Source of the DNA: Sulfurimonas sp.
GTDB taxonomy: Bacteria; Campylobacterota; Campylobacteria; Campylobacterales; Sulfurimonadaceae
DNA: 51,605 nt
Reading direction: 5' to 3'
Assembly (NCBI GenBank): GCA_016744115.1
Contig: JADGEZ010000008.1
Coordinates: 1 to 51,605 of the forward strand
A program made the position numbers and the translations under genes. Under the pieces are notes generated by a model. The model was given only the letters and a program-made list of their open reading frames with translations, searched no databases and was not told the origin of the DNA. This document shows positions 1 to 51,605 of this stretch, one piece after another. Position 1 is the first letter of the stretch. Each line of letters opens with the position of its first letter.

Positions 1-167
1 ACAGATATTATATTTTATTATAAGAAGAAATTATTATCAATAAAAGTTATTAAGCTTAATAAAATAATTAATAATATTTCATAAGTCTTATTTAATATTA
101 TAGACTGTAATATTTTTCCAGTCCGAAAATCTTGTCTGATTTTTGAAACACAACTCAAGGGGAAAAA

Positions 168-1571
168 ATGAATATGAATAGAAGAAACGCTTTAAAAGTA
201 GGAGCAGTTAGTGCAGCTGCAGTTGCAGCAACAACTTTAACAGGTTGTACTGGAGGAGAGACTGGTACGGCAGCAGCAGCAAATGCAGGTAAAGTACTTG
301 GAAAACATAAAGTTGTTATTATCGGTGGTGGTTTTGGTGGTCTTACAGTTGCTAACAATCTTAAAAAAATTGATAAAAATTTCGATGTAGCTGTTATCGA
401 AAAAAATGATACTTTTATGGCTTGTCCAGTTTCTAATACTTACTTAGGGAAGTTAGAAGGTATGGATTTAGGTAAATTCATATTTGATTATGCGCAACCA
501 GTAGAAAAACATGGTTATTCTATGCTTAAATCAGAAGTAATCGCGATTGATCGTGTAGCTAAAACAGTTACAACAGCAGCTGGTATAGTACAGTATGAGA
601 TCTTAGTTTTATCTCCAGGTATTGCTTATAACTATACTGGTCAGTTTCCTACTTGGACAAAATCACATGCAGCTGCAGTACAAAGAGCATGTCCACCTGC
701 AATGATTCCAGGTTCTGAGCATGTTGCACTAGAGCGTCAGCTTATGAATATGGATGATGGTGATGTTATTATCGCTGCTCCGTCTGGAAAATTCCGCTGT
801 CCTCCAGCTCCTTATGAAAGAGCTGCAATGATTGCATCATATATGAAAAAAGAAGATATTAACGGTAAAGTAATTGTTCTTGTTCCAGGTGCAAAATTTG
901 CTAAAATGGGTGCATTTAAAGAATCTGCAAAAGATTTATTTGGAGATAAAATAGTTTATATGCACCATACAGCTGTAACAGATGTTGATTTAAAAGCTAA
1001 GGTTCTTCACTTTAACCAACAAGTTCCAACTGGTAAAAAAGATGAAGATGGCGATATGATTATGAAAACTGTGAAAAAATCTCACAAATATCAAGTTTGT
1101 AACTTAATCGTAAATCACAAAGCATCTCCAGTAGTTCAAATGGCTGGACTAAATACTACAGCAGATGCATTCAAAAAAGTTAAAATGGCTGGTTGTACAT
1201 TCCAAACTCAAACTGATAAAGATGTATATGCAGTTGGTGATATAGTTGGTCACGCTATCCCTCCATCAGGTCAAACTGCTGTATGGGCTGGTATTCAATG
1301 TGCAAAAGAGATTGCTCACCGTTTACATGGAAAATCATATACACTTCCTGTTAAAACTAAGTCTGTTAAAGCTGGAAATGTTTGTTTCTCAATGGTTGGT
1401 GATGGACCAGAAGAGGGAATTATGGTTACTCACGACTTTAGCTGGACTGGTAAAGTAATCAAAGGAAAAGGTCATGTTCCTAAGGCTCCAAGTGGTAAAT
1501 ATCGTTCTAAAAATACTGCTAAAGCTCTTCGTGACTGGTACCGTGGTATCATGAGTGATCTTTTCGCTTAG
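168..1571 (+). CDS. Flavocytochrome-c-type sulfide dehydrogenase, flavoprotein subunit (FccB/FCSD-like), Tat-exported
   Basis: Predicted to oxidise sulfide in the periplasm and pass electrons to a cytochrome. The N-terminus carries a twin-arginine signal (NRRNALK at residues 4-10) followed by LTGC at 24-27, which fits a lipobox, so the protein may be a Tat-exported lipoprotein. A dinucleotide fold (IIGGGFGG) begins near residue 51. Cys86 in MACPVSN sits where FCSD attaches FAD covalently. Cys211 in the RCPPAPYER motif and Cys343 before DVYAVGD match the redox-active cysteine pair of the family. The second flavin motif YAVGD is at 354-358. Length (467 aa) is normal for the family. The start is supported by AAGGGG at 157-162. 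No classical diheme FccA follows; a Rieske protein and a short monoheme cytochrome do instead. The flavoprotein family call is firm; the exact substrate is inferred. Confidence 0.85.
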   Translation: MNMNRRNALKVGAVSAAAVAATTLTGCTGGETGTAAAANAGKVLGKHKVVIIGGGFGGLTVANNLKKIDKNFDVAVIEKNDTFMACPVSNTYLGKLEGMDLGKFIFDYAQPVEKHGYSMLKSEVIAIDRVAKTVTTAAGIVQYEILVLSPGIAYNYTGQFPTWTKSHAAAVQRACPPAMIPGSEHVALERQLMNMDDGDVIIAAPSGKFRCPPAPYERAAMIASYMKKEDINGKVIVLVPGAKFAKMGAFKESAKDLFGDKIVYMHHTAVTDVDLKAKVLHFNQQVPTGKKDEDGDMIMKTVKKSHKYQVCNLIVNHKASPVVQMAGLNTTADAFKKVKMAGCTFQTQTDKDVYAVGDIVGHAIPPSGQTAVWAGIQCAKEIAHRLHGKSYTLPVKTKSVKAGNVCFSMVGDGPEEGIMVTHDFSWTGKVIKGKGHVPKAPSGKYRSKNTAKALRDWYRGIMSDLFA

Positions 1572-1593
1572 TCTATAATTTCTATACAACTTC

Positions 1594-1615
1594 AAGGAGG
1601 CTTCACTGCCTCCTT
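1594..1615 (+). other. Hairpin between flavoprotein and Rieske genes
   Basis: AAGGAGGC (1594-1601), a 6-nt loop and GCCTCCTT (1608-1615) form a perfect 8-bp stem 22 nt after the flavoprotein stop. No T-run follows, so it is a poor intrinsic terminator. It could be an mRNA 3'-end stabiliser or a partial terminator that sets different levels of the two genes. Confidence 0.5.
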
Positions 1616-1696
1616 AACTTCAATAATACCTCTGAATAACAATGATTAATTAAGAACATTGTTGTCTACAATTAAAATCTTATAAAAGGAATTGAC

Positions 1697-2446
1697 ATGC
1701 AAAGAAGAAATTTTCTAAAAGTTGTGGGTGCTACAGGAGCCATGATAGCTGTTTCACCATCGACAATAACAGGTGAACTTCATGCTAGTGATGGAGCTAT
1801 GTTTCAAGCATTTGAAAAAGTACAATTAGTTGATGCCGCGGGAGCACCAATCAAAGCTAGTTCATTAACAAAAGAAGTAAACTATGTATTTAATTATCCA
1901 TTTGCTTCTACACCTGCTATCTTGCTAGACTTACCAGATGCTACTAGTAAAGATGTAGAACTAACAGCAGCATGTGGGGATAAGTTTATTTGGAAAGGTG
2001 GTGTTGGTTCTAAAAAAACCATCGTAGCTTATAGTGCTATTTGTGCGCACCAAATGGCTCATCCAACTCCAGATGACAGCTTTTTACAATACTGTAAAAA
2101 AGGTCAAGCCACTATGTCTTATGATGGTTCTGGTGATGTTAAAGGTGTAGGTGGCGTTATGGTATGTTCATCTCACTTAGCTGCTTATGATGTTACAAGA
2201 GGATGTAAAAACCTTAATGAAACAGCTCCTGAACCTTTAGCTTCAATCATTATAGAAGTTGCAGCTGATGACACGATGTGGGCATCAGCTGTTCTTGGTG
2301 GAGATAAATTTCACGCATACTTCAAGGCTTTTAAACCAGAGTTAAAAAAATACTATGGTGGTAAAAGAAAAGGGAAGAAAAAAGTTTCTGGAAATGTAAC
2401 CATGCTAGCTCTTAATGAGTATACTAAAGAAATAATTCAATACTAA
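1697..2446 (+). CDS. Tat-exported Rieske-type [2Fe-2S] protein
   Basis: Likely a periplasmic or membrane-tethered one-electron carrier. The twin-arginine motif QRRNFLK is at residues 2-8, followed by a short hydrophobic stretch. The Rieske ligand pairs are visible as C116-A-H118 and C157-S-S-H160. The usual disulfide partner next to the first ligand pair (CxHxGC) is replaced by CAHQMAHP. Further cysteines lie at 93, 133 and 170, so an alternative disulfide is possible. The C-terminus is lysine-rich. RBS AAAGGA at 1685-1690 lies 6 nt before ATG. It sits between a sulfide dehydrogenase flavoprotein and a c-type cytochrome gene, 9 nt before the latter, suggesting one electron-transfer chain. It is not followed by cytochrome b/c1 genes, so it is not the bc1 Rieske subunit. 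The fold is well supported; the partner is inferred. Confidence 0.8.
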   Translation: MQRRNFLKVVGATGAMIAVSPSTITGELHASDGAMFQAFEKVQLVDAAGAPIKASSLTKEVNYVFNYPFASTPAILLDLPDATSKDVELTAACGDKFIWKGGVGSKKTIVAYSAICAHQMAHPTPDDSFLQYCKKGQATMSYDGSGDVKGVGGVMVCSSHLAAYDVTRGCKNLNETAPEPLASIIIEVAADDTMWASAVLGGDKFHAYFKAFKPELKKYYGGKRKGKKKVSGNVTMLALNEYTKEIIQY

Positions 2447-2455
2447 GGATTCAAT

Positions 2456-2866
2456 ATGAAAAAAATACTAATAGTGTTACTATCCATAATGTTAAGCTCT
2501 TCTCTTTTTGCAGCCGATGCAACAAAAGCTGAGAAAAAACTTGCTTCAGATATGAGAGTTATGCTTGACGCCATTGTTGATATGCAAAAAGCAGGCTTTT
2601 ATGATGATGCTAGAGTTATCAAAAAAGCAACAGGTAGGCTCATTGATAGTCTTGACTCTTTAATAGCTACAGATGCTAAAAATTATCTTCCAAAAGATCA
2701 AAAACACGCAGCAAAATTTGCTACAAAAAGAGAAAAAATGATCAGAATGTATGCTGATGATTTACTTATCTCTTTAGAAGCTAAAGAATATGATGATGTT
2801 ATTGAAGATTATAACCAAATTATTAAACAGTGCTACTCTTGTCACTCTCGTATCAGAAGAAAGTAG
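2456..2866 (+). CDS. Small periplasmic c-type cytochrome (monoheme, C-terminal CxxCH)
   Basis: A signal peptide spans about residues 1-20 (MKKILIVLL...SSLFAA). The mature part is helical and charged, and ends in CYSCH at residues 126-130 followed by basic residues. A single heme motif at the extreme C-terminus of a four-helix-like protein of about 115 aa resembles the cytochrome c'/c556 type. Met33 is a possible axial ligand, but this cannot be settled from sequence. The gene begins 9 nt after the Rieske gene stop and is probably co-transcribed. It could be the electron acceptor for the flavoprotein/Rieske pair in place of diheme FccA. That role is inferred from position only. Confidence 0.75.
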   Translation: MKKILIVLLSIMLSSSLFAADATKAEKKLASDMRVMLDAIVDMQKAGFYDDARVIKKATGRLIDSLDSLIATDAKNYLPKDQKHAAKFATKREKMIRMYADDLLISLEAKEYDDVIEDYNQIIKQCYSCHSRIRRK

Positions 2867-2897
2867 TTAGAAAATACACTATTTTCTTATTCTAGCC

Positions 2898-3734
2898 ATG
2901 CTCCTTTGGGGTGGTGGTTGGACTGCATTAAAAATACTTACTCTTGATCTACCAATGGATGTTATTGTCTTTTGGAGATTTTTTATTATGAGTCTTAGCT
3001 TTTTACCCATTTTATACTTTTTTAAAACACCTTTTAGAATTAATAAATCTAGCCTAAAATTCGTTCTAAGTAGTTCCATTCTCAATATCGCCTTTATGGT
3101 TTCATCATTCTTAGGTATAAAATACGGTTATGCTGGTTCAGGAAGTGTGATAATTACAACATTTTCTCCAGTAATAACATTTATTTTTATCGCTATTTTA
3201 TTCAAAAATAATCTTAATATACAGCAGTATATTGGTTTATTTATTGGCTTGATTGGTGGTGTAGTCATGCTTCAACTCAACGACATATCCTTGTTTCTCA
3301 ATGGTTCAAACACTTACTTTTTATTATGTGCAGTAGTATGGTCAGGAGTTACTATACTCTCCCAACATTCGCAAAAGTACATCCACCCAATTCATTATAG
3401 TTTTTTAATCTCTCTTGTAGCTACGATAGCTAGTTTTATATATGCCTTTAATTCTGATTTACTCAGTGTCTTTGCTCAAGGCAGAGAATTTTGGATTGCT
3501 ATGATTTACCTTGGGGTATTTGGTCAAACAATTGCTACAACTATATTTTTTATAGCCAGTGGTAAACTCGGCAGCCAAAAAACAAGTTCATATATGTTTT
3601 TAGTACCATTATTTGCCTTACTAAGTGCAAAAATAGTTCTCAATGAACCTATGGAACTTCATATCATTCTCGGTGGTCTCTTGAGTATGCTTGCTGTTTA
3701 TTTTATTAACATAACAAAAATTAAATCAGCATAA
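2898..3734 (+). CDS. EamA/DMT-family permease
   Basis: A ten-helix membrane protein with two EamA repeats, predicted to export a small metabolite; the substrate is unknown. Hydrophobic segments run throughout, with the typical first-helix motif WGGGWTALK and a second-repeat SGVTILSQ. The ATG at 2898 cuts into the first transmembrane helix. The reading frame stays open upstream to a stop at 2868-2870 and would add HYFLILA, but no ATG, GTG or TTG lies there. The only initiator-like codons are ATA (2874) and ATT (2889). Either a rare start codon is used or the protein begins with a short first helix. It lies 31 nt downstream of the cytochrome gene on the same strand. No sulfur-related role can be shown. 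Confidence 0.75.
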   Translation: MLLWGGGWTALKILTLDLPMDVIVFWRFFIMSLSFLPILYFFKTPFRINKSSLKFVLSSSILNIAFMVSSFLGIKYGYAGSGSVIITTFSPVITFIFIAILFKNNLNIQQYIGLFIGLIGGVVMLQLNDISLFLNGSNTYFLLCAVVWSGVTILSQHSQKYIHPIHYSFLISLVATIASFIYAFNSDLLSVFAQGREFWIAMIYLGVFGQTIATTIFFIASGKLGSQKTSSYMFLVPLFALLSAKIVLNEPMELHIILGGLLSMLAVYFINITKIKSA

Positions 3735-3793
3735 ATTAAGTAATAGGGCATAAATTAATATATTTGTAATCTTATTTATTGTAGTATTTATGC
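3729..3793 (+). promoter_or_regulatory. Three-copy GCATAAAT motif upstream of the SQR gene (possible operator)
   Basis: GCATAAATTAA occurs at 3729-3739 and again at 3748-3758, a 19-nt period. The reverse complement ATTTATGC lies at 3786-3793, 38 nt (two periods) after the second copy. The site sits immediately before the SQR gene. The arrangement fits a multi-site operator but could be chance in AT-rich DNA. Confidence 0.35.
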
Positions 3794-3819
3794 AATAGTA
3801 ATATATATTAGGATGACTC

Positions 3820-5022
3820 ATGAAAAATATTTTAATCTTAGGTGGAGGCTTTGCTGGTGTTGAAGCTGCAATATTTCTTAAAAAGAAAAAATTCAATGTT
3901 ACACTAGTAAGTGATAGAGATTATTTTTATATATATCCAACTTCAATTTGGGTGCCAACTAGAGATAGTGAATTTAAAGATGTGTGCATTGATCTTAAAG
4001 AACTTCAAGCTGCTCATGGCTTTAGTCTAAAGATTGATGCAGTAAAAGCTATTTCCACTCAAAACTCTACTGTGACACTACAAAGTGGTAAAGTTCTTAG
4101 TGATTATGATTACTTAATCATTGCTATGGGTGCATCAAAAATGAAACCAAAAGGTGTGGCTAATACTCTTTCAATCTGTGGTTCGCCAGAACAATCCCTT
4201 AAAATAAGAGACAAGATAGATGCCCTAATAGAAAAAGGAAGTGGTAAAATTTGCTTTGGTTTTGGTGCTAATCCAAATGACAGTTCAGCAGTCAGGGGAG
4301 GACCTGGTTTTGAACTTATGTTTAATCTTCATAATCTTTTAAAGAAAAAGGGGATTCGTGAAAATTATGAATTAACTTTTTTTGCACCAATGGCTGAACC
4401 AGGAAAAAGAATGGGACCTAGAGCATTAAATATGATGGGGAAGTTTTTTGAAAAACTTGATATTAAAACACACTTCGGAAAAAAAATAGATAGATTTTTA
4501 AAATCTAGCATTGTGTTTGAAGATGAAACTCGTCTTGAATCTGATTTTACTATGTTTGTCCCAGCAGGAGATGGACATACTGTACTTAAAAAATCAGGTT
4601 TACCAATGAACGGAGCAGGATTTATAAAAACTGATGATTTTTCACAGGTTATTTTTTATGATGAAGAAGAAAAAATAGATGAAACTATGCCAGATAATAT
4701 CTACGCGATTGGTGATATAGCATCTCTTGAAGGCTACGAGTGGAGAGCAAAACAAGGTCATATAGCCGAAGTTATGGCAAGGAATGTAGCTCATAATATC
4801 TACGAAAGAGAGAGAGGCACAACATACTTTAAAGGTTATCATGAACACTTAAACATTCTTTGTGTAATGGATAGCGGGGATGGAGCTGCTATGATTTATA
4901 GAGATGAAAAAAGATCCTTTACGATACCGATGCCTTATATAGGACACTGGCTTAAAAAAGGCTGGGGAATTTACTGTAGATACTCAAAACTCGGTCGCAT
5001 CCCTCGAATACCAGGGATGTAG
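3820..5022 (+). CDS. sqr: Sulfide:quinone oxidoreductase-family flavoprotein (SQR)
   Basis: Predicted to oxidise sulfide to polysulfide or sulfur and reduce menaquinone at the membrane. The N-terminal FAD fold (ILGGGFAG) starts at residue 6 and the second flavin motif (YAIGDIA) is near 295-301. All three cysteines typical of SQR are present: Cys120 (LSICG), Cys145 (KICFG) and Cys348 (LCVMD). The first two match the intermediate and catalytic cysteines of the Acidithiobacillus enzyme by context, and the last its second catalytic cysteine. A basic, tryptophan-containing C-terminus (HWLKKGWGIYCRYSK) suits monotopic membrane binding. An insertion after Cys145 distinguishes it from type I; I do not assign a type. 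There is no signal peptide. It is preceded by the GCATAAAT motifs and ends 10 nt from a convergent gene. Confidence 0.82.
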   Translation: MKNILILGGGFAGVEAAIFLKKKKFNVTLVSDRDYFYIYPTSIWVPTRDSEFKDVCIDLKELQAAHGFSLKIDAVKAISTQNSTVTLQSGKVLSDYDYLIIAMGASKMKPKGVANTLSICGSPEQSLKIRDKIDALIEKGSGKICFGFGANPNDSSAVRGGPGFELMFNLHNLLKKKGIRENYELTFFAPMAEPGKRMGPRALNMMGKFFEKLDIKTHFGKKIDRFLKSSIVFEDETRLESDFTMFVPAGDGHTVLKKSGLPMNGAGFIKTDDFSQVIFYDEEEKIDETMPDNIYAIGDIASLEGYEWRAKQGHIAEVMARNVAHNIYERERGTTYFKGYHEHLNILCVMDSGDGAAMIYRDEKRSFTIPMPYIGHWLKKGWGIYCRYSKLGRIPRIPGM

Positions 5023-5032
5023 TTTAAGGCTT

Positions 5033-6100
5033 TTAGTCTAAGCTATTAGCCGTATCTCTTACTATTTTCTTCTCTTTTCTCTTTGCTTTCATTTTTCTCT
5101 TTGCTAACTCTCTCATATCAACAGTAGCATCACTTTCATCGACTATTTCAACACCTAAAATCGTTTCGACACAATCTTCTAAAGTTATTATTCCATCTGT
5201 TTGGTCATAATTATCTTTTACTAAGAACATGTGTTCTTTTTTTGCAATAAACATATCTAATGCCTTGGAGACTGGAATATTTTCATTTAATGAAAATATA
5301 TCCTTTTTAATATTGCCAACACTCACACTACCATCTTTTAAGGCTTGTTGAAAAATTCTTTTAGTGAGGACTATCCCTATAACATCTTCTATAGAGCCTT
5401 TATAAATTGGAATACGAGAAAATCTAAAAATATCTGGCTCAGAATCTATAACCTCTTGGATACTCATACTCTCCTCTAGTGCAAAAACTACAGATCGGGG
5501 GGTAAGCACTTCACTTACTTTAATATTGTCTAAATTTAAAATATTTTCTATAACATCAGATTCTTTTTCATCAATTACACCCTCATCTTCACTCAAAAGC
5601 ATAGATTCTAAAAGTTCCTTTTTTGTTAAAGAATTAGCATCATCTTTTCCATTTGATATACGGTTTGTAACAAACAAGGTTAAAAGGATGATTGGGTATG
5701 TGAGCCAAATCAAAAACCTTATGAAATAACTTGCAGCTGGAGCTAAATTTTTCCAGTAAATTGCACCAATTGTTTTTGGAATAATTTCTGAAAGAAATAA
5801 AATGGCAAAGGTTAAAATGATAGAGACATAGACAACAGCATCATTACCAAAAACTATACTAGCCTGTGCACCAACGGCTGCTGCACCTAAAGTATTTGCT
5901 ATTGTATTTAAAATAAGTATTGATGCTATAGATTTGTTAATATTCTCTTTATGAAGACGCAATAATTTTCCAACTAAGGGTCTCTCTTTTTCTAAAACTG
6001 CAACATAAGACATATTTACCGACAAGAGTACTGACTCAAGCACAGAACATATAAATGATACTCCAACTGAGAGTACAAAAAATAGTATTAATAAATCCAA
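5033..6100 (-). CDS. CNNM/DUF21-CBS membrane protein (hemolysin C/CorC-like), lacking the CorC_HlyC domain
   Basis: Residues 1 to about 165 form the DUF21/CNNM membrane domain, with four hydrophobic segments and the characteristic SEIIPKTIGA. A pair of CBS domains follows at about 185-315 (SEVLTPRSVVF; TLEDCVETILGVEI). The last 40 residues are a basic and acidic tail (KRKMKAKRKEKK). The C-terminal CorC_HlyC domain of longer homologues is missing, so the protein is 355 rather than about 430 aa. Family members handle Mg2+ or Co2+ efflux or sensing. It lies 27 nt downstream of mgtE on the same strand, which supports an operon for Mg2+ homeostasis. Direction of transport cannot be told from sequence. 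Confidence 0.82.
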   Translation of the reverse strand: MDLLILFFVLSVGVSFICSVLESVLLSVNMSYVAVLEKERPLVGKLLRLHKENINKSIASILILNTIANTLGAAAVGAQASIVFGNDAVVYVSIILTFAILFLSEIIPKTIGAIYWKNLAPAASYFIRFLIWLTYPIILLTLFVTNRISNGKDDANSLTKKELLESMLLSEDEGVIDEKESDVIENILNLDNIKVSEVLTPRSVVFALEESMSIQEVIDSEPDIFRFSRIPIYKGSIEDVIGIVLTKRIFQQALKDGSVSVGNIKKDIFSLNENIPVSKALDMFIAKKEHMFLVKDNYDQTDGIITLEDCVETILGVEIVDESDATVDMRELAKRKMKAKRKEKKIVRDTANSLD

Positions 6101-6127
6101 CTTTTTATCTTTTCCTTTTTAAAATAT

Positions 6128-7456
6128 TTATAATAAAATCCATGTTGCTAGTCCTAGAAAACTTATAAAACCTACAACATCTGTAATGGTAGTTAAAATT
6201 ACTGTGCTTCCAATGGCAGGATCAACATCTAAGCTTTTTAAAAAAAGTGGTATTCCTGCTCCAAAAAATCCTGCAAATAAAAGGTTAATAAGCATACTTA
6301 GAGCAATTACTACTCCTAATAGTTCTATATCAAACCAAAGGTAAGCTATAGTTCCTATAATCATAGCAAATATAATACCATTGGCTAAAGCAAGTGCTGT
6401 TTCCTTTTTAATAATCCTCATTGCATCACCTTTAGAGATGTCTCCTAAGGCTAATTGTCTCACAACAACCGTTAAACTTTGAGTTCCAGCATTACCACCC
6501 ATTGAGGCAACTATTGGCATTAAAATAGCAAGTGCTACCATACTTTCTAAGGTATCGGCAAACATAGCGATAACAAAAGAAGCTACTATCGCTGTTATAA
6601 GATTTAATCCAAGCCATATAGCCCTTTTTTTACCTGCTTGTACAATCTCATCATCTTCTTCTGCATCATCATCAACACCTGCAAGGTTATACATCTGCTG
6701 GGTAGCCCCATCTTGGATAACATCATAAATATCATCGGATGTTATACGACCCATCAAAACACCATAAACATTTACAATCGCTAAAACAGAAAGGTCATAT
6801 TCCTCAAAAATTCGGACAATATTTTTAATATCCTCTCTATCTTGAGATTTAACTGGTTCAAAATTATCTTCATGTTCTTCAATATTTTCAATCACAGTTT
6901 TAGAAAAATCAAAAATGAGTAAATCATCCAATCCTACAGCGTATTGAAGTTTATTCTCTTTATTGACTATAAAAAGATTTTGAACATTTTCAAGTTCATT
7001 TTCTTTTCTAAGAGATGCAAATCTTTTGATAACATCTTGAACAATCTCATCTTTTTTTGCTGTAAAAATTTCAAGTTGCATATACGAACCAGCTTCATTT
7101 TCTTCATAGCTTTGAAGCTGTATAATCTCTTGTTTATCATCTTCATGAAGCGTTTGAAACACTTCAGATGCTTTTGTTTTGTCTAATTCTTCGAGTTCTT
7201 GCATAAATTCAGCTTGGTCATCAGATTCAAGTTCTGATACAGCGTGAGAAAGTTCATCAATACTCAAAGACTCAACAACATCATCAAAATATCTATCAGG
7301 AAGTGCTAATGTAACATCACCTAACAAGTCTTTTGGTACAAGTTTTAAGGCATCGCAGAACTCTTTATCATCTAAACTTTTTAAAAGCTTAGCTATTTTT
7401 GAGGGGTGTATTTCAGCAATTGCATGAGAATCTAAATATTCTTCTAACTTATTCAT
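6128..7456 (-). CDS. mgtE: Magnesium transporter MgtE
   Basis: A 442-aa protein with the full MgtE layout. A helical, acidic N-domain covers about residues 1-125 (LESDDQAEFMQELEELD). A CBS pair at about 130-255 includes YGVLMGRITSDDIYDVI. A plug helix and five-helix channel domain follow, with the signature MGGNAGTQSLTVVVR. The N and CBS domains act as a Mg2+ sensor that closes the channel when Mg2+ is high. It starts the two-gene unit with the downstream CNNM-type gene. Its upstream region of about 100 nt is shared with the divergent SDR gene, so both promoters lie there. Confidence 0.93.
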   Translation of the reverse strand: MNKLEEYLDSHAIAEIHPSKIAKLLKSLDDKEFCDALKLVPKDLLGDVTLALPDRYFDDVVESLSIDELSHAVSELESDDQAEFMQELEELDKTKASEVFQTLHEDDKQEIIQLQSYEENEAGSYMQLEIFTAKKDEIVQDVIKRFASLRKENELENVQNLFIVNKENKLQYAVGLDDLLIFDFSKTVIENIEEHEDNFEPVKSQDREDIKNIVRIFEEYDLSVLAIVNVYGVLMGRITSDDIYDVIQDGATQQMYNLAGVDDDAEEDDEIVQAGKKRAIWLGLNLITAIVASFVIAMFADTLESMVALAILMPIVASMGGNAGTQSLTVVVRQLALGDISKGDAMRIIKKETALALANGIIFAMIIGTIAYLWFDIELLGVVIALSMLINLLFAGFFGAGIPLFLKSLDVDPAIGSTVILTTITDVVGFISFLGLATWILL

Positions 7457-7559
7457 TACTTAATTATATCAAAGAATATTGAAATTATATTTCAAATCAA
7501 ATATTAGTATTATTTTATTACTTTTTTGTTATGATTCACGACAAATTAAAAGGTTCACT

Positions 7560-8252
7560 ATGAAAATAGCAGTTGTGACTGGGGCTAGTTCTGGTATAGG
7601 AAAAGCGATAAGTTCTCTTCTTTTGGATTTAGGCTATAGCGTTATTGGTATCAGTAGATCTATTACTCATAAAGAGTTTAATGATGCAAACTTTACTGCT
7701 ATTAAGGCGGATTTATCAGATGAGAAATCTACCTTAGACTTAGCTAAAGAAGTCTCCAAGTTTGATATTTATATTTTAGTAAACTGTGCAGGATTTGGAA
7801 AGTTTGCACCCCATGAAGAACTAAACCCAAAAACTATAACAGAAATGACTTTTTTAAATCTCACGGCTCCTATGATAATCACAAATTTTCTCCTTCAAAA
7901 ACTAAAAAAAGAAAATGGCTATCTTATAAATATTAATTCCATTGAGGCTATTAGAGCTAGTAAATTTGCAGGTGTTTACTCCGCAACTAAGGCTGGACTT
8001 AAAGCATTTGGGGATTCCCTTTTTGAAGAAACTAGAAAGAGTGGCTTAAGTGTTACAAATATTAACCCAGATATGACGCAAAGCTCTTTTTATGATACTC
8101 TAAGATTTGATGTAAGTAAAAAAGAGGACGAAAAACTTTTAAGTTCTGACATAGCAGATGCCGTAGAACATATACTCACAATGAGAAAGGGAGCCGTCGT
8201 AAATAATTATACTATTAGAAGTTTGAAGTTTGGTATATCTAAAAAAAATTAA
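7560..8252 (+). CDS. Short-chain dehydrogenase/reductase (SDR) family oxidoreductase
   Basis: An NAD(P)-dependent oxidoreductase of unknown substrate. Residues 1-20 contain the TGASSGIG cofactor motif. NCAGFG stands in place of the NNAG motif, the catalytic serine lies in ININSIEA, and YSATK is the catalytic Tyr-Lys pair. Length is 230 aa, typical of classical SDRs. An in-frame ATG 27 codons upstream (7479) would add a hydrophobic extension, but AAAAGG directly before 7560 and the Rossmann fold beginning at MKIAVVTG favour the later start. The stop overlaps the stop of the convergent small gene by 4 nt. No neighbour hints at a pathway. Confidence 0.87.
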   Translation: MKIAVVTGASSGIGKAISSLLLDLGYSVIGISRSITHKEFNDANFTAIKADLSDEKSTLDLAKEVSKFDIYILVNCAGFGKFAPHEELNPKTITEMTFLNLTAPMIITNFLLQKLKKENGYLININSIEAIRASKFAGVYSATKAGLKAFGDSLFEETRKSGLSVTNINPDMTQSSFYDTLRFDVSKKEDEKLLSSDIADAVEHILTMRKGAVVNNYTIRSLKFGISKKN

Positions 8253-8503
8253 AGTTTTATGTCTAAGCTTGAAGATTTTTTACTTTCTGTTGCTTTGAGG
8301 AACTTAATAGTTTTTTGCATTTGTTGCATTGAAGATTTTTTATCATCTCGCAAAGAAGTTAGCAATAAACTTGCTTCATCTAAAAGGCAAATAGCGGAGT
8401 CAATATCTTTTTTTATTTTTAAATCTGGTATATCTCCTATCAACTCATTGAGTTTGCTTGTATTTTTTTCTATTACCGCAATTTGGAGCTGATTAAGCCA
8501 CAT
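8249..8503 (-). CDS. Small hypothetical protein translationally coupled to fliS (FliT-like position)
   Basis: An 84-aa, helix-rich, charged protein without signal or membrane segment. Heptad-like leucines run through LNELIGDIPDLKI and SAICLLDEASLLLTSLRDD. Its start lies inside the last codons of fliS (11-nt overlap), which points to translational coupling. In many flagellar loci the gene after fliS encodes a small chaperone such as FliT, and size and position fit that. I see no decisive FliT motif, so the function is inferred from context. Confidence 0.6.
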   Translation of the reverse strand: MWLNQLQIAVIEKNTSKLNELIGDIPDLKIKKDIDSAICLLDEASLLLTSLRDDKKSSMQQMQKTIKFLKATESKKSSSLDIKL

Positions 8504-8867
8504 TCGTAGTCTCTCTCCACGCTTCTAAAAGTGTTCTAAAAACATGAGAACATTCATCCATCTTTTCTATACTTTTCTCATTTCCTGCATCTACTAAGAG
8601 TTGTATCTCATAATTATACAGACCTTGTAAGTACTCACTCATATTACCAGTACTTTTAAAATCTAAAATAGAGATAAGCTCTGTAATAATTGCAGTTGAA
8701 CGGTTTAACCAATACACTCTTTTCTCAACATCATTATCTTTAATAGATTTTTTTGCCTGTGCATTAAAGCGTAAAATACCCTCATAAAGCATCTCTATCA
8801 ATTTTTCAGGAGATTCAATCCCCACATTGTTCTGTGCATAAATATTATGTGCTGTTGTACCATACAT
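8493..8867 (-). CDS. fliS: Flagellar export chaperone FliS
   Basis: Binds the C-terminus of flagellin in the cytoplasm, prevents early polymerisation and delivers it to the export gate. The 124-aa sequence has the family opening (YGTTAHNIYAQNNVGIESP) followed by KLIEMLYEGILRFN and a four-helix bundle including WLNRSTAIITEL. Length is typical. It follows fliD by 88 nt and overlaps the next small gene. AAAGGA stands ahead of the ATG. The fliD-fliS spacer also contains CCGATG on the minus strand, a possible but weak sigma-28 element. Confidence 0.93.
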   Translation of the reverse strand: MYGTTAHNIYAQNNVGIESPEKLIEMLYEGILRFNAQAKKSIKDNDVEKRVYWLNRSTAIITELISILDFKSTGNMSEYLQGLYNYEIQLLVDAGNEKSIEKMDECSHVFRTLLEAWRETTNVA

Positions 8868-8955
8868 GTTTATTCCTTTTATAGAAGCATCTTTTCCAAT
8901 GTAAATACATCGGTTTAATCAAAAAAATCTTTAATAAGTTTTGCAATACTTCTTT

Positions 8956-10329
8956 TTATGATGATTGTTGTGCATTTGCCATTTGTGCAAACATTGATGA
9001 AGATGACTTAAATCTATTGATAATCAAATCATAGGCAGCAAACTGTTTTTTTAATATCTCATACTTAGCTTCTAATCTTTCTGTAGCAGATGATTTTCTA
9101 TCTTCTAAAGTCGATATATTTTGAGAAAGAGCTTCTTTTACTTGATCTAACATCTTATTTGTTTTAGTAAAAGATTCTATTTTTGTGGACATGTCTGAAA
9201 ATGCACCCTTTAACTCAACTGTACTGCCATCAGCTTTTGTAAAGTCACCACCAGAAAAAAATGCTTGTAAATTTCTAGGATTCTCATCCATAGTTTTTTC
9301 TATAAGAGTTTTATCTAAGGTCATCTTACCATCTTTATCAACATTAAACCCATAATCAACCATTATACCAACACCACCACCAACCGATTGGATCATATCT
9401 TGAATCGCTTTTTTCATATTCTTGATACTAGAGTCTGATGAAAAAATTCCTCTATCGGCTGAATCCACACTCGCTTTAGTCATTTTATCCAGTTCTGTAA
9501 TTGCCGAGTTATATTTTTCTACAAAACTATCGAATTTATCTAAAATACTTGTTCTGTCTTGAGAAATACTGACATTAGATACACCTGTTTGTTTAAGTGT
9601 AATACTAAGACCTGTAATTAAATCATCGACTTTATTATCTGAGCGATTTATCACTTGTCCATTAAATGTAAAAACTGCATCAGTTCCAGATTGGATAGCA
9701 TCGTTCTCAAAATTTGCAGTTAATTTAGTATCTAATCCAACCCCACTTACGGAGATGTTAGTATCTGTTTGATCCCCTGTTTCATTTGAACTTAAAAACA
9801 AGCGATATTCACCAGTATTTACTTGAACTATTGTTGCATTTACTAAATCACCAGCTTCTTTATTGATTAAATTTTTCATATCAACTAATGAGGCACCTGC
9901 GTCATAGTCAATACTGATTGCCGTCCCCGTTCCAACTTGTATATCAAAACTTCCTGCTGAGGCATCAATTGCATCCGTTTTTGCACTAAAAGCACCTGAT
10001 TGCTCAATTTGTTTTGTTGCTAAAGAAGTAACATTAAGAGTGAAATCTTGTATATCAGTCTTGGCAATTGCTGAAACCTCAACTGATGAGCCAGAAGACA
10101 CCTCAGCTTTTCTCTCATCCCAAAGCGAAGCAACTCTTATAGAATTAATACTATCAACAAAATTTGTCATACTGGCATCTATTAGTTTTAATGCATCTTG
10201 TTTATCTTTTTCATTTGCTAAATTTAAGTCAATCGGTCGGATTCTTTGTGCTTCATCTGTTTTTTTCAACTGGTCGAGTATATCTTGTGTTAAAATTCCT
10301 GATCCCGCACCTAATGAACTAATTCCCAT
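8956..10329 (-). CDS. fliD: Flagellar filament cap protein FliD (HAP2)
   Basis: Caps the growing filament and folds incoming flagellin. The N-terminus (MGISSLGAGSGILTQDILDQLK) and the Thr-rich central part (DFTLNVTSLATKQIEQSGAF) are typical. So is the helical C-terminus (EDRKSSATERLEAKYEILKKQFAAYDLIINRF), given here only as a landmark from about residue 405 to 440. Length is 457 aa. There is no signal peptide, as expected for a type III export substrate. It is followed by fliS. The usual flaG is absent directly upstream; an EAL/HDOD gene lies there instead. A sigma-28-like promoter is proposed in the upstream gap. Confidence 0.93.
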   Translation of the reverse strand: MGISSLGAGSGILTQDILDQLKKTDEAQRIRPIDLNLANEKDKQDALKLIDASMTNFVDSINSIRVASLWDERKAEVSSGSSVEVSAIAKTDIQDFTLNVTSLATKQIEQSGAFSAKTDAIDASAGSFDIQVGTGTAISIDYDAGASLVDMKNLINKEAGDLVNATIVQVNTGEYRLFLSSNETGDQTDTNISVSGVGLDTKLTANFENDAIQSGTDAVFTFNGQVINRSDNKVDDLITGLSITLKQTGVSNVSISQDRTSILDKFDSFVEKYNSAITELDKMTKASVDSADRGIFSSDSSIKNMKKAIQDMIQSVGGGVGIMVDYGFNVDKDGKMTLDKTLIEKTMDENPRNLQAFFSGGDFTKADGSTVELKGAFSDMSTKIESFTKTNKMLDQVKEALSQNISTLEDRKSSATERLEAKYEILKKQFAAYDLIINRFKSSSSMFAQMANAQQSS

Positions 10330-10361
10330 AACAAATCCTTTTGTTTAAATAATTACTAATT

Positions 10362-10387
10362 AAATCGACAAAACATCATTTATCTTA
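10362..10387 (-). promoter_or_regulatory. Possible sigma-28 (FliA) promoter of fliD
   Basis: Read on the minus strand, CGATTT (10362-10367) matches the Campylobacterota sigma-28 -10 element. A TAAG/TTAA-like -35 lies 16 nt upstream (10384-10387). It stands about 30 nt before the fliD start. The -35 is imperfect, so this is tentative. Confidence 0.35.
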
Positions 10388-10415
10388 ATAGGACATAAAT
10401 AACTGAAGCATCGCT

Positions 10416-11663
10416 TCACGAATTTTTCATTGATTCTTCAAATTCATTTACATTTTCAATTGCTGCAAGAATGACTTCTTGAATTGATTCTTCTAATACT
10501 CTGTATCTTTTAGAAAAGTCACTAATTGCTGAGATATTAAAATCTTCAATATCTCGTACAGCTTTATGTAACATTCCTAGCGTTCCTTCATCTTTAAGCA
10601 AGGCTTTTTTTGCAATATCTGAAATATTAATGTGTTCCAAAATTTCAGCTAAATCTACTTTAAAAATTGTATCAATCAAAGAAAGAGCACCCACTAAATA
10701 AGCTTCCCCTAGTGCATTACTTTTTACATCTGGTTTAAGTACTTTGAGGAGGTTTTGCATGAGTTCTGTTCTATTTTTAACCATGAGCATCAAAGGAGAC
10801 ACTTTTACATTTTTTGTAAGGGATTTTGAATAAATCATAAGCATCAACCATTGAGATAAAGGCTTTCTTCCAACTAAAATTAAAACATGATGGATAGATG
10901 ATATTTTGTTACGAAAATGAAAATTTGCAGAATTTAAAAATTGTAAAAGTTGAAGTGATAAGGCATGGTTATTTTCAAACTCTGTTGTAATCTCATCTAT
11001 ATTTGTATCTGTTATCAGCATATTATACAATTTTAAAACATTAAATTGAGAAGGATCAAACTTTTCATTTTTTAATATTTTTGGTTTTGAGAAACAATAA
11101 CCTTGAAATAAATCACATTCTAAATTTTTTGCGATTTGATAGACAGATAAATCTTCTATCTTTGTAGCTACAACTTTTATTTCCTTATCTTGAAGTTCAA
11201 CGATCAAATCTTTATCTTCTAAACCCATATCTACATATACATTAATTTTAAAATAAGAGAGTTTATTTAAAATTTCTTGATATTTCTTAATGTTATCACT
11301 ATTTAAGTCTATATCATGGATTGCTAAAGTGAATTTTTGTTCATATAATTGTTCTATTCTTTCTAAAATTCTTTCTGTAATATCTATATTTTCGGATAAT
11401 GAAAGAATAAAAAAGTCTGTAGGTATTGTTTTAATTAAATCACTCATCAAAAATTTTTCATCTACCTTTATAAAAGCCTTATGTTCACTCAAAAATTCTT
11501 TTGTTCCAAATTTATTTAACACTGAATTTATTACAGACGCACTTTGATACCTGTCATTGGATACAGCCACTTGTTTGTTAGCATCAAGATACATAATTTC
11601 ATAAGCTTCTAAATTTTCATCAATGTTTACGATAGGTTGACGCGCTAGATATATACTGCTCAT
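10416..11663 (-). CDS. EAL-like/HDOD signalling protein
   Basis: A cytoplasmic regulator of 415 aa. Residues 1 to about 190 are an EAL-like domain that begins YLARQPIVN, but the EAL catalytic triplet reads as YEIMYLD here, so it is probably inactive toward c-di-GMP. An HDOD domain follows (about 205-400: LLQFLNSANFHFRNKISSIHHVLILVG is its landmark, split across residues 235-262). HDOD proteins of this layout act as regulators rather than enzymes. It lies 86 nt upstream of fliD on the same strand, and flagellar or c-di-GMP-linked control is plausible. The domain call is good; the role is not known. Confidence 0.82.
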   Translation of the reverse strand: MSSIYLARQPIVNIDENLEAYEIMYLDANKQVAVSNDRYQSASVINSVLNKFGTKEFLSEHKAFIKVDEKFLMSDLIKTIPTDFFILSLSENIDITERILERIEQLYEQKFTLAIHDIDLNSDNIKKYQEILNKLSYFKINVYVDMGLEDKDLIVELQDKEIKVVATKIEDLSVYQIAKNLECDLFQGYCFSKPKILKNEKFDPSQFNVLKLYNMLITDTNIDEITTEFENNHALSLQLLQFLNSANFHFRNKISSIHHVLILVGRKPLSQWLMLMIYSKSLTKNVKVSPLMLMVKNRTELMQNLLKVLKPDVKSNALGEAYLVGALSLIDTIFKVDLAEILEHINISDIAKKALLKDEGTLGMLHKAVRDIEDFNISAISDFSKRYRVLEESIQEVILAAIENVNEFEESMKNS

Positions 11664-11776
11664 AGTTCCACCAAATATTAATTTTCCCCCTATTATAGCT
11701 TATTTTATATTGTAGAAAAATGAGTTCAATTAATTCTACGAAATTTCACCTTTTTAGTAAACTTTTAAGGCTGGAT

Positions 11777-12520
11777 TTACGAACCCAAAACCATATTAAT
11801 AGAATATTTTAAATCAGCGTCAAGATTATCCATGGAGCTTAACATCCATCTCAAGTAGCCAGCATCTGATTGTGATACTTCTTGAAGCGTTTTTCCCTTA
11901 TGTTTTCCAAATTTAAAAGTAGAAATTAAAATTGGAGTTGATGTGAGTTCCACCATTTTTTGAACTGGATTTTCACTTGGATATTTTTCTTGAACTATCT
12001 CTCTTAGTTTTGAGAGTAAAAGTTTGAGTATTAATACATCACCAATAGCATCATGAGCCTTGACCTCTACACCAAGGGCATCAGCCTCTTTTTTTTCTTC
12101 TTTATAAAGCTCAAATTTATATCGAAAATATTGTAGTCTATGGGCATCTTCATCTGGAAGTATATGTTTTGCTACTCTAAGAGTATCAATAACTTGCATC
12201 TCATTGTTAAAACCTTCTTTTTTAAGCATACCTAAATCAAAGGGAGCGTTATGAATTATCATATAATTATCATTTGAGTTAAGCTCTAAGAGTCTTTTAT
12301 AAGCTTTTGTTTCTTGTATTGTAGTTTTCCCCTCTATCATCTCTGGGGTGATTCCATGCACTTCCATCGCTCCAAAACTAATAGGTACATCACAAGAGTT
12401 AAACTCATTATGCACCTCTATCTCTTTTGCTCCTAAGACTACATAACCTAACTGTATGACTCTATCTAGCTCCCCTACTCCTGTTGTTTCTGTGTCGAGA
12501 ATGATATATTTTTTTGCCAA
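11777..12520 (-). CDS. DEDDh 3'-5' exonuclease (DnaQ/ExoX-like) with C-terminal DUF3820-type domain
   Basis: A 247-aa nuclease. Exo I motif LDTETTG gives Asp9 and Glu11; Exo II is NAPFDLG with Asp95; Exo III is the AHDAIGD block with His and Asp. This is the DEDDh set used for two-metal 3'-5' exonuclease chemistry. A short C-terminal domain (FKFGKHKGKTLQEV) resembles the module of ExoX-like proteins. It is too short and differently built to be the main epsilon subunit with a polymerase-binding tail, so a repair role is more likely. It lies 13 nt after the DUF4139 gene on the same strand, without obvious functional link. Confidence 0.85.
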   Translation of the reverse strand: MAKKYIILDTETTGVGELDRVIQLGYVVLGAKEIEVHNEFNSCDVPISFGAMEVHGITPEMIEGKTTIQETKAYKRLLELNSNDNYMIIHNAPFDLGMLKKEGFNNEMQVIDTLRVAKHILPDEDAHRLQYFRYKFELYKEEKKEADALGVEVKAHDAIGDVLILKLLLSKLREIVQEKYPSENPVQKMVELTSTPILISTFKFGKHKGKTLQEVSQSDAGYLRWMLSSMDNLDADLKYSINMVLGS

Positions 12521-12533
12521 TTTTTTACCTTTG

Positions 12534-13892
12534 TTATGGTTTTTTTATTCTATAGTAAACTGTAAACTCTTTTGTAGAATTTGCTTGAACATTGATGTTA
12601 AATGTCACAATATTCCCTTTTGTAAATGTGTATTTTATTTTACTTTTTACTGCACTATCATTGTTTTTATTAAAGGGGATTTGTATTTGAATTTTTTTAT
12701 TCTCATCTGATGAATTTTTTATGCTATATTTTACATCTTCGTCTATATGCCAAGTATCTTTATCTCTTTTTAGAAGAGTTTCTTTTACCTTAACATCGAA
12801 ATTTTTCCCAAGTCTTAGTGAAATTGGAGTGTCTTTTGGAGTATGTCCAATGTCACTTTCACCTAAAAGAATACTCGTGTTTTTAAGTTTTGAGTATGAT
12901 CTAACTACGCCCCCAGGGAGAGGGTACTCAAGTCCATCCATTTTAATGATTTGTGTAAGATCTTTTTGACGCTCCCCATGAAGATAGTTTGGATTACTCA
13001 TCATTGCCGTATATTTTCTTTTGATAGCAATATCGTTTTGTGCAATGAACTTTAGCTGTGTTTTTTCATTATTTGCAAGATTTACTTTAAATGGGATTGT
13101 ATAAAAATGATAACCCTCATGTGCTTGATGTGAAACATCTTGAACCGTTTGAGCCATAGCCATATACTCTGTCTTTTTATAATTTCGTCTTGGCGAGTAG
13201 GCTCGATTTATTTCTCCTGCTAAAACATGAAGATTTGTATTTTTAAAAGCTTTTCCTGAGTGGTTATCTATACTTATCCAGCCACTTAAATCTGCTTGAT
13301 TTTGAGAGATATTTAAAATATAATTACTTCTCCAAGTGATTTGATTTATGAGATAATCTATACTCATCTTAGCATTTATATTTTTTTTACTTTGTACATT
13401 CCAAACTAATGAAGGTTTGGTAATGAGTTGAGAGGGGATAGTGCTAAAGATTATGTTTTTACTCTCTACTATTATGATTTTTTCATTATGCTTTACAATA
13501 CAAGAATATCCATCGTTTGAAAGAAGCTGTGCCTTTATAGTCTTGAAATCTTTAACATTTTTCATAACCTTTACAGATATATTTTTTCCAATATGAGCAT
13601 CAAGAAGCTTACTTTGCGTGAGTTTATCGTAACGATACTGTTGTGAAAAAAGATTTATACCTTTGGGTAATGTTACATTAACAGAATCCGTATTGATACT
13701 AAATGCAACATCTTCATAAATGATTTGCGTATCATCTTTAGAGAGATGTAGCTTTCTATCTTCATGCACTAAAGCAATGTTTGAGTTGTAGATAATGAGA
13801 GAATTTTCAGCACTATTAGAACTCAAAGTAACCGCATATAAGCCGCTAGTTAGTAAAAGAGTTGATAATAAGCTTAGAGCTAATTTTTTCAT
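12534..13892 (-). CDS. Secreted DUF4139-family protein
   Basis: A 452-aa exported protein of unknown function. Residues 1-20 form a signal peptide (MKKLALSLLSTLLLTSGLYA). The remainder is beta-rich, with the DUF4139 core landmark INQITWRSNYILNI and the later LPGGVVRSY and KEFTVYYRIKKP at the end. No catalytic motif is seen. Homologues are periplasmic or outer-membrane associated by their signal sequence. A degenerate dispersed repeat lies 32 nt upstream of the start. I do not assign a function. Confidence 0.75.
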   Translation of the reverse strand: MKKLALSLLSTLLLTSGLYAVTLSSNSAENSLIIYNSNIALVHEDRKLHLSKDDTQIIYEDVAFSINTDSVNVTLPKGINLFSQQYRYDKLTQSKLLDAHIGKNISVKVMKNVKDFKTIKAQLLSNDGYSCIVKHNEKIIIVESKNIIFSTIPSQLITKPSLVWNVQSKKNINAKMSIDYLINQITWRSNYILNISQNQADLSGWISIDNHSGKAFKNTNLHVLAGEINRAYSPRRNYKKTEYMAMAQTVQDVSHQAHEGYHFYTIPFKVNLANNEKTQLKFIAQNDIAIKRKYTAMMSNPNYLHGERQKDLTQIIKMDGLEYPLPGGVVRSYSKLKNTSILLGESDIGHTPKDTPISLRLGKNFDVKVKETLLKRDKDTWHIDEDVKYSIKNSSDENKKIQIQIPFNKNNDSAVKSKIKYTFTKGNIVTFNINVQANSTKEFTVYYRIKKP

Positions 13893-13923
13893 ACTATATT
13901 TCCTTGTCTAATTCAAAATCAAT

Positions 13924-13951
13924 GTCATTCTCAGCTTGACGGGGAATCTAG
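13924..13951. repeat. Dispersed hairpin repeat, CTTGA-loop family, copy 1 (decayed stem)
   Basis: GTCATTC (13924-13930), CTTGA loop (13935-13939) and GAATCTAG (13944-13951). Only the ATTC/GAAT ends of the stem pair; the centre (TCAG against CGGG) is mismatched. It lies in the gap between divergent genes. Other copies are near 48.2 and 50.9 kb. Confidence 0.55.
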
Positions 13952-14052
13952 TTTATTATTTCATAAAAGCAAATTGGCAATTTTCATAGTTTTCATTGCC
14001 GTGAACCGTGACAGATATGTTACACTATCAAAAAAAATATAGGGTAACTTTT

Positions 14053-14703
14053 ATGCAAAAAAATATTTTACTTCTTGTGAGCATTTGTGTTTCACTTTTT
14101 TCCTATGAGATAAAACAAACTCCAATATATTTCGGTGAACAACGAATAAACTTGACAAAAGAGTACATTAAAAATCATTATTCACTAGATGTTGAAGATA
14201 TTAAAATTACTCCAAAGATAATACTTATTCATTATACAGCTATAGCTACATTTGAGAAGTCATTGGCAAGGTTTAAAAGTCAAACGCTTCCAAATGATAG
14301 AGCAGAGATAAGCAAGGCGAGTGCTTTAAATGTATCGACACATTTTATGGTTCAAAGAGATGGAACAATCCACCAGTTAATGCCACTTGATTTTATGGCA
14401 AGACATGTCATAGGCTTAAATTACAGTTCCATTGGGATAGAAAATATTGGTGGTAGTGGATATAAAGAGGATCTTACAGTAGAGCAATTACTTGCAAATA
14501 TTTTTATAGTGAAGTATCTTAAAGAAAAGTTTTCTAGTATAGAGTATGTAGTTGGGCATTATGAATACCGATGTTTTCAAATGCATGAACTTTGGTTAGA
14601 AAAGGATGATGGATATAGAACAGAAAAATTTGATCCTGGAGAAAATTTTATGAGAGATTTACGAGCAAATATAAAAGGTTTTAAAGTAGCCCCTTGTGAT
14701 TAG
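14053..14703 (+). CDS. Secreted N-acetylmuramoyl-L-alanine amidase (Amidase_2/PGRP fold)
   Basis: Predicted to cut the lactyl-peptide bond of peptidoglycan or of recycled muropeptides in the periplasm. Residues 1-17 are a signal peptide (MQKNILLLVSICVSLFS). Zinc ligands appear in LIHYTA and VVGHYEY, and the third ligand region is KFDPGENF. THFMVQRDGTIHQLMP is the family core. An in-frame ATG at 14008 would put 15 polar residues before the signal peptide; AGGG at 14041-14044, 8 nt before 14053, supports the start chosen. The last 8 nt overlap the next gene, suggesting co-translation. Confidence 0.87.
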   Translation: MQKNILLLVSICVSLFSYEIKQTPIYFGEQRINLTKEYIKNHYSLDVEDIKITPKIILIHYTAIATFEKSLARFKSQTLPNDRAEISKASALNVSTHFMVQRDGTIHQLMPLDFMARHVIGLNYSSIGIENIGGSGYKEDLTVEQLLANIFIVKYLKEKFSSIEYVVGHYEYRCFQMHELWLEKDDGYRTEKFDPGENFMRDLRANIKGFKVAPCD

Positions 14704-15826
14704 TTCAGCAATTATCTATCTTTTTGTTTTAGCTTTTATCGCAACTTCCTTTAACACTTTAGAGAAAAAAACTTCATGGAAAATTTTTAAATACATCCCC
14801 TCAGTTGTGATGATATACGCTTTTTCTATGTTTTTAGCCTCAATGGCTGTTTTTGAGTACAATGATGAGATTAACAATATCTATAAACTAACAAAAACAA
14901 ACTTACTTCCTGCGATGCTTTTTTTGATGCTTTTGAAGATTGACTTCACCCATTTTTTTAAACTCGGAAAATCTCTAATCATTGCATACATTTTAGCACT
15001 AGTAAGTTTAACGATTGGTTTTATACTTGTAGCTATTATATTTGATTTTAACAAGGATATGGCATCTGCATTTGGGGCATTAGCCGGGAGTTGGATGGGT
15101 GGGACTGCAAATATGATAGCCGTAGGTTCAGCCCTAGAAGTAAGTCAAGAGGCTTTTGGATATGCACTTATAGTAGATAGTGTAAACTATACTTTATGGG
15201 TGATGTTACTGTTGTTTTTAGTTCCTTTTGCAAAGGTATTTAATACTTTTACAAAAAGTGATGAAAATATAGCTTATCTAGGCAATATCGGATGTGCTTG
15301 TGACATGGGTGCTAAACGCTATTGGTTATTAATATTTTTAGGTGTTTTAGTATCTTTTATAGCACAAGTCATTGCAGAAAATTTTATAATTCTTAATAAA
15401 ACTACCACTATAGTTTTACTCGCATCAGCCTTTGGAGTTTTAGGCTCATTCACAAGACTAAAAAACATCAATGGTTCTAGTGAGGTTGCTACTACAATGT
15501 TATATATTATAATCGCACTCATTGGTTCAAAAGCAGTTTTTGAGAGTTTTTCAGATGTAGGGGTTTATGTCTTAGCTGGTTTTATGATTTTACTTATTCA
15601 CGCTTTTATTATGGTTCTAGGAGCTAAGATATTTAAACTAGATTTATTCTCCATAGCTCTTGCCTCTTTAGCAAACATAGGAGGTGTAGCATCTGCCCCA
15701 ATTCTCGCTGCAACATACAATAAATCACTTGTAAGCGTGGGTGTTTTAATGGCAATTATGGGTTACCTTATAGGTACTTTTGGGGGTTTAGCTGTTGGAA
15801 ATATTTTGATGGGATTAACACATTAA
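14696..15826 (+). CDS. DUF819-family integral membrane protein
   Basis: A polytopic protein of 376 aa with about ten hydrophobic helices and the family signature GSWMGGTANMIAVG. The repeated AxxANIGGVASAP-like segment near the C-terminus suggests inverted repeats, as in carboxylate transporters of related folds. The start is GTG at 14696, within the amidase gene end. Substrate is unknown. The paired secreted amidase might imply transport of a cell-wall fragment, but that is speculation from adjacency. It ends just before a bidirectional terminator. Confidence 0.8.
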   Translation: MISSAIIYLFVLAFIATSFNTLEKKTSWKIFKYIPSVVMIYAFSMFLASMAVFEYNDEINNIYKLTKTNLLPAMLFLMLLKIDFTHFFKLGKSLIIAYILALVSLTIGFILVAIIFDFNKDMASAFGALAGSWMGGTANMIAVGSALEVSQEAFGYALIVDSVNYTLWVMLLLFLVPFAKVFNTFTKSDENIAYLGNIGCACDMGAKRYWLLIFLGVLVSFIAQVIAENFIILNKTTTIVLLASAFGVLGSFTRLKNINGSSEVATTMLYIIIALIGSKAVFESFSDVGVYVLAGFMILLIHAFIMVLGAKIFKLDLFSIALASLANIGGVASAPILAATYNKSLVSVGVLMAIMGYLIGTFGGLAVGNILMGLTH

Positions 15827-15830
15827 TTTT

Positions 15831-15853
15831 CATACCACCAAATAGGTGGTATG
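15831..15853. terminator. Bidirectional intrinsic terminator between DUF819 gene and tsf
   Basis: CATACCACC (15831-15839), loop AAATA, GGTGGTATG (15845-15853): a perfect 9-bp stem. AGTTTT follows on the plus strand, and on the minus strand the stem is followed by AAAATT. Placement between convergent genes fits termination from both sides. Confidence 0.75.
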
Positions 15854-15876
15854 AGTTTTAACAAATAGACTAAGTC

Positions 15877-16929
15877 TTAAGCCATTTGGGCAGCTACTTC
15901 AGCTGCAAAATCGTCTTGTGCTTTATCAATTCCCTCGCCAACTTCATAGCGAATAAATTCAGTGATTTCAGCAGTACCACCAAGTGCTTTAGCCGCGGCA
16001 CTAACAGCTTGGGCTACTGTTAGTTTGTCATCTAAAACATATTGCTGATCTAAGAGTGCTTGCTCTTGATCTAGCATTGTATTATCTAAGATAAAACGAG
16101 CTATTTGACCTGGTACAATTTTATCCCAGATCTTCTCTGGCTTGCCTTGTTCTGCAAGTTTTACTTTTATTTCAGTTTGGGCTTGAGCTATAACAGTATC
16201 TGTTAATTGTAGCATTGAGATGTACTGAGGTACATTTTTAAGAGGCTTTTTAAGACGAGATAACTCTTCATTTTCTTTCTTTAAAGCTTCTATTCTACCC
16301 TTAGTTTCACCCTCAACATACGAAAAATCAAAGTCTTTGTAGCTAAGTGTAGTAGGTTTCATAGCAGATGTGTGCATAGCCACTTGTTTAAGCATAGCTC
16401 GCATACCCTCTGCTGTTTTTTCGCTATCACATTTAGCTGAAATGATTACCGCTATTCTCGTATTCGAGTGAATATAGCCATTTAGTGCAGTAGTAGCATC
16501 AGCTTCAAGTGTACCAAAACGGCGAAGTTCAATTTTTTCACCAATCTTTCTTACCTCTGTTGCAAAAGTTTCACCAAAGTTCGAGCTATTAAATGCTACA
16601 ACATCAGCAGGTTGATTGTCATAAATATTCTGAGCAGTATCTTTTACAAGTTTTTGAAAACCTTCATTTTGAGCAACAAAGTCAGTTTCAGAGTTAATCT
16701 CGATCACAGTAGCTTTAGAAAAATCTTGGGCTATTACAATACCAGCAAGACCCTCCGCAGCAACTCTATTTGCAGATTTTTTAGCAGCCTTTGCGATACC
16801 TCTTTCTTTTAACCACTCAGTAGCTTTTGACATATCTCCATCACATTCTACCAGTGCTTTTTTACAGTCCATCATACCAGCATCCGTAGATGCTCGTAAC
16901 TCTTTAACCTGTGCTGCAGTAACAGCCAT
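15877..16929 (-). CDS. tsf: Translation elongation factor Ts
   Basis: Recycles EF-Tu by exchanging GDP for GTP. The N-terminal UBA-like domain contains [21 protein letters not shown], given as a landmark from residue 6, and the EF-Tu contact motif TDFVAQN is present at about 84-90. It has two core subdomains. At 350 aa it is longer than E. coli EF-Ts because of a charged helical insert ([18 protein letters not shown]) within the C-terminal half, a feature I recall in Campylobacterota. It begins 2 nt after the rpsB stop and is surely co-transcribed with it. The C-terminus lies just before the bidirectional terminator. Confidence 0.96.
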
Positions 16930-16931
16930 AA

Positions 16932-17687
16932 CTATGCTTCCTCTGTTTTAGCTGGAGCTTCTTGGCTAGCTTCTACTTCTTGAGTTTGCTCATCTTCTGC
17001 TGGTGCATCTCTTAGAGCTTTACCCTCATTGATAGCTGCCGTCATCTCTCTACAAAAAAGTTGAATAGAACGGATAGCATCATCATTTCCAGGAATTGGG
17101 TAAGTTATCAAATCTGGATCACAGTTAGTATCTAGTGGTGCTACAATAGGAATATTAAGACATCTAGCTTCTAAAATAGCAATATGTTCTTTTACAGCAT
17201 CAACAACAAATAACATATCTGGAAGTTTCTTCATATCACGGATTCCACCAAAATACGCTTCAAGTTTCACTTTTTTTCTTAAAAGCATTAAAGCTTCTTT
17301 TTTTGTTAAAAGATCAATTTGACCATTTTCTTGCATCTCAGTAATAACATCAAGTTTACGAATTGATTTTTGAATAGTTGGAAAGTTAGTAAGCATACCA
17401 CCTAACCATCTGTTATCAACATAAGGCATACCACAAGCGATTGCAGCTTCTCTTACAGAGTTGCGAGCTTGTTTTTTAGTCCCTACAAAAAGAACAGTTT
17501 GTCCCTCAGCAGCAGCATCCATTACAATCGTATATGTATTACGGAAATAACGCAAAGTTTTTTGTAAATCTATAATATAGATATTTTTACGAACACCAAA
17601 AATATACTTTTTCATTTTCGGGTTCCAACGACGAGTTTGGTGTCCAAAGTGTACACCACATTCTAAAAGGTCTTTCATAGTTACCAT
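16932..17687 (-). CDS. rpsB: 30S ribosomal protein S2
   Basis: The S2 signature is clear: [20 protein letters not shown] near the N-terminus, FVGTKKQAR and [12 protein letters not shown] in the middle, and [24 protein letters not shown] split around residue 180-200. The last 30 residues are an acidic Glu-rich tail ([13 protein letters not shown]). AAGGA lies 6 nt before the ATG at 17687; a second in-frame ATG three codons in is less well placed. It heads the rpsB-tsf operon behind a structured leader of about 150 nt. Confidence 0.97.
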
Positions 17688-17851
17688 AGGTAATCCTTAA
17701 GGGCTTACATCTTTATGTAAAGCCAGAAATTTGTTAGTTTTTCTTTGAGAATGTCGGACGGGTCTATCCTAAAAAGGGAGTCGCACTAACTTTTGACATA
17801 ATCTGTTAATGTTTTCATACAAAATATTGCAGGAAAAATTAGCGAATTATA
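17688..17851 (-). promoter_or_regulatory. rpsB promoter and structured 5' leader
   Basis: On the minus strand a TATAAT -10 box lies at 17846-17851, giving a leader of about 150 nt. In it, GTTAGT (17785-17790) pairs with ACTAAC (17733-17738) to enclose about 46 nt rich in short complementary runs. A second stem, GGCT(T)TACAT/ATGTAAGCC (17701-17724), sits just before the ribosome binding site. Such a leader fits autoregulation by S2, which is known in other bacteria with different structures. No conserved motif was identified. Confidence 0.5.
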
Positions 17852-17878
17852 TTAGAAAGTACTTTTAAGAATGCTTAA

Positions 17879-18253
17879 TTATTTTGCAATAATATTGAAC
17901 TCAATATATTTAATATCTTCTTTAAATTCTTCACCATATTCTTGCATAGCTCCATCTTCAATATCATGAATCCAATTTACAATGATTTTATAACTTTCTT
18001 GTTCCTCAAGTAAATCAAAAATATCCAAAAGAACTTTAGAACTGCTACTATTAAAATAGACCAAGTCAAATATTAAAATAATTTCTACGTCACTAGCCCC
18101 TTTTAAGTATTCAACAATCCACTCAAATATTGGAAGATAAAATCGAGTACAGTTTTCAGGATATGATTCCCCTGCAACTTTTAAAATGTTTGTATCTGGG
18201 TTAAAGTCAATTGCTGGTGAACTTTTTGTTTTTTCTACTATTAATCTTTGCAT
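17879..18253 (-). CDS. siaC: SiaC-family (DUF1987) regulatory phosphoprotein
   Basis: A 124-aa cytoplasmic protein with the DUF1987 pattern: an early SPAIDFNP, the middle GESYPENCTRFYLPIFEWI, and the hallmark LVYFNSSSSKVLLDIF at residues 64-79. In Pseudomonas SiaC the corresponding YFNTSSSK carries the phosphorylated threonine (from memory); here the matching residue is Ser69. Family members act as anti-sigma-antagonist-like switches: the unphosphorylated form binds and activates a partner, SiaB-type kinase phosphorylates it, and SiaA-type PP2C restores it. It is the last gene of the six-gene operon, 15 nt after the SiaB-like gene. The likely partner here is the stalk of the HD-GYP protein, which is inference. 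Confidence 0.85.
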   Translation of the reverse strand: MQRLIVEKTKSSPAIDFNPDTNILKVAGESYPENCTRFYLPIFEWIVEYLKGASDVEIILIFDLVYFNSSSSKVLLDIFDLLEEQESYKIIVNWIHDIEDGAMQEYGEEFKEDIKYIEFNIIAK

Positions 18254-18268
18254 TTTGTTTTCCTTATT

Positions 18269-18808
18269 TTATATCACTACTTCTATCGAAAAAAATGAAT
18301 ACTCTTCATCAATTTTTTCAAAACTATACTTTAATGGTTGTGAAGATTTTCTTGCCATCTCAATAAAACCAATTCCAGCACCCTTACTCTCTTCATTGTC
18401 ATTTTGTTTACGCTTTTGTTTATATAACTCTTTTAATTCATCTTTATCCATTAAGACAAGGTCGTTAAGATTTGATTTAAGTATAGCCCCTTTTGATTTA
18501 CTTATTTTATTACCTCCTACGATAAAGTGTTTACCATCATTATTACCAATGACTATTATTCCTTTTCCAAAGTCAAATGATTTTTCACATCTCTCTTGAG
18601 AGTAATGAATAACATTTTGCACCTGTTCAATAAAAATAGAAAAAACTTTCATGGTTGTGGTAGTGTTCACTTCATCTATTTGCATTTGATTTTTAAGTGT
18701 TATACCTATACCCTCCACAATATCATGAGAAACTGGTCCACAAAAGGTAAAGATTATTCCCTCTTTATCAAGTGCCTCTTTATAACTATAAATACTATTT
18801 TTAAGCAT
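18269..18808 (-). CDS. siaB: SiaB-family protein kinase (GHKL-like, DUF6272)
   Basis: A 179-aa soluble protein with a Bergerat-type ATP fold in reduced form. The N-box is visible as FIEQVQNVIHYS (about 59-70, with Glu61 and Asn65). The G-box lies in KGAGIGFIEMAR near 142-153. There is no membrane segment and no phosphoacceptor histidine region, so it resembles anti-sigma-factor-type Ser/Thr kinases. Predicted to phosphorylate the SiaC-like protein encoded 15 nt downstream. It starts 9 nt after the HD-GYP gene. Position and size match SiaB of the Pseudomonas siaABCD operon. Confidence 0.8.
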   Translation of the reverse strand: MLKNSIYSYKEALDKEGIIFTFCGPVSHDIVEGIGITLKNQMQIDEVNTTTTMKVFSIFIEQVQNVIHYSQERCEKSFDFGKGIIVIGNNDGKHFIVGGNKISKSKGAILKSNLNDLVLMDKDELKELYKQKRKQNDNEESKGAGIGFIEMARKSSQPLKYSFEKIDEEYSFFSIEVVI

Positions 18809-18817
18809 CCTTTCTCC

Positions 18818-19645
18818 TCACTTAATTCTATTTTCTAATTTATTTTTCACATTAATAATCTCATCCAAATTAGAAAAAAATATATCTACCAACTTAGGCT
18901 CAAAATGCTTCCCTGATTCTTTTTTAATATAATTAAAAATCGAATCATTATCCCACGCTTTCTTATAGCATCTATCACTTCCTAAAGCATCAAATACATC
19001 TACTAGGGCAATAATGCGTCCATATATATGAATATTATCTCCTGACAAACCCCTTGGATATCCTGAACCATCCCAATTTTCATGATGTTCATGCGCAATG
19101 ATGGAAGCTGCTACTAAAAGAGGTCTATCTGAATCATTAATCATCTCATAGCCTAATTTCGCATGAGTTTTCATAATCTCAAACTCCTCAAAGCTTAGCT
19201 TGCTTGGTTTATTCAAAATTGCATCAGGAATTGCAATTTTACCAATATCATGCATGGGAGCTGCATGAAAAAGGAGATCAACCTCTCTTTCATTAAGCCC
19301 ATAATTTTTTCCAAGAATCTTTGCGTACCAAGAAACTCTTTGAACATGTAAGCCTGTTTCATTGCTTCTAAATTCAGCTATCGTGCCAATAGTAGAGAGA
19401 ACTTCTTTTTGTGTCCTCTCAACTTCATCATTAAGTTCTCTAATTTCATTTAATTTAATTTTAAGTCCATCATAATCTTTACGCTGAATTTTATCACCTA
19501 TTGTAAGAATTTTATTTAGCTTTTTATTGGCTTTTTTAAACTCTTTGAAAAGTTCCTTAATATCATCTTTTCTTGTATTTAAATCAATATCACTGTTAAT
19601 GATTTGTTCCATTTTTTTAATAATACTGTTATTATTTCCTGTCAT
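18818..19645 (-). CDS. HD-GYP c-di-GMP phosphodiesterase with N-terminal helical stalk
   Basis: Residues about 25-90 form a charged helical, coiled-coil stalk ([20 protein letters not shown]) that resembles the stalk of SiaD-type cyclases, to which SiaC binds. Residues about 95-260 form a complete HD-GYP domain: [10 protein letters not shown] with His131-Asp132 type metal ligands, [16 protein letters not shown], and [17 protein letters not shown]. Both the HD and GYP signatures are intact, so hydrolysis of c-di-GMP is expected. No receiver domain or membrane segment is present. It overlaps the phosphatase gene by 14 nt. Replacement of a GGDEF output by HD-GYP within a Sia set is the unusual point. 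Control of the stalk by SiaC is inference. Confidence 0.87.
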
Positions 19646-21164
19646 AAACTTCTCCTAAGTCTAAATAAACACCAAGCAATGTTCCATCATCTTTAGTTTC
19701 ACTCCTAGCCTTATAATTGCTAAATGCTTTTTGAAATAATTTAAGTTGCTCATAAAAAGGTTTTTTAAATACATCGCTTACTAATCTAACCAAGCGTTTT
19801 TTACCATAAAGAAAACCTTTCTCTCCTCCTGTTTGATCTAAGTAGCCATCAGTAGTAAGATACACACGAGTAGGCTTAAATAAATCTACTTTATGTTCTG
19901 TGTATTTATAGTCAATATCAGTTTTTTTATATCCAACTGACTGCTTATCCCCTTTTATGATTTGAAGCACATCATCTTGTACGACAAATAAAGGAGTTTG
20001 TGAGCCAGAAAATTTTAAAACTTTTTCTCTTTTATTTATATAAACAATCCCACCATCAAAGCCTGCATTTGATATAGAGTTTTTATCGTTTTGGTCTAGG
20101 AGTTTTTTCATATTTTTATTAAAATAATTCATTATTTTTGCTGGATTAATATCATAATCACTTTTAATCAACTTAGCTACTATCTCTTTTTCTATTGCTT
20201 TAACTAGCATAGTTACAAAAGCACCTGGAACACCATGACCAGTACAGTCAATTACCATAAGCAAAGCTTCATCTTCATGGCGTAATGTTTGAAAAAAGTA
20301 AATATCCCCACCAACAGTATCTTTTGGTTCCCATAAAACAAAAGAATCATTAAAAAATTTATCAATATTTTCTTTTTTAGGCAAAATAGCCTTTTGAATA
20401 TCTGCGGAATATTCTATAGAATCACGCGTTTGTTGATGAATTTCTTCTATCTTTTCATTTTGTGTTTGAACCTTGGCTAGCATGTTTGAAAAACCATCAT
20501 AAAGATATTTAAATTCATCATCATTTTCACACTCTACACGCATATCGTAGTGATTACTCCTAGCCACTAAATCCATAATATTTATGAGATTAAAAATTGG
20601 TCTAGTAAAAATTTTGTGTATTTTAAATGCTAAAAATACCAGTATAAATAGAGTCAAAATACTCACTACTGACATCATTTGCAACTCATCAATAACTTTT
20701 GACTTTAATTGTTCTGTATCTGAAATAATTTTCAAATGTCCTATAATATTTTCATTTAAAACAATTGGTACAGTTACTCCTATCTGATTCCAATCAAAAT
20801 GCTTGGTAGCAGTATCTAAAGGATTTAATAGCTTTTTTTCAATCTTAAAACTATTTTTATCAGAGACATAAGAGGCAAACAAATCATTTTGTAAATCATA
20901 AACTAATGCTACTTGAATATTTTTATTAATTGAAAGAGGTTGCAGTATATTTTTTGCACTTATTTCATCATCAAATGTTAAAGAAGCTGTAATATTTTCA
21001 CTACTAATGCGAGCTAATTGTGTTAAATTTGTTATAGAGTCTTGTTTTTGAAAACTCAGTATAGAAAAAGAAAATGAAATCATCGAAATAGACAAGGCTA
21101 TCATCGCGGACAAACTCAATAAAAATATTAATTTAGTGCGAATTGAAAAATTATTAAAATTCAT
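19632..21164 (-). CDS. siaA: Membrane PP2C (SpoIIE-type) phosphatase with CHASE8-like sensor and HAMP domain (SiaA-like)
   Basis: Domain order in 510 aa: TM1 about 12-36; periplasmic domain about 37-158 with the CHASE8-like pattern [20 protein letters not shown] and [17 protein letters not shown]2 about 165-182; HAMP about 183-235; linker; PP2C/SpoIIE domain about 265-505. Metal-binding aspartates are visible in VGGDIYF (Asp287), [13 protein letters not shown] (Asp306), LTTDGYLDQ (Asp439) and TKDDGTLLG (492/493). Predicted to dephosphorylate the SiaC-like protein in response to an envelope signal. CHASE8-HAMP is the sensor layout of the cyclase YfiN/TpbB, whose partner is YfiR, and a YfiR homologue is encoded two genes upstream. 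Overlaps the TonB receptor gene by 11 nt. Confidence 0.85.
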
Positions 21165-23406
21165 ACGAAGCCCTTACATAATAATAAGCACCATTATATC
21201 CAAAAGGTGAGTATTGAGAATATGCTAATCTGTCATTTGAACGATTTTTTTCTGGATAAGTATCGAATATATTTGTCCCACCTATTGCTAAGCGAGTTTG
21301 ATTAGATATTTTATAAGAAACATCTAAATCTGTACTCCATTGTGGTGAAAAAGTTTGTAGTTGAGAATTATATACATCGCTAAATTCTCCATACCTAGAT
21401 ATATTTAAAGCAACATTTACTGGGTCTAATTCATAGTTAAAATATAATTTAATATAATCTTTTGGTTGAGTGTTTTCTATTCTGTTTATCTCTTTCATCG
21501 AATCACTAATCCCTGTGGTATCATTAAAACTTAAAATCTTCGTTTTTGAATAAGAATAAGAAGCATTAATATTCAAGTTTGCATTATTTTTCAGTTTTGT
21601 TTCATACTTTATAGCTACATCTATACCTTGAGTTTTTGTATTAACTGCATTGGTAAAAAACCTTGCTATAGATTTTTCGCCATAGGGTATATTTCTTGTA
21701 ATCATTATTCTATCATCTATTTTTGTGTAGAAATAATCTGCACTCAGAGATAAATTATTTTGTATTTGGTAAACAAATCCTGAAGTGAAATGCAGAGACT
21801 CTTCTGCTTTTAACTCTTTTGCTCCTAAAGAAATTGCGAGTGGGTCACTTGTTCTTAGCGTATCTGTTTTACTTAAGTTATTTTGCGTGCCACTTATCCC
21901 TGTAGTACTAAACTGCGATTGAGATAAAGAGGGAGCATGAAAACCAGTACTTCCAGAAGCTCTTAAAAGTAATGAGTCTTTCACTCTATAAGAGAGAGAA
22001 AGCTTATAATCATTTGTTGCTCCAAAATCTGAATAATTCTCAAACCTTGTTGCTAATTTAAAACTAAAATCATTTATCTTTTTATCTATTTGCAAATAAG
22101 CTGCTATATTATGACGGTAGGAATCAACAACATTTTTGGGCTGGAAACCAGGAAAACCTTGAGCTCCAGCATTATTGCTATAGCCTCCATTTTTATAAGA
22201 AGCCTCATCTCCTGCTTTTATTGCAAAATTTTCATATCTAAACTCTAATCCCCCTGCAATATTAAAACTGCTAAATTTATGTCTCATATCAAGATTAGTA
22301 GTTGCTTGTAAAAAGCTAAGTCCACCGCTATCAAAAGATGTGGGAGAATTGAGCCCCATTGAGTTATTTAAAGAATCACGAACATAATAATGAAAAGAGT
22401 TATATCCTATCTTTTGGCTCAAATCCCAGCTAGTATTATTAGTAATTTCTCCATTAATACCGAGGGTTAAAGATGTATCATAAATTTTTGCATTTATCTT
22501 TGGTAAAAAACCATTTGGATAAATCTCAACATTATTCCTATTACTATTTGCGTCTCTATAAAATGCGTTATTTATACTATCTCTATAGTTAAAAAGAGCA
22601 TCCCCATAAATATTAATATCATTTTCTTGTGGACTTAAAATATTTAATGCTAAGGTAAAATTTTGAGATTTTGGCTGACCTAGAGGAGTATTTTCCCCTT
22701 CCCTTTCATGGTTGGTTCTTTGTCTGTCTTGTATAGATGCGGCAATGTTTACATATCCATCATAGTCTAGTGCAGTATAGTAAAATATATCCCCTTGGAT
22801 TGTATTACCACCACCATCAAGATTTGTACCGATTTTTGAGCTTACACTATTTTGGTGTCCATTTGCCTTAAGGATAATATTTATAACTCCAGCAATAGCA
22901 TCAGAACCATACTGTGCAGCAGCTCCATCACTAAGAATCTCTATGTGTTCTATCATAATCACAGGAATTATATTTAAATCAACGCCTGAACTTCCTTTAC
23001 CGATAGTTCCATAGAGATGAACGAGAGCAGAGCTATGTAGTCGTTTTCCATTTACGAGTACAAGTACTTGATCTGGATTCAAGCCTCTAAGAGTTCCAAC
23101 ACTTACATGATCAGATCCATCATTAATAGCTGGTGTTTGAGAATTAAATCCTGCAACAAAGTACTGTAATACCTTCGTTAATCTTTTTAAACCTGAGTTT
23201 TTAATCTGTTTGTTTGTAATAACCTTAATAGGAACATTTGAGTATAAAAAATCTCTACTTCCACTACGAGAACCGATATTAGCCTTAAGTTCAGTCTCTA
23301 CAGCAAAGAGTTCATCTAAGCTTTTTTCATAGAGTTCATTTGAAAATAAAGCTTGAGTAACAAGAAGAGAAAAAAGTTTTAGTTTTATGAATCTATAGTG
23401 CATCAA
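21154..23406 (-). CDS. TonB-dependent outer-membrane receptor in signalling operon
   Basis: A 750-aa protein with an N-terminal signal region ending near LFSNE. A plug domain at about residues 50-165 includes GTLRGLNPDQVLVLVNGKR and GSDAIAGVINII. A 22-strand-type barrel follows, ending in the aromatic YVRASYEF. It closely resembles general siderophore, cobalamin or organic-ligand receptors; the ligand cannot be read. It overlaps yfiR-like (4 nt) and the phosphatase gene (11 nt), so it is tightly tied to the signalling genes rather than to transport genes. No TonB, ExbB or ABC partner is near. It may act as a signal-capturing receptor for the YfiR/phosphatase pair, which is inference. The N-terminal SLDELFAVET may serve as a TonB-box region. 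Confidence 0.87.
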   Translation of the reverse strand: MMHYRFIKLKLFSLLVTQALFSNELYEKSLDELFAVETELKANIGSRSGSRDFLYSNVPIKVITNKQIKNSGLKRLTKVLQYFVAGFNSQTPAINDGSDHVSVGTLRGLNPDQVLVLVNGKRLHSSALVHLYGTIGKGSSGVDLNIIPVIMIEHIEILSDGAAAQYGSDAIAGVINIILKANGHQNSVSSKIGTNLDGGGNTIQGDIFYYTALDYDGYVNIAASIQDRQRTNHEREGENTPLGQPKSQNFTLALNILSPQENDINIYGDALFNYRDSINNAFYRDANSNRNNVEIYPNGFLPKINAKIYDTSLTLGINGEITNNTSWDLSQKIGYNSFHYYVRDSLNNSMGLNSPTSFDSGGLSFLQATTNLDMRHKFSSFNIAGGLEFRYENFAIKAGDEASYKNGGYSNNAGAQGFPGFQPKNVVDSYRHNIAAYLQIDKKINDFSFKLATRFENYSDFGATNDYKLSLSYRVKDSLLLRASGSTGFHAPSLSQSQFSTTGISGTQNNLSKTDTLRTSDPLAISLGAKELKAEESLHFTSGFVYQIQNNLSLSADYFYTKIDDRIMITRNIPYGEKSIARFFTNAVNTKTQGIDVAIKYETKLKNNANLNINASYSYSKTKILSFNDTTGISDSMKEINRIENTQPKDYIKLYFNYELDPVNVALNISRYGEFSDVYNSQLQTFSPQWSTDLDVSYKISNQTRLAIGGTNIFDTYPEKNRSNDRLAYSQYSPFGYNGAYYYVRASYEF

Positions 23407-23921
23407 TCATTTCCTTTAACAATCTTTGCGATTGAGAGTAGCCTTGAGCTTATTTTAAAATTTGGAGTATCTGTTACTTCATTATTTATTTTTAAACGAA
23501 TTTTTTGCGAAACGAAATAGAGTTGTATAACTCCACCTCTTTGTGCAAAACCTTTGTTTTCACTAATAGTAACTATAGAATTTTTTTGTGTATGTTTTAT
23601 AATAGCTTCTTGGTCTTTTTGAGAGTGTTTAGTTACATAAAGAATATGTGTAAATTCTATCTCTTGTATATTTTCTACATAGTTTATCTTAACAGGTTTG
23701 TTATGAATCTTTTTATCTTTATACAATATATCTAAATGAGAGTCAAAAGCATGGTTTTGAAACACTGTTATGATAAATTCTTTAGAAGTATCTTCTTTTT
23801 TCCATTTAATAAAATGCGAAACTTTTCCAATAACAACCGCCTTTAATTCATCCTCAGAACTTGCACCATACAAATTGGATAAAATAAACGATATTATAAA
23901 AATAAACTTAATAATTTGCAA
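23403..23921 (-). CDS. YfiR-family (DUF4154) periplasmic regulator
   Basis: A 172-aa exported protein. The signal peptide is about residues 1-19 (FIISFILSNLYGA). The mature part carries the YfiR pattern: AVVIGKVSHFIKWK near the start, TISENKGFAQRGGVIQLYF at about 118-136, then KINNEVTD and the closing FKISSRLLSIAKIV. In Pseudomonas, YfiR binds the periplasmic CHASE8 domain of the cyclase YfiN and holds it off. Here the CHASE8-bearing protein of the operon is a PP2C phosphatase. No cysteine is present, unlike the disulfide-bonded Pseudomonas protein. The start is TTG with a weak RBS and no alternative in frame. It is the first gene of the set, 21 nt after bcp. Confidence 0.83.
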   Translation of the reverse strand: MQIIKFIFIISFILSNLYGASSEDELKAVVIGKVSHFIKWKKEDTSKEFIITVFQNHAFDSHLDILYKDKKIHNKPVKINYVENIQEIEFTHILYVTKHSQKDQEAIIKHTQKNSIVTISENKGFAQRGGVIQLYFVSQKIRLKINNEVTDTPNFKISSRLLSIAKIVKGND

Positions 23922-23942
23922 TCTTTAAAAGCCTAATTTATC

Positions 23943-24407
23943 TTATTTGAGTTCTTCTAATGTTTCTTTCACTTTAGAAACATGATCTTTGACTCTAACT
24001 TTTTCAAACACAGCTTTTACAATTCCTTCTGGATTTATCATTAGAGTTGTACGAACAATACCCATATATTCTTTTCCATAGTTTTTTTTCATTTGCCATA
24101 CACCATATTCTTGCATCATTTGCGTACTTTCATCACTTAAGAGGGTGATTCCAAGATTATGTTTTTCTATAAAATTTCTATGTTTTTTTGTTGAATCTGC
24201 ACTTACTCCAATGATGATAGCATCAAGATCTGAAAAATTGCTAACTTCTTGTGTAAATTCACAAGCCTCTGTTGTGCATCCTGGTGTATTATCTCGTGGA
24301 TAAAAATATAAAACTATCCACTTTCCTTTTAAGTCTCGCATACATATCTCAATATCATCTTGATTAGCTAAGCAAAATTCAGGTGCTTTATCTTCTACTT
24401 TTATCAT
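23943..24407 (-). CDS. bcp: Thioredoxin-dependent peroxiredoxin (Bcp/PrxQ)
   Basis: Reduces hydroperoxides in the cytoplasm with thioredoxin as donor. The 154-aa sequence opens with KVEDKAPEF and has the peroxidatic motif YPRDNTPGCTTEACEF, in which the first Cys is catalytic and the second, five residues on, is the PrxQ-type resolving cysteine. The later GVWQMKKNYGKEYMGIVRTT is typical of Bcp. AAAGGA-like sequence precedes the start. It lies 25 nt after the DUF420 gene and 21 nt before the yfiR-like gene, so it may share a transcript with both. Confidence 0.95.
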   Translation of the reverse strand: MIKVEDKAPEFCLANQDDIEICMRDLKGKWIVLYFYPRDNTPGCTTEACEFTQEVSNFSDLDAIIIGVSADSTKKHRNFIEKHNLGITLLSDESTQMMQEYGVWQMKKNYGKEYMGIVRTTLMINPEGIVKAVFEKVRVKDHVSKVKETLEELK

Positions 24408-24432
24408 CTACTTTTTCCTTTAAAATTATTTT

Positions 24433-24891
24433 TTAATATACAAATAATATGAGATACACCCACATACCTGTAAGCATGGTCATGCTAACACCTATAAAGG
24501 TCAGCCATCCTGCACGCTTATGTTTTCCAAGCTGGAGTTGTTTTTTAGCCATTAAGAGTGTAGTTGTCCAAATAATCAAGCTTATGACAGACACCATAAT
24601 ATGAAATATTAAAACGATAAAAGCATAATCATGTCCAACTCCACTCCCATCCATAAAATTTTTAAATCCACCCACAAATCTAACACCAATTTCAAAAAAT
24701 GTTAAAACTAAAACAGATACCACAAATAAGATGCCCTGCAAAAGTGCGTGAAGTTTATACTTTTTTATTTTAGCTAAGAAAATTATTCCTAGCATCAAAA
24801 ACGGTAAGAAAGCTACTATAACACTTACTATATCCATAAATAGAGGAGCTCTCGTTCCAAGGAAACCTGGCAAATTCATATAATCTAGCAT
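24433..24891 (-). CDS. DUF420-like membrane protein
   Basis: A 152-aa protein with four hydrophobic helices. FHIMVSVISLIIWTTTLL and the C-terminal HKRAGWLTFIGVSMTMLTGMW (from about residue 120) follow the DUF420 pattern, including the conserved histidines. In some bacteria this family (CtaM type) helps cytochrome oxidase maturation. No oxidase gene is near. An in-frame ATG 15 codons upstream (24936) lies inside dedA; AAGGA ending 5 nt before 24891 and a 1-nt gap after the dedA stop favour the start chosen. Function is uncertain. Confidence 0.6.
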   Translation of the reverse strand: MLDYMNLPGFLGTRAPLFMDIVSVIVAFLPFLMLGIIFLAKIKKYKLHALLQGILFVVSVLVLTFFEIGVRFVGGFKNFMDGSGVGHDYAFIVLIFHIMVSVISLIIWTTTLLMAKKQLQLGKHKRAGWLTFIGVSMTMLTGMWVYLILFVY

Positions 24892-24892
24892 A

Positions 24893-25501
24893 CTAGTCCT
24901 TATTTTTTTTTCTTTTTTGAATGAGAGTATAGCCAAATAAAAGCAAAACTAACAAGCCTAAAACAAGTATTATTATCTGCTTTAAGTATGTGTCAATCAT
25001 CTCTTGATTTTCCCCTATAAAATATCCAAGCATTACCAATATAAAAGCCCATATTCCAGCACCTAAGGCTGTGTATGTAGAAAATACTGCTAAATTCATA
25101 CCAGATATGCCTGCTGGAATTGAGATAAGTTGGCGAATACCAGGGATAAGTCTTCCCATAAAGGTAGATACCGCTCCATGCTTTAAAAAATAGCTATCCA
25201 TCTTTTGCATACTTGATTGAGAAATAAAAAAATACTTTCCGTATCTCATTAAAATCTTACGCCCTAAAAGCAAGGCAAGAAAATAGTTTATATAAGCTCC
25301 AAGCATAGACCCACCTAAGGCTGATACCATAATCATCCCAAGACTCATCTCTCCCTTAGATGCCAAGTATCCAGCAGGAATAAGCACTATCTCACTAGGG
25401 AAAGGGAGAAAAGAACTCTCCAAACTCATCAGTAAAAATATCCCTAAGTATCCCCAATCAAAGATTAAATCTACAAGACTTTGAGCAAATTCTCTAATCA
25501 C
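24893..25501 (-). CDS. DedA/VTT-family membrane protein
   Basis: A 202-aa protein with the VTT domain landmarks ESSFLPFPSEIVLIPAGYLA and GRLIPGIRQLISIPAG, the latter holding the conserved arginines and glycines. Five to six hydrophobic segments are present, including re-entrant helices. Members of the family recycle polyprenyl phosphate or phospholipids across the membrane. Position next to murG and ftsW, where undecaprenyl-phosphate is used, agrees with that role, though the substrate is not shown here. It overlaps murG by 8 nt. Confidence 0.9.
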   Translation of the reverse strand: MIREFAQSLVDLIFDWGYLGIFLLMSLESSFLPFPSEIVLIPAGYLASKGEMSLGMIMVSALGGSMLGAYINYFLALLLGRKILMRYGKYFFISQSSMQKMDSYFLKHGAVSTFMGRLIPGIRQLISIPAGISGMNLAVFSTYTALGAGIWAFILVMLGYFIGENQEMIDTYLKQIIILVLGLLVLLLFGYTLIQKRKKNKD

Positions 25502-26510
25502 TCAAAACCTTTAAAACATCTTCTATCATCTGCGAAGCTACATCTTTACTTACATATGCCATCAAAGCTCTACTTTTTTCTTCTAAAGGCGAATCTAAAA
25601 TTTCTAAAAATTTAACTTTTAACTCTTTACTCTCTCGCTCACACCATCCAAGAGAATTATCTACTATAAATTTTGCATTATAGAACTGATGATCACCTGC
25701 TGCATAAGGATAAGGAACATAAAAAGTTGGACATCCATTTGTAGTTAGTTCCCAAAGAGTACTCGCTCCCGCACGACTCACTGCAAAATCTGACTTAGCA
25801 ATGAGACTGGCTAGCTCTTTTGTAAAAGCATAAAGTTGTACTTCTACACCTAAATCTTTATATGCTTTTTCAACTCTTAAAAAATCGCTCTCCCCTGCTT
25901 GATGAATGATTTTAATATCTTTTTTTTGAAGCTCTTTAGAGACACTTAAAGCCAAGTCATTAATAGCTTTTGCACCATGAGAACCCCCTAAAAAAATGAT
26001 GGTTTTTAGACTTGTTCTTAGTCTTGATGTTTGGCTAAATATAGCTTGAACTGGATAACCCTTGATGCTAGAGTTAGCATCATACGCTGATATAAATCTT
26101 CTTGCGTACGGTTTTAGTAAAGTATTTAGCCGTCCCTCAACTGCATTTTGCTCGTGAATAAATAGGGGAATAGACTTAGATAATGTTGCAAATGATGCCG
26201 GAGCAGCAGAGAAACCACCAACACTATAAGTTGCATCAATACTATGCTTTTTTAATATCTTTCTTGATTCTAAAAAGGCTTTAAAAATTTTAAAAAGTGC
26301 TTTAACTTTACCAAAAAAATTTTGGTTTACAACGCCTGTTGTTTCTAAGAAATAAACATTTTTAAATCGTGTATCATTTTGGAAATATTTTTTATCCTGT
26401 CCATGTGTTGATCCTATAAATATAACTTCATGTCCTTTAGCTGAGTCAAGCAATGCCTGAGCAATCATTAAATGCCCACCAGTTCCACCACCTGTTATAC
26501 ATAATCTCAT
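25494..26510 (-). CDS. murG: UDP-N-acetylglucosamine--lipid I transferase MurG
   Basis: Adds GlcNAc to lipid I to give lipid II at the inner face of the membrane. The 338-aa GT-B protein has the G-loop GGGTGGHLMIA at the N-terminus, a second G-loop FLGGSHGAKAIND, and the donor-site block PYPYAAGDHQFYNAKF. ISRAGASTLWE is seen as VSRAGASTLWEL. Length is typical for Campylobacterota. It overlaps ftsW by 4 nt and dedA by 8 nt, forming one translation-coupled block for cell-wall synthesis. Confidence 0.97.
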   Translation of the reverse strand: MRLCITGGGTGGHLMIAQALLDSAKGHEVIFIGSTHGQDKKYFQNDTRFKNVYFLETTGVVNQNFFGKVKALFKIFKAFLESRKILKKHSIDATYSVGGFSAAPASFATLSKSIPLFIHEQNAVEGRLNTLLKPYARRFISAYDANSSIKGYPVQAIFSQTSRLRTSLKTIIFLGGSHGAKAINDLALSVSKELQKKDIKIIHQAGESDFLRVEKAYKDLGVEVQLYAFTKELASLIAKSDFAVSRAGASTLWELTTNGCPTFYVPYPYAAGDHQFYNAKFIVDNSLGWCERESKELKVKFLEILDSPLEEKSRALMAYVSKDVASQMIEDVLKVLSD

Positions 26511-27688
26511 AAACTTTTATTTCTTTTATCAAAATCTGATTTTTTAGATGCCATAATTACCATCCCAATACCTATTGAAGAGGCTATAATTGCTGAACCA
26601 CCATAACTCAAAAAAGGCACGGAAATACCCTTAATCGGAGTGATACCACTAATTCCATACGCATTTACTAAAAATGCAAAAGAGAGCAAAAGCCCTATAC
26701 CTATACTAAAGAGATAAATAATTCTATCTTCGGTGCGATTTGCAATTGTAAATACTCTTTTTAGCATCCATAAAAAAATGAATACAACACTTAAAACACC
26801 AAAAAAACCAAACTCTTCAGCAATGCCTGCTAAAATAAAATCGGTATGTACCTCTGATAAAAATCCAAGTTTAAAAGTTCCACTTGCGATACCTGTACCA
26901 AAGAGACCTCCGTTATGAATCGCATTTAAAGAGTGTCCAATCTGATAAGGCTCAACTTCAGTTGGTATTCGTAACTTCTGGGCAAGAGATTCTGGTAAAA
27001 GAGCTAAAACAGAATTTTGAGCTAAAGCCCACCATGACTTTATACGAAGTATTCTATGTTCAGCTGTTACAATAAAAAAAATGAAAAATAACACTACTAC
27101 AGATAAAATACTAAAGAAAAATCTAAAACTACTCCCAGCTAACATAAGCATAAACAAAAGTGTCAAACCTAAAACAACAACCTGCCCTAAATCACTTTGA
27201 ACAAAAGCTATGATAAACATAGCCGCTATAAAAACTAATGAGTATGGGGCAAATCTTTTAAACTCATCTAAGAGTCCCATATTATCATGATAACCAAGAC
27301 GCCTTGCAAAACTCCATGCTAAGAAATATACAAAACCAATTTTAAAAAATTCTACAGGAGCTAAAGAAAATCCAGCAATTTTTATCCATCTTTTTGCACC
27401 TCCAATAATAGGCACTATAGATTCAGGTAAAAAAGGCATAGCAATCATCAATGCTGTTGCCCCAAAAAAGAGTGTAAAACCTATCAAGGTTAGATGTTTA
27501 TCAGGATCTAGTTGAGCAATCGCCCAGATAAGGGTAATAGCCAAGAAACCAAAAAGAAATTGCCGAATTACAAAATGAAATTCACTTACACCAAATAAAA
27601 GTGTTGTATAGGTAGAAAGAGTATAAGAGAGTATAATTCCAATACCTATAAGAGTAGAAACAAGGGCAAAAAGTTTTTTATCTGCCAT
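26507..27688 (-). CDS. ftsW: SEDS-family peptidoglycan polymerase FtsW (FtsW/RodA)
   Basis: A 393-aa protein with ten predicted helices. SEDS landmarks are GGAKRWIKIAGFSLAPVEFFK (from about residue 95), FVQSDLGQVVVLG, the loop SGTFKLGFLSEVHTDFILAG with the key Glu/Asp residues, and PIKGISVPFLSYGGSA near the C-terminus. Pairing with murG, and absence of a neighbouring mreB or penicillin-binding protein gene, favour FtsW over RodA. It begins 1 nt after the stop of the upstream small membrane gene. Confidence 0.92.
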   Translation of the reverse strand: MADKKLFALVSTLIGIGIILSYTLSTYTTLLFGVSEFHFVIRQFLFGFLAITLIWAIAQLDPDKHLTLIGFTLFFGATALMIAMPFLPESIVPIIGGAKRWIKIAGFSLAPVEFFKIGFVYFLAWSFARRLGYHDNMGLLDEFKRFAPYSLVFIAAMFIIAFVQSDLGQVVVLGLTLLFMLMLAGSSFRFFFSILSVVVLFFIFFIVTAEHRILRIKSWWALAQNSVLALLPESLAQKLRIPTEVEPYQIGHSLNAIHNGGLFGTGIASGTFKLGFLSEVHTDFILAGIAEEFGFFGVLSVVFIFLWMLKRVFTIANRTEDRIIYLFSIGIGLLLSFAFLVNAYGISGITPIKGISVPFLSYGGSAIIASSIGIGMVIMASKKSDFDKRNKSL

Positions 27689-28216
27689 CTATTTCAACTT
27701 GTTTATTTTAAGCACAAAATCGACTTCTGGTTGTGAGAGGTTTAACTCTTTTGAAATTGTTTCGAGAGTTACTCCTTGTTTGTAAAGTGAAATAACTTTT
27801 TCATCATCATTGCCATTAATAGAAGTTGGTATAGAAAATTGTTTTACGCCATTTTCTAAAGATTCTACACGAGAATTTATCTGAGAATCTATCTGTGCTA
27901 AATTTTCTTGCAATTGGCGAAAACCAACAGATAAAGGCTGAATAGTGTCATATACTGTCCTCTCTATCTCTGCATATATTTCTTCATCACTCATCCCTCT
28001 TGTAGTTTTTTGTATAGTAGTTTGTGTTTGAGTCATATTTTTTTTAAGATAAAAAATTTCTCTATTTAACTCTTCAACTACCGATGCAACGGAGCGTATA
28101 TTTTTCGTATAATCATGGTCTTTTGTGTATACATAATACAAAAGATATAAAATGACTCCAGCCATTATAATCATAATATATTCAAAATGAAAAAATTTTT
28201 CTAATTGTAATTCCAC
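27689..28216 (-). CDS. Small membrane-anchored coiled-coil protein with C-terminal DUF6115-like module
   Basis: A 175-aa protein with one N-terminal membrane helix (YIMIIMAGVILYLLYYVYT, about 14-32) and a long helical region (35-135). The C-terminal ISLYKQGVTLETISKELNLSQPEVDFVL resembles a short helix-turn-helix DUF6115-like module. It overlaps the upstream gene by 1 nt and abuts ftsW. The layout resembles envelope or motility-linked DUF6115 proteins, but no function is known. Possible link to septum or c-di-GMP biology is only from neighbours. Confidence 0.6.
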   Translation of the reverse strand: MELQLEKFFHFEYIMIIMAGVILYLLYYVYTKDHDYTKNIRSVASVVEELNREIFYLKKNMTQTQTTIQKTTRGMSDEEIYAEIERTVYDTIQPLSVGFRQLQENLAQIDSQINSRVESLENGVKQFSIPTSINGNDDEKVISLYKQGVTLETISKELNLSQPEVDFVLKINKLK

Positions 28217-28734
28217 TATTTCTTCTCTCTATTCTCACGGATGAGAACTCTCTCCCTAGCTGTCATATAAGCACCCCATTCTCTCTCATCTCGCTCATGT
28301 ATTCTAATAATTTTAGCTAGCGTTTTACTTTGAGCTTGAAAAAAAACACCCACATCTCGTTTTGGATGGATTGGCATCTCTATACGACCATAGTATTCAT
28401 GTCCCTCATCCAAAAGTGCATCACTAAGATTAAAATGCTCAAATCCTATTGAGTCTATTTGTGCCTCCGCACTCAAGGAAACTCGGGCGGGCTTTTCATT
28501 TTTTATAAGCATCTCTAAGGCATCAATCTTATTGTGAAGTTCTACTACAAGATTTAAAAGCACTGGATCGGTTTCAGAAGTCTCCCCTCTTGCTTTAGCT
28601 AGTTTTAGCCATTGGTTAATTGCATTGTCTTCTGATTCACTCAACTGTTGATATTCTCTTTGAAATAACTCATTATCTATTTGAGCATCAGAAAAGACTA
28701 AACTTATAGGGGATTTAACTAAACGAGGGTTCAT
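28216..28734 (-). CDS. Hypothetical protein, possible divergent PilZ-like domain
   Basis: A 172-aa soluble protein with no signal or membrane segment. The N-terminal half is helical (NQWLKLAKARGETSE; LVVELHNKIDALEMLI). The C-terminal half has a beta pattern starting VSLSAEAQIDSIGFEHFN, then YYGRIEMPIHP and a closing basic helix ARERVLIRENREKK. The VSLSAEA-to-RVLI layout is like a PilZ barrel, but the RxxxR c-di-GMP motif ahead of it is absent, so it may not bind c-di-GMP. It overlaps mqnP by 4 nt. The assignment is weak. Confidence 0.5.
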   Translation of the reverse strand: MNPRLVKSPISLVFSDAQIDNELFQREYQQLSESEDNAINQWLKLAKARGETSETDPVLLNLVVELHNKIDALEMLIKNEKPARVSLSAEAQIDSIGFEHFNLSDALLDEGHEYYGRIEMPIHPKRDVGVFFQAQSKTLAKIIRIHERDEREWGAYMTARERVLIRENREKK

Positions 28735-29591
28735 GATAATATCTTATCTAAAATTATTAAAATAAAAAATGCAATACCAAGGTATCCATTGACTGTAAAA
28801 AATGCACGATCTATTTGAGTAAAATCTTTACGCACAAGATAATGTTCATACGAGAGCAACACCGCACTTAGTATAACAGCAAAAAAAGCGAAACTTCCTA
28901 AGTCTGAGACCCAAACAAATAGCCCCCAAAACAGCACAGTCAAAATATGAAAATATGAGGATAACAAAAGAGTGACATCAGCACCATATTTTGAAGGAAT
29001 AGAATGGAGTTTGTTTTCTCTATCAAAGTCCATATCTTGTAAAGAATAAAGTAAGTCAAAACCTGCTACCCAAAAAACAACACCAAGGCTTAGTATAATA
29101 GACCAAGTAGGGATAGTCCCACTCACAGCTACAGCTCCAGCAATAGGTGCAAAACCAAGAGATAATCCCAAAACAATATGAGCAAGAGAAGAAAATCTTT
29201 TAAAGTATGAGTAGCCACCAAGAACAAACAAGATAGGCACGCTAAGTATCAAAGCAAGTGAATTAACCATAAAGGCTACACCGATAAAAACAAGAGCATT
29301 CACTATGATGAAAATCATAATTGCCCAAGCGTCAAGACGGCCATCTACATTTGGACGATTTTTAGTACGAGGATTTTTAGCATCTACATCTCTATCCGCG
29401 TAGCGATTCACGCCCATAGCAAAGTTTCTCGCACTAATAGCAGCTAATACACCCATAAAAAGCAACCACCAACCAAACCAGCCATCAGATGCTACGAGCA
29501 TAGATATAAAGATAAATGGGAGTGAAAAGATAGAATGTTCAAACATAACAAGTTCGTTAAAATCTTTTGCTTTTTGTATTACTTTATCCAA
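28731..29591 (-). CDS. mqnP: UbiA-family polyprenyltransferase (MqnP-type, menaquinone via futalosine)
   Basis: An integral membrane prenyltransferase of 286 aa. The two Asp-rich substrate motifs are NRYADRDVDAKNPRTKNR (about 60-78) and LLYSLQDMDFDREN (about 185-198). About eight hydrophobic helices are present. In organisms using the futalosine route, this UbiA homologue attaches the polyprenyl tail. Campylobacterota use that route and lack ubiquinone, which favours MqnP over UbiA. It heads the minus-strand block running down through ftsW and murG. Its upstream gap of 371 nt contains a MITE-like element. Confidence 0.8.
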   Translation of the reverse strand: MDKVIQKAKDFNELVMFEHSIFSLPFIFISMLVASDGWFGWWLLFMGVLAAISARNFAMGVNRYADRDVDAKNPRTKNRPNVDGRLDAWAIMIFIIVNALVFIGVAFMVNSLALILSVPILFVLGGYSYFKRFSSLAHIVLGLSLGFAPIAGAVAVSGTIPTWSIILSLGVVFWVAGFDLLYSLQDMDFDRENKLHSIPSKYGADVTLLLSSYFHILTVLFWGLFVWVSDLGSFAFFAVILSAVLLSYEHYLVRKDFTQIDRAFFTVNGYLGIAFFILIILDKILS

Positions 29592-29769
29592 ACTAAGACC
29601 CTATTCAATATATTTACCTTACTATTTTATCTAAATTTATTTTAAATGTATGTTATAGTCATTGTGTAAAATCATACTTAGTGAAGAATATTATACTACC
29701 CCAATAAGTCAAGACAAGATTTACAAATTACTTATTCACCTTTAACCTGTTACTTTATCAAGCTATAAA
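29592..29769. other. AT-rich gap upstream of mqnP
   Basis: No gene is seen here. The mqnP promoter must lie here or beyond, but I cannot place it with confidence. ATTGTGTAAAAT occurs at about 29660-29672 and a near copy inside the neighbouring MITE-like element at 29821-29832, a possible shared sequence. Confidence 0.4.
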
Positions 29770-29939
29770 TAGACTTCTTGCAAAACTCCTATATGCCTCA
29801 GAGTGATAAGAAGTGCTAAGATTGTGTAAAATAAATTTTTATGCCTAGCCTAAGCTAAGAATAAAATATTTTTTTATGCAAGCTTGGCACTTCTTATCCC
29901 TTCCGTAGGACACTTTATAGGAGTTTTGCAAGAAGTCTA
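29770..29939. mobile_element. MITE-like element with perfect 24-bp terminal inverted repeats
   Basis: A 170-bp non-coding element. The left end 29770-29793 begins TAGACTTCTTGCAAAACT and its exact reverse complement is at 29916-29939, 24 of 24 bases. An inner inverted pair is also present: GATAAGAAGTGCTAAG at 29805-29820 against a near reverse complement at 29883-29898. There is no transposase gene. The ends start and finish with TA, so a TA target duplication is possible. The parent transposon family is not known to me. Confidence 0.72.
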
Positions 29940-29962
29940 ATAAGTAATTAGATATAAAATAC

Positions 29963-31576
29963 CTATATTCTACAAGTTATCATGCGTTCTACTAATACTC
30001 TTGCAACTTCTAGTTTTCCATCAACAACTACATCTATGTCTAAGTCTTTTAAGACCTCTTTTTCTTCTAAGGAAACCACTTTTACTATTAAGTTTACATC
30101 TTTAGTATGTTTTATAATTGCCTCACAAATAAGTCTTTTTTTGTCTATGTTATCAAGTGTTACTATAACAGAAGAGGCTTTTTCAACATGAATAGCACCA
30201 AGAATAGAAGATTTTGAAGCATCACCTAAGTAAGCTTCTATCCCATTATTTAAGGCTTCTTGCACATGTTTGTTAGAATTGTCTATCACAATATAGGGAG
30301 CACCGAGTTCATCCAAATGACGAGTAACAAACTTACCAACTACACTATAACCACAAACGATAACATGCCCTTGTCTTGTTTCTAAGGCTGACATATTTTC
30401 TACTTTATCTATCTCTTTACTTAAATAAGCAGCTATTTTACCTATGCGAGAGATGAAAAATGGTGTAACCATCATAGAAAAAATCACTATCAGCACTAAA
30501 AGTTGTGCAAGATCTTGTTCTAAAAGTCCACCCATTCCAGCAAGTGCAAAAATTACAAAAGAAAATTCTCCAACCTGAGACAATGCTAGAGATGTTTTTA
30601 AAGATGCGTTGTGCGTTGAAGAGATTCTAAGGAGGAGATACATAATAGCACTCTTTAAAATCAAAATTGCGATAAATACACCTATAATTACAAAAAATTT
30701 ATCTATAAAAATAGCCAAATCTACCTTCATACCAACGGTTACAAAAAATGTCCCTAAGAGTAAATCTTTAAAGGGGGCTATATCTGATTCTACCTTATGA
30801 TGATACTTGGTTTCGGCGATAATCATTCCTGCTACAAATGCACCTAAAGAGTAGGTAAATCCCATGTAGTGACCTAGAATCGAGGCTGATATTACTATGA
30901 GTAAAACTGAACCCATAAATAGCTCATCAAGTTCTGAACTCGCTGAGAAATGCAATAACCAAGTCATAAGCCGTTTTCCTACGATAAACAATACAGCAAG
31001 GACGATAAAGGCACTAAGAACGGTATCTCCAACAATAGTAACTAAACTCTCATTGCCCTCAGTAATAAAAAAACCGATCAAAATTAAAATGGGAATAACA
31101 GCAATATCTTGAAAAATCAAAATACCTGTTGCTTTTTGACCATAAGGGGTATATATCTCTTTTGAGCTTTTAAGATAAGAAAGAACCACTGCCGTAGAAG
31201 ACAATGAAAATGCTAAAGCAATTATAAGTGAGGTTTTTACACCAAAATCAAAGCTATAATCAATAATAAAATATACTAAAATAGCTGTAAAAGAAACCTG
31301 CATCAAACCGTTGCCAAAAATCTCTTTTTTCATACTACCCATTTTGGATAAAGAGATTTCCAAACCTATAGTAAACATCAAAAATACTATACCAAACTCA
31401 CCTATCATCTCTAAAACATGAGACTCAGCTAGATGCCTTAGATCAAATGCGTAAACAAGGATTGTACCCGTAATTATATACCCTATGATTTGTGATACGC
31501 CAATTTTTTTTAAAAAGATATTGAGCATTATTGATATAGCAAGAGCTATTACTACATATAAGATTACATTTTCCAT
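29963..31576 (-). CDS. Kef/CPA2-type monovalent cation:proton antiporter with RCK/TrkA-N domain
   Basis: A 537-aa transporter. Residues 1 to about 385 form a 12- to 13-helix CPA2 domain with SQIIGYIITGTILV, FSLSSTAVVLSYL, GILIFQDIAVIPILI and the conserved GAFVAGMIIAET. An RCK/TrkA-N nucleotide-binding domain follows (HVIVCGYSVVGKFVTRHL from about 412; IEAYLGDASK). No C-terminal TrkA-C domain is seen after about residue 530. K+ or Na+ efflux with gating by NAD(H) or glutathione-type ligands is typical. It is divergent from pyrG and preceded downstream by the MITE-like element, 23 nt from its stop. Confidence 0.9.
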   Translation of the reverse strand: MENVILYVVIALAISIMLNIFLKKIGVSQIIGYIITGTILVYAFDLRHLAESHVLEMIGEFGIVFLMFTIGLEISLSKMGSMKKEIFGNGLMQVSFTAILVYFIIDYSFDFGVKTSLIIALAFSLSSTAVVLSYLKSSKEIYTPYGQKATGILIFQDIAVIPILILIGFFITEGNESLVTIVGDTVLSAFIVLAVLFIVGKRLMTWLLHFSASSELDELFMGSVLLIVISASILGHYMGFTYSLGAFVAGMIIAETKYHHKVESDIAPFKDLLLGTFFVTVGMKVDLAIFIDKFFVIIGVFIAILILKSAIMYLLLRISSTHNASLKTSLALSQVGEFSFVIFALAGMGGLLEQDLAQLLVLIVIFSMMVTPFFISRIGKIAAYLSKEIDKVENMSALETRQGHVIVCGYSVVGKFVTRHLDELGAPYIVIDNSNKHVQEALNNGIEAYLGDASKSSILGAIHVEKASSVIVTLDNIDKKRLICEAIIKHTKDVNLIVKVVSLEEKEVLKDLDIDVVVDGKLEVARVLVERMITCRI

Positions 31577-31631
31577 GGGTCTCTTTTATTTTTTTTCAAG
31601 TTATTATAACAGATTTTAAGTGCTTATGTAC

Positions 31632-31637
31632 TATAAT
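31632..31637 (+). promoter_or_regulatory. Likely pyrG -10 box
   Basis: TATAAT at 31632-31637 lies 30 nt before the pyrG start; no good -35 is visible, which is common in Campylobacterota sigma-70 promoters. The predicted leader is about 24 nt. Confidence 0.5.
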
Positions 31638-31667
31638 CGCGTGATTATTAAGATTTTGGAGCTATAT

Positions 31668-33287
31668 ATGACTAAATACATTTTTGTTACCGGTGGAGTT
31701 TTAAGTTCTCTTGGAAAAGGGATTACAGCTGCTAGTGTTGGTACTTTACTTAAGCACTCTAACAAGAAAGTAGGCATGTTAAAAATCGATCCTTATATCA
31801 ATGTTGATCCTGGCACAATGAGTCCGCTAGAACATGGGGAAGTTTTTGTTACCAAAGATGGTGCTGAAACAGACTTAGACATAGGAAACTACGAAAGATT
31901 TCTTGATAGTTCTTACTTAAAATCTTCTAACTTCACTACAGGTCAAGTATATTCTTCTGTTATTGAGAGAGAGCGTGCTGGTGGATACCTTGGGCAGACT
32001 ATTCAGGTTATTCCTCACATTGTTGGCGAGATTGTAAACCGCATTAAACTTGCTGGGAAAGGTCACGATATTTTAGTTGTAGAACTTGGGGGAACAGTTG
32101 GGGATATTGAGGGGCTTCCTTTTATGGAGGCGATTCGTCAAATGAAACATGATGATGATGTAGCTGGAACATTTTTCATCCATGTAACACTTATCCCTTA
32201 TATCAAAGCAGCAGGAGAATTAAAGTCTAAACCTACGCAACATTCTGTTCAAGAACTTCGTCGTATTGGGATTACTCCACAGATGATTATCGCAAGAAGT
32301 GAAAATACTCTTCCTAAAACATTCATGAAAAAACTTGCGATGAGTTGCGATGTTCATCCAAATTGCGTCATAGAAGCTCTTGATGCTAAGACTATCTATG
32401 ATATACCCGTTACATTTTTAAGACAAAATATTTTAAAACCAATTGCCAAAGAGTTAGATTTGGGAGAACTAAATCCTGACATGGAAGCATGGGATACCTT
32501 AGTAAAAAAGATAGTACAACCTAAAGATAAAACGATAGTTGGTTTTGTTGGGAAATACCTTGAACTCAAAGAAGCTTATAAATCCTTAACAGAATCTCTT
32601 ATCCATTGTGGGGCACACCTAGATACAAGAGTTGAGATTAACTGGATAGATTCTGAAGAGATTGAAGAAAAAGGAGCGCAAACGCTTCTTGGAGATTGTG
32701 ACTCTGTTTTAGTTGCTGGAGGATTTGGTAACCGTGGTATAGAGGGCAAGATAAAAGCAATTCAATATGCTAGAGAGAATGAAGTACCTTATCTTGGCAT
32801 CTGCCTTGGTATGCAACTAACCCTTGTTGAATACGCAAGAAATGTTCTTAATCTTGAGGGGGCAAACTCTATAGAATTTGATGAACAGACAACTCATCCA
32901 ATGGTTTATCTCATCGACAATTTTCTTGATCAATCAGGGGGAACTCAACTAAGAACACATAAGTCACCAATGGGTGGAACGCTTCGTCTTGGAGAATACT
33001 CTTGTGATACAAAAGAGGGTTCACTTCTTCGTAAGGCATATAATGGTGCTACAACAATTCATGAAAGACATCGCCACCGCTATGAAGCTAACCCTGCATA
33101 TCGCAAAGAGCTTGAAAAAGCTGGTATGATTGTTACAGGTGAATCAAATGGGCTTATTGAGACTGTCGAGATAAAAGGTCATCCATGGTTTTTAGGAGTA
33201 CAGTTTCATCCAGAATTTACCTCACGCTTACAAACTCCAAATCCAGTAATACTTGCTTTTGTTGAGGCATCTCTCAATGCTGAATAA
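31668..33287 (+). CDS. pyrG: CTP synthase
   Basis: Converts UTP to CTP with glutamine and ATP. The 539-aa protein starts [18 protein letters not shown] with the synthase P-loop. The class I glutaminase domain occupies the C-terminal half, with GGFGNRG, the nucleophile in GICLGMQL, and VQFHPEF with the catalytic histidine. An in-frame ATG 16 codons upstream (31620) overlaps the -10 box, while TTGGAG at 31656-31661 and the family N-terminus favour 31668. Confidence 0.97.
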
Positions 33288-33316
33288 TTTTTTTTGACTA
33301 TTACTTGTAGTGCAAA

Positions 33317-34399
33317 ATGTTAAAATTACTAAAAGATTTATATAATACAGAGTATATAAATCTACTTTCTCATAATATTTTAGACAATTTTACTAACTTT
33401 GATAAAGATAATTTCATTCTCGTAATATTTAACGATGAATGGGAGCTTAGAGAACTTAAACAAAGAATGAGGCATATCTCAAGCACTCTTTATAAGTTTT
33501 TACCTCAAGATTATACAAAATCAATCTCTATCTTAAAAAAAGTATTTTTAAGTATGAACTCTCAATATTCTTTAGAAAATATGATTTTTCAAGACTTCGT
33601 AGAAGTGTATGGTTTAGATGATTTTGAAATATCCATGGACGCTTTAACCTGCTTTACAATCAACTCAAGTAGCGAGTTTGCTATAAGACGATTTATTTTA
33701 AAATACCCTAAGATGACAATGAATACCATGAAATTATGGGCAAGTGATAAAAATGAGCATATACGAAGACTAGCTTCTGAGGGTTGTAGACCTAGATTAC
33801 CATGGGCTATAGCCCTTCAAAAGTTTAAAGAAAATCCAGAAGAAGTTTTAGAAATATTAGAAATTTTAAAAGACGATACAAGTTTATATGTAAGAAAAAG
33901 TGTAGCTAACAACTTCAATGACATCTCAAAAGATAATCCACAAATTTTAAAAACTATTGCTAAAAGCTGGATAGGTGTAAGTAAAAATAGAGATTGGATT
34001 TTAAAACATGCTTGTAGAACCTTACTCAAAAATTCAGATAGAGAGGTCTTAGAACTCTTTGGTTTTAAGAAAAATGACACTCTTTGTATACATGATTTTG
34101 TTTTGGATACAAATGTCAAAATGGGAGATGAACTTTCTTTTTCATTTTTTCTTAGTTCTAGCGAAAATTTAGGCAAACTTAGGATTGAATACGCCCTAGA
34201 ATTTCTACGACTTAAGAACAAGTACTCAAAAAAAGTATTTAAGATATCCGAGGGTACATATAATGAAAAAAGTAAAAATATTTCAAAGAAGTACTCATTT
34301 AAAGAAATATCAACGAGAAAATATTATGAGGGAAAACATAAGTTAAGTATTATTGTAAATGGTCTTGTTTTAGAAAATAAGGAATTTATACTACTCTAA
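33317..34399 (+). CDS. AlkC-like DNA alkylation repair protein (HEAT-like repeats plus C-terminal Ig-like domain)
   Basis: A 360-aa protein. Residues about 1-245 are helical repeats with the diagnostic WASDKNEHIRRLASEGCRPR and DDTSLYVRKSVANNFNDISK, as in the AlkC/AlkD superfamily. These remove N3-alkylpurines without base flipping. From about 265 the sequence changes to beta strands (FSFFLSSSENLGKLRIEYAL; GKHKLSIIVNG), as in the Ig-like domain of some AlkC proteins. A stop three codons before the ATG fixes the start. The RBS is weak. It is 29 nt after pyrG, likely co-transcribed but unrelated in role. The family call is good; the base specificity is unknown. Confidence 0.8.
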   Translation: MLKLLKDLYNTEYINLLSHNILDNFTNFDKDNFILVIFNDEWELRELKQRMRHISSTLYKFLPQDYTKSISILKKVFLSMNSQYSLENMIFQDFVEVYGLDDFEISMDALTCFTINSSSEFAIRRFILKYPKMTMNTMKLWASDKNEHIRRLASEGCRPRLPWAIALQKFKENPEEVLEILEILKDDTSLYVRKSVANNFNDISKDNPQILKTIAKSWIGVSKNRDWILKHACRTLLKNSDREVLELFGFKKNDTLCIHDFVLDTNVKMGDELSFSFFLSSSENLGKLRIEYALEFLRLKNKYSKKVFKISEGTYNEKSKNISKKYSFKEISTRKYYEGKHKLSIIVNGLVLENKEFILL

Positions 34400-34506
34400 A
34401 GATTTATTCACTAGTTTTTTTGATAATAATAGCTATAAAATAATTACTGATGCCTTATTAAAAGGAACTAAATTTAACACTTTTATTTTTTTTAGCCCCT
34501 AAATCC

Positions 34507-34569
34507 TTGAATAAAAGCATAACTTTTGGTACAATTCCGCTCCCTTAAATAGTTGGGCTAGGATCCAAC
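34507..34569 (+). promoter_or_regulatory. Sigma-70 promoter and leader hairpin of the rpsJ ribosomal operon
   Basis: TTGAAT (34507-34512), 17-nt spacer, TACAAT (34530-34535). Transcription would start near 34542. The leader contains GTTGG (34552-34556) pairing with CCAAC (34565-34569), before AGAAGGA and the rpsJ ATG. It is much shorter than the E. coli S10 leader bound by L4, so the same control is not implied. Confidence 0.7.
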
Positions 34570-34590
34570 GAGTTCTTTAGAAGGAAAAAC

Positions 34591-34902
34591 ATGGAAAAAA
34601 TTCGTTTAAAATTGAAAGCTTACGATCATCGTGTATTAGATAGATCAGTAGCGTCAATCGTAGAGGCTGTAAAGCGTACAGGTGCACAAATTCGTGGCCC
34701 AATACCTTTGCCAACAAAGATTCGTAAATATACAGTACTTAAATCAGTTCACGTTAATAAAAAAGCTCGTGAGCAATTTGAGATTCGTATGCACGCAAGA
34801 ATGATAGATATTGTTTCAGCTACGCCTGAAACTGTTGATTCATTAATGAAGCTTGATCTTGCACCTGAAGTGGACGTTGAAGTTCGCTCTATGGATAAGT
34901 AG
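34591..34902 (+). CDS. rpsJ: 30S ribosomal protein S10
   Basis: First gene of the operon. The 103-aa sequence has [15 protein letters not shown], the loop [13 protein letters not shown] and the ending [12 protein letters not shown]-type strand ([12 protein letters not shown]). AGAAGGA precedes the ATG. Besides its place in the 30S head, S10 is known to join transcription antitermination complexes. No tuf or rpsL-rpsG genes lie upstream; an AlkC-like gene does. Confidence 0.97.
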
Positions 34903-34911
34903 GAGTAGGTC

Positions 34912-35487
34912 GTGGAATATATTGTTGAAAAAATCGGTATGAGCCGTACAATCACAGTACCTAGTAAGCCTGTTACTCTTTTAAGAGTTTTAGAGCAAAA
35001 AGTGTGTGAAGTGAATGAAGGTACTGCTATTGTTGCTTACAACAGTGGTAAAAAAATGAATAAAGCAATTGAAGGTCAGCAAAAGAAGTATAGCCTATCT
35101 GCTGAGTTTAATCGTATAGCAACACTTGAAGTAGCAAATACTGAAGCTGGTGACTTAGATATGGCACCATTAACAGAAGCTACTGTACTGCGTACAACTT
35201 TTAATACAAAAGGTCGTGGTTTTGCAGGTGCAATGAAACGATGGAACTTCGGTGGTGGACCAGCTTCTCACGGTCATAGAATGGGTCGTAGAACAGGTTC
35301 AATCGGTAATGCTGAATGGCCAGGTCGTGTAATGAAAGGTAAGAAAATGCCAGGACATTACGGAAATACACAAAACAGTGTAAAAAATGAGATCGTTTCT
35401 TACGATGCTGAAAATAAAATCATTGCGGTTTTAGGTTCTGTATCTGGTGCAAACGGTGCTTTAGGTCGTATAAAGGTAGCTTCATAA
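34912..35487 (+). CDS. rplC: 50S ribosomal protein L3
   Basis: The start is GTG with AGGAG at 34901-34905. The family block [21 protein letters not shown] lies at about residue 102, and [22 protein letters not shown] follows; both reach the peptidyl transferase region. Its stop overlaps the rplD start as TAATG. Length is 191 aa, slightly short relative to E. coli (209). Confidence 0.97.
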
Positions 35488-36101
35488 TGAGTGCAATCGT
35501 TTTAAATGATAAAATGGAAAAAGCATCTGAGTTAGCATTACCAGAGTCTTTCTCTGGTATTAATCCTCATAACCTTTACCTTTATGTTAAGTCTGCTCAA
35601 GCTGCACAGCGTGCAAATACAGCAACTGCAAAAGGTAGAAGTGAAGTGCGTGGTGGTGGTAAAAAGCCATGGGCTCAAAAAGGTGGCGGTCGCGCTCGTG
35701 CTGGTTCACGTCGTTCCCCTATCTTCGTAGGTGGTGGTAAGGCATTTGGTCCTCACAATAACCGTAACTACGATTTAAAAGTAAACAAAAAGCAAAAGAA
35801 ATTAGCTTTAAACTTTGCTTTAAATGAGCATGCACAAAATGGTACTCTTTTTGTAGTTGATTCTATTGAAATCGCATCTGGTAAAACTAAAGATGCAATG
35901 GCAATGTTTAAACTCCTTAATCAAAGAGATACTCTTTTTGTTAAAACATTATTAGATGAGCCAACTTTTTTAGCTTTTGAAAATATTCAAGCTACTTATG
36001 TTGTAGAGTCTAATGAATTAAACGCTTATTTAGCTGCTAACTATCGTTCACTCGTAATTGAAAAAGCAGTTTTTGAAGCTCTAGTAAGTGAGGCAAAATA
36101 G
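35487..36101 (+). CDS. rplD: 50S ribosomal protein L4
   Basis: The 204-aa protein has the extended loop ([20 protein letters not shown], then [15 protein letters not shown]) that lines the exit tunnel. In E. coli L4 represses its own operon through the leader. Here the leader is short, so that mode is uncertain. It is coupled to rplC by a TAATG overlap. Confidence 0.97.
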
Positions 36102-36383
36102 ATGGCTGATATTACAGATATTAAATCTATCATATATACAGAAAAGACTCTTGGTATGCAAGAAGCTGGTGTTATAGTTGTTCAAACTTCACTACGCATG
36201 ACTAAGACAGGTCTTAAAGAGGTTTTTCGTGAGTATTTTGGAATTGTTCCAAATAACATCAACTCATTGAATCAAAGCGGAAAAAGAAAAACTTTCCGTG
36301 GTGTTAAAGGGAAACAAAACAACTTTAAAAAGTTTTATGTTACTTTACCTGAGGGTGCACAAATAGAAAGTTTGGCGGTATAA
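36102..36383 (+). CDS. rplW: 50S ribosomal protein L23
   Basis: 93 aa, starting directly after the rplD stop. [18 protein letters not shown] and the [20 protein letters not shown] loop match L23, which sits at the tunnel exit and docks trigger factor and SRP. Confidence 0.95.
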
Positions 36384-36384
36384 C

Positions 36385-37230
36385 ATGGCAATTAAAACTT
36401 ATAGACCGATAACTCCGTCTCGTCGTTTTTATACTAATGTTGATAGTTCGGATATCACGGCAAAGCCAAGTGTTCGTGCATTATTAGTAAAACTACCACA
36501 ACACGCTGGTCGTAACAACAATGGTCGTATTACATCTCGTCACCGTCAAGCTGGTGCAAAAAAGCAATACCGTATCATTGATTTCAAAAGAAATAAATTT
36601 GATATTCCAGGTACTGTTGCAGCTATTGAGTATGATCCATACCGTAACTGTAGAATTGCACTTATCAACTATGCTGATGGTGAAAAGCGTTATATTCTTC
36701 AAGCAAAAGGTTTAAGTGTTGGCGATACTATTATGTCTGCTGCTGGCGATCTTGATGTTAAAGCTGGTAATACCATGAAATTAAAAAGTATCCCAGTGGG
36801 TACATTAATTCATAATATTGAACTCAAAACTGGTAAAGGCGGGCAAATGTGTCGTGCTGCTGGAACTTCTGCTCAAATTATGGGTAGAGACGGCAAGTAT
36901 GTTTCGCTTAGAATGCCTTCATCTGAAATGCGTTTAGTTCTAGGTGAGTGTCTTGCTACTATTGGAATCGTTGGAAACGAAGAGTTTGCTAACATTGTTA
37001 TCGCTAAAGCTGGTCGTCAGCGTCACTTAGGTATTCGTCCTCAGACTCGTGGTTCAGCAATGAATCCAATTGATCACCCGCATGGTGGTGGTGAAGGTAA
37101 AACGAACTCAGGTCGTCATCCAGTGACTCCATGGGGTAAACCAACGAAGGGTGCTAAAACTCGTCGTAAAAAAGCAAGTGATAAGTTAATTATTACTCGT
37201 CGTAAACCAAATGCAAAAAGGGTAGGATAA
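36385..37230 (+). CDS. rplB: 50S ribosomal protein L2
   Basis: 281 aa. The N-terminal [12 protein letters not shown], the core [21 protein letters not shown] (about residue 43), and the C-terminal [21 protein letters not shown] that approaches the peptidyl transferase centre are all present. Begins 1 nt after rplW. Confidence 0.98.
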
Positions 37231-37231
37231 T

Positions 37232-37507
37232 ATGGCTCGTTCACTAAAAAAAGGTCCATTTGTTGATGACCATTTAATGAAGAAAATTGTTAAAGCTAAG
37301 GCTGAAGGCAATAAAAAACCTATCAAAACTTGGTCACGAAGATCAATGGTAACACCTGATATGGTTGGTTTCACATTAAATGTTCACGATGGACGAAAAT
37401 TCGTTCCTGTTCATGTATCAGAGAACCACATCGGTTACAAGTTGGGCGAATTTGCACCAACTCGTACATTTAAGGGCCATAAGGGCTCTGTTCAAAAGAA
37501 AGGATAG
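37232..37507 (+). CDS. rpsS: 30S ribosomal protein S19
   Basis: 91 aa. [18 protein letters not shown] at the N-terminus and [15 protein letters not shown] near the C-terminus are diagnostic. Begins 1 nt after rplB. Confidence 0.97.
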
Positions 37508-37509
37508 GC

Positions 37510-37827
37510 ATGGCTAAAGCATTATTAAAATTTATCCGTGTTTCTCCAATCAAATCTCGTCTTATTGCTAGAGAAGTTCAAGGTATGAATGCTGAAGCTG
37601 CACTAGCAGCCTTAGAGTTCACTCCAAATAAGGCAGCTAAAATTATTTCTAAAGTTATTGCATCAGCAGTAGCTAACAGCGGTATGGAAGCAGAAGATTG
37701 TATTGTATCGTCGTGTCGTGTTGACAATGGTCCAGTTCTAAAACGTTTCCGTCCACGAGCTCGTGGTATGGCTTCAGGAATTAGAAAACCAACAGCACAT
37801 ATCTTAGTAGAAGTAGAGGGTAAATAG
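37510..37827 (+). CDS. rplV: 50S ribosomal protein L22
   Basis: 105 aa. [20 protein letters not shown] opens the protein, and the tunnel beta-hairpin [19 protein letters not shown] is intact. Changes in this hairpin are known to alter macrolide response; none is evident. Confidence 0.97.
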
Positions 37828-37828
37828 A

Positions 37829-38545
37829 ATGGGTCAAAAATGTAATCCTATTGGTTTGCGTCTTGGTATAAATCGTAACTGGGAATCTCGTTGGTTTCCA
37901 GATTTTAAAACAGCTCCGGCTAATTTAGGTGAAGATCACAAGATAAGAACATTTTTAAAGAAAGAGCTTTATTATGCTGGTGTTGCTAACATCATCATTG
38001 AGCGAACAGTTAAAAGACTTCGTGTAACTATCGTTGCTGCTCGTCCTGGTATCATTATTGGTAAAAAAGGTGCGGACATTGAAAAACTTAAAACTGCTGT
38101 TCAAAAGTTAGTTGGTAAGCCAATCGCTATCAACATTAAAGAAGAGAAAAAAGCACAAACTTCAGCACAATTAGTTGCTGAAAATGTTGCTACTCAGTTA
38201 GAGCGTCGTGTTGCATTTAGACGAGCAATGAAGAAAGTTATGCAAGGTGCACAGCGTTCTGGTGCTAAAGGTATTAAAGTAGCTGTTGCTGGTCGTTTAG
38301 GCGGTGCTGAAATGGCTCGTACTGAATGGTACTTAGAGGGAAGAGTTCCTCTTCATACACTTCGTGCTAAGATTGATTACGGTTTTGCTGAAGCACATAC
38401 ACAATATGGAATTATTGGTGTTAAAGTATGGATATTCAAAGGGGAAGTTCTTACTAAAGGCGTACCTGTTGAAGTGACAGAAGAAAAAAAAGAGCGTCCA
38501 CGCAAGCGTGCACCTAGACGCGAAAATAACGAAAAGGCTGAATAA
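37829..38545 (+). CDS. rpsC: 30S ribosomal protein S3
   Basis: 238 aa. [20 protein letters not shown] starts the protein; the KH domain has [16 protein letters not shown]; the C-terminal domain has [21 protein letters not shown] basic-acidic tail ([19 protein letters not shown]) extends the end. S3 helps form the mRNA entry helicase. Confidence 0.98.
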
Positions 38546-38547
38546 TT

Positions 38548-38973
38548 ATGTTGATGCCAAAAAGAACAAAATACCGTAAGGTAATGAAAGGTCGTAACCG
38601 TGGTTATGCTCGTTCTGGTTACAAACTAGCGTTTGGTGACATAGCATTTAAAGCAGTAGAAGCAGGTCGTATTGATTCTCGTCAAATAGAATCAGCTCGT
38701 ATCTCTGCAACTCGTCACATTAAAAGAAATGGTAAGATTTGGATTAGAGTATTTCCAGCTAAACCTTTAACCGCTAAACCTCTTGAAACTCGTATGGGTA
38801 AAGGTAAGGGAGCAGTTGATAAATGGGTTATGAATATTAAGCCAGGTCGTATAATTTTTGAAATGGCTGGTGTTCCACATGATATAGCTCGTGAAGCTTT
38901 AATTCTTGCAATGCACAAGTTACCATTTAAAACAAAAATAATCACTGCGGAGATGAACAATGAAATATTCTGA
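38548..38973 (+). CDS. rplP: 50S ribosomal protein L16
   Basis: 141 aa. [20 protein letters not shown] is the family start, so the first of two nearby ATGs (38548, 38554) is used. [20 protein letters not shown] is present. The 3' end overlaps rpmC by 14 nt. Confidence 0.97.
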
Positions 38974-39148
38974 TTTAGCAGAAAAAAATTCAGCTGAACT
39001 TCAAGCGATGCTTAAAGAGAAAAAGACTGAACTTTTTACTTTAAAAATTAAACAAAAGATGATGCAACTTCAAAATACTAGTGAACTTAAAACCGCTAAA
39101 AAAGATATTGCAAAAATCAATACTGCTATGACAGCAGTAGCAAACTAA
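38960..39148 (+). CDS. rpmC: 50S ribosomal protein L29
   Basis: 62 aa, two-helix protein: [20 protein letters not shown] then [24 protein letters not shown] at 38948-38951, inside the rplP coding end, supplies the RBS, so the 14-nt overlap is real. Confidence 0.93.
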
Positions 39149-39159
39149 GGAGCCTATAT

Positions 39160-39408
39160 ATGACACATAAACGTGAAATTCAAGGTAAAGTAGTAACTAT
39201 TTCAGGCGATAAAACAATCTCTATGGTTGTTGAGCGTCGTGTGATGCATCCACGTTACCACAAAGTTGTAAAGCGTTTCAAAAAGTACTTAGTACATGAT
39301 GAGTGTAATGAAGTTAAAGTTGGAGATGAGATTGTTGCAATCGAATGTCGTCCACTTTCTAAGACTAAATCTTTTAGACTTAAAACAGTAGTAACAGGAG
39401 CTAAGTAA
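39160..39408 (+). CDS. rpsQ: 30S ribosomal protein S17
   Basis: 82 aa. [20 protein letters not shown] and [18 protein letters not shown], then [19 protein letters not shown], match S17. Stop and next start share TAATG. Confidence 0.96.
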
Positions 39409-39776
39409 TGATCCAAGGTTTTACTCGTTTAGTGGTAGCTGATAATACAGGTGCTAAAGAGATTATGTGTATTAAAGTGCTTGGTGGTTCTAAGCGTCGT
39501 TATGCATCAGTAGGTGATGTTATCGTTGCTTCTGTTAAAAAAGCGACTCCTACTGCTAAAGTTAAAAAAGGTAAAGTTGTTAAAGCTGTTGTAGTGAGAA
39601 CACATAAAGAGGTTCAGCGTGAAAACGGTTCTCTTATTCGTTTTGATGATAATGCAGCTGTAATACTTGATGATAAAAGAGAACCTATCGGTACTCGTAT
39701 CTTCGGACCTGTTGGTCGTGAAGTTCGTTACGCTGGATTTATGAAGATTGTTTCTCTTGCGCCGGAGGTTGTTTAA
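39408..39776 (+). CDS. rplN: 50S ribosomal protein L14
   Basis: 122 aa. [20 protein letters not shown] at the start and [11 protein letters not shown] near the end are diagnostic. It forms an intersubunit contact. TAATG overlaps link it to both neighbours. Confidence 0.98.
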
Positions 39777-40006
39777 TGGCAAAATTTAATTTCAAAAAAG
39801 GCGATACTGTAGAAATTATCGCTGGAGATGATCGTGGAACTAAGGCTACTGTTTTATCAGTTATGCCTAAGAAAAACAAGCTCATCGTTGAGGGTTGTAA
39901 GATAGCTAAAAAAGCTGTTAAACCAACAGAAGAAAATGCTAAAGGTGGACATATCAATAAAGAGATGCCAATAGATGCTTCAAATGTTCGTAAAGTGGAG
40001 GCATAA
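39776..40006 (+). CDS. rplX: 50S ribosomal protein L24
   Basis: 76 aa with a KOW motif ([20 protein letters not shown]), followed by [20 protein letters not shown]. Shorter than E. coli L24 (104 aa) at the C-terminus, which is normal for the phylum. Confidence 0.95.
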
Positions 40007-40008
40007 AA

Positions 40009-40554
40009 ATGGCTCGTTTTAAAGAAAAATATTTAGGTCTAAAGTCTGAATTACAAGCTGATTTAGGAATTAAAAATCCTATGCAAGTACCAAAAGTAGA
40101 GAAAATAATTATCTCTGTTGGTGCTGGTTTTGCAATGAAAGATAACAAACTTATCAAAAATATTGAAGATACAATAACTGCAATTGCTGGTCAAAAAGCA
40201 ACTACAGTTATTGCAAAAAAATCAGTAGCTGGTTTTAAAGTTCGTGAGGGGATGCCTGTTGGTATTCGTGTTACTCTTCGTGGTGAAAATATGTATAACT
40301 TTCTTGATCGCCTTGTTTCTATTGCACTTCCTCGTGTAAAAGATTTCCGTGGTGTAGCAAGAAATGGTTTTGATGGTCGTGGTAACTATAACTTCGGTCT
40401 TCAAGAACAACTCATTTTTCCAGAAGTTAGCTATGATTCAATCATGCAAATTCATGGTATGAATATTACTATGGTAACTACTGCTGATACAGATAAGGCT
40501 GGTTTTTCTCTTTTAGAGAAAATGGGTATGCCTTTTACTAAAGGGAGTAACTAA
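40009..40554 (+). CDS. rplE: 50S ribosomal protein L5
   Basis: 181 aa. [36 protein letters not shown] (as [18 protein letters not shown]) and [20 protein letters not shown]-type block are present. Binds 5S rRNA. TAATG overlap with rpsN. Confidence 0.97.
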
Positions 40555-40739
40555 TGGCTAAGAAGTCTATGATCGCAAAAGCGGCTCGTGAACCTAAGTT
40601 TAAAGTTCGTGGATATACAAGATGTCAAGTATGTGGTCGTCCACATTCTGTTTTAAGAGATTTTGGAATCTGTCGTATCTGTTTTAGAGACATGGCAAGT
40701 AAGGGATTAATCCCAGGTGTTAGAAAGTCTTCTTGGTAA
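40554..40739 (+). CDS. rpsN: 30S ribosomal protein S14, zinc-binding type
   Basis: 61 aa, with two CxxC pairs ([18 protein letters not shown]) that bind Zn2+. This is the short C+ form of S14. It is followed by the longest spacer inside the operon. Confidence 0.97.
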
Positions 40740-40766
40740 GCCAAGAAGAAACTACTATTCATTAGC

Positions 40767-40793
40767 AGTCATTGAACTTAATGTTGAATGACT
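40767..40793 (+). promoter_or_regulatory. Hairpin in the rpsN-rpsH spacer
   Basis: AGTCATT-G-AAC, 5-nt loop, GTT-G-AATGACT: a 10-bp stem broken by one G/G mismatch, in the 74-nt spacer. It ends 8 nt before AAAGGA of rpsH. S8 is the spc-operon repressor in E. coli, so an S8 site is conceivable, but the known S8 target is in rplE and looks different. Confidence 0.5.
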
Positions 40794-40813
40794 ACAATAA
40801 AGGAAGCTAAAAA

Positions 40814-41212
40814 ATGGCAATTAATGATCTAGTATCAGATGCGTTAACTCGTGTTCGTAATGCAGGTATGAGAAGATTACCCGTTACTACTTTAGTCCAC
40901 TCTAAGAGTATTGAAGCAATGACAAATATCTTAGTAGAAAAAGGTTACTTAGAATCTTGTAATGTAATCGAAAATGGCGTTAAAAAGACTATCAAAGTTG
41001 TACTAAAGTATAACGAAGATGGAAAAACTGTAATCAATGAAATGAAAAGAGTTTCTAAACCTGGTAGAAGAGTCTATAAAGGCAAAGAAGATATTAAGCG
41101 TTTTAAAAATGGTTATGGAACTATTATTGTAAGTACATCTCATGGCGTTCTAGCTAATGACAAGGCATATGACCTTGGAATTGGTGGTGAAGTTATGTGT
41201 ACAGTTTGGTAG
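40814..41212 (+). CDS. rpsH: 30S ribosomal protein S8
   Basis: 132 aa. [19 protein letters not shown] at the N-terminus, [20 protein letters not shown] and the C-terminal [20 protein letters not shown] are diagnostic. AAAGGA at 40800-40805 precedes the ATG by 8 nt. Its upstream hairpin is noted separately. Confidence 0.97.
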
Positions 41213-41221
41213 GGGTGAGAT

Positions 41222-41758
41222 ATGTCAAGAATTGGTAAAAAACCTGTAGATTTTGGTACTGATGTTAAAGTGAGTTCAAATGGCGATATATTAACTTTTG
41301 CTAAGGGCAAAAATAGTGTTGATTTAGATACAAAAGGAAATGTTATTTTCTCAATTGAGGGGACTGTATTAACATTTTCTGCAAAATCAGACGAGAAAGC
41401 TCATAGAGCATTATGGGGAACTTATAGAGCCTTATCTGCTAATATTGTAACTGGTTTAACTACTGGATATACAAGACAATTAGAGATTAATGGTGTTGGT
41501 TATAGAGCTGCTGTTAAAGGCAAGGTTCTTAATCTTCAACTTGGTCACTCACATGATATTAACTTTGATTTAGTAGATGGTCTTGAAGCTAAGGTTGAAA
41601 AAAATGTTATCACTTTAAGTAGTCATGACAAACAACTTTTAGGTTCTGCCGCTGCAAAAATAAGAAGTTTCCGTCCACCAGAACCATACAAAGGTAAAGG
41701 TGTTAAATACATGGAAGAGCATATCGTGCGTAAAGCCGGTAAAACTGCTAAGAAGTAA
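41222..41758 (+). CDS. rplF: 50S ribosomal protein L6
   Basis: 178 aa. SRIGKKPVDFG, then YTRQLEINGVGYRAAVKGK and the C-terminal IRSFRPPEPYKGKGVKYMEE are diagnostic. It lies near the GTPase-factor site. Confidence 0.97.
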   Translation: MSRIGKKPVDFGTDVKVSSNGDILTFAKGKNSVDLDTKGNVIFSIEGTVLTFSAKSDEKAHRALWGTYRALSANIVTGLTTGYTRQLEINGVGYRAAVKGKVLNLQLGHSHDINFDLVDGLEAKVEKNVITLSSHDKQLLGSAAAKIRSFRPPEPYKGKGVKYMEEHIVRKAGKTAKK

Positions 41759-41774
41759 GGGAGGATATTAAAAA

Positions 41775-42131
41775 ATGAATGCAAAAGTATTAAAAAACAA
41801 AGTAGCAAATCGCATTAAGCGTAAAAAGCGTATTCGTGCAAAAATATCTGGTTGTGCTTCACTTCCTCGTGTTTCTGTATTTAAATCAAATCGTTACTTA
41901 AGTGTACAAGCAATTGATGATAGCTCAGCTACAACATTATGTGCTTTAAACTCAAAGATAACTGGTCATGGTGCTAATAAAGAAGGTGCAGCTGCACTGG
42001 GTCTTGCATTTGCTGCAAAACTCAAAGAAGCTAAACTAACTGAAGTTGTATTTGATCGTAATGGTTACCAATATCACGGTGTTATCGCTGCGTTTGGTGA
42101 TGCACTTCGTGCTAACGAAATTAAGTTTTAA
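41775..42131 (+). CDS. rplR: 50S ribosomal protein L18
   Basis: 118 aa. [20 protein letters not shown] and the ending [20 protein letters not shown] mark L18, a 5S rRNA binder. Confidence 0.97.
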
Positions 42132-42137
42132 GGAGAC

Positions 42138-42581
42138 ATGATGGAAATTAACAGAGATGATTTTGAAGAATCAATTGTAAATATTGGTCGTGTTACTAAG
42201 GTTGTTAAAGGTGGTAGAAGATTTCGTTTTACTGCACTTATCGTAGTTGGTAACAAAAATGGTACTATCGGATATGGTGTTGGTAAAGCAAAAGAAGTTC
42301 CTGATGCAATTCGTAAAGCTGTAGATAACGCTTTTAAAAACTTAACAACTGTAAGTATTAAAGGTACAACTATCGCTCACGATATTGAGCATAAGTATAA
42401 TGCAAGTCGTGTTTTACTTAAGCCAGCGTCTCAAGGTACAGGTGTAATCTCAGGTGGAGCTATGCGTCCAGTTCTTGAGCTTGCAGGAATACAAGATATT
42501 CTTACAAAGAGTATCGGTTCTAACAACCCTGGTACAGTGGTTCGTGCTACGGTTGAAGCACTTGCTAGATTGAAAGGATAA
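42138..42581 (+). CDS. rpsE: 30S ribosomal protein S5
   Basis: 147 aa. [20 protein letters not shown] and the block [20 protein letters not shown] are diagnostic. Next gene is rplO directly: rpmD (L30), which lies here in E. coli, is absent, as I recall for Campylobacterota. Confidence 0.97.
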
Positions 42582-42585
42582 ACGA

Positions 42586-42984
42586 ATGTCAATAGAAAAT
42601 TTATCTCCAGCTGAGGGTTCAACAAGTAACCGTAAAAGAGTTGGTCGTGGACAAGGTTCTGGAACTGGTAAGACTTCTGCTCGTGGTCAAAAAGGTCAGA
42701 AATCTCGTTCAGGTTACAAAAGAAAAAGAAACTTTGAAGGTGGACAACAACCACTTGCAAGGCGTTTACCAAAAATTGGTTTTACTTCTAGACTTGTAAA
42801 GCCTTATGTTATTAATGTTGCTAAAATTACAGCAGTAGCTGAGTTAGCTGAGATAACTATGGAAACTATCCGTAGTGTTCACAAAATCGGTTCTGGTGTT
42901 ACTAAAGTTAAATTAGTTGGAGCTACTGCCAAAGATTTAGCTTCAAAAATTAAAGACAAAAATATTACTACTACAGGTAATTAA
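42586..42984 (+). CDS. rplO: 50S ribosomal protein L15
   Basis: 132 aa. [20 protein letters not shown], then [19 protein letters not shown] and [14 protein letters not shown] are diagnostic. It runs 2 nt before secY. Confidence 0.97.
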
Positions 42985-42986
42985 TT

Positions 42987-44249
42987 GTGAATAAAAATCT
43001 AGTTAATAAGATACTTATTACAGTTGGATTTTTATTTATCTATCGCCTACTGGCTTATGTTCCAGTTCCAGGCGTAGATACTGCTGTTATAGCATCATTC
43101 TTCGACTCACATCAATCAGATGCCCTTGGATTATTTAATATGTTCTCTGGTAATGCTGTTGAGAGACTCTCAATTATTTCACTCGGTATCATGCCTTACA
43201 TCACCGCGTCTATTATCATGGAACTTCTTGCGGCTACTTTTGCACCACTTGGTAAAATGAAAAAAGAGCGTGACGGAATGGTTAAATATATGCAAATTAT
43301 TCGTTATGCGACTATTGTAATAACTATTATTCAAGCTGTTGGTGTGAGTGTTGGACTGCAAAGCTTAACAGGTCCTAGTGGAAACCCTGCGATACTTATT
43401 GAGCAAAACACATTTATAATGCTCTCAGCTATCTCAATGTTGGCAGGAACAATGTTATTGATGTGGATAGGGGAGCAAATCACTCAAAATGGTATCGGTA
43501 ATGGTATTTCTTTGATAATTTTTGCTGGAATTGTATCGGCAATTCCATCTGCAATAGGTCAAACTATTACAATGGTAAATACAGGTGCAATGAGTTTTCT
43601 AACAGTGATTGCAATTTTAGCTCTTATCTTAGGGACTGTTGCCGTTATCATCTATGTTGAGTTAGGTGAGCGTCGTGTTCCTATTACATACGCTAAGAAG
43701 ACTATGATGCAAAACCAAAACAAGAGAGTGATGAACTACATCCCAATCAAGGTTAATTTAGCGGGTGTTATTCCAGTTATCTTTGCATCAGCGATATTGA
43801 TGTTTCCTATGACTATAATGAGTTCTAGTTCAAATCCTACTATTCTTGCATTTGCAGATTACCTTAATCCAAACTCATACTTTTTTAACTTTATAACTTT
43901 TATTTTTGTTGTTTTCTTTGCATTTTTTTATGCTTCGATTACATTTAATGCAAAAGATATATCAGATAACTTAAAAAGACAGGGTGGTTTTATCCCAGGT
44001 ATTAGAACAGGAAATGCTACAAAAGAGTTTTTAAATGAAACTGCTAGTAGATTAACATTTACAGGTGCTCTTTATCTTGGTTTAGTAGCTACTCTGCCAT
44101 TTATGATTATTAAGGGGATGGGTGTACCTTTCTTTTTTGGTGGTACTGCTGTTCTTATCGTTGTTCAGGTAGCACTTGATACAATGAGAAAAGTAGAAGC
44201 TCAGCTTTATATGGGCAAATATGAAACACTAAGTGCGGTCGGTCTATAA
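42987..44249 (+). CDS. secY: Protein translocase subunit SecY
   Basis: 420 aa, ten-helix channel protein of the Sec translocon. GFLFIYRLLAYVPVPGVDT, the plug region after LFNMFSGNAVERLSIISLG, LGIMPYITASIIMELL and GIRTGNATKEFLNE are family landmarks. The start is GTG, 2 nt after rplO. Its place in the spc operon ties translocon supply to ribosome supply. Confidence 0.98.
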   Translation: MNKNLVNKILITVGFLFIYRLLAYVPVPGVDTAVIASFFDSHQSDALGLFNMFSGNAVERLSIISLGIMPYITASIIMELLAATFAPLGKMKKERDGMVKYMQIIRYATIVITIIQAVGVSVGLQSLTGPSGNPAILIEQNTFIMLSAISMLAGTMLLMWIGEQITQNGIGNGISLIIFAGIVSAIPSAIGQTITMVNTGAMSFLTVIAILALILGTVAVIIYVELGERRVPITYAKKTMMQNQNKRVMNYIPIKVNLAGVIPVIFASAILMFPMTIMSSSSNPTILAFADYLNPNSYFFNFITFIFVVFFAFFYASITFNAKDISDNLKRQGGFIPGIRTGNATKEFLNETASRLTFTGALYLGLVATLPFMIIKGMGVPFFFGGTAVLIVVQVALDTMRKVEAQLYMGKYETLSAVGL

Positions 44250-44251
44250 AA

Positions 44252-45010
44252 ATGGCGATTTCGCTAAGAAAAAGTGATGAGATTAAAAAATTGCGAGCAG
44301 CAAATAAAATTGTTGCTGAAGCACTAGAACTTCTTCAAGCAAACACAAAGGTTGGAGCTTCCTTAAAGGAGCTTGATGCCATGGCTGAGGATTATATCCG
44401 TAGTCAAGGTGCTAAGCCTTCTTTTAAGGGTCTTTATGGATTTCCCAATGCTGTTTGCTGTTCACTTAATGAAGTGATTATTCACGGTATTCCTACTGAT
44501 TATAAACTACAAGAGGGCGATATTATTGGTTACGATATTGGCACTGAACTTGAAGGTTATTTTGGCGATGCTGCTGTGAGTGTGCCTGTTGGTAAAGTGA
44601 GTGATGAAGATTTAGCCTTAATAGCCTGTGCTAAAGATACTCTTTACCATGCCATAGGCGAGATTAAACAAGGTATGAGATTTAAAGAGCTTTCTTTTAT
44701 TTTAGAAGACTCTATTGTATCTCGTGGTTTTGTTCCGCTGTATAACTTTTGTGGACATGGGATAGGGAAGAAACCTCATGAAGAACCAGAAATACCAAAC
44801 TACCTTGAGGGTAAAAATCCTAAGCAGGGTCCTAAGATAAAAAACGGAATGGTTTTTTGTCTTGAACCTATGATATGTCAAAAAGATTCCAAGCCTATTA
44901 TTCTTGAGAATAAGTGGGATGTTGTTAGTGCCGATGGTTTACGCGGTTCACACTATGAGCATACCGTTGCAATTATCAACGGTAAAGCTGAAATATTATC
45001 TCTTGCATAA
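44252..45010 (+). CDS. map: Methionine aminopeptidase type I
   Basis: 252 aa. Metal ligands are visible in order: Asp in [10 protein letters not shown], Asp in [10 protein letters not shown], His in [14 protein letters not shown], Glu in FCLEPMI, Glu near the end in HYEHTVAI region. Removes N-terminal Met from nascent proteins. It starts 2 nt after secY. The active-site histidine region VIIHGIP is intact. Confidence 0.97.
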
Positions 45011-45042
45011 TATTTTATACAAGAGAAACTAAAGGACTATTA

Positions 45043-45261
45043 ATGGCAAAAGCTGATGTTATTGAAGTTGATGGTAAGATTATTGAAGCTTTACCAAATG
45101 CAACTTTTCGTGTTGAATTAGAAAATGGACATATTATTTTATGTCATATCGCAGGTAAAATGCGTATGCACTATATCAAAATACTTCCAGGTGATAAAGT
45201 AAAATTAGAATTAACTCCTTACTCGCTAGATAAGGGTAGAATCACCTACCGCTACAAATAA
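45043..45261 (+). CDS. infA: Translation initiation factor IF-1
   Basis: 72 aa. [20 protein letters not shown] then [19 protein letters not shown], the OB-fold S1-like layout of IF-1. Preceded by AAAGGA. It is the last gene of the operon: a terminator follows at once, and rpmJ, rpsM, rpsK, rpsD, rpoA and rplQ are not in this window. Confidence 0.97.
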
Positions 45262-45290
45262 AAAGAGGATTCCCCTCTTTTTACTTTTTT
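45260..45290 (+). terminator. Intrinsic terminator after infA
   Basis: AAAAAGAGG (45260-45268), 5-nt loop, CCTCTTTTT (45274-45282), then ACTTTTTT. Stem of nine pairs with T-run; overlaps the infA stop. Strong intrinsic terminator of the ribosomal operon. Confidence 0.85.
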
Positions 45291-45351
45291 AATAATTATA
45301 AAATACTTTTTTTGATATGATGATTCTGTGACTTAGTTATAAGGATTTTTT

Positions 45352-46458
45352 ATGTTAAACTCTCTCTTTTTTCGTATGCGATTTGTTCATTACCTTGGAA
45401 TAATTTTACTTATACTCAATGCTATATTCTTTACAGATAATATCATAGGTCAGGTAATTCAATATATTGTAGCCATAGTTATACTTGGACATGATTTAGA
45501 TGAAAAATCTAATGGTGTAGATATGACAGAATCTTTAATATCTCAATTAGATAGTTTTGGAGATGGAAAACAAATAATTTTAAAAAATAACTTTAATTCC
45601 GAGCTTACAGCAGCTGCTTCACGAGTTAATAAAATTCAAGAAGCGTTTTTAAGAGCGAAAAATAATGAAGAAAAATCAAAACAAATGCTTCAAATAGTTA
45701 AAGCTATAGACAGTAGTTATTCCCATGCTAGTAAAAGTATGCATGAAGAGAGAGACTTAATATCAAATGTTGTATCTATGGGGGAAGAGCTAAAAGCTGT
45801 TTTAAGAAGTGATTTACTTGATGCCTCACAATCTAAAGAAAATATTGTAGAGGTTAGCCAAAAGCTAGATGATATAAAAATTGAAATATCTGATATTGTG
45901 AATGAACTTCAAGATGTATCAGTATCACAAAATACACTAGCTCAAGATTTAGATAGAGTCTCTTCTGATACAAAAGAAGTCAAAGAGGTGATAAATGTGA
46001 TTGCAGATATTGCAGATCAGACAAATCTTCTCGCACTAAATGCTGCCATTGAAGCAGCTCGAGCAGGTGAACATGGTCGTGGCTTTGCTGTTGTTGCTGA
46101 TGAGGTGCGTAAGTTAGCAGAGAGAACGCAAAAATCTTTAACAGAGATTAATGCGACTATAAATGTCGTTAGCCAGTCTATAAGCGATACAAGTGAGCAG
46201 ATGAATAAAAGCTCTAAAGCGATAGAGAGTTTAGCAGGTATTTCAAGAGAAGTATCACAAAGAATGAATGAAACTAATGATGCTATAGATGAAAGTGTTG
46301 ATTTATCTCAAAAAACAATTGATAGTTATACCTCAAATGCAAAAAAATCTGAAGAGATTATTACACATATATTCGATGTTAATACATTATCAGGAAAAAC
46401 TTATCAGAATATACGGACTATTAAAAACAGCGTTGAAGAGTTAAGTAATATAGTTTAG
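45352..46458 (+). CDS. Methyl-accepting chemotaxis protein without periplasmic sensor
   Basis: 368 aa. Two closely spaced N-terminal hydrophobic stretches (about 8-26 and 31-48, with only a short turn) lead directly into the cytoplasm, so there is no periplasmic ligand domain. A helical region with Ser- and Glu-rich adaptation segments follows. The signalling tip is intact: [20 protein letters not shown], then [20 protein letters not shown]. There is no obvious HAMP domain; a heme- or flavin-binding domain is not seen. It may sense membrane state or an intracellular signal, which is inference. RBS AAGGA precedes the ATG by about 7 nt. Monocistronic by position. Confidence 0.9.
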
Positions 46459-46464
46459 GAGATA

Positions 46465-46767
46465 CTAAAAAGTATCCTTATTCCTAAATTCAGCTATTTC
46501 AGTTTCTACCATTTCATTGATCATAATTATAAAAAGCTCCGTAATCATATTTGGTGAGACTTCTAACTCTATCGCTTTATGTCTAAGTCTTTGCATTATA
46601 AAGTCTATCCTATCATCTGCTTTAACTTCATCAACACTATTTTTAAATGCTGCGGCTTGCCTTACATAATGGCTTCTTTGTGAAATCATCTCTACGATTT
46701 TATCATCAAGAGTGTCAATATGAGTTCTAACTTCTTCCAGAGACTTACAGTTCTTAAGACTTGACAT
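46465..46767 (-). CDS. Chorismate mutase, AroQ type
   Basis: 100 aa, all helical. LEEVRTHIDTLDDKIVEMIS with Arg14, followed by Arg31, Lys42 and the VKADDRIDFIMQRL block, matches the AroQ active site. Converts chorismate to prephenate for Phe/Tyr synthesis; isochorismate-pyruvate lyase homologues look similar but are less likely without siderophore genes. It is free-standing and not fused to prephenate dehydratase. TATAAT-like sequence lies about 15 nt upstream of its RBS. Its upstream gap begins with a 12-nt match to the MITE end. Confidence 0.85.
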   Translation of the reverse strand: MSSLKNCKSLEEVRTHIDTLDDKIVEMISQRSHYVRQAAAFKNSVDEVKADDRIDFIMQRLRHKAIELEVSPNMITELFIIMINEMVETEIAEFRNKDTF

Positions 46768-46930
46768 TGGGTATATTCCTTATAATTATATAATAGACTT
46801 CTTGCTTAACACTTTTGTAACAAAGAGTTTGTACAATTATACTCTCCTTGAGTAAGTATACACTTAATACCAGTAATACTTGCATTTTCCTCCATAGATT
46901 TGTAAAAAGATGTGGAGTATTTATGCCCCA

Positions 46931-47146
46931 TTACTTAATTGGTTTTACTAATTTTTTTATCTCTTTTGGAATGTGAGCAAAAGGTATATTTGTTACTCCT
47001 ATTTTTTCACCAGTTTCACTAAACTCCATAACATCTAAATTCATACCAGTTGGATAGTACCTTATCGCTTTGTAAAAGTGTTTTTCAACATTAAATTTAA
47101 TTTTTTTATCTGATAATTCTATACTTTTTTTCTTTTTCTTTCCCAT
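46931..47146 (-). CDS. Small basic hypothetical protein downstream of the CvfB-like gene
   Basis: 71 aa. MGKKKKKSIELSDKKIK at the N-terminus is strongly basic; the rest (FYKAIRYYPTGMNLDVMEF) is mixed. No signal, membrane helix or known motif. It begins 3 nt after the stop of the CvfB-like gene, so it is likely co-transcribed. The basic head would suit RNA or ribosome contact, consistent with its neighbour, but this is a guess. I do not recognise the family. Confidence 0.6.
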   Translation of the reverse strand: MGKKKKKSIELSDKKIKFNVEKHFYKAIRYYPTGMNLDVMEFSETGEKIGVTNIPFAHIPKEIKKLVKPIK

Positions 47147-47149
47147 TTC

Positions 47150-47998
47150 TTAGCCTTTTATATAAATTCCAATATCTTTGACTTCAATCTTACCTGCATC
47201 CACTAGAGTTGTAAGAGAGCGTTTAAATTCCTTTTTACTAAGAGAAAAAACACTTTTGATAAGCTCCGCATCACTCTTATAATTATAAGGCATAATACCG
47301 CCATTGTCTCTTAAGAGATGAAAAATTTTATCTGCTGAAGTTGAATCTTTCTTATTTGATGTTTTTCTTAGACTTAAATCAATATTTCCATCTTTTCTGA
47401 TTGTTTTAATGTAAGCATTTTTTTCATCACCTAAGTTAATATTTTCAAATATTTCATTATGATAAATCAAGCCTTCATATTTCTCTTCAACAATACATTT
47501 GTAACCAAGTGGTGTTTTTGCAATGACTAGGATCTTTACTTCTTGCATTGGTTTTAAACCTTTTACTTTTTGCTCAAAAAAATTACCAAGTTTTTCACTT
47601 CCTACAAGTCTATGGGTGCGTTCATCATAGATAACTTTAATAAATCTTTTTTCTCCCACTTCAAAAGGAGTCTTTTGAAACATATTAGGTACAAGCAAAT
47701 CTTTACTTAAACCCCAGTCCATAAAAGCACCAAAAGGGGCTACATCAACAACTTCAAATAAAGCAAACTCATTAAGCATAGCGGTAGGGTTAAGGGTAGT
47801 TGCTACTAACCTATCTTCTGAATCTGTGTATAAAAACACATCTACAAGGGTATCTTGAAGCATCTCTTTTGTGATATATTGTCCAGGAAGTAAGACATCC
47901 TGTTCATCCTCTGCCATTAAAAAAATACCAGGTTTTGTGTCTCTATCAACTCTGAGCGTATTGATAGCTCCTAATGTTAAGTGAGTGCTTAATGTCAT
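47150..47998 (-). CDS. CvfB/YitL-like S1 RNA-binding protein
   Basis: 282 aa. Tandem S1-like OB folds are visible: EVVDVAPFGAFMDWGLSKDLLVP is the clear S1 landmark (about 80-102); a third, KYEGLIYHNEIF followed by KTIRKDGNIDLSLR, lies at about 170-210. A C-terminal winged-helix region carries SKKEFKRSLTTLVDAGKIEV. This is the layout of the CvfB family, RNA-binding regulators of virulence genes in Staphylococcus. The target is not known here. Followed closely by the 71-aa basic protein. Confidence 0.87.
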   Translation of the reverse strand: MTLSTHLTLGAINTLRVDRDTKPGIFLMAEDEQDVLLPGQYITKEMLQDTLVDVFLYTDSEDRLVATTLNPTAMLNEFALFEVVDVAPFGAFMDWGLSKDLLVPNMFQKTPFEVGEKRFIKVIYDERTHRLVGSEKLGNFFEQKVKGLKPMQEVKILVIAKTPLGYKCIVEEKYEGLIYHNEIFENINLGDEKNAYIKTIRKDGNIDLSLRKTSNKKDSTSADKIFHLLRDNGGIMPYNYKSDAELIKSVFSLSKKEFKRSLTTLVDAGKIEVKDIGIYIKG

Positions 47999-48133
47999 TT
48001 ATTTTCCTTGAGTTCATTGCGTTTTACTTAAAGTATATTTGACATTATATCTCTGTGTTCTTTGGAAACTATTTAATATTAGACTTCTTAAAAAATTTCA
48101 AGCATGTAATTACAAGAACTGTCATTAAGTCAG

Positions 48134-48150
48134 GGCTGTTTCACACAGCC
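48134..48150. repeat. Small perfect hairpin, GGCTGT/ACAGCC
   Basis: GGCTGT (48134-48139), loop TTCAC, ACAGCC (48145-48150). Part of the repeat-filled 331-nt gap between the CvfB-like and desulforubrerythrin genes. No coding sequence is seen in this gap. Confidence 0.5.
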
Positions 48151-48152
48151 TA

Positions 48153-48178
48153 TCATTCTCAACTTGATTTAGAAACTA
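48153..48178. repeat. Dispersed hairpin repeat, CTTGA-loop family, copy 2 (decayed)
   Basis: TCATTCTCAA, CTTGA loop (48163-48167), then TTTAGAAACTA. Stem mostly mismatched. It abuts the next copy, which is in opposite orientation. Confidence 0.5.
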
Positions 48179-48204
48179 GACCCTGAATCAAGTTCAGGGT
48201 GACA
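48176..48204. repeat. Dispersed hairpin repeat, CTTGA-loop family, copy 3 (inverted)
   Basis: ACCCTGAA (48180-48187), TCAAG loop (the complement of CTTGA), TTCAGGGT (48193-48200): perfect 8-bp stem, flanked by CTAG and GACA. Same unit as the other copies on the opposite strand. Confidence 0.65.
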
Positions 48205-48253
48205 AAAGAGCTAAATTAGCTTGTATAAGTAGTCATTGAGTGCTTAAGAATTT

Positions 48254-48280
48254 GTCATTCCGTGCTTGACACGGAATCTA
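48254..48280. repeat. Dispersed hairpin repeat, CTTGA-loop family, copy 4
   Basis: GTC-ATTCCGTG (48257-48264), CTTGA loop (48265-48269), CACGGAAT-CTA (48270-48277): perfect 8-bp stem. Downstream of the desulforubrerythrin gene, where it could also serve as a transcript 3' end. Confidence 0.7.
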
Positions 48281-48329
48281 AAAGCAAGTGAGAAAACAAT
48301 ACTTTTTGCTTAACTCACTTAGTTAGAAG

Positions 48330-48989
48330 CTATTTTTTAGAATTTTGTCTTGATTGATATTCTTGTGGATGATTACAGACTGGGCATTTTTTGAGAGCTT
48401 TTTTCCCATAATGTACATGACCACAAACTTCACATATCCAAGATTCTTCTTCATTTTCACTTAGAAACTCTGCATCAGCCTCTAGCCTTTGAAGAAGCAT
48501 TGTAAACATTTTTTCATGTTCCACTTCAACCTTACCAATACCCGTAAATAATCTAGCAGCTTCTTTATGTCCCTCTTCTTTGGCTATTTGTGCAAAATCA
48601 GGATACATAGTTAGATTTTCATAACTCTCACCGTCTATAGCTGTTTGAAGATTTTCTTTTGTATTTCCAAAACTCTCTTCGCTATCATGGAGCATCCTAT
48701 TTTGCAACGCTAATTCTAACTTTGCATGAACTTTTTCATTATTTGCAGCCCTTTGAAAATGCTCAGCTATATCTCGATAACCCTCTTTTTGTGCCACTTT
48801 AGCAAAATATTCATACTTATTTCTTGCTTGAGATTCACCTGCGAATGCTTTGAGTAAATTTACCATAGTTAAATTTTCTGTCACCATCTCCATCGCTTGA
48901 TTGCAACAGTGAAGTTCACCTCCACCAACATTTTGCACTTCTACTTCATTTGCACATATATTGCACTTGTATGTTTCATACTGTCTCAT
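48330..48989 (-). CDS. rrc: Desulforubrerythrin (rubrerythrin with N-terminal desulforedoxin and C-terminal rubredoxin domains)
   Basis: 219 aa. Residues 1-40 are a desulforedoxin-like iron site (YKCNICANEV with GGGELHCCNQAM). A four-helix diiron domain follows with FAGESQARNKYEYF, EGYRDIAEHF and KVEVEHEKMF supplying Glu/His ligands. The C-terminus is a rubredoxin domain (WICEVCGHVH; KKCPVCNHPQ). This three-part form is the one described in Campylobacter jejuni (Rrc) and reduces hydrogen peroxide. The start at 48989 is set by AAAGGAG 6 nt upstream; an ATG 8 codons further up lacks such a site. A Fur/PerR-like box lies about 90 nt upstream. Confidence 0.92.
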   Translation of the reverse strand: MRQYETYKCNICANEVEVQNVGGGELHCCNQAMEMVTENLTMVNLLKAFAGESQARNKYEYFAKVAQKEGYRDIAEHFQRAANNEKVHAKLELALQNRMLHDSEESFGNTKENLQTAIDGESYENLTMYPDFAQIAKEEGHKEAARLFTGIGKVEVEHEKMFTMLLQRLEADAEFLSENEEESWICEVCGHVHYGKKALKKCPVCNHPQEYQSRQNSKK

Positions 48990-49077
48990 AATAAACTCCT
49001 TTATATTTAACAATTGTACTCCTTAAAACTTAAAGTATAATTATTATCCTTAAATAAAAATTCTTCCATTTAAGTAT

Positions 49078-49096
49078 AATGATATTAATTATCATT
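49078..49096. promoter_or_regulatory. Fur/PerR-like palindromic box
   Basis: AATGATA-TTAAT-TATCATT: a perfect 19-nt palindrome. Its centre, TGATATTAATTATCA, is one base from the 7-1-7 Fur pattern TGATAAT-N-ATTATCA. It lies between divergent genes: desulforubrerythrin and the 53-aa ORF at 49168. Iron or peroxide control fits the first gene. Confidence 0.65.
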
Positions 49097-49167
49097 ATAA
49101 GAATGTTTTAAGCATAAGCTTTGTAGAATTATAAATCTTAATGATAAAACACCTTAAAGGATACAAG

Positions 49168-49329
49168 ATGTCAGATATACAATTAAAATTAGAAATAACT
49201 CTTCTAGTCAATACTTCAGGATACAAAAAAACTAAAAGTATGCTTTGTCCCATTGTACGCATAGTGAGCATGAGACACCAAGATGTACCACATAAACAAA
49301 TTTATAAGGTAGCTAAGTCTATTTTATAA
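49168..49329 (+). CDS. Small hypothetical protein (53 aa) beside the Fur/PerR-like box
   Basis: MSDIQLKLEITLLVNTSGY begins the protein; later MRHQDVPHKQIYKV gives two histidines and a single Cys is in SMLCPI. AAAGGA at 49156-49161 lies 6 nt before the ATG at 49168, better than an ATG nine codons upstream (49141). Codon use is like the neighbours. No domain recognised. Possible iron- or peroxide-controlled small protein by position, but it could be a spurious ORF. Confidence 0.5.
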   Translation: MSDIQLKLEITLLVNTSGYKKTKSMLCPIVRIVSMRHQDVPHKQIYKVAKSIL

Positions 49330-49372
49330 ATTAAAGTTAGAATCACATTAAGATATTATTATCTACATTTGC

Positions 49373-49378
49373 TATAAT
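49373..49378 (+). promoter_or_regulatory. -10 box of the LolD-like gene; transcript may be leaderless
   Basis: TATAAT (49373-49378) lies with its last base 7 nt before the A of the start ATG at 49385, where transcription would begin. No ribosome binding site is visible. The -35 is poor. Confidence 0.5.
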
Positions 49379-49384
49379 CTTTTT

Positions 49385-50026
49385 ATGAATCTATTAAATG
49401 CTAAAAACTTATCACATACTTTTGAATATGAATTATTTTCTGATGTAAATTTACAAATCAATGAAAAAGAGTCTATTGCAATTATAGGGATGAGTGGTAG
49501 TGGAAAATCTACTTTATTGCATATACTTTCAACGCTTTTAGAGCCTCATTCTGGGAAAGTAGAAATATTTAATGAAAATATTTATGAGATGAAACAAAAA
49601 AAACTAGGGGGATTAAAAAGAGATTCTTTAGGTCTTGTATTTCAATCTCACTATCTTTTTAAAGGTTTTTCAGCCTATGAAAACCTCGAAGTAGCGGCAA
49701 TACTTAGTTCTAAGACTATTGATGATAATCTTTTAAAGCAGTTAAACATACAAGAATGCATACAACAAAAAGTTACAGAACTCTCAGGTGGACAGCAACA
49801 GCGTATATCAATTGCTAGAGTTTTAACTAAAAAACCTCGTATAATTTTTGCTGATGAACCAACAGGAAATCTAGATAAACAAACAGCAAACAATGTCATG
49901 AAGCTATTTTTTGAGTACTGTGAAAATGAAAATGCAGGTATGGTTTTGGTAACACATGATGAAACTCTAGCCCGTATGTGCGATAGGGTTTATAAACTAG
50001 AAAATAAAGTTTTAAAAGAGATATAA
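49385..50026 (+). CDS. ABC transporter ATP-binding protein (LolD/MacB-type)
   Basis: 213 aa. Walker A GMSGSGKSTLLH, Q-loop LVFQSHYLFKGFSAYEN, signature LSGGQQQRISIARVL, Walker B RIIFADEPTGNLD and the H-loop VLVTHDE are all intact. The short length and the TGNLD motif match the LolD/MacB group. No permease gene is adjacent: fliR follows 1 nt later. The same ATPase-fliR pair is found in C. jejuni (as I recall, Cj1180c-Cj1179c), so the ATPase may serve a distant permease. Confidence 0.9.
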   Translation: MNLLNAKNLSHTFEYELFSDVNLQINEKESIAIIGMSGSGKSTLLHILSTLLEPHSGKVEIFNENIYEMKQKKLGGLKRDSLGLVFQSHYLFKGFSAYENLEVAAILSSKTIDDNLLKQLNIQECIQQKVTELSGGQQQRISIARVLTKKPRIIFADEPTGNLDKQTANNVMKLFFEYCENENAGMVLVTHDETLARMCDRVYKLENKVLKEI

Positions 50027-50027
50027 A

Positions 50028-50792
50028 ATGCAATGGGCAGTAATATTTCAAGAAGCTAATATTGTTGCTTTTATCTTACTATTTTTTCGTTTTGCATCTC
50101 TTTTTTTAGCTGTTCCTATTTTTTCACATAAAAACATTCCTATGAATGTTAAAGCTGCTATGGCTTTTTTCTTTACTATAGTCTTTTATTCTTCTATGCC
50201 TAGTATCACTTTTGAAGTGACTTTCCCAAATGTTCTTATGGCGGTTTTAAGTGAATTTTTGTTTGGTCTTTGCATAGGAATGGTACTCTTGCTCTCGTAT
50301 AATGTCATAACTTTTGCAGGTGGTCAAATATCTTTTATGATGGGTTTTTCCATGGCAAGTGCAATTGACCCACAATCTGGTGTATCAATGCCCATTATCT
50401 CTCAATTTTTATCTTTGATGGCTCTTATGGTCTTGTTGGTACTTGATTTACATCATTGGATGCTTTTGTATATCAACAATTCCTTAAGTACTATCCCCCT
50501 TGGTGGCTTTATAATGAGTGAGGATCTTTTTAATTATATCATTTATGCAACATCACGAATGTTTTTAGTAGGTTTTATGATAGCCTTTCCTATTATCGCT
50601 TTATCTTGGTTAGCAGATGTAATATTTGGAATGCTAATGAAAACTATGCCTCAGTTTAACCTTCTTGTAATAGGCTTTCCTATAAAAATTATGGTCTCAT
50701 TTGGAGTACTCATTGCAACATTTACCGCTACTATGCTTATAGTCAAGCAAGAGATGTTTGAAGCATTTAATGCCTTAGAGATGTTTTTTTAG
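50028..50792 (+). CDS. fliR: Flagellar biosynthetic protein FliR
   Basis: 254 aa, membrane subunit of the flagellar type III export gate with FliP and FliQ. AFILLFFRFASLFLAVPIF, IPMNVKAAMAFFFTIVFY and ADVIFGMLMKTMPQFNLLVIG (from about residue 200) are typical of FliR/SpaR/YscT. Begins 1 nt after the ATPase gene and probably shares its transcript. The gap after it is occupied by an inverted repeat and then the acidic protein gene. Confidence 0.95.
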   Translation: MQWAVIFQEANIVAFILLFFRFASLFLAVPIFSHKNIPMNVKAAMAFFFTIVFYSSMPSITFEVTFPNVLMAVLSEFLFGLCIGMVLLLSYNVITFAGGQISFMMGFSMASAIDPQSGVSMPIISQFLSLMALMVLLVLDLHHWMLLYINNSLSTIPLGGFIMSEDLFNYIIYATSRMFLVGFMIAFPIIALSWLADVIFGMLMKTMPQFNLLVIGFPIKIMVSFGVLIATFTATMLIVKQEMFEAFNALEMFF

Positions 50793-50837
50793 TTTTTTTT
50801 GATACAATCTTATTAATACAAATTTATTGGGTTCTGC

Positions 50838-50904
50838 GAGACTGTGAAATTACTCCTAAAAGTGATTCTGAACTTGATTCAGAATAAAAGTTTTTCACAG
50901 TCTC
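50838..50904. repeat. Nested inverted repeats between fliR and the acidic protein gene (CTTGA-loop family, copy 5)
   Basis: Outer arms GAGACTGTGAAA (50838-50849) and TTTCACAGTCTC (50893-50904) are perfect 12-bp complements. Inside them ATTCTGAA (50865-50872), loop CTTGA (50873-50877), TTCAGAAT (50878-50885) is a perfect 8-bp hairpin of the dispersed family. The structure ends 5 nt before the AAAGGA of the next gene, so it may be in its 5' leader. Confidence 0.72.
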
Positions 50905-50919
50905 TCCCAAAGGAATAAA

Positions 50920-51605
50920 ATGAAAATTTTGCTTTTAAATGATAATCCAGTAGTGAATAAACTAGTCACATTAAGTGCTCAAAAAACTTCAGATGATTTA
51001 GTGATCGCAAAGAATTTAGAGTCGATAAATAATGGTGCATACGATTTACTTGTTGTTGATGATACGCTATACTCCCATGATTTAATAGAAAATCTTATAA
51101 CTAAAATAACTTTTACACAATCACTTTATATTTGTTCTCGTGATGCTGTTTCAGCTGGTGAATTTACAAGAACAATAAAAAAACCGTTTTTACCTACAGA
51201 TTTAGTAGAACTTTTTTCATCTATTGGAAAGGAAACGAGTAATATTGCGTTAGATGACGAGTTAAGCTTTGAAGATGATAATAGTGTCCTAGATAAAGGC
51301 GAATTACAGGAGGTACAAGGTCTCCTTGATGAGACAGAAACAGACCCAATTGATGAACTAGATTTAGGGAGTGATTTAGATCTTGAACAGGAATTGGCAC
51401 TTGCCTTAGATGATGCAGATATTAAAACAATAGATGAAACTATCTTCGAGGATGATTTAAATATTGAAGAAGAGTTGAGCTTAGATCTAGTTGATGATGA
51501 CTTTGGTATCGAAGAAGAACTGATTTTAGATCCAGTTGAAGAGAAAACTCAAACAGTGAATGAGCTAGAAGATGACTTAGCTATCGAAGAAGAACTGATT
51601 TTAGA
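50920..51605 (+). CDS. Acidic protein with N-terminal receiver-like domain and acidic repeats (partial, runs off window)
   Basis: The frame is open from ATG at 50920 (RBS AAAGGA at 50909-50914) to the window end; at least 228 codons. Residues 1 to about 103 look like a degenerate response-regulator receiver: MKILLLNDNPVVNKLV, the phospho-acceptor site region YDLLVVDDTLY and the closing IKKPFLPTDLVELF with the conserved Lys. From about 115 the sequence is highly acidic with repeats of the form DDLxIEEELxLD. The DNA ATCGAAGAAGAACTGATTTT recurs at 51508 and 51583. C. jejuni has a highly acidic protein directly after fliR (Cj1178c, from memory). The function is unknown; a role beside the flagellar export gate is only positional. 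Confidence 0.8.
   Translation, partial: MKILLLNDNPVVNKLVTLSAQKTSDDLVIAKNLESINNGAYDLLVVDDTLYSHDLIENLITKITFTQSLYICSRDAVSAGEFTRTIKKPFLPTDLVELFSSIGKETSNIALDDELSFEDDNSVLDKGELQEVQGLLDETETDPIDELDLGSDLDLEQELALALDDADIKTIDETIFEDDLNIEEELSLDLVDDDFGIEEELILDPVEEKTQTVNELEDDLAIEEELIL

Follow-up and report, generated by a model that had tools for sequence, protein, structure and literature searches.

A six-gene Sulfurimonas operon with a YfiR/TonB/CHASE8 front end and a Sia-type switch whose probable target is an HD-GYP protein

In Pseudomonas, SiaA and SiaB set the phosphorylation of SiaC, which is blocked from docking when phosphorylated (PMC7278518; PMC8457831), and the sole proven target of SiaC is a cyclase (PMC8457831). 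What, then, would a Sia switch control in an operon that lacks a cyclase? Such an operon was found on the minus strand (positions 23921 to 17879) of a 51,605-nt stretch of DNA from Sulfurimonas sp., referred to here as the window; no GGDEF gene was detected among its six open reading frames (ORFs) using Pfam. In order of transcription, it encodes a YfiR-like protein, a TonB-dependent receptor, a CHASE8-PP2C phosphatase, an HD-GYP protein, a SiaB-like kinase and a SiaC-like protein, all on the minus strand, as are the features located below. Successive genes overlap by 4, 11 and 14 nt and are then separated by gaps of 9 and 15 nt; the receptor has two candidate starts, TTG at 23406 and ATG at 23403, the latter reducing its overlap to 1 nt (TGATG). 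Genes, order and spacings were re-derived from the ORFs, and all agreed with the preliminary description of this DNA. Its domain calls also passed the curated Pfam cut-offs with the exception of HAMP, which had no Pfam match and is placed tentatively in the region behind CHASE8. A promoter scan of the region returned 40 candidates for 40.2 expected, which is the chance level, and no terminator was seen between bcp and yfiR.

The last two genes and the phosphatase gene encode the parts of the switch. The phosphatase (19632..21164, 510 aa) is composed of CHASE8, a membrane/HAMP-like linker and a PP2C domain with 57 bits to SpoIIE, and its best PDB sequence match was the PP2C domain of Pseudomonas SiaA (6k4e, 1e-43). 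The SiaA active-site residues D457, D474, G477, D600 and G601 (PMC7647112) correspond in the alignment to D287, D306, G309, D439 and G440, and the region of SiaA D653 aligns with a DD pair. The kinase (18269..18808, 179 aa) scored 194 bits against NF038262 (cut-off 85) and 150 against DUF6272 (PF19788, cut-off 26.6), was closest in the PDB to Pseudomonas SiaB (6kko_A, 4e-27), and keeps the catalytic glutamate of SiaB as E61. The SiaC-like protein (17879..18253, 124 aa) scored 132 bits against PF09345 (cut-off 24.5, E 1.3e-38), with Pseudomonas SiaC as its best PDB match (6kko_C, 5e-15). The phosphosite T68 of Pseudomonas SiaC aligns with Ser69 (codon at 18047..18049), the predicted phosphorylation site, so that a serine takes the place of a threonine. 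From these Pfam matches and closest structures, the PP2C and SiaC-like proteins lie inside the Sia families, as had been proposed. It must be noted that the equivalog cut-offs were missed for SiaA (237 vs 700), SiaB (140 vs 225), SiaC (96.5 vs 150) and sequestration-type YfiR (38.5 vs 85); therefore, the window proteins are relatives and not the same orthologues. The operon thus has in common with Pseudomonas aeruginosa SiaABCD a SiaA-type PP2C, a SiaB-type kinase and a SiaC-type switch protein, whereas SiaD is a GGDEF protein and the candidate target here is an HD-GYP protein, and the sensor is CHASE8 accompanied by YfiR and TonB genes.

The candidacy of the HD-GYP protein (18818..19645, 275 aa) comes from its N-terminus, a long helix with a stretch resembling the SiaC-binding motif of the SiaD helical stalk. 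This predicted docking motif spans residues 36-59 (19469..19540) and, in an AlphaFold2 model, lies on a single helix (residues 22-90, mean pLDDT 89) that precedes the HD-GYP domain. In the crystal structure of the Pseudomonas complex, S82 and Q86 of the SiaD stalk contact T68 of SiaC; the window protein has Gly at the position of Ser82. The motif was described by a 36-column profile, A3, built from mixed stalk proteins beside siaC with no Pseudomonas row. Searched against the proteins of the same genome, A3 matched the window HD-GYP protein with an E-value of 3.4e-10 and found the motif on two proteins only, both of them HD-GYPs adjoining siaBC. The second belongs to another Sia locus (C34), which consists of PP2C, SiaB, SiaC and HD-GYP genes and in which no GGDEF gene was found. 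Since it carries this predicted SiaC-binding helix, the HD-GYP protein is probably the SiaC target and not an extra, and this is the likely answer to the puzzle of a Sia switch without a cyclase. The preliminary description, right about the domains and the lack of GGDEF, had missed this probable role and the second Sia-HD-GYP locus.

The alternative that survives best is that the switch works in the classic way, SiaC activating an unlinked diguanylate cyclase in trans while the HD-GYP protein balances it independently. A cyclase is, after all, what SiaC has been proven to act on (PMC8457831), and 19 GGDEF matches are present elsewhere in the genome; however, none of these 19 bore the docking motif at E≤0.01 in the profile search, whereas HD-GYPs that bear it adjoin siaC in dozens of loci. 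Among 96 distinct siaC loci, a protein with the motif was located within 3 kb in 73 (HD-GYP in 46, histidine kinase in 24, as well as hybrids, class III cyclases, GGDEF and PP2C proteins), a proximity that is partly by construction as A3 was built from siaC neighbours. In view of these data we regard control in trans as unlikely.

If the HD-GYP protein is the target, its activity must be considered. It scored 109 bits against Pfam HD_5, above the curated cut-off, and alignment with PmGH (PMC4159591) showed that all eight metal ligands are kept (E96, H100, H132, D133, H161, H187, H188 and D216 in window numbering). E96-T97-G98 forms the E/D-T-G signature, which assigns the protein to the trinuclear subgroup, and the equivalents of PmGH K225, Y285, R314 and K317 are also kept. 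On these residues, c-di-GMP hydrolysis by the protein is likely. Nevertheless, D183 of PmGH, a residue at which mutation reduces activity, is replaced by Ser94, as it is by Ser in nearly all relatives, so catalytic activity is not assured. This replacement of a residue needed for full activity would fit a SiaC-controlled scaffold, or a binder of another nucleotide, in place of a working c-di-GMP phosphodiesterase, a reading that the conserved ligands, the signature and the equivalents of K225, Y285, R314 and K317 speak against and that we hold to be quite improbable.

The same low probability is given to the idea that the shared stretch is a mere coiled-coil stalk trait of genes that travel with siaC and plays no part in binding SiaC. 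Such stalks are low-complexity and helical, and weak coiled-coil matches were indeed seen; against this stand the identity of the best structural match of the profile, the range of enzymes on which the motif is found and its distribution among genomes. Searched against 177,635 PDB sequences, A3 ranked SiaD (7e6g) first with an E-value of 0.031, modest if taken alone, the next match having 0.49. The matched segment, chain residues 69-99, includes S82 and Q86, the SiaC contacts seen in the crystal, and the other SiaC site on SiaD is partly overlapped by a second, weak match. An alternative profile made of HD-GYP stalks only (A2) was discarded, as it ranked SiaD eighth in the PDB (E 1.9) because its coiled-coil tail draws unrelated coiled coils, a problem that the shorter mixed A3 removed.

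Regex and profile searches located the motif in output proteins adjoining siaC, within ~110 residues of the N-terminus. Five or more catalytic folds unrelated to one another share its core, the domains that bear it being HD-GYP, GGDEF, PAS-GGDEF, histidine kinase, hybrid kinase, HATPase-CheX, class III cyclase and PP2C. It was also found as a stand-alone 77-residue protein. Signal-output enzymes carried it in 87 of 110 cases at 3 kb or less from siaC and in 5 of 41 farther off. In Campylobacterota, at E≤1e-5, it was present in 16 of the 20 genomes whose SiaC passed the cut-off versus 1 of 377 without; the former count follows in part from how A3 was built, the absence from SiaC-less genomes does not. 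Free of this circularity, as is the PDB search, is the test in Gammaproteobacteria, which were not chosen for building A3: 7 of 9 siaC genomes had the motif versus 2 of 275 others (Fisher 5e-11), and the gammaproteobacterial motif proteins inspected adjoin siaC and are mostly SiaD-type GGDEF proteins.

With regard to the front end, the YfiR-like protein (23403..23921, 172 aa, with an uncertain TTG start) is a periplasmic protein of the DUF4154 family (113 bits, cut-off 24.9, E 1.4e-32). The receptor (21154..23406, 750 aa) matched Plug (6e-20) and the TonB barrel (4e-34) above the curated cut-offs, and the N-terminal part of the phosphatase matched CHASE8 (56 bits), also above its cut-off. As in YfiBNR and HmsCDE, a YfiR-family periplasmic protein thus stands beside a CHASE8 membrane protein; the CHASE8 of YfiN is fused to GGDEF, whereas that of the window is fused to PP2C. 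In the Pseudomonas system, YfiB sequesters YfiR away from YfiN (PMC4655355). The window has a TonB receptor where YfiB is the outer-membrane partner, no OmpA domain of the kind in the YfiB-type lipoprotein was matched by Pfam in any of the six proteins, and Pseudomonas YfiR has four cysteines while the window protein has none. The same grouping of YfiR, TonB receptor and CHASE8 is found in the TOL_0243/TOL_0244/YfiR-associated set of NCBIfam (NF053591, NF053590 and NF053592, all matched below cut-off), in which the known output is a histidine kinase instead of PP2C. A DUF4154 search in 397 Campylobacterota genomes, with inspection of 27 neighbourhoods, showed that YfiR-TonB-CHASE8 is a common module in Campylobacterota, mostly with GGDEF or kinase output, a point missed by the preliminary description. 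In these neighbourhoods the partner of YfiR-TonB pairs was often CHASE8-GGDEF (9 loci, including a split one), a YfiR-GGDEF fusion or CHASE8-histidine kinase, and PP2C output was a rare form, limited to the window type, a locus with no SiaC nearby (L150) and one in which YfiR is fused to PP2C and adjoins a TonB receptor and siaC (L051).

The whole set of six recurs. Four further genomes of the same genus (G478, G420, G455 and G488; loci L189, L190, L191 and L194) had the same gene order, with proteins 43-73% identical to those of the window, so the set is not due to chance. In L189 the yfiR gene is truncated by the contig end, and in L194 the HD-GYP gene is broken into two ORFs. At least four further loci hold the six parts in other orders: L199/L069 of a Sulfurimonas sp. 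metagenome-assembled genome (MAG), L079 of a gammaproteobacterial MAG, L107 of a Candidatus Thiovulum imperiosus MAG, and L106. No GGDEF gene was found in any of these sets, same-order or reordered. The co-occurrence in relatives and the lack of an accompanying GGDEF gene, by which the preliminary description was to be judged, were therefore both observed, and the CHASE8-PP2C fusion, the Pfam matches and the recurrence bear out its view of a YfiR/CHASE8 front end joined to a Sia switch. SiaC is patchy in the genus (18 of 135 genomes). The SiaB of L199 is only 25-30% identical to the window type, against 70-80% to the SiaB of loci with other sensors; since its SiaBC/HD-GYP lineage is thus a different one, the YfiR/TonB front end has been combined with a Sia back end on two or more occasions. 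In addition, bcp and rpsB are directly adjacent in four relatives without the operon, the window and G488 have the six genes at this point, flanked by bcp and rpsB, and G420 and G455 have them elsewhere, which indicates that they behave as a unit. Although YfiR-TonB pairs are also seen with other outputs, it is very unlikely that here they form a transport or stress unit merely neighbouring a Sia-HD-GYP unit, given the overlapping genes, the CHASE8 fused to a SiaA-type PP2C, the YfiR-PP2C fusion of L051 with TonB and siaC, and the joint presence of all six parts in several gene orders.

Taken in this way, the operon probably encodes an envelope-to-cytoplasm pathway in which the TonB receptor, YfiR and CHASE8 gate a Sia-type Ser/Thr switch acting on a c-di-GMP phosphodiesterase and not on a cyclase. 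The receptor would stand in the place of YfiB and, by binding or moving its ligand, would change how YfiR holds the periplasmic CHASE8; the contact between receptor and YfiR is purely inferential. From the domain order, CHASE8 may gate the attached PP2C, which, by homology with the Pseudomonas enzymes shown to act in this way, would remove the phosphate that SiaB adds to Ser69 of SiaC. Unphosphorylated SiaC would then dock at residues 36-59 on the stalk helices of the dimeric HD-GYP protein, much as SiaC does on the SiaD stalk, a step suggested by the motif. Docking would most likely switch the enzyme on, so that the signal lowers c-di-GMP, the sign of this effect being a guess that leans modestly to activation.

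Some elements were already known. The NCBIfam grouping of YfiR-like, TonB and CHASE8 kinase proteins is one, and Campylobacterota clusters of PP2C, STAS-kinase, STAS protein and c-di-GMP enzyme genes were presented as potential pathways in a 2022 mBio article (PMC9239204). As is suggested here for the window operon, a PP2C with a periplasmic sensor and a STAS kinase were proposed there to control a c-di-GMP turnover enzyme via a STAS protein; the main-text passage on these clusters is without the docking site, the YfiR/TonB input and the HD-GYP target. The preliminary description, which knew of no account of the combination, had missed these clusters, noted there in general terms. No description of a SiaC-controlled HD-GYP, a portable docking helix, the YfiR/TonB input or the full set was found in the literature searched, mainly main texts available without subscription.

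More broadly, we think it fairly likely, with slightly less confidence than for the pathway itself, that SiaC is a general phospho-adaptor acting in several phyla through a portable N-terminal helix, [K/R]-I-x3-S-D-x2-Q, by which one Ser/Thr phosphatase/kinase switch would be plugged into c-di-GMP phosphodiesterases, cyclases, histidine kinases, class III nucleotide cyclases and PP2C enzymes, with the 77-residue protein as a possible decoy and the window operon as the fullest version, from outer-membrane receptor to phosphodiesterase. If this is true, the Sia switch, so far described solely for activating a cyclase, would be a general means by which many signalling enzymes of bacteria come under the control of reversible Ser/Thr phosphorylation, a sequence rule would predict the targets of SiaC, and an outer-membrane TonB receptor would have a possible path to lower c-di-GMP.

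The N-terminal docking helix, predicted to bind SiaC, was found on several output enzymes. Class III nucleotide cyclases with this helix, one of them a fusion with GGDEF, adjoin siaC in loci L108, L109, L115, L117, L141, and L140, whose hosts belong for the most part to Desulfobacterota. Two soluble PP2C proteins themselves carry the helix (L089:4054-4929 and L210:6850-7698). The genome from which the window comes (G000) has a second Sia locus (C34; L038:4250-12334), in which SiaB, SiaC and an HD-GYP protein with the helix are encoded between two large PP2C proteins of 1124 and 890 aa.

The gammaproteobacterial genome G687 encodes two histidine kinases with the helix (L220), and SiaC was not found in it, which may reflect either a missing contig or a SiaC-independent use of the helix. 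Near the PP2C, SiaB and SiaC genes of L041, L042, and L043, a divergent group within the same family, no protein with the helix was encoded.

With respect to the window operon, the spacer between bcp and yfiR is only 21 nt (23922-23942) and contains no terminator-like site. Therefore, read-through is possible, and transcription from bcp may continue into the six genes. The HD-GYP gene of the orthologous operon in G488 is divided into two ORFs (L194:9873-10717), by either a frameshift error or decay.

In genome G210, a YfiR domain is joined directly to a SiaA-type PP2C in one protein (L051:8422-12494), with a TonB receptor gene upstream and siaC downstream. Another locus of this genome contains a 77-residue ORF that is hardly more than the docking helix (L050:9401-9634), flanked by genes for a PAS-GGDEF protein and a histidine kinase, both with the helix, and with siaC adjoining. 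Its product is possibly a SiaC decoy or buffer.

Follow-up and report, generated by a model that had tools for sequence, protein, structure and literature searches.

The six tightly packed genes on the minus strand from position 23921 to 17879 of the window, by which we mean the whole stretch of 51,605 nucleotides analysed here from a Sulfurimonas contig, probably form one pathway, and we would put this at a probability of about 0.65. An input from the cell envelope would reach a SiaA-like phosphatase, this phosphatase and a SiaB-family kinase would set the phosphorylation of SiaC, and SiaC would dock on the helical stalk of an HD-GYP protein and switch it. Dephosphorylated SiaC most likely docks on this stalk and so controls the breakdown of c-di-GMP.

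The layout was read from the list of open reading frames and from Pfam and NCBIfam matches; adjacent genes share 4-14 bases or leave gaps of 9-15 bases between them. The first gene, with a TTG start, codes for a YfiR/HmsC-like periplasmic protein (DUF4154; 23403..23921, on the minus strand like all features of the operon; PF13689 113 bits) and overlaps by 4 bases the gene for a TonB-dependent outer-membrane receptor (21154..23406; PF00593 and PF07715). The SiaA-like protein (19632..21164) consists of a CHASE8 periplasmic domain (PF17152, 56 bits, residues 45-146), a HAMP-like linker assigned by eye, and a SpoIIE-type PP2C phosphatase (PF07228, 57 bits against a cut-off of 25, residues 298-499); the SiaA model NF038263 matches over residues 156-499. 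Its gene overlaps by 14 bases that of the HD-GYP protein of 275 amino acids with its N-terminal helical stalk (18818..19645), which is followed by the SiaB-family Ser/Thr kinase (DUF6272; 18269..18808; NF038262 194.4 bits, cut-off 85) and the phosphoprotein SiaC (DUF1987; 17879..18253; PF09345 131.8 bits, cut-off 24.5; PDB 6kko and 7e6g at E 5e-15). HD-GYP, SiaB and SiaC lie in one common reading frame (17879-19645, minus strand) with stops and short linkers between them. Visual inspection of the translations shows elongation factor Ts and ribosomal protein S2 downstream of the operon. Among named records the window's SiaC is closest to those of Sulfurimonas MAGs or single cells (60-64% identity), and the gene order YfiR-TonB receptor-SiaA-HD-GYP-SiaB-SiaC is the same in four Sulfurimonas records (L071, L072, L074 and L077). 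The single-cell HD-GYP copy of L071 (5108-5952) is found in two frames (143 and 124 amino acids), which is either a sequencing error or a real break.

The operon resembles SiaABCD of P. aeruginosa (7e6g) in encoding a PP2C phosphatase, a SiaB-family kinase and SiaC together, and in that its c-di-GMP enzyme bears a SiaC-binding motif on the N-terminal helix, recognized in the window by sequence. It differs in its output domain, which is HD-GYP (HD_5) whereas that of SiaD is GGDEF, in the CHASE8 domain which SiaA has in place of the Pseudomonas N-terminus, in the presence of the TonB receptor and the YfiR-like protein, and in the phosphosite, which is Ser in the window's SiaC and Thr in P. aeruginosa. 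The window proteins score below the NCBIfam equivalog cut-offs (SiaA 236.9 bits against 700, SiaB 140.5 against 225 and SiaC 96.5 against 150). The parts of a SiaABC partner switch are all found: a SiaC domain, a SiaB-family kinase, a membrane PP2C in the operon and a Ser/Thr at the T68 position.

The mechanism we propose is the following. The TonB receptor and the YfiR-like protein would govern the CHASE8 sensor state of the SiaA-like phosphatase, as their co-occurrence and the YfiR/YfiN pair suggest. Judged by family membership SiaB would phosphorylate SiaC on Ser69 (18047..18049), the predicted phosphorylation site, which aligns with P. aeruginosa T68, and the SiaA-like phosphatase would remove the phosphate. 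Unphosphorylated SiaC would use its alpha2/alpha3 face and the loop with Ser69 to dock on stalk residues 42-59 of the HD-GYP protein, and phosphorylation of Ser69 would block this. Docking may hold two stalk helices as a parallel coiled coil and switch the HD-GYP dimer, most likely on, and an active phosphatase would then mean less c-di-GMP. There is one motif per chain and therefore two SiaC per HD-GYP dimer are predicted, not four.

The sign of the switch depends on what docking does. If SiaC activates the HD-GYP protein an active phosphatase lowers c-di-GMP, which is the reverse of Pseudomonas, and inhibition by docking would leave the Pseudomonas sign unchanged. It seems fair to infer that unphosphorylated SiaC activates the HD-GYP protein and inverts the Pseudomonas sign. 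The converse, that SiaC docks and inhibits, for instance by stabilizing an inactive coiled-coil register, so that c-di-GMP would still rise when the phosphatase is active, just as it does in Pseudomonas, we consider unlikely, while taking it seriously: the sequence can settle docking and not sign, the docking element is common to GGDEF, cyclase, kinase and PP2C outputs for which one sign need not hold, and stabilization of a coiled coil can activate as well as inhibit. Activation is, however, the simpler carry-over, HD-GYP proteins also working as dimers. Moreover, in the sole solved case SiaC builds the active SiaD dimer, according to the available text of PMC8457831.

In the AlphaFold2 model of the window's HD-GYP protein (pLDDT 79.6, pTM 0.70) a helix of residues 2-16 is followed by an unbroken helix of residues 22-89 (19379..19582) which runs towards the catalytic domain and has a block pLDDT of 83-94 over residues 31-80. 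The initial annotation had placed a helical stalk at about residues 25-90 and had likened it to the SiaC-bound stalk of SiaD; the model has a single helix there, and the likeness holds up, as residues 42-54 fit the docking motif in spacing and residue type and stalk profiles retrieve SiaD. The SiaD residues touching SiaC were taken from section 8 of PMC8457831 and were laid on the window's stalk by eye, gap-free, from an alignment. By this comparison the residue type is kept at 8 of 13 contact positions (R74>K42, K77>K45, V78>I46, I81>I49, D83>D51, R84>K52, Q86>Q54 and D91>D59, P. aeruginosa first) and changed at the other five (R80>T48, S82>G50, Y85>I53, M88>K56 and R90>Y58). The candidate SiaC-docking motif K42-Q54 (19484..19522) thus reads basic-x-x-basic-hydrophobic-x-x-x-[SGN]-D-[KR]-x-Q and lies inside the long helix. 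The change to be noted is G50, as the side chain of SiaD S82 bonds T68 of SiaC; the four Sulfurimonas relatives also have G here, and among 90 aligned stalks the position is G in 13 and S in 67. D83 and Q86 served as anchors in that alignment and their conservation there is therefore not counted as evidence. P. aeruginosa SiaD has two docking motifs in tandem whereas the window's HD-GYP has one, the second domain in the profile search having an E of 1.4. A regular expression for the motif, written after the HD-GYP stalks had been looked at, matched 23 times when run over 40 neighbourhoods with 1114 frames; shuffled sequences gave 1.2 matches per pass. A read-through model of SiaC with HD-GYP from another locus (L137; pLDDT 82, pTM 0.54) confirms the fold only and cannot show contact.

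The link to SiaD was found by profile searches. A profile of 17 stalks, taken only from HD proteins neighbouring SiaC and including no GGDEF protein, had as its best match among 177,635 PDB sequences residues 65-88 of SiaD (7e6g_A, E 6e-4), which is the docking motif. When 24 stalks from every output type were used, the match to 7e6g_A improved to E 1.3e-7 and the alignment spans SiaD's second motif too. Even a single 49-residue stalk of a class III cyclase has 7e6g_A as its best PDB match (E 0.023). The window's stalk as a lone query against the PDB did not find SiaD; only profiles do so. A profile of 61 stalks from non-HD partners, searched against the 217 frames of the window, placed the HD-GYP protein at the top (E 0.0061). 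When the non-HD profile was run against 29 HD proteins (Z 4000), 17 were found at E <1, nine above 1, and three were absent from the listing; it is weak on one HD-GYP subgroup, and the stalks therefore form at least two related subtypes. Docking of SiaC on the window's stalk, with the contact itself putative, is in our opinion well supported by these comparisons.

Stalk and SiaC also go together in genomes. Among 149 genomes of the order SiaC was matched in 25 (24 above the family cut-off) and the stalk in 20 at E 0.001, 19 of which also have SiaC (Fisher 7e-18); of the 124 genomes without SiaC a single one gave a stalk match, which is weak and incomplete (E 1.8e-4, 38 of 49 positions). In the phylum, with 298 genomes in a set that overlaps that of the order, SiaC was found in 13 (12 above cut-off) and the stalk in nine, all nine with SiaC and none among the 285 SiaC-free genomes. 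Because the stalk profile was trained on SiaC-adjacent genes and the training genomes are among the positives, the joint presence of stalk and SiaC is to some extent built in; the informative findings are that genomes lacking SiaC almost always lack the stalk as well, which the training does not build in, and the untrained cases. In one untrained case (G331) the stalk match begins 52 bases after the SiaC match, and when ten genomes of other groups were taken up by way of their named SiaC loci, eight had a stalk match at E 0.1. At the thresholds used, no stalk match was obtained in 6 of the 25 SiaC-bearing genomes of the order nor in 20 of 80 named SiaC loci. On the SiaC side the contact residues Y65, N67, S/T68 and S69 are present in all 81 aligned SiaC proteins, with Ser at the phosphosite in 80 and Thr in one; the window's SiaC has YFNSSSSK with Ser69, which fits Y-x-N-S/T-S. 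Covariation between SiaC and stalk (90 pairs) was not enriched at the known interface: this interface accounts for 7 of the 50 top-ranking column pairs, with 6.1 expected, as might be anticipated where it is nearly invariant.

The genome from which the window comes has two siaC genes, each beside or one gene away from a stalk HD-GYP. Its HD-GYP matches fill eight rows, of which two fall in a single frame, so that there are seven HD-GYP frames, and only two of these carry the stalk. There are also 19 GGDEF matches, and no protein beyond the two HD-GYPs has a stalk match at E 0.001; the docking element is therefore found here only on putative c-di-GMP-breaking enzymes. The second Sia operon (L031 3318-11402, on G000 contig 34) codes for a 1124-aa SiaA-like phosphatase with a periplasmic region like an amino-acid-binding protein, for SiaB and SiaC, for a 317-aa HD-GYP with the stalk RQDKIMLRSDQRQ after a highly charged N-terminus, and for an additional 890-aa PP2C protein. 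It could be argued that the stalk of the window's protein is an ordinary dimerization coil, that SiaC has another partner and that the HD-GYP gene is merely co-transcribed, and the failure of the lone stalk to retrieve SiaD, the null covariation and the loss of the S82 equivalent all point that way. An ordinary coil should hardly be nearly absent from SiaC-free genomes, however, nor missing from the genome's five other HD-GYP frames and from every other protein in it, and we find this explanation improbable.

The enzyme at the end of the pathway is a complete HD-GYP domain and a predicted c-di-GMP phosphodiesterase. Residues 90-252 match HD_5 with 109.2 bits against a cut-off of 27.2 (Pfam). 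The best PDB sequence match is 4mcw (PmGH, presumably from Persephonella marina), at E 2e-61 and with 104 of 237 aligned residues identical, and by its description 4mcw is a c-di-GMP phosphodiesterase with a trinuclear centre. The same entry comes first when the AlphaFold2 model is compared with the PDB by VIA-align (Z 22.0, rmsd 6.6, 223 residues). All eight positions which we take to be the metal ligands of 4mcw are present (E96, H100, H132, D133, H161, H187, H188 and D216), and DGSGYP is found at residue 192. The two proteins share these ligands and differ in what precedes the domain, which in the window's protein is only the stalk helix and a short helix; neither Pfam nor the AlphaFold2 model gave a further domain upstream. 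The complete output domain that the initial annotation had described is thus seen again in the HD_5 score, the eight ligand positions and the DGSGYP, and its combination of this domain with a SiaC-docking-like stalk, adjoining SiaB and SiaC, proved to be found in many genomes. SiaD was not among the 50 VIA matches listed for the model, which tests little because the HD domain fills that list. The HD-GYP protein was also considered as a relative of SiaD, and this was rejected: they have the docking helix in common and not the catalytic domain. That SiaC docks on a protein whose main substrate is not c-di-GMP but, for example, 3'3'-cGAMP, which would make the operon not chiefly a c-di-GMP switch, could be read from the V. 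cholerae 3'3'-cGAMP phosphodiesterase 5z7c among the sequence matches (E 1.3e-33), and is rather improbable with a c-di-GMP phosphodiesterase as the closest solved relative by sequence and by model and with its metal ligands kept.

The input side recalls YfiBNR/TpbB of P. aeruginosa, with which the operon shares a YfiR-like periplasmic protein and a CHASE8-HAMP partner in the inner membrane. It differs in that the CHASE8 protein ends in a SpoIIE PP2C and not in GGDEF, and in that the outer-membrane gene codes for a TonB receptor, there being no YfiB gene in the operon. The DgcN/YfiN model NF007423 matches SiaA residues 18-244 with 75 bits. The same three input parts are found in the NF053590/NF053591/NF053592 cassette (TOL_0244 TonB receptor, TOL_0243 YfiR-like protein and YfiR-associated histidine kinase), from which the window differs in having the sensor fused to PP2C and not to a histidine kinase. 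All three window proteins score below the cut-offs of these models (55 bits against 645, 99 against 125 for the YfiR-like protein, and 130 against 194 for the YfiR-associated histidine-kinase model, which matches SiaA residues 7-233). Among 136 loci, 16 of which are only about 2-3 kb long so that input genes could be hidden there, all eight with a YfiR-like gene also have the TonB receptor and a window-like SiaA N-terminus, two (one genome counted twice) have the window-like SiaA only, and 126 have none of the three. Against PDB sequences the SiaA N-terminus gave no match and the YfiR-like protein two weak ones (E 0.35).

The general idea that a PP2C, a kinase and a STAS protein control a c-di-GMP turnover enzyme in this phylum has already been proposed: the available text of PMC9239204 (mBio 2022) suggests, from gene neighbourhoods and citing SiaABCD, that a periplasmic PP2C and a STAS kinase (stas_STYK) of Campylobacterota regulate such an enzyme via a STAS protein. 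The logic and the phylum are those of the window's operon; the difference is that this text, to which our comparison is confined with figure 4B and the tables outside it, gives no docking motif, stalk, HD-GYP partner or YfiR/TonB input. The available text of PMC8457831 suggests that DUF1987 proteins modulate adjacent proteins generally. In the literature searched, which included the accessible text of PMC7647112 and PMC12834913 and few subscription papers, preprints or supplements, SiaC was studied with a single target, SiaD, and we found no description of SiaC with an HD-GYP, of the docking helix on other enzymes or of YfiR with SiaA. The operon also joins an envelope input through YfiR and the TonB receptor to the dephosphorylation of a protein serine, a link not found in that literature.

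The stalk is not confined to c-di-GMP enzymes. Among 80 named SiaC loci from many phyla 60 hold a stalk protein at E <0.2 (65 proteins), and Pfam on 64 of the 65 gave HATPase_c in 24, GGDEF in 13, Guanylate_cyc in 13, HD_5 in 11 and SpoIIE in one. In the order, 40 stretches from 25 genomes (39 with a SiaC frame) gave a stalk match in 22, and in 15 of these the stalk is borne by an HD protein, namely 12 HD-GYPs like that of the window and three HD_5 proteins of about 450 residues. Sixteen further loci of the genus have a stalk protein in 14 cases, nine of them HD-GYP, where two of the nine rows are apparently the same gene and one is apparently from the organism of L071 (identical stalk and scores). 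The pairing with HD-GYP is therefore recurrent and not peculiar to the window. On balance, and with somewhat more confidence than an even bet would express, we think that the docking helix, some 13 residues long, is a portable element which SiaC recognizes and which evolution has placed ahead of catalytic domains of five types or more (GGDEF, HD-GYP, class III cyclase, histidine kinase and PP2C), so that one Ser/Thr partner switch could drive almost any output; in the window the TonB receptor and YfiR would act through CHASE8-PP2C on c-di-GMP destruction, with a sign opposite to Pseudomonas, and some neighbourhoods (L058 and L061) would have two targets per SiaC. With such a recognizable helix finding SiaC targets becomes a sequence search, targets are predicted in many phyla, and it can be cleanly tested whether the making and the breaking of c-di-GMP are both open to a single adaptor.

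In L058 (5262-6188 and 6178-6987) and L061 (7122-7928 and 7958-8884) an HD-GYP and a histidine kinase with stalks are found in one SiaC neighbourhood, which suggests one SiaC with two targets. The stalk ahead of a class III cyclase (Guanylate_cyc) in L042 (1926-2927), L085 (6881-8104) and L136 (6970-8028) suggests SiaC control of cyclic nucleotide synthesis. Short stalk-bearing PP2C (SpoIIE) proteins near SiaC in L037 (3036-3911) and L098 (855-1847) are candidate docking targets or feedback elements. A 77-residue protein with little beyond the stalk (L034 8397-8630) adjoins a PAS-GGDEF stalk protein and might compete for SiaC or act as a decoy. Finally, in SiaC-bearing genomes stalk matches are also found away from the fetched SiaC-locus contigs (G024:C40, G024:C89, G004:C129 and G030:C8), and these are candidate targets in trans.
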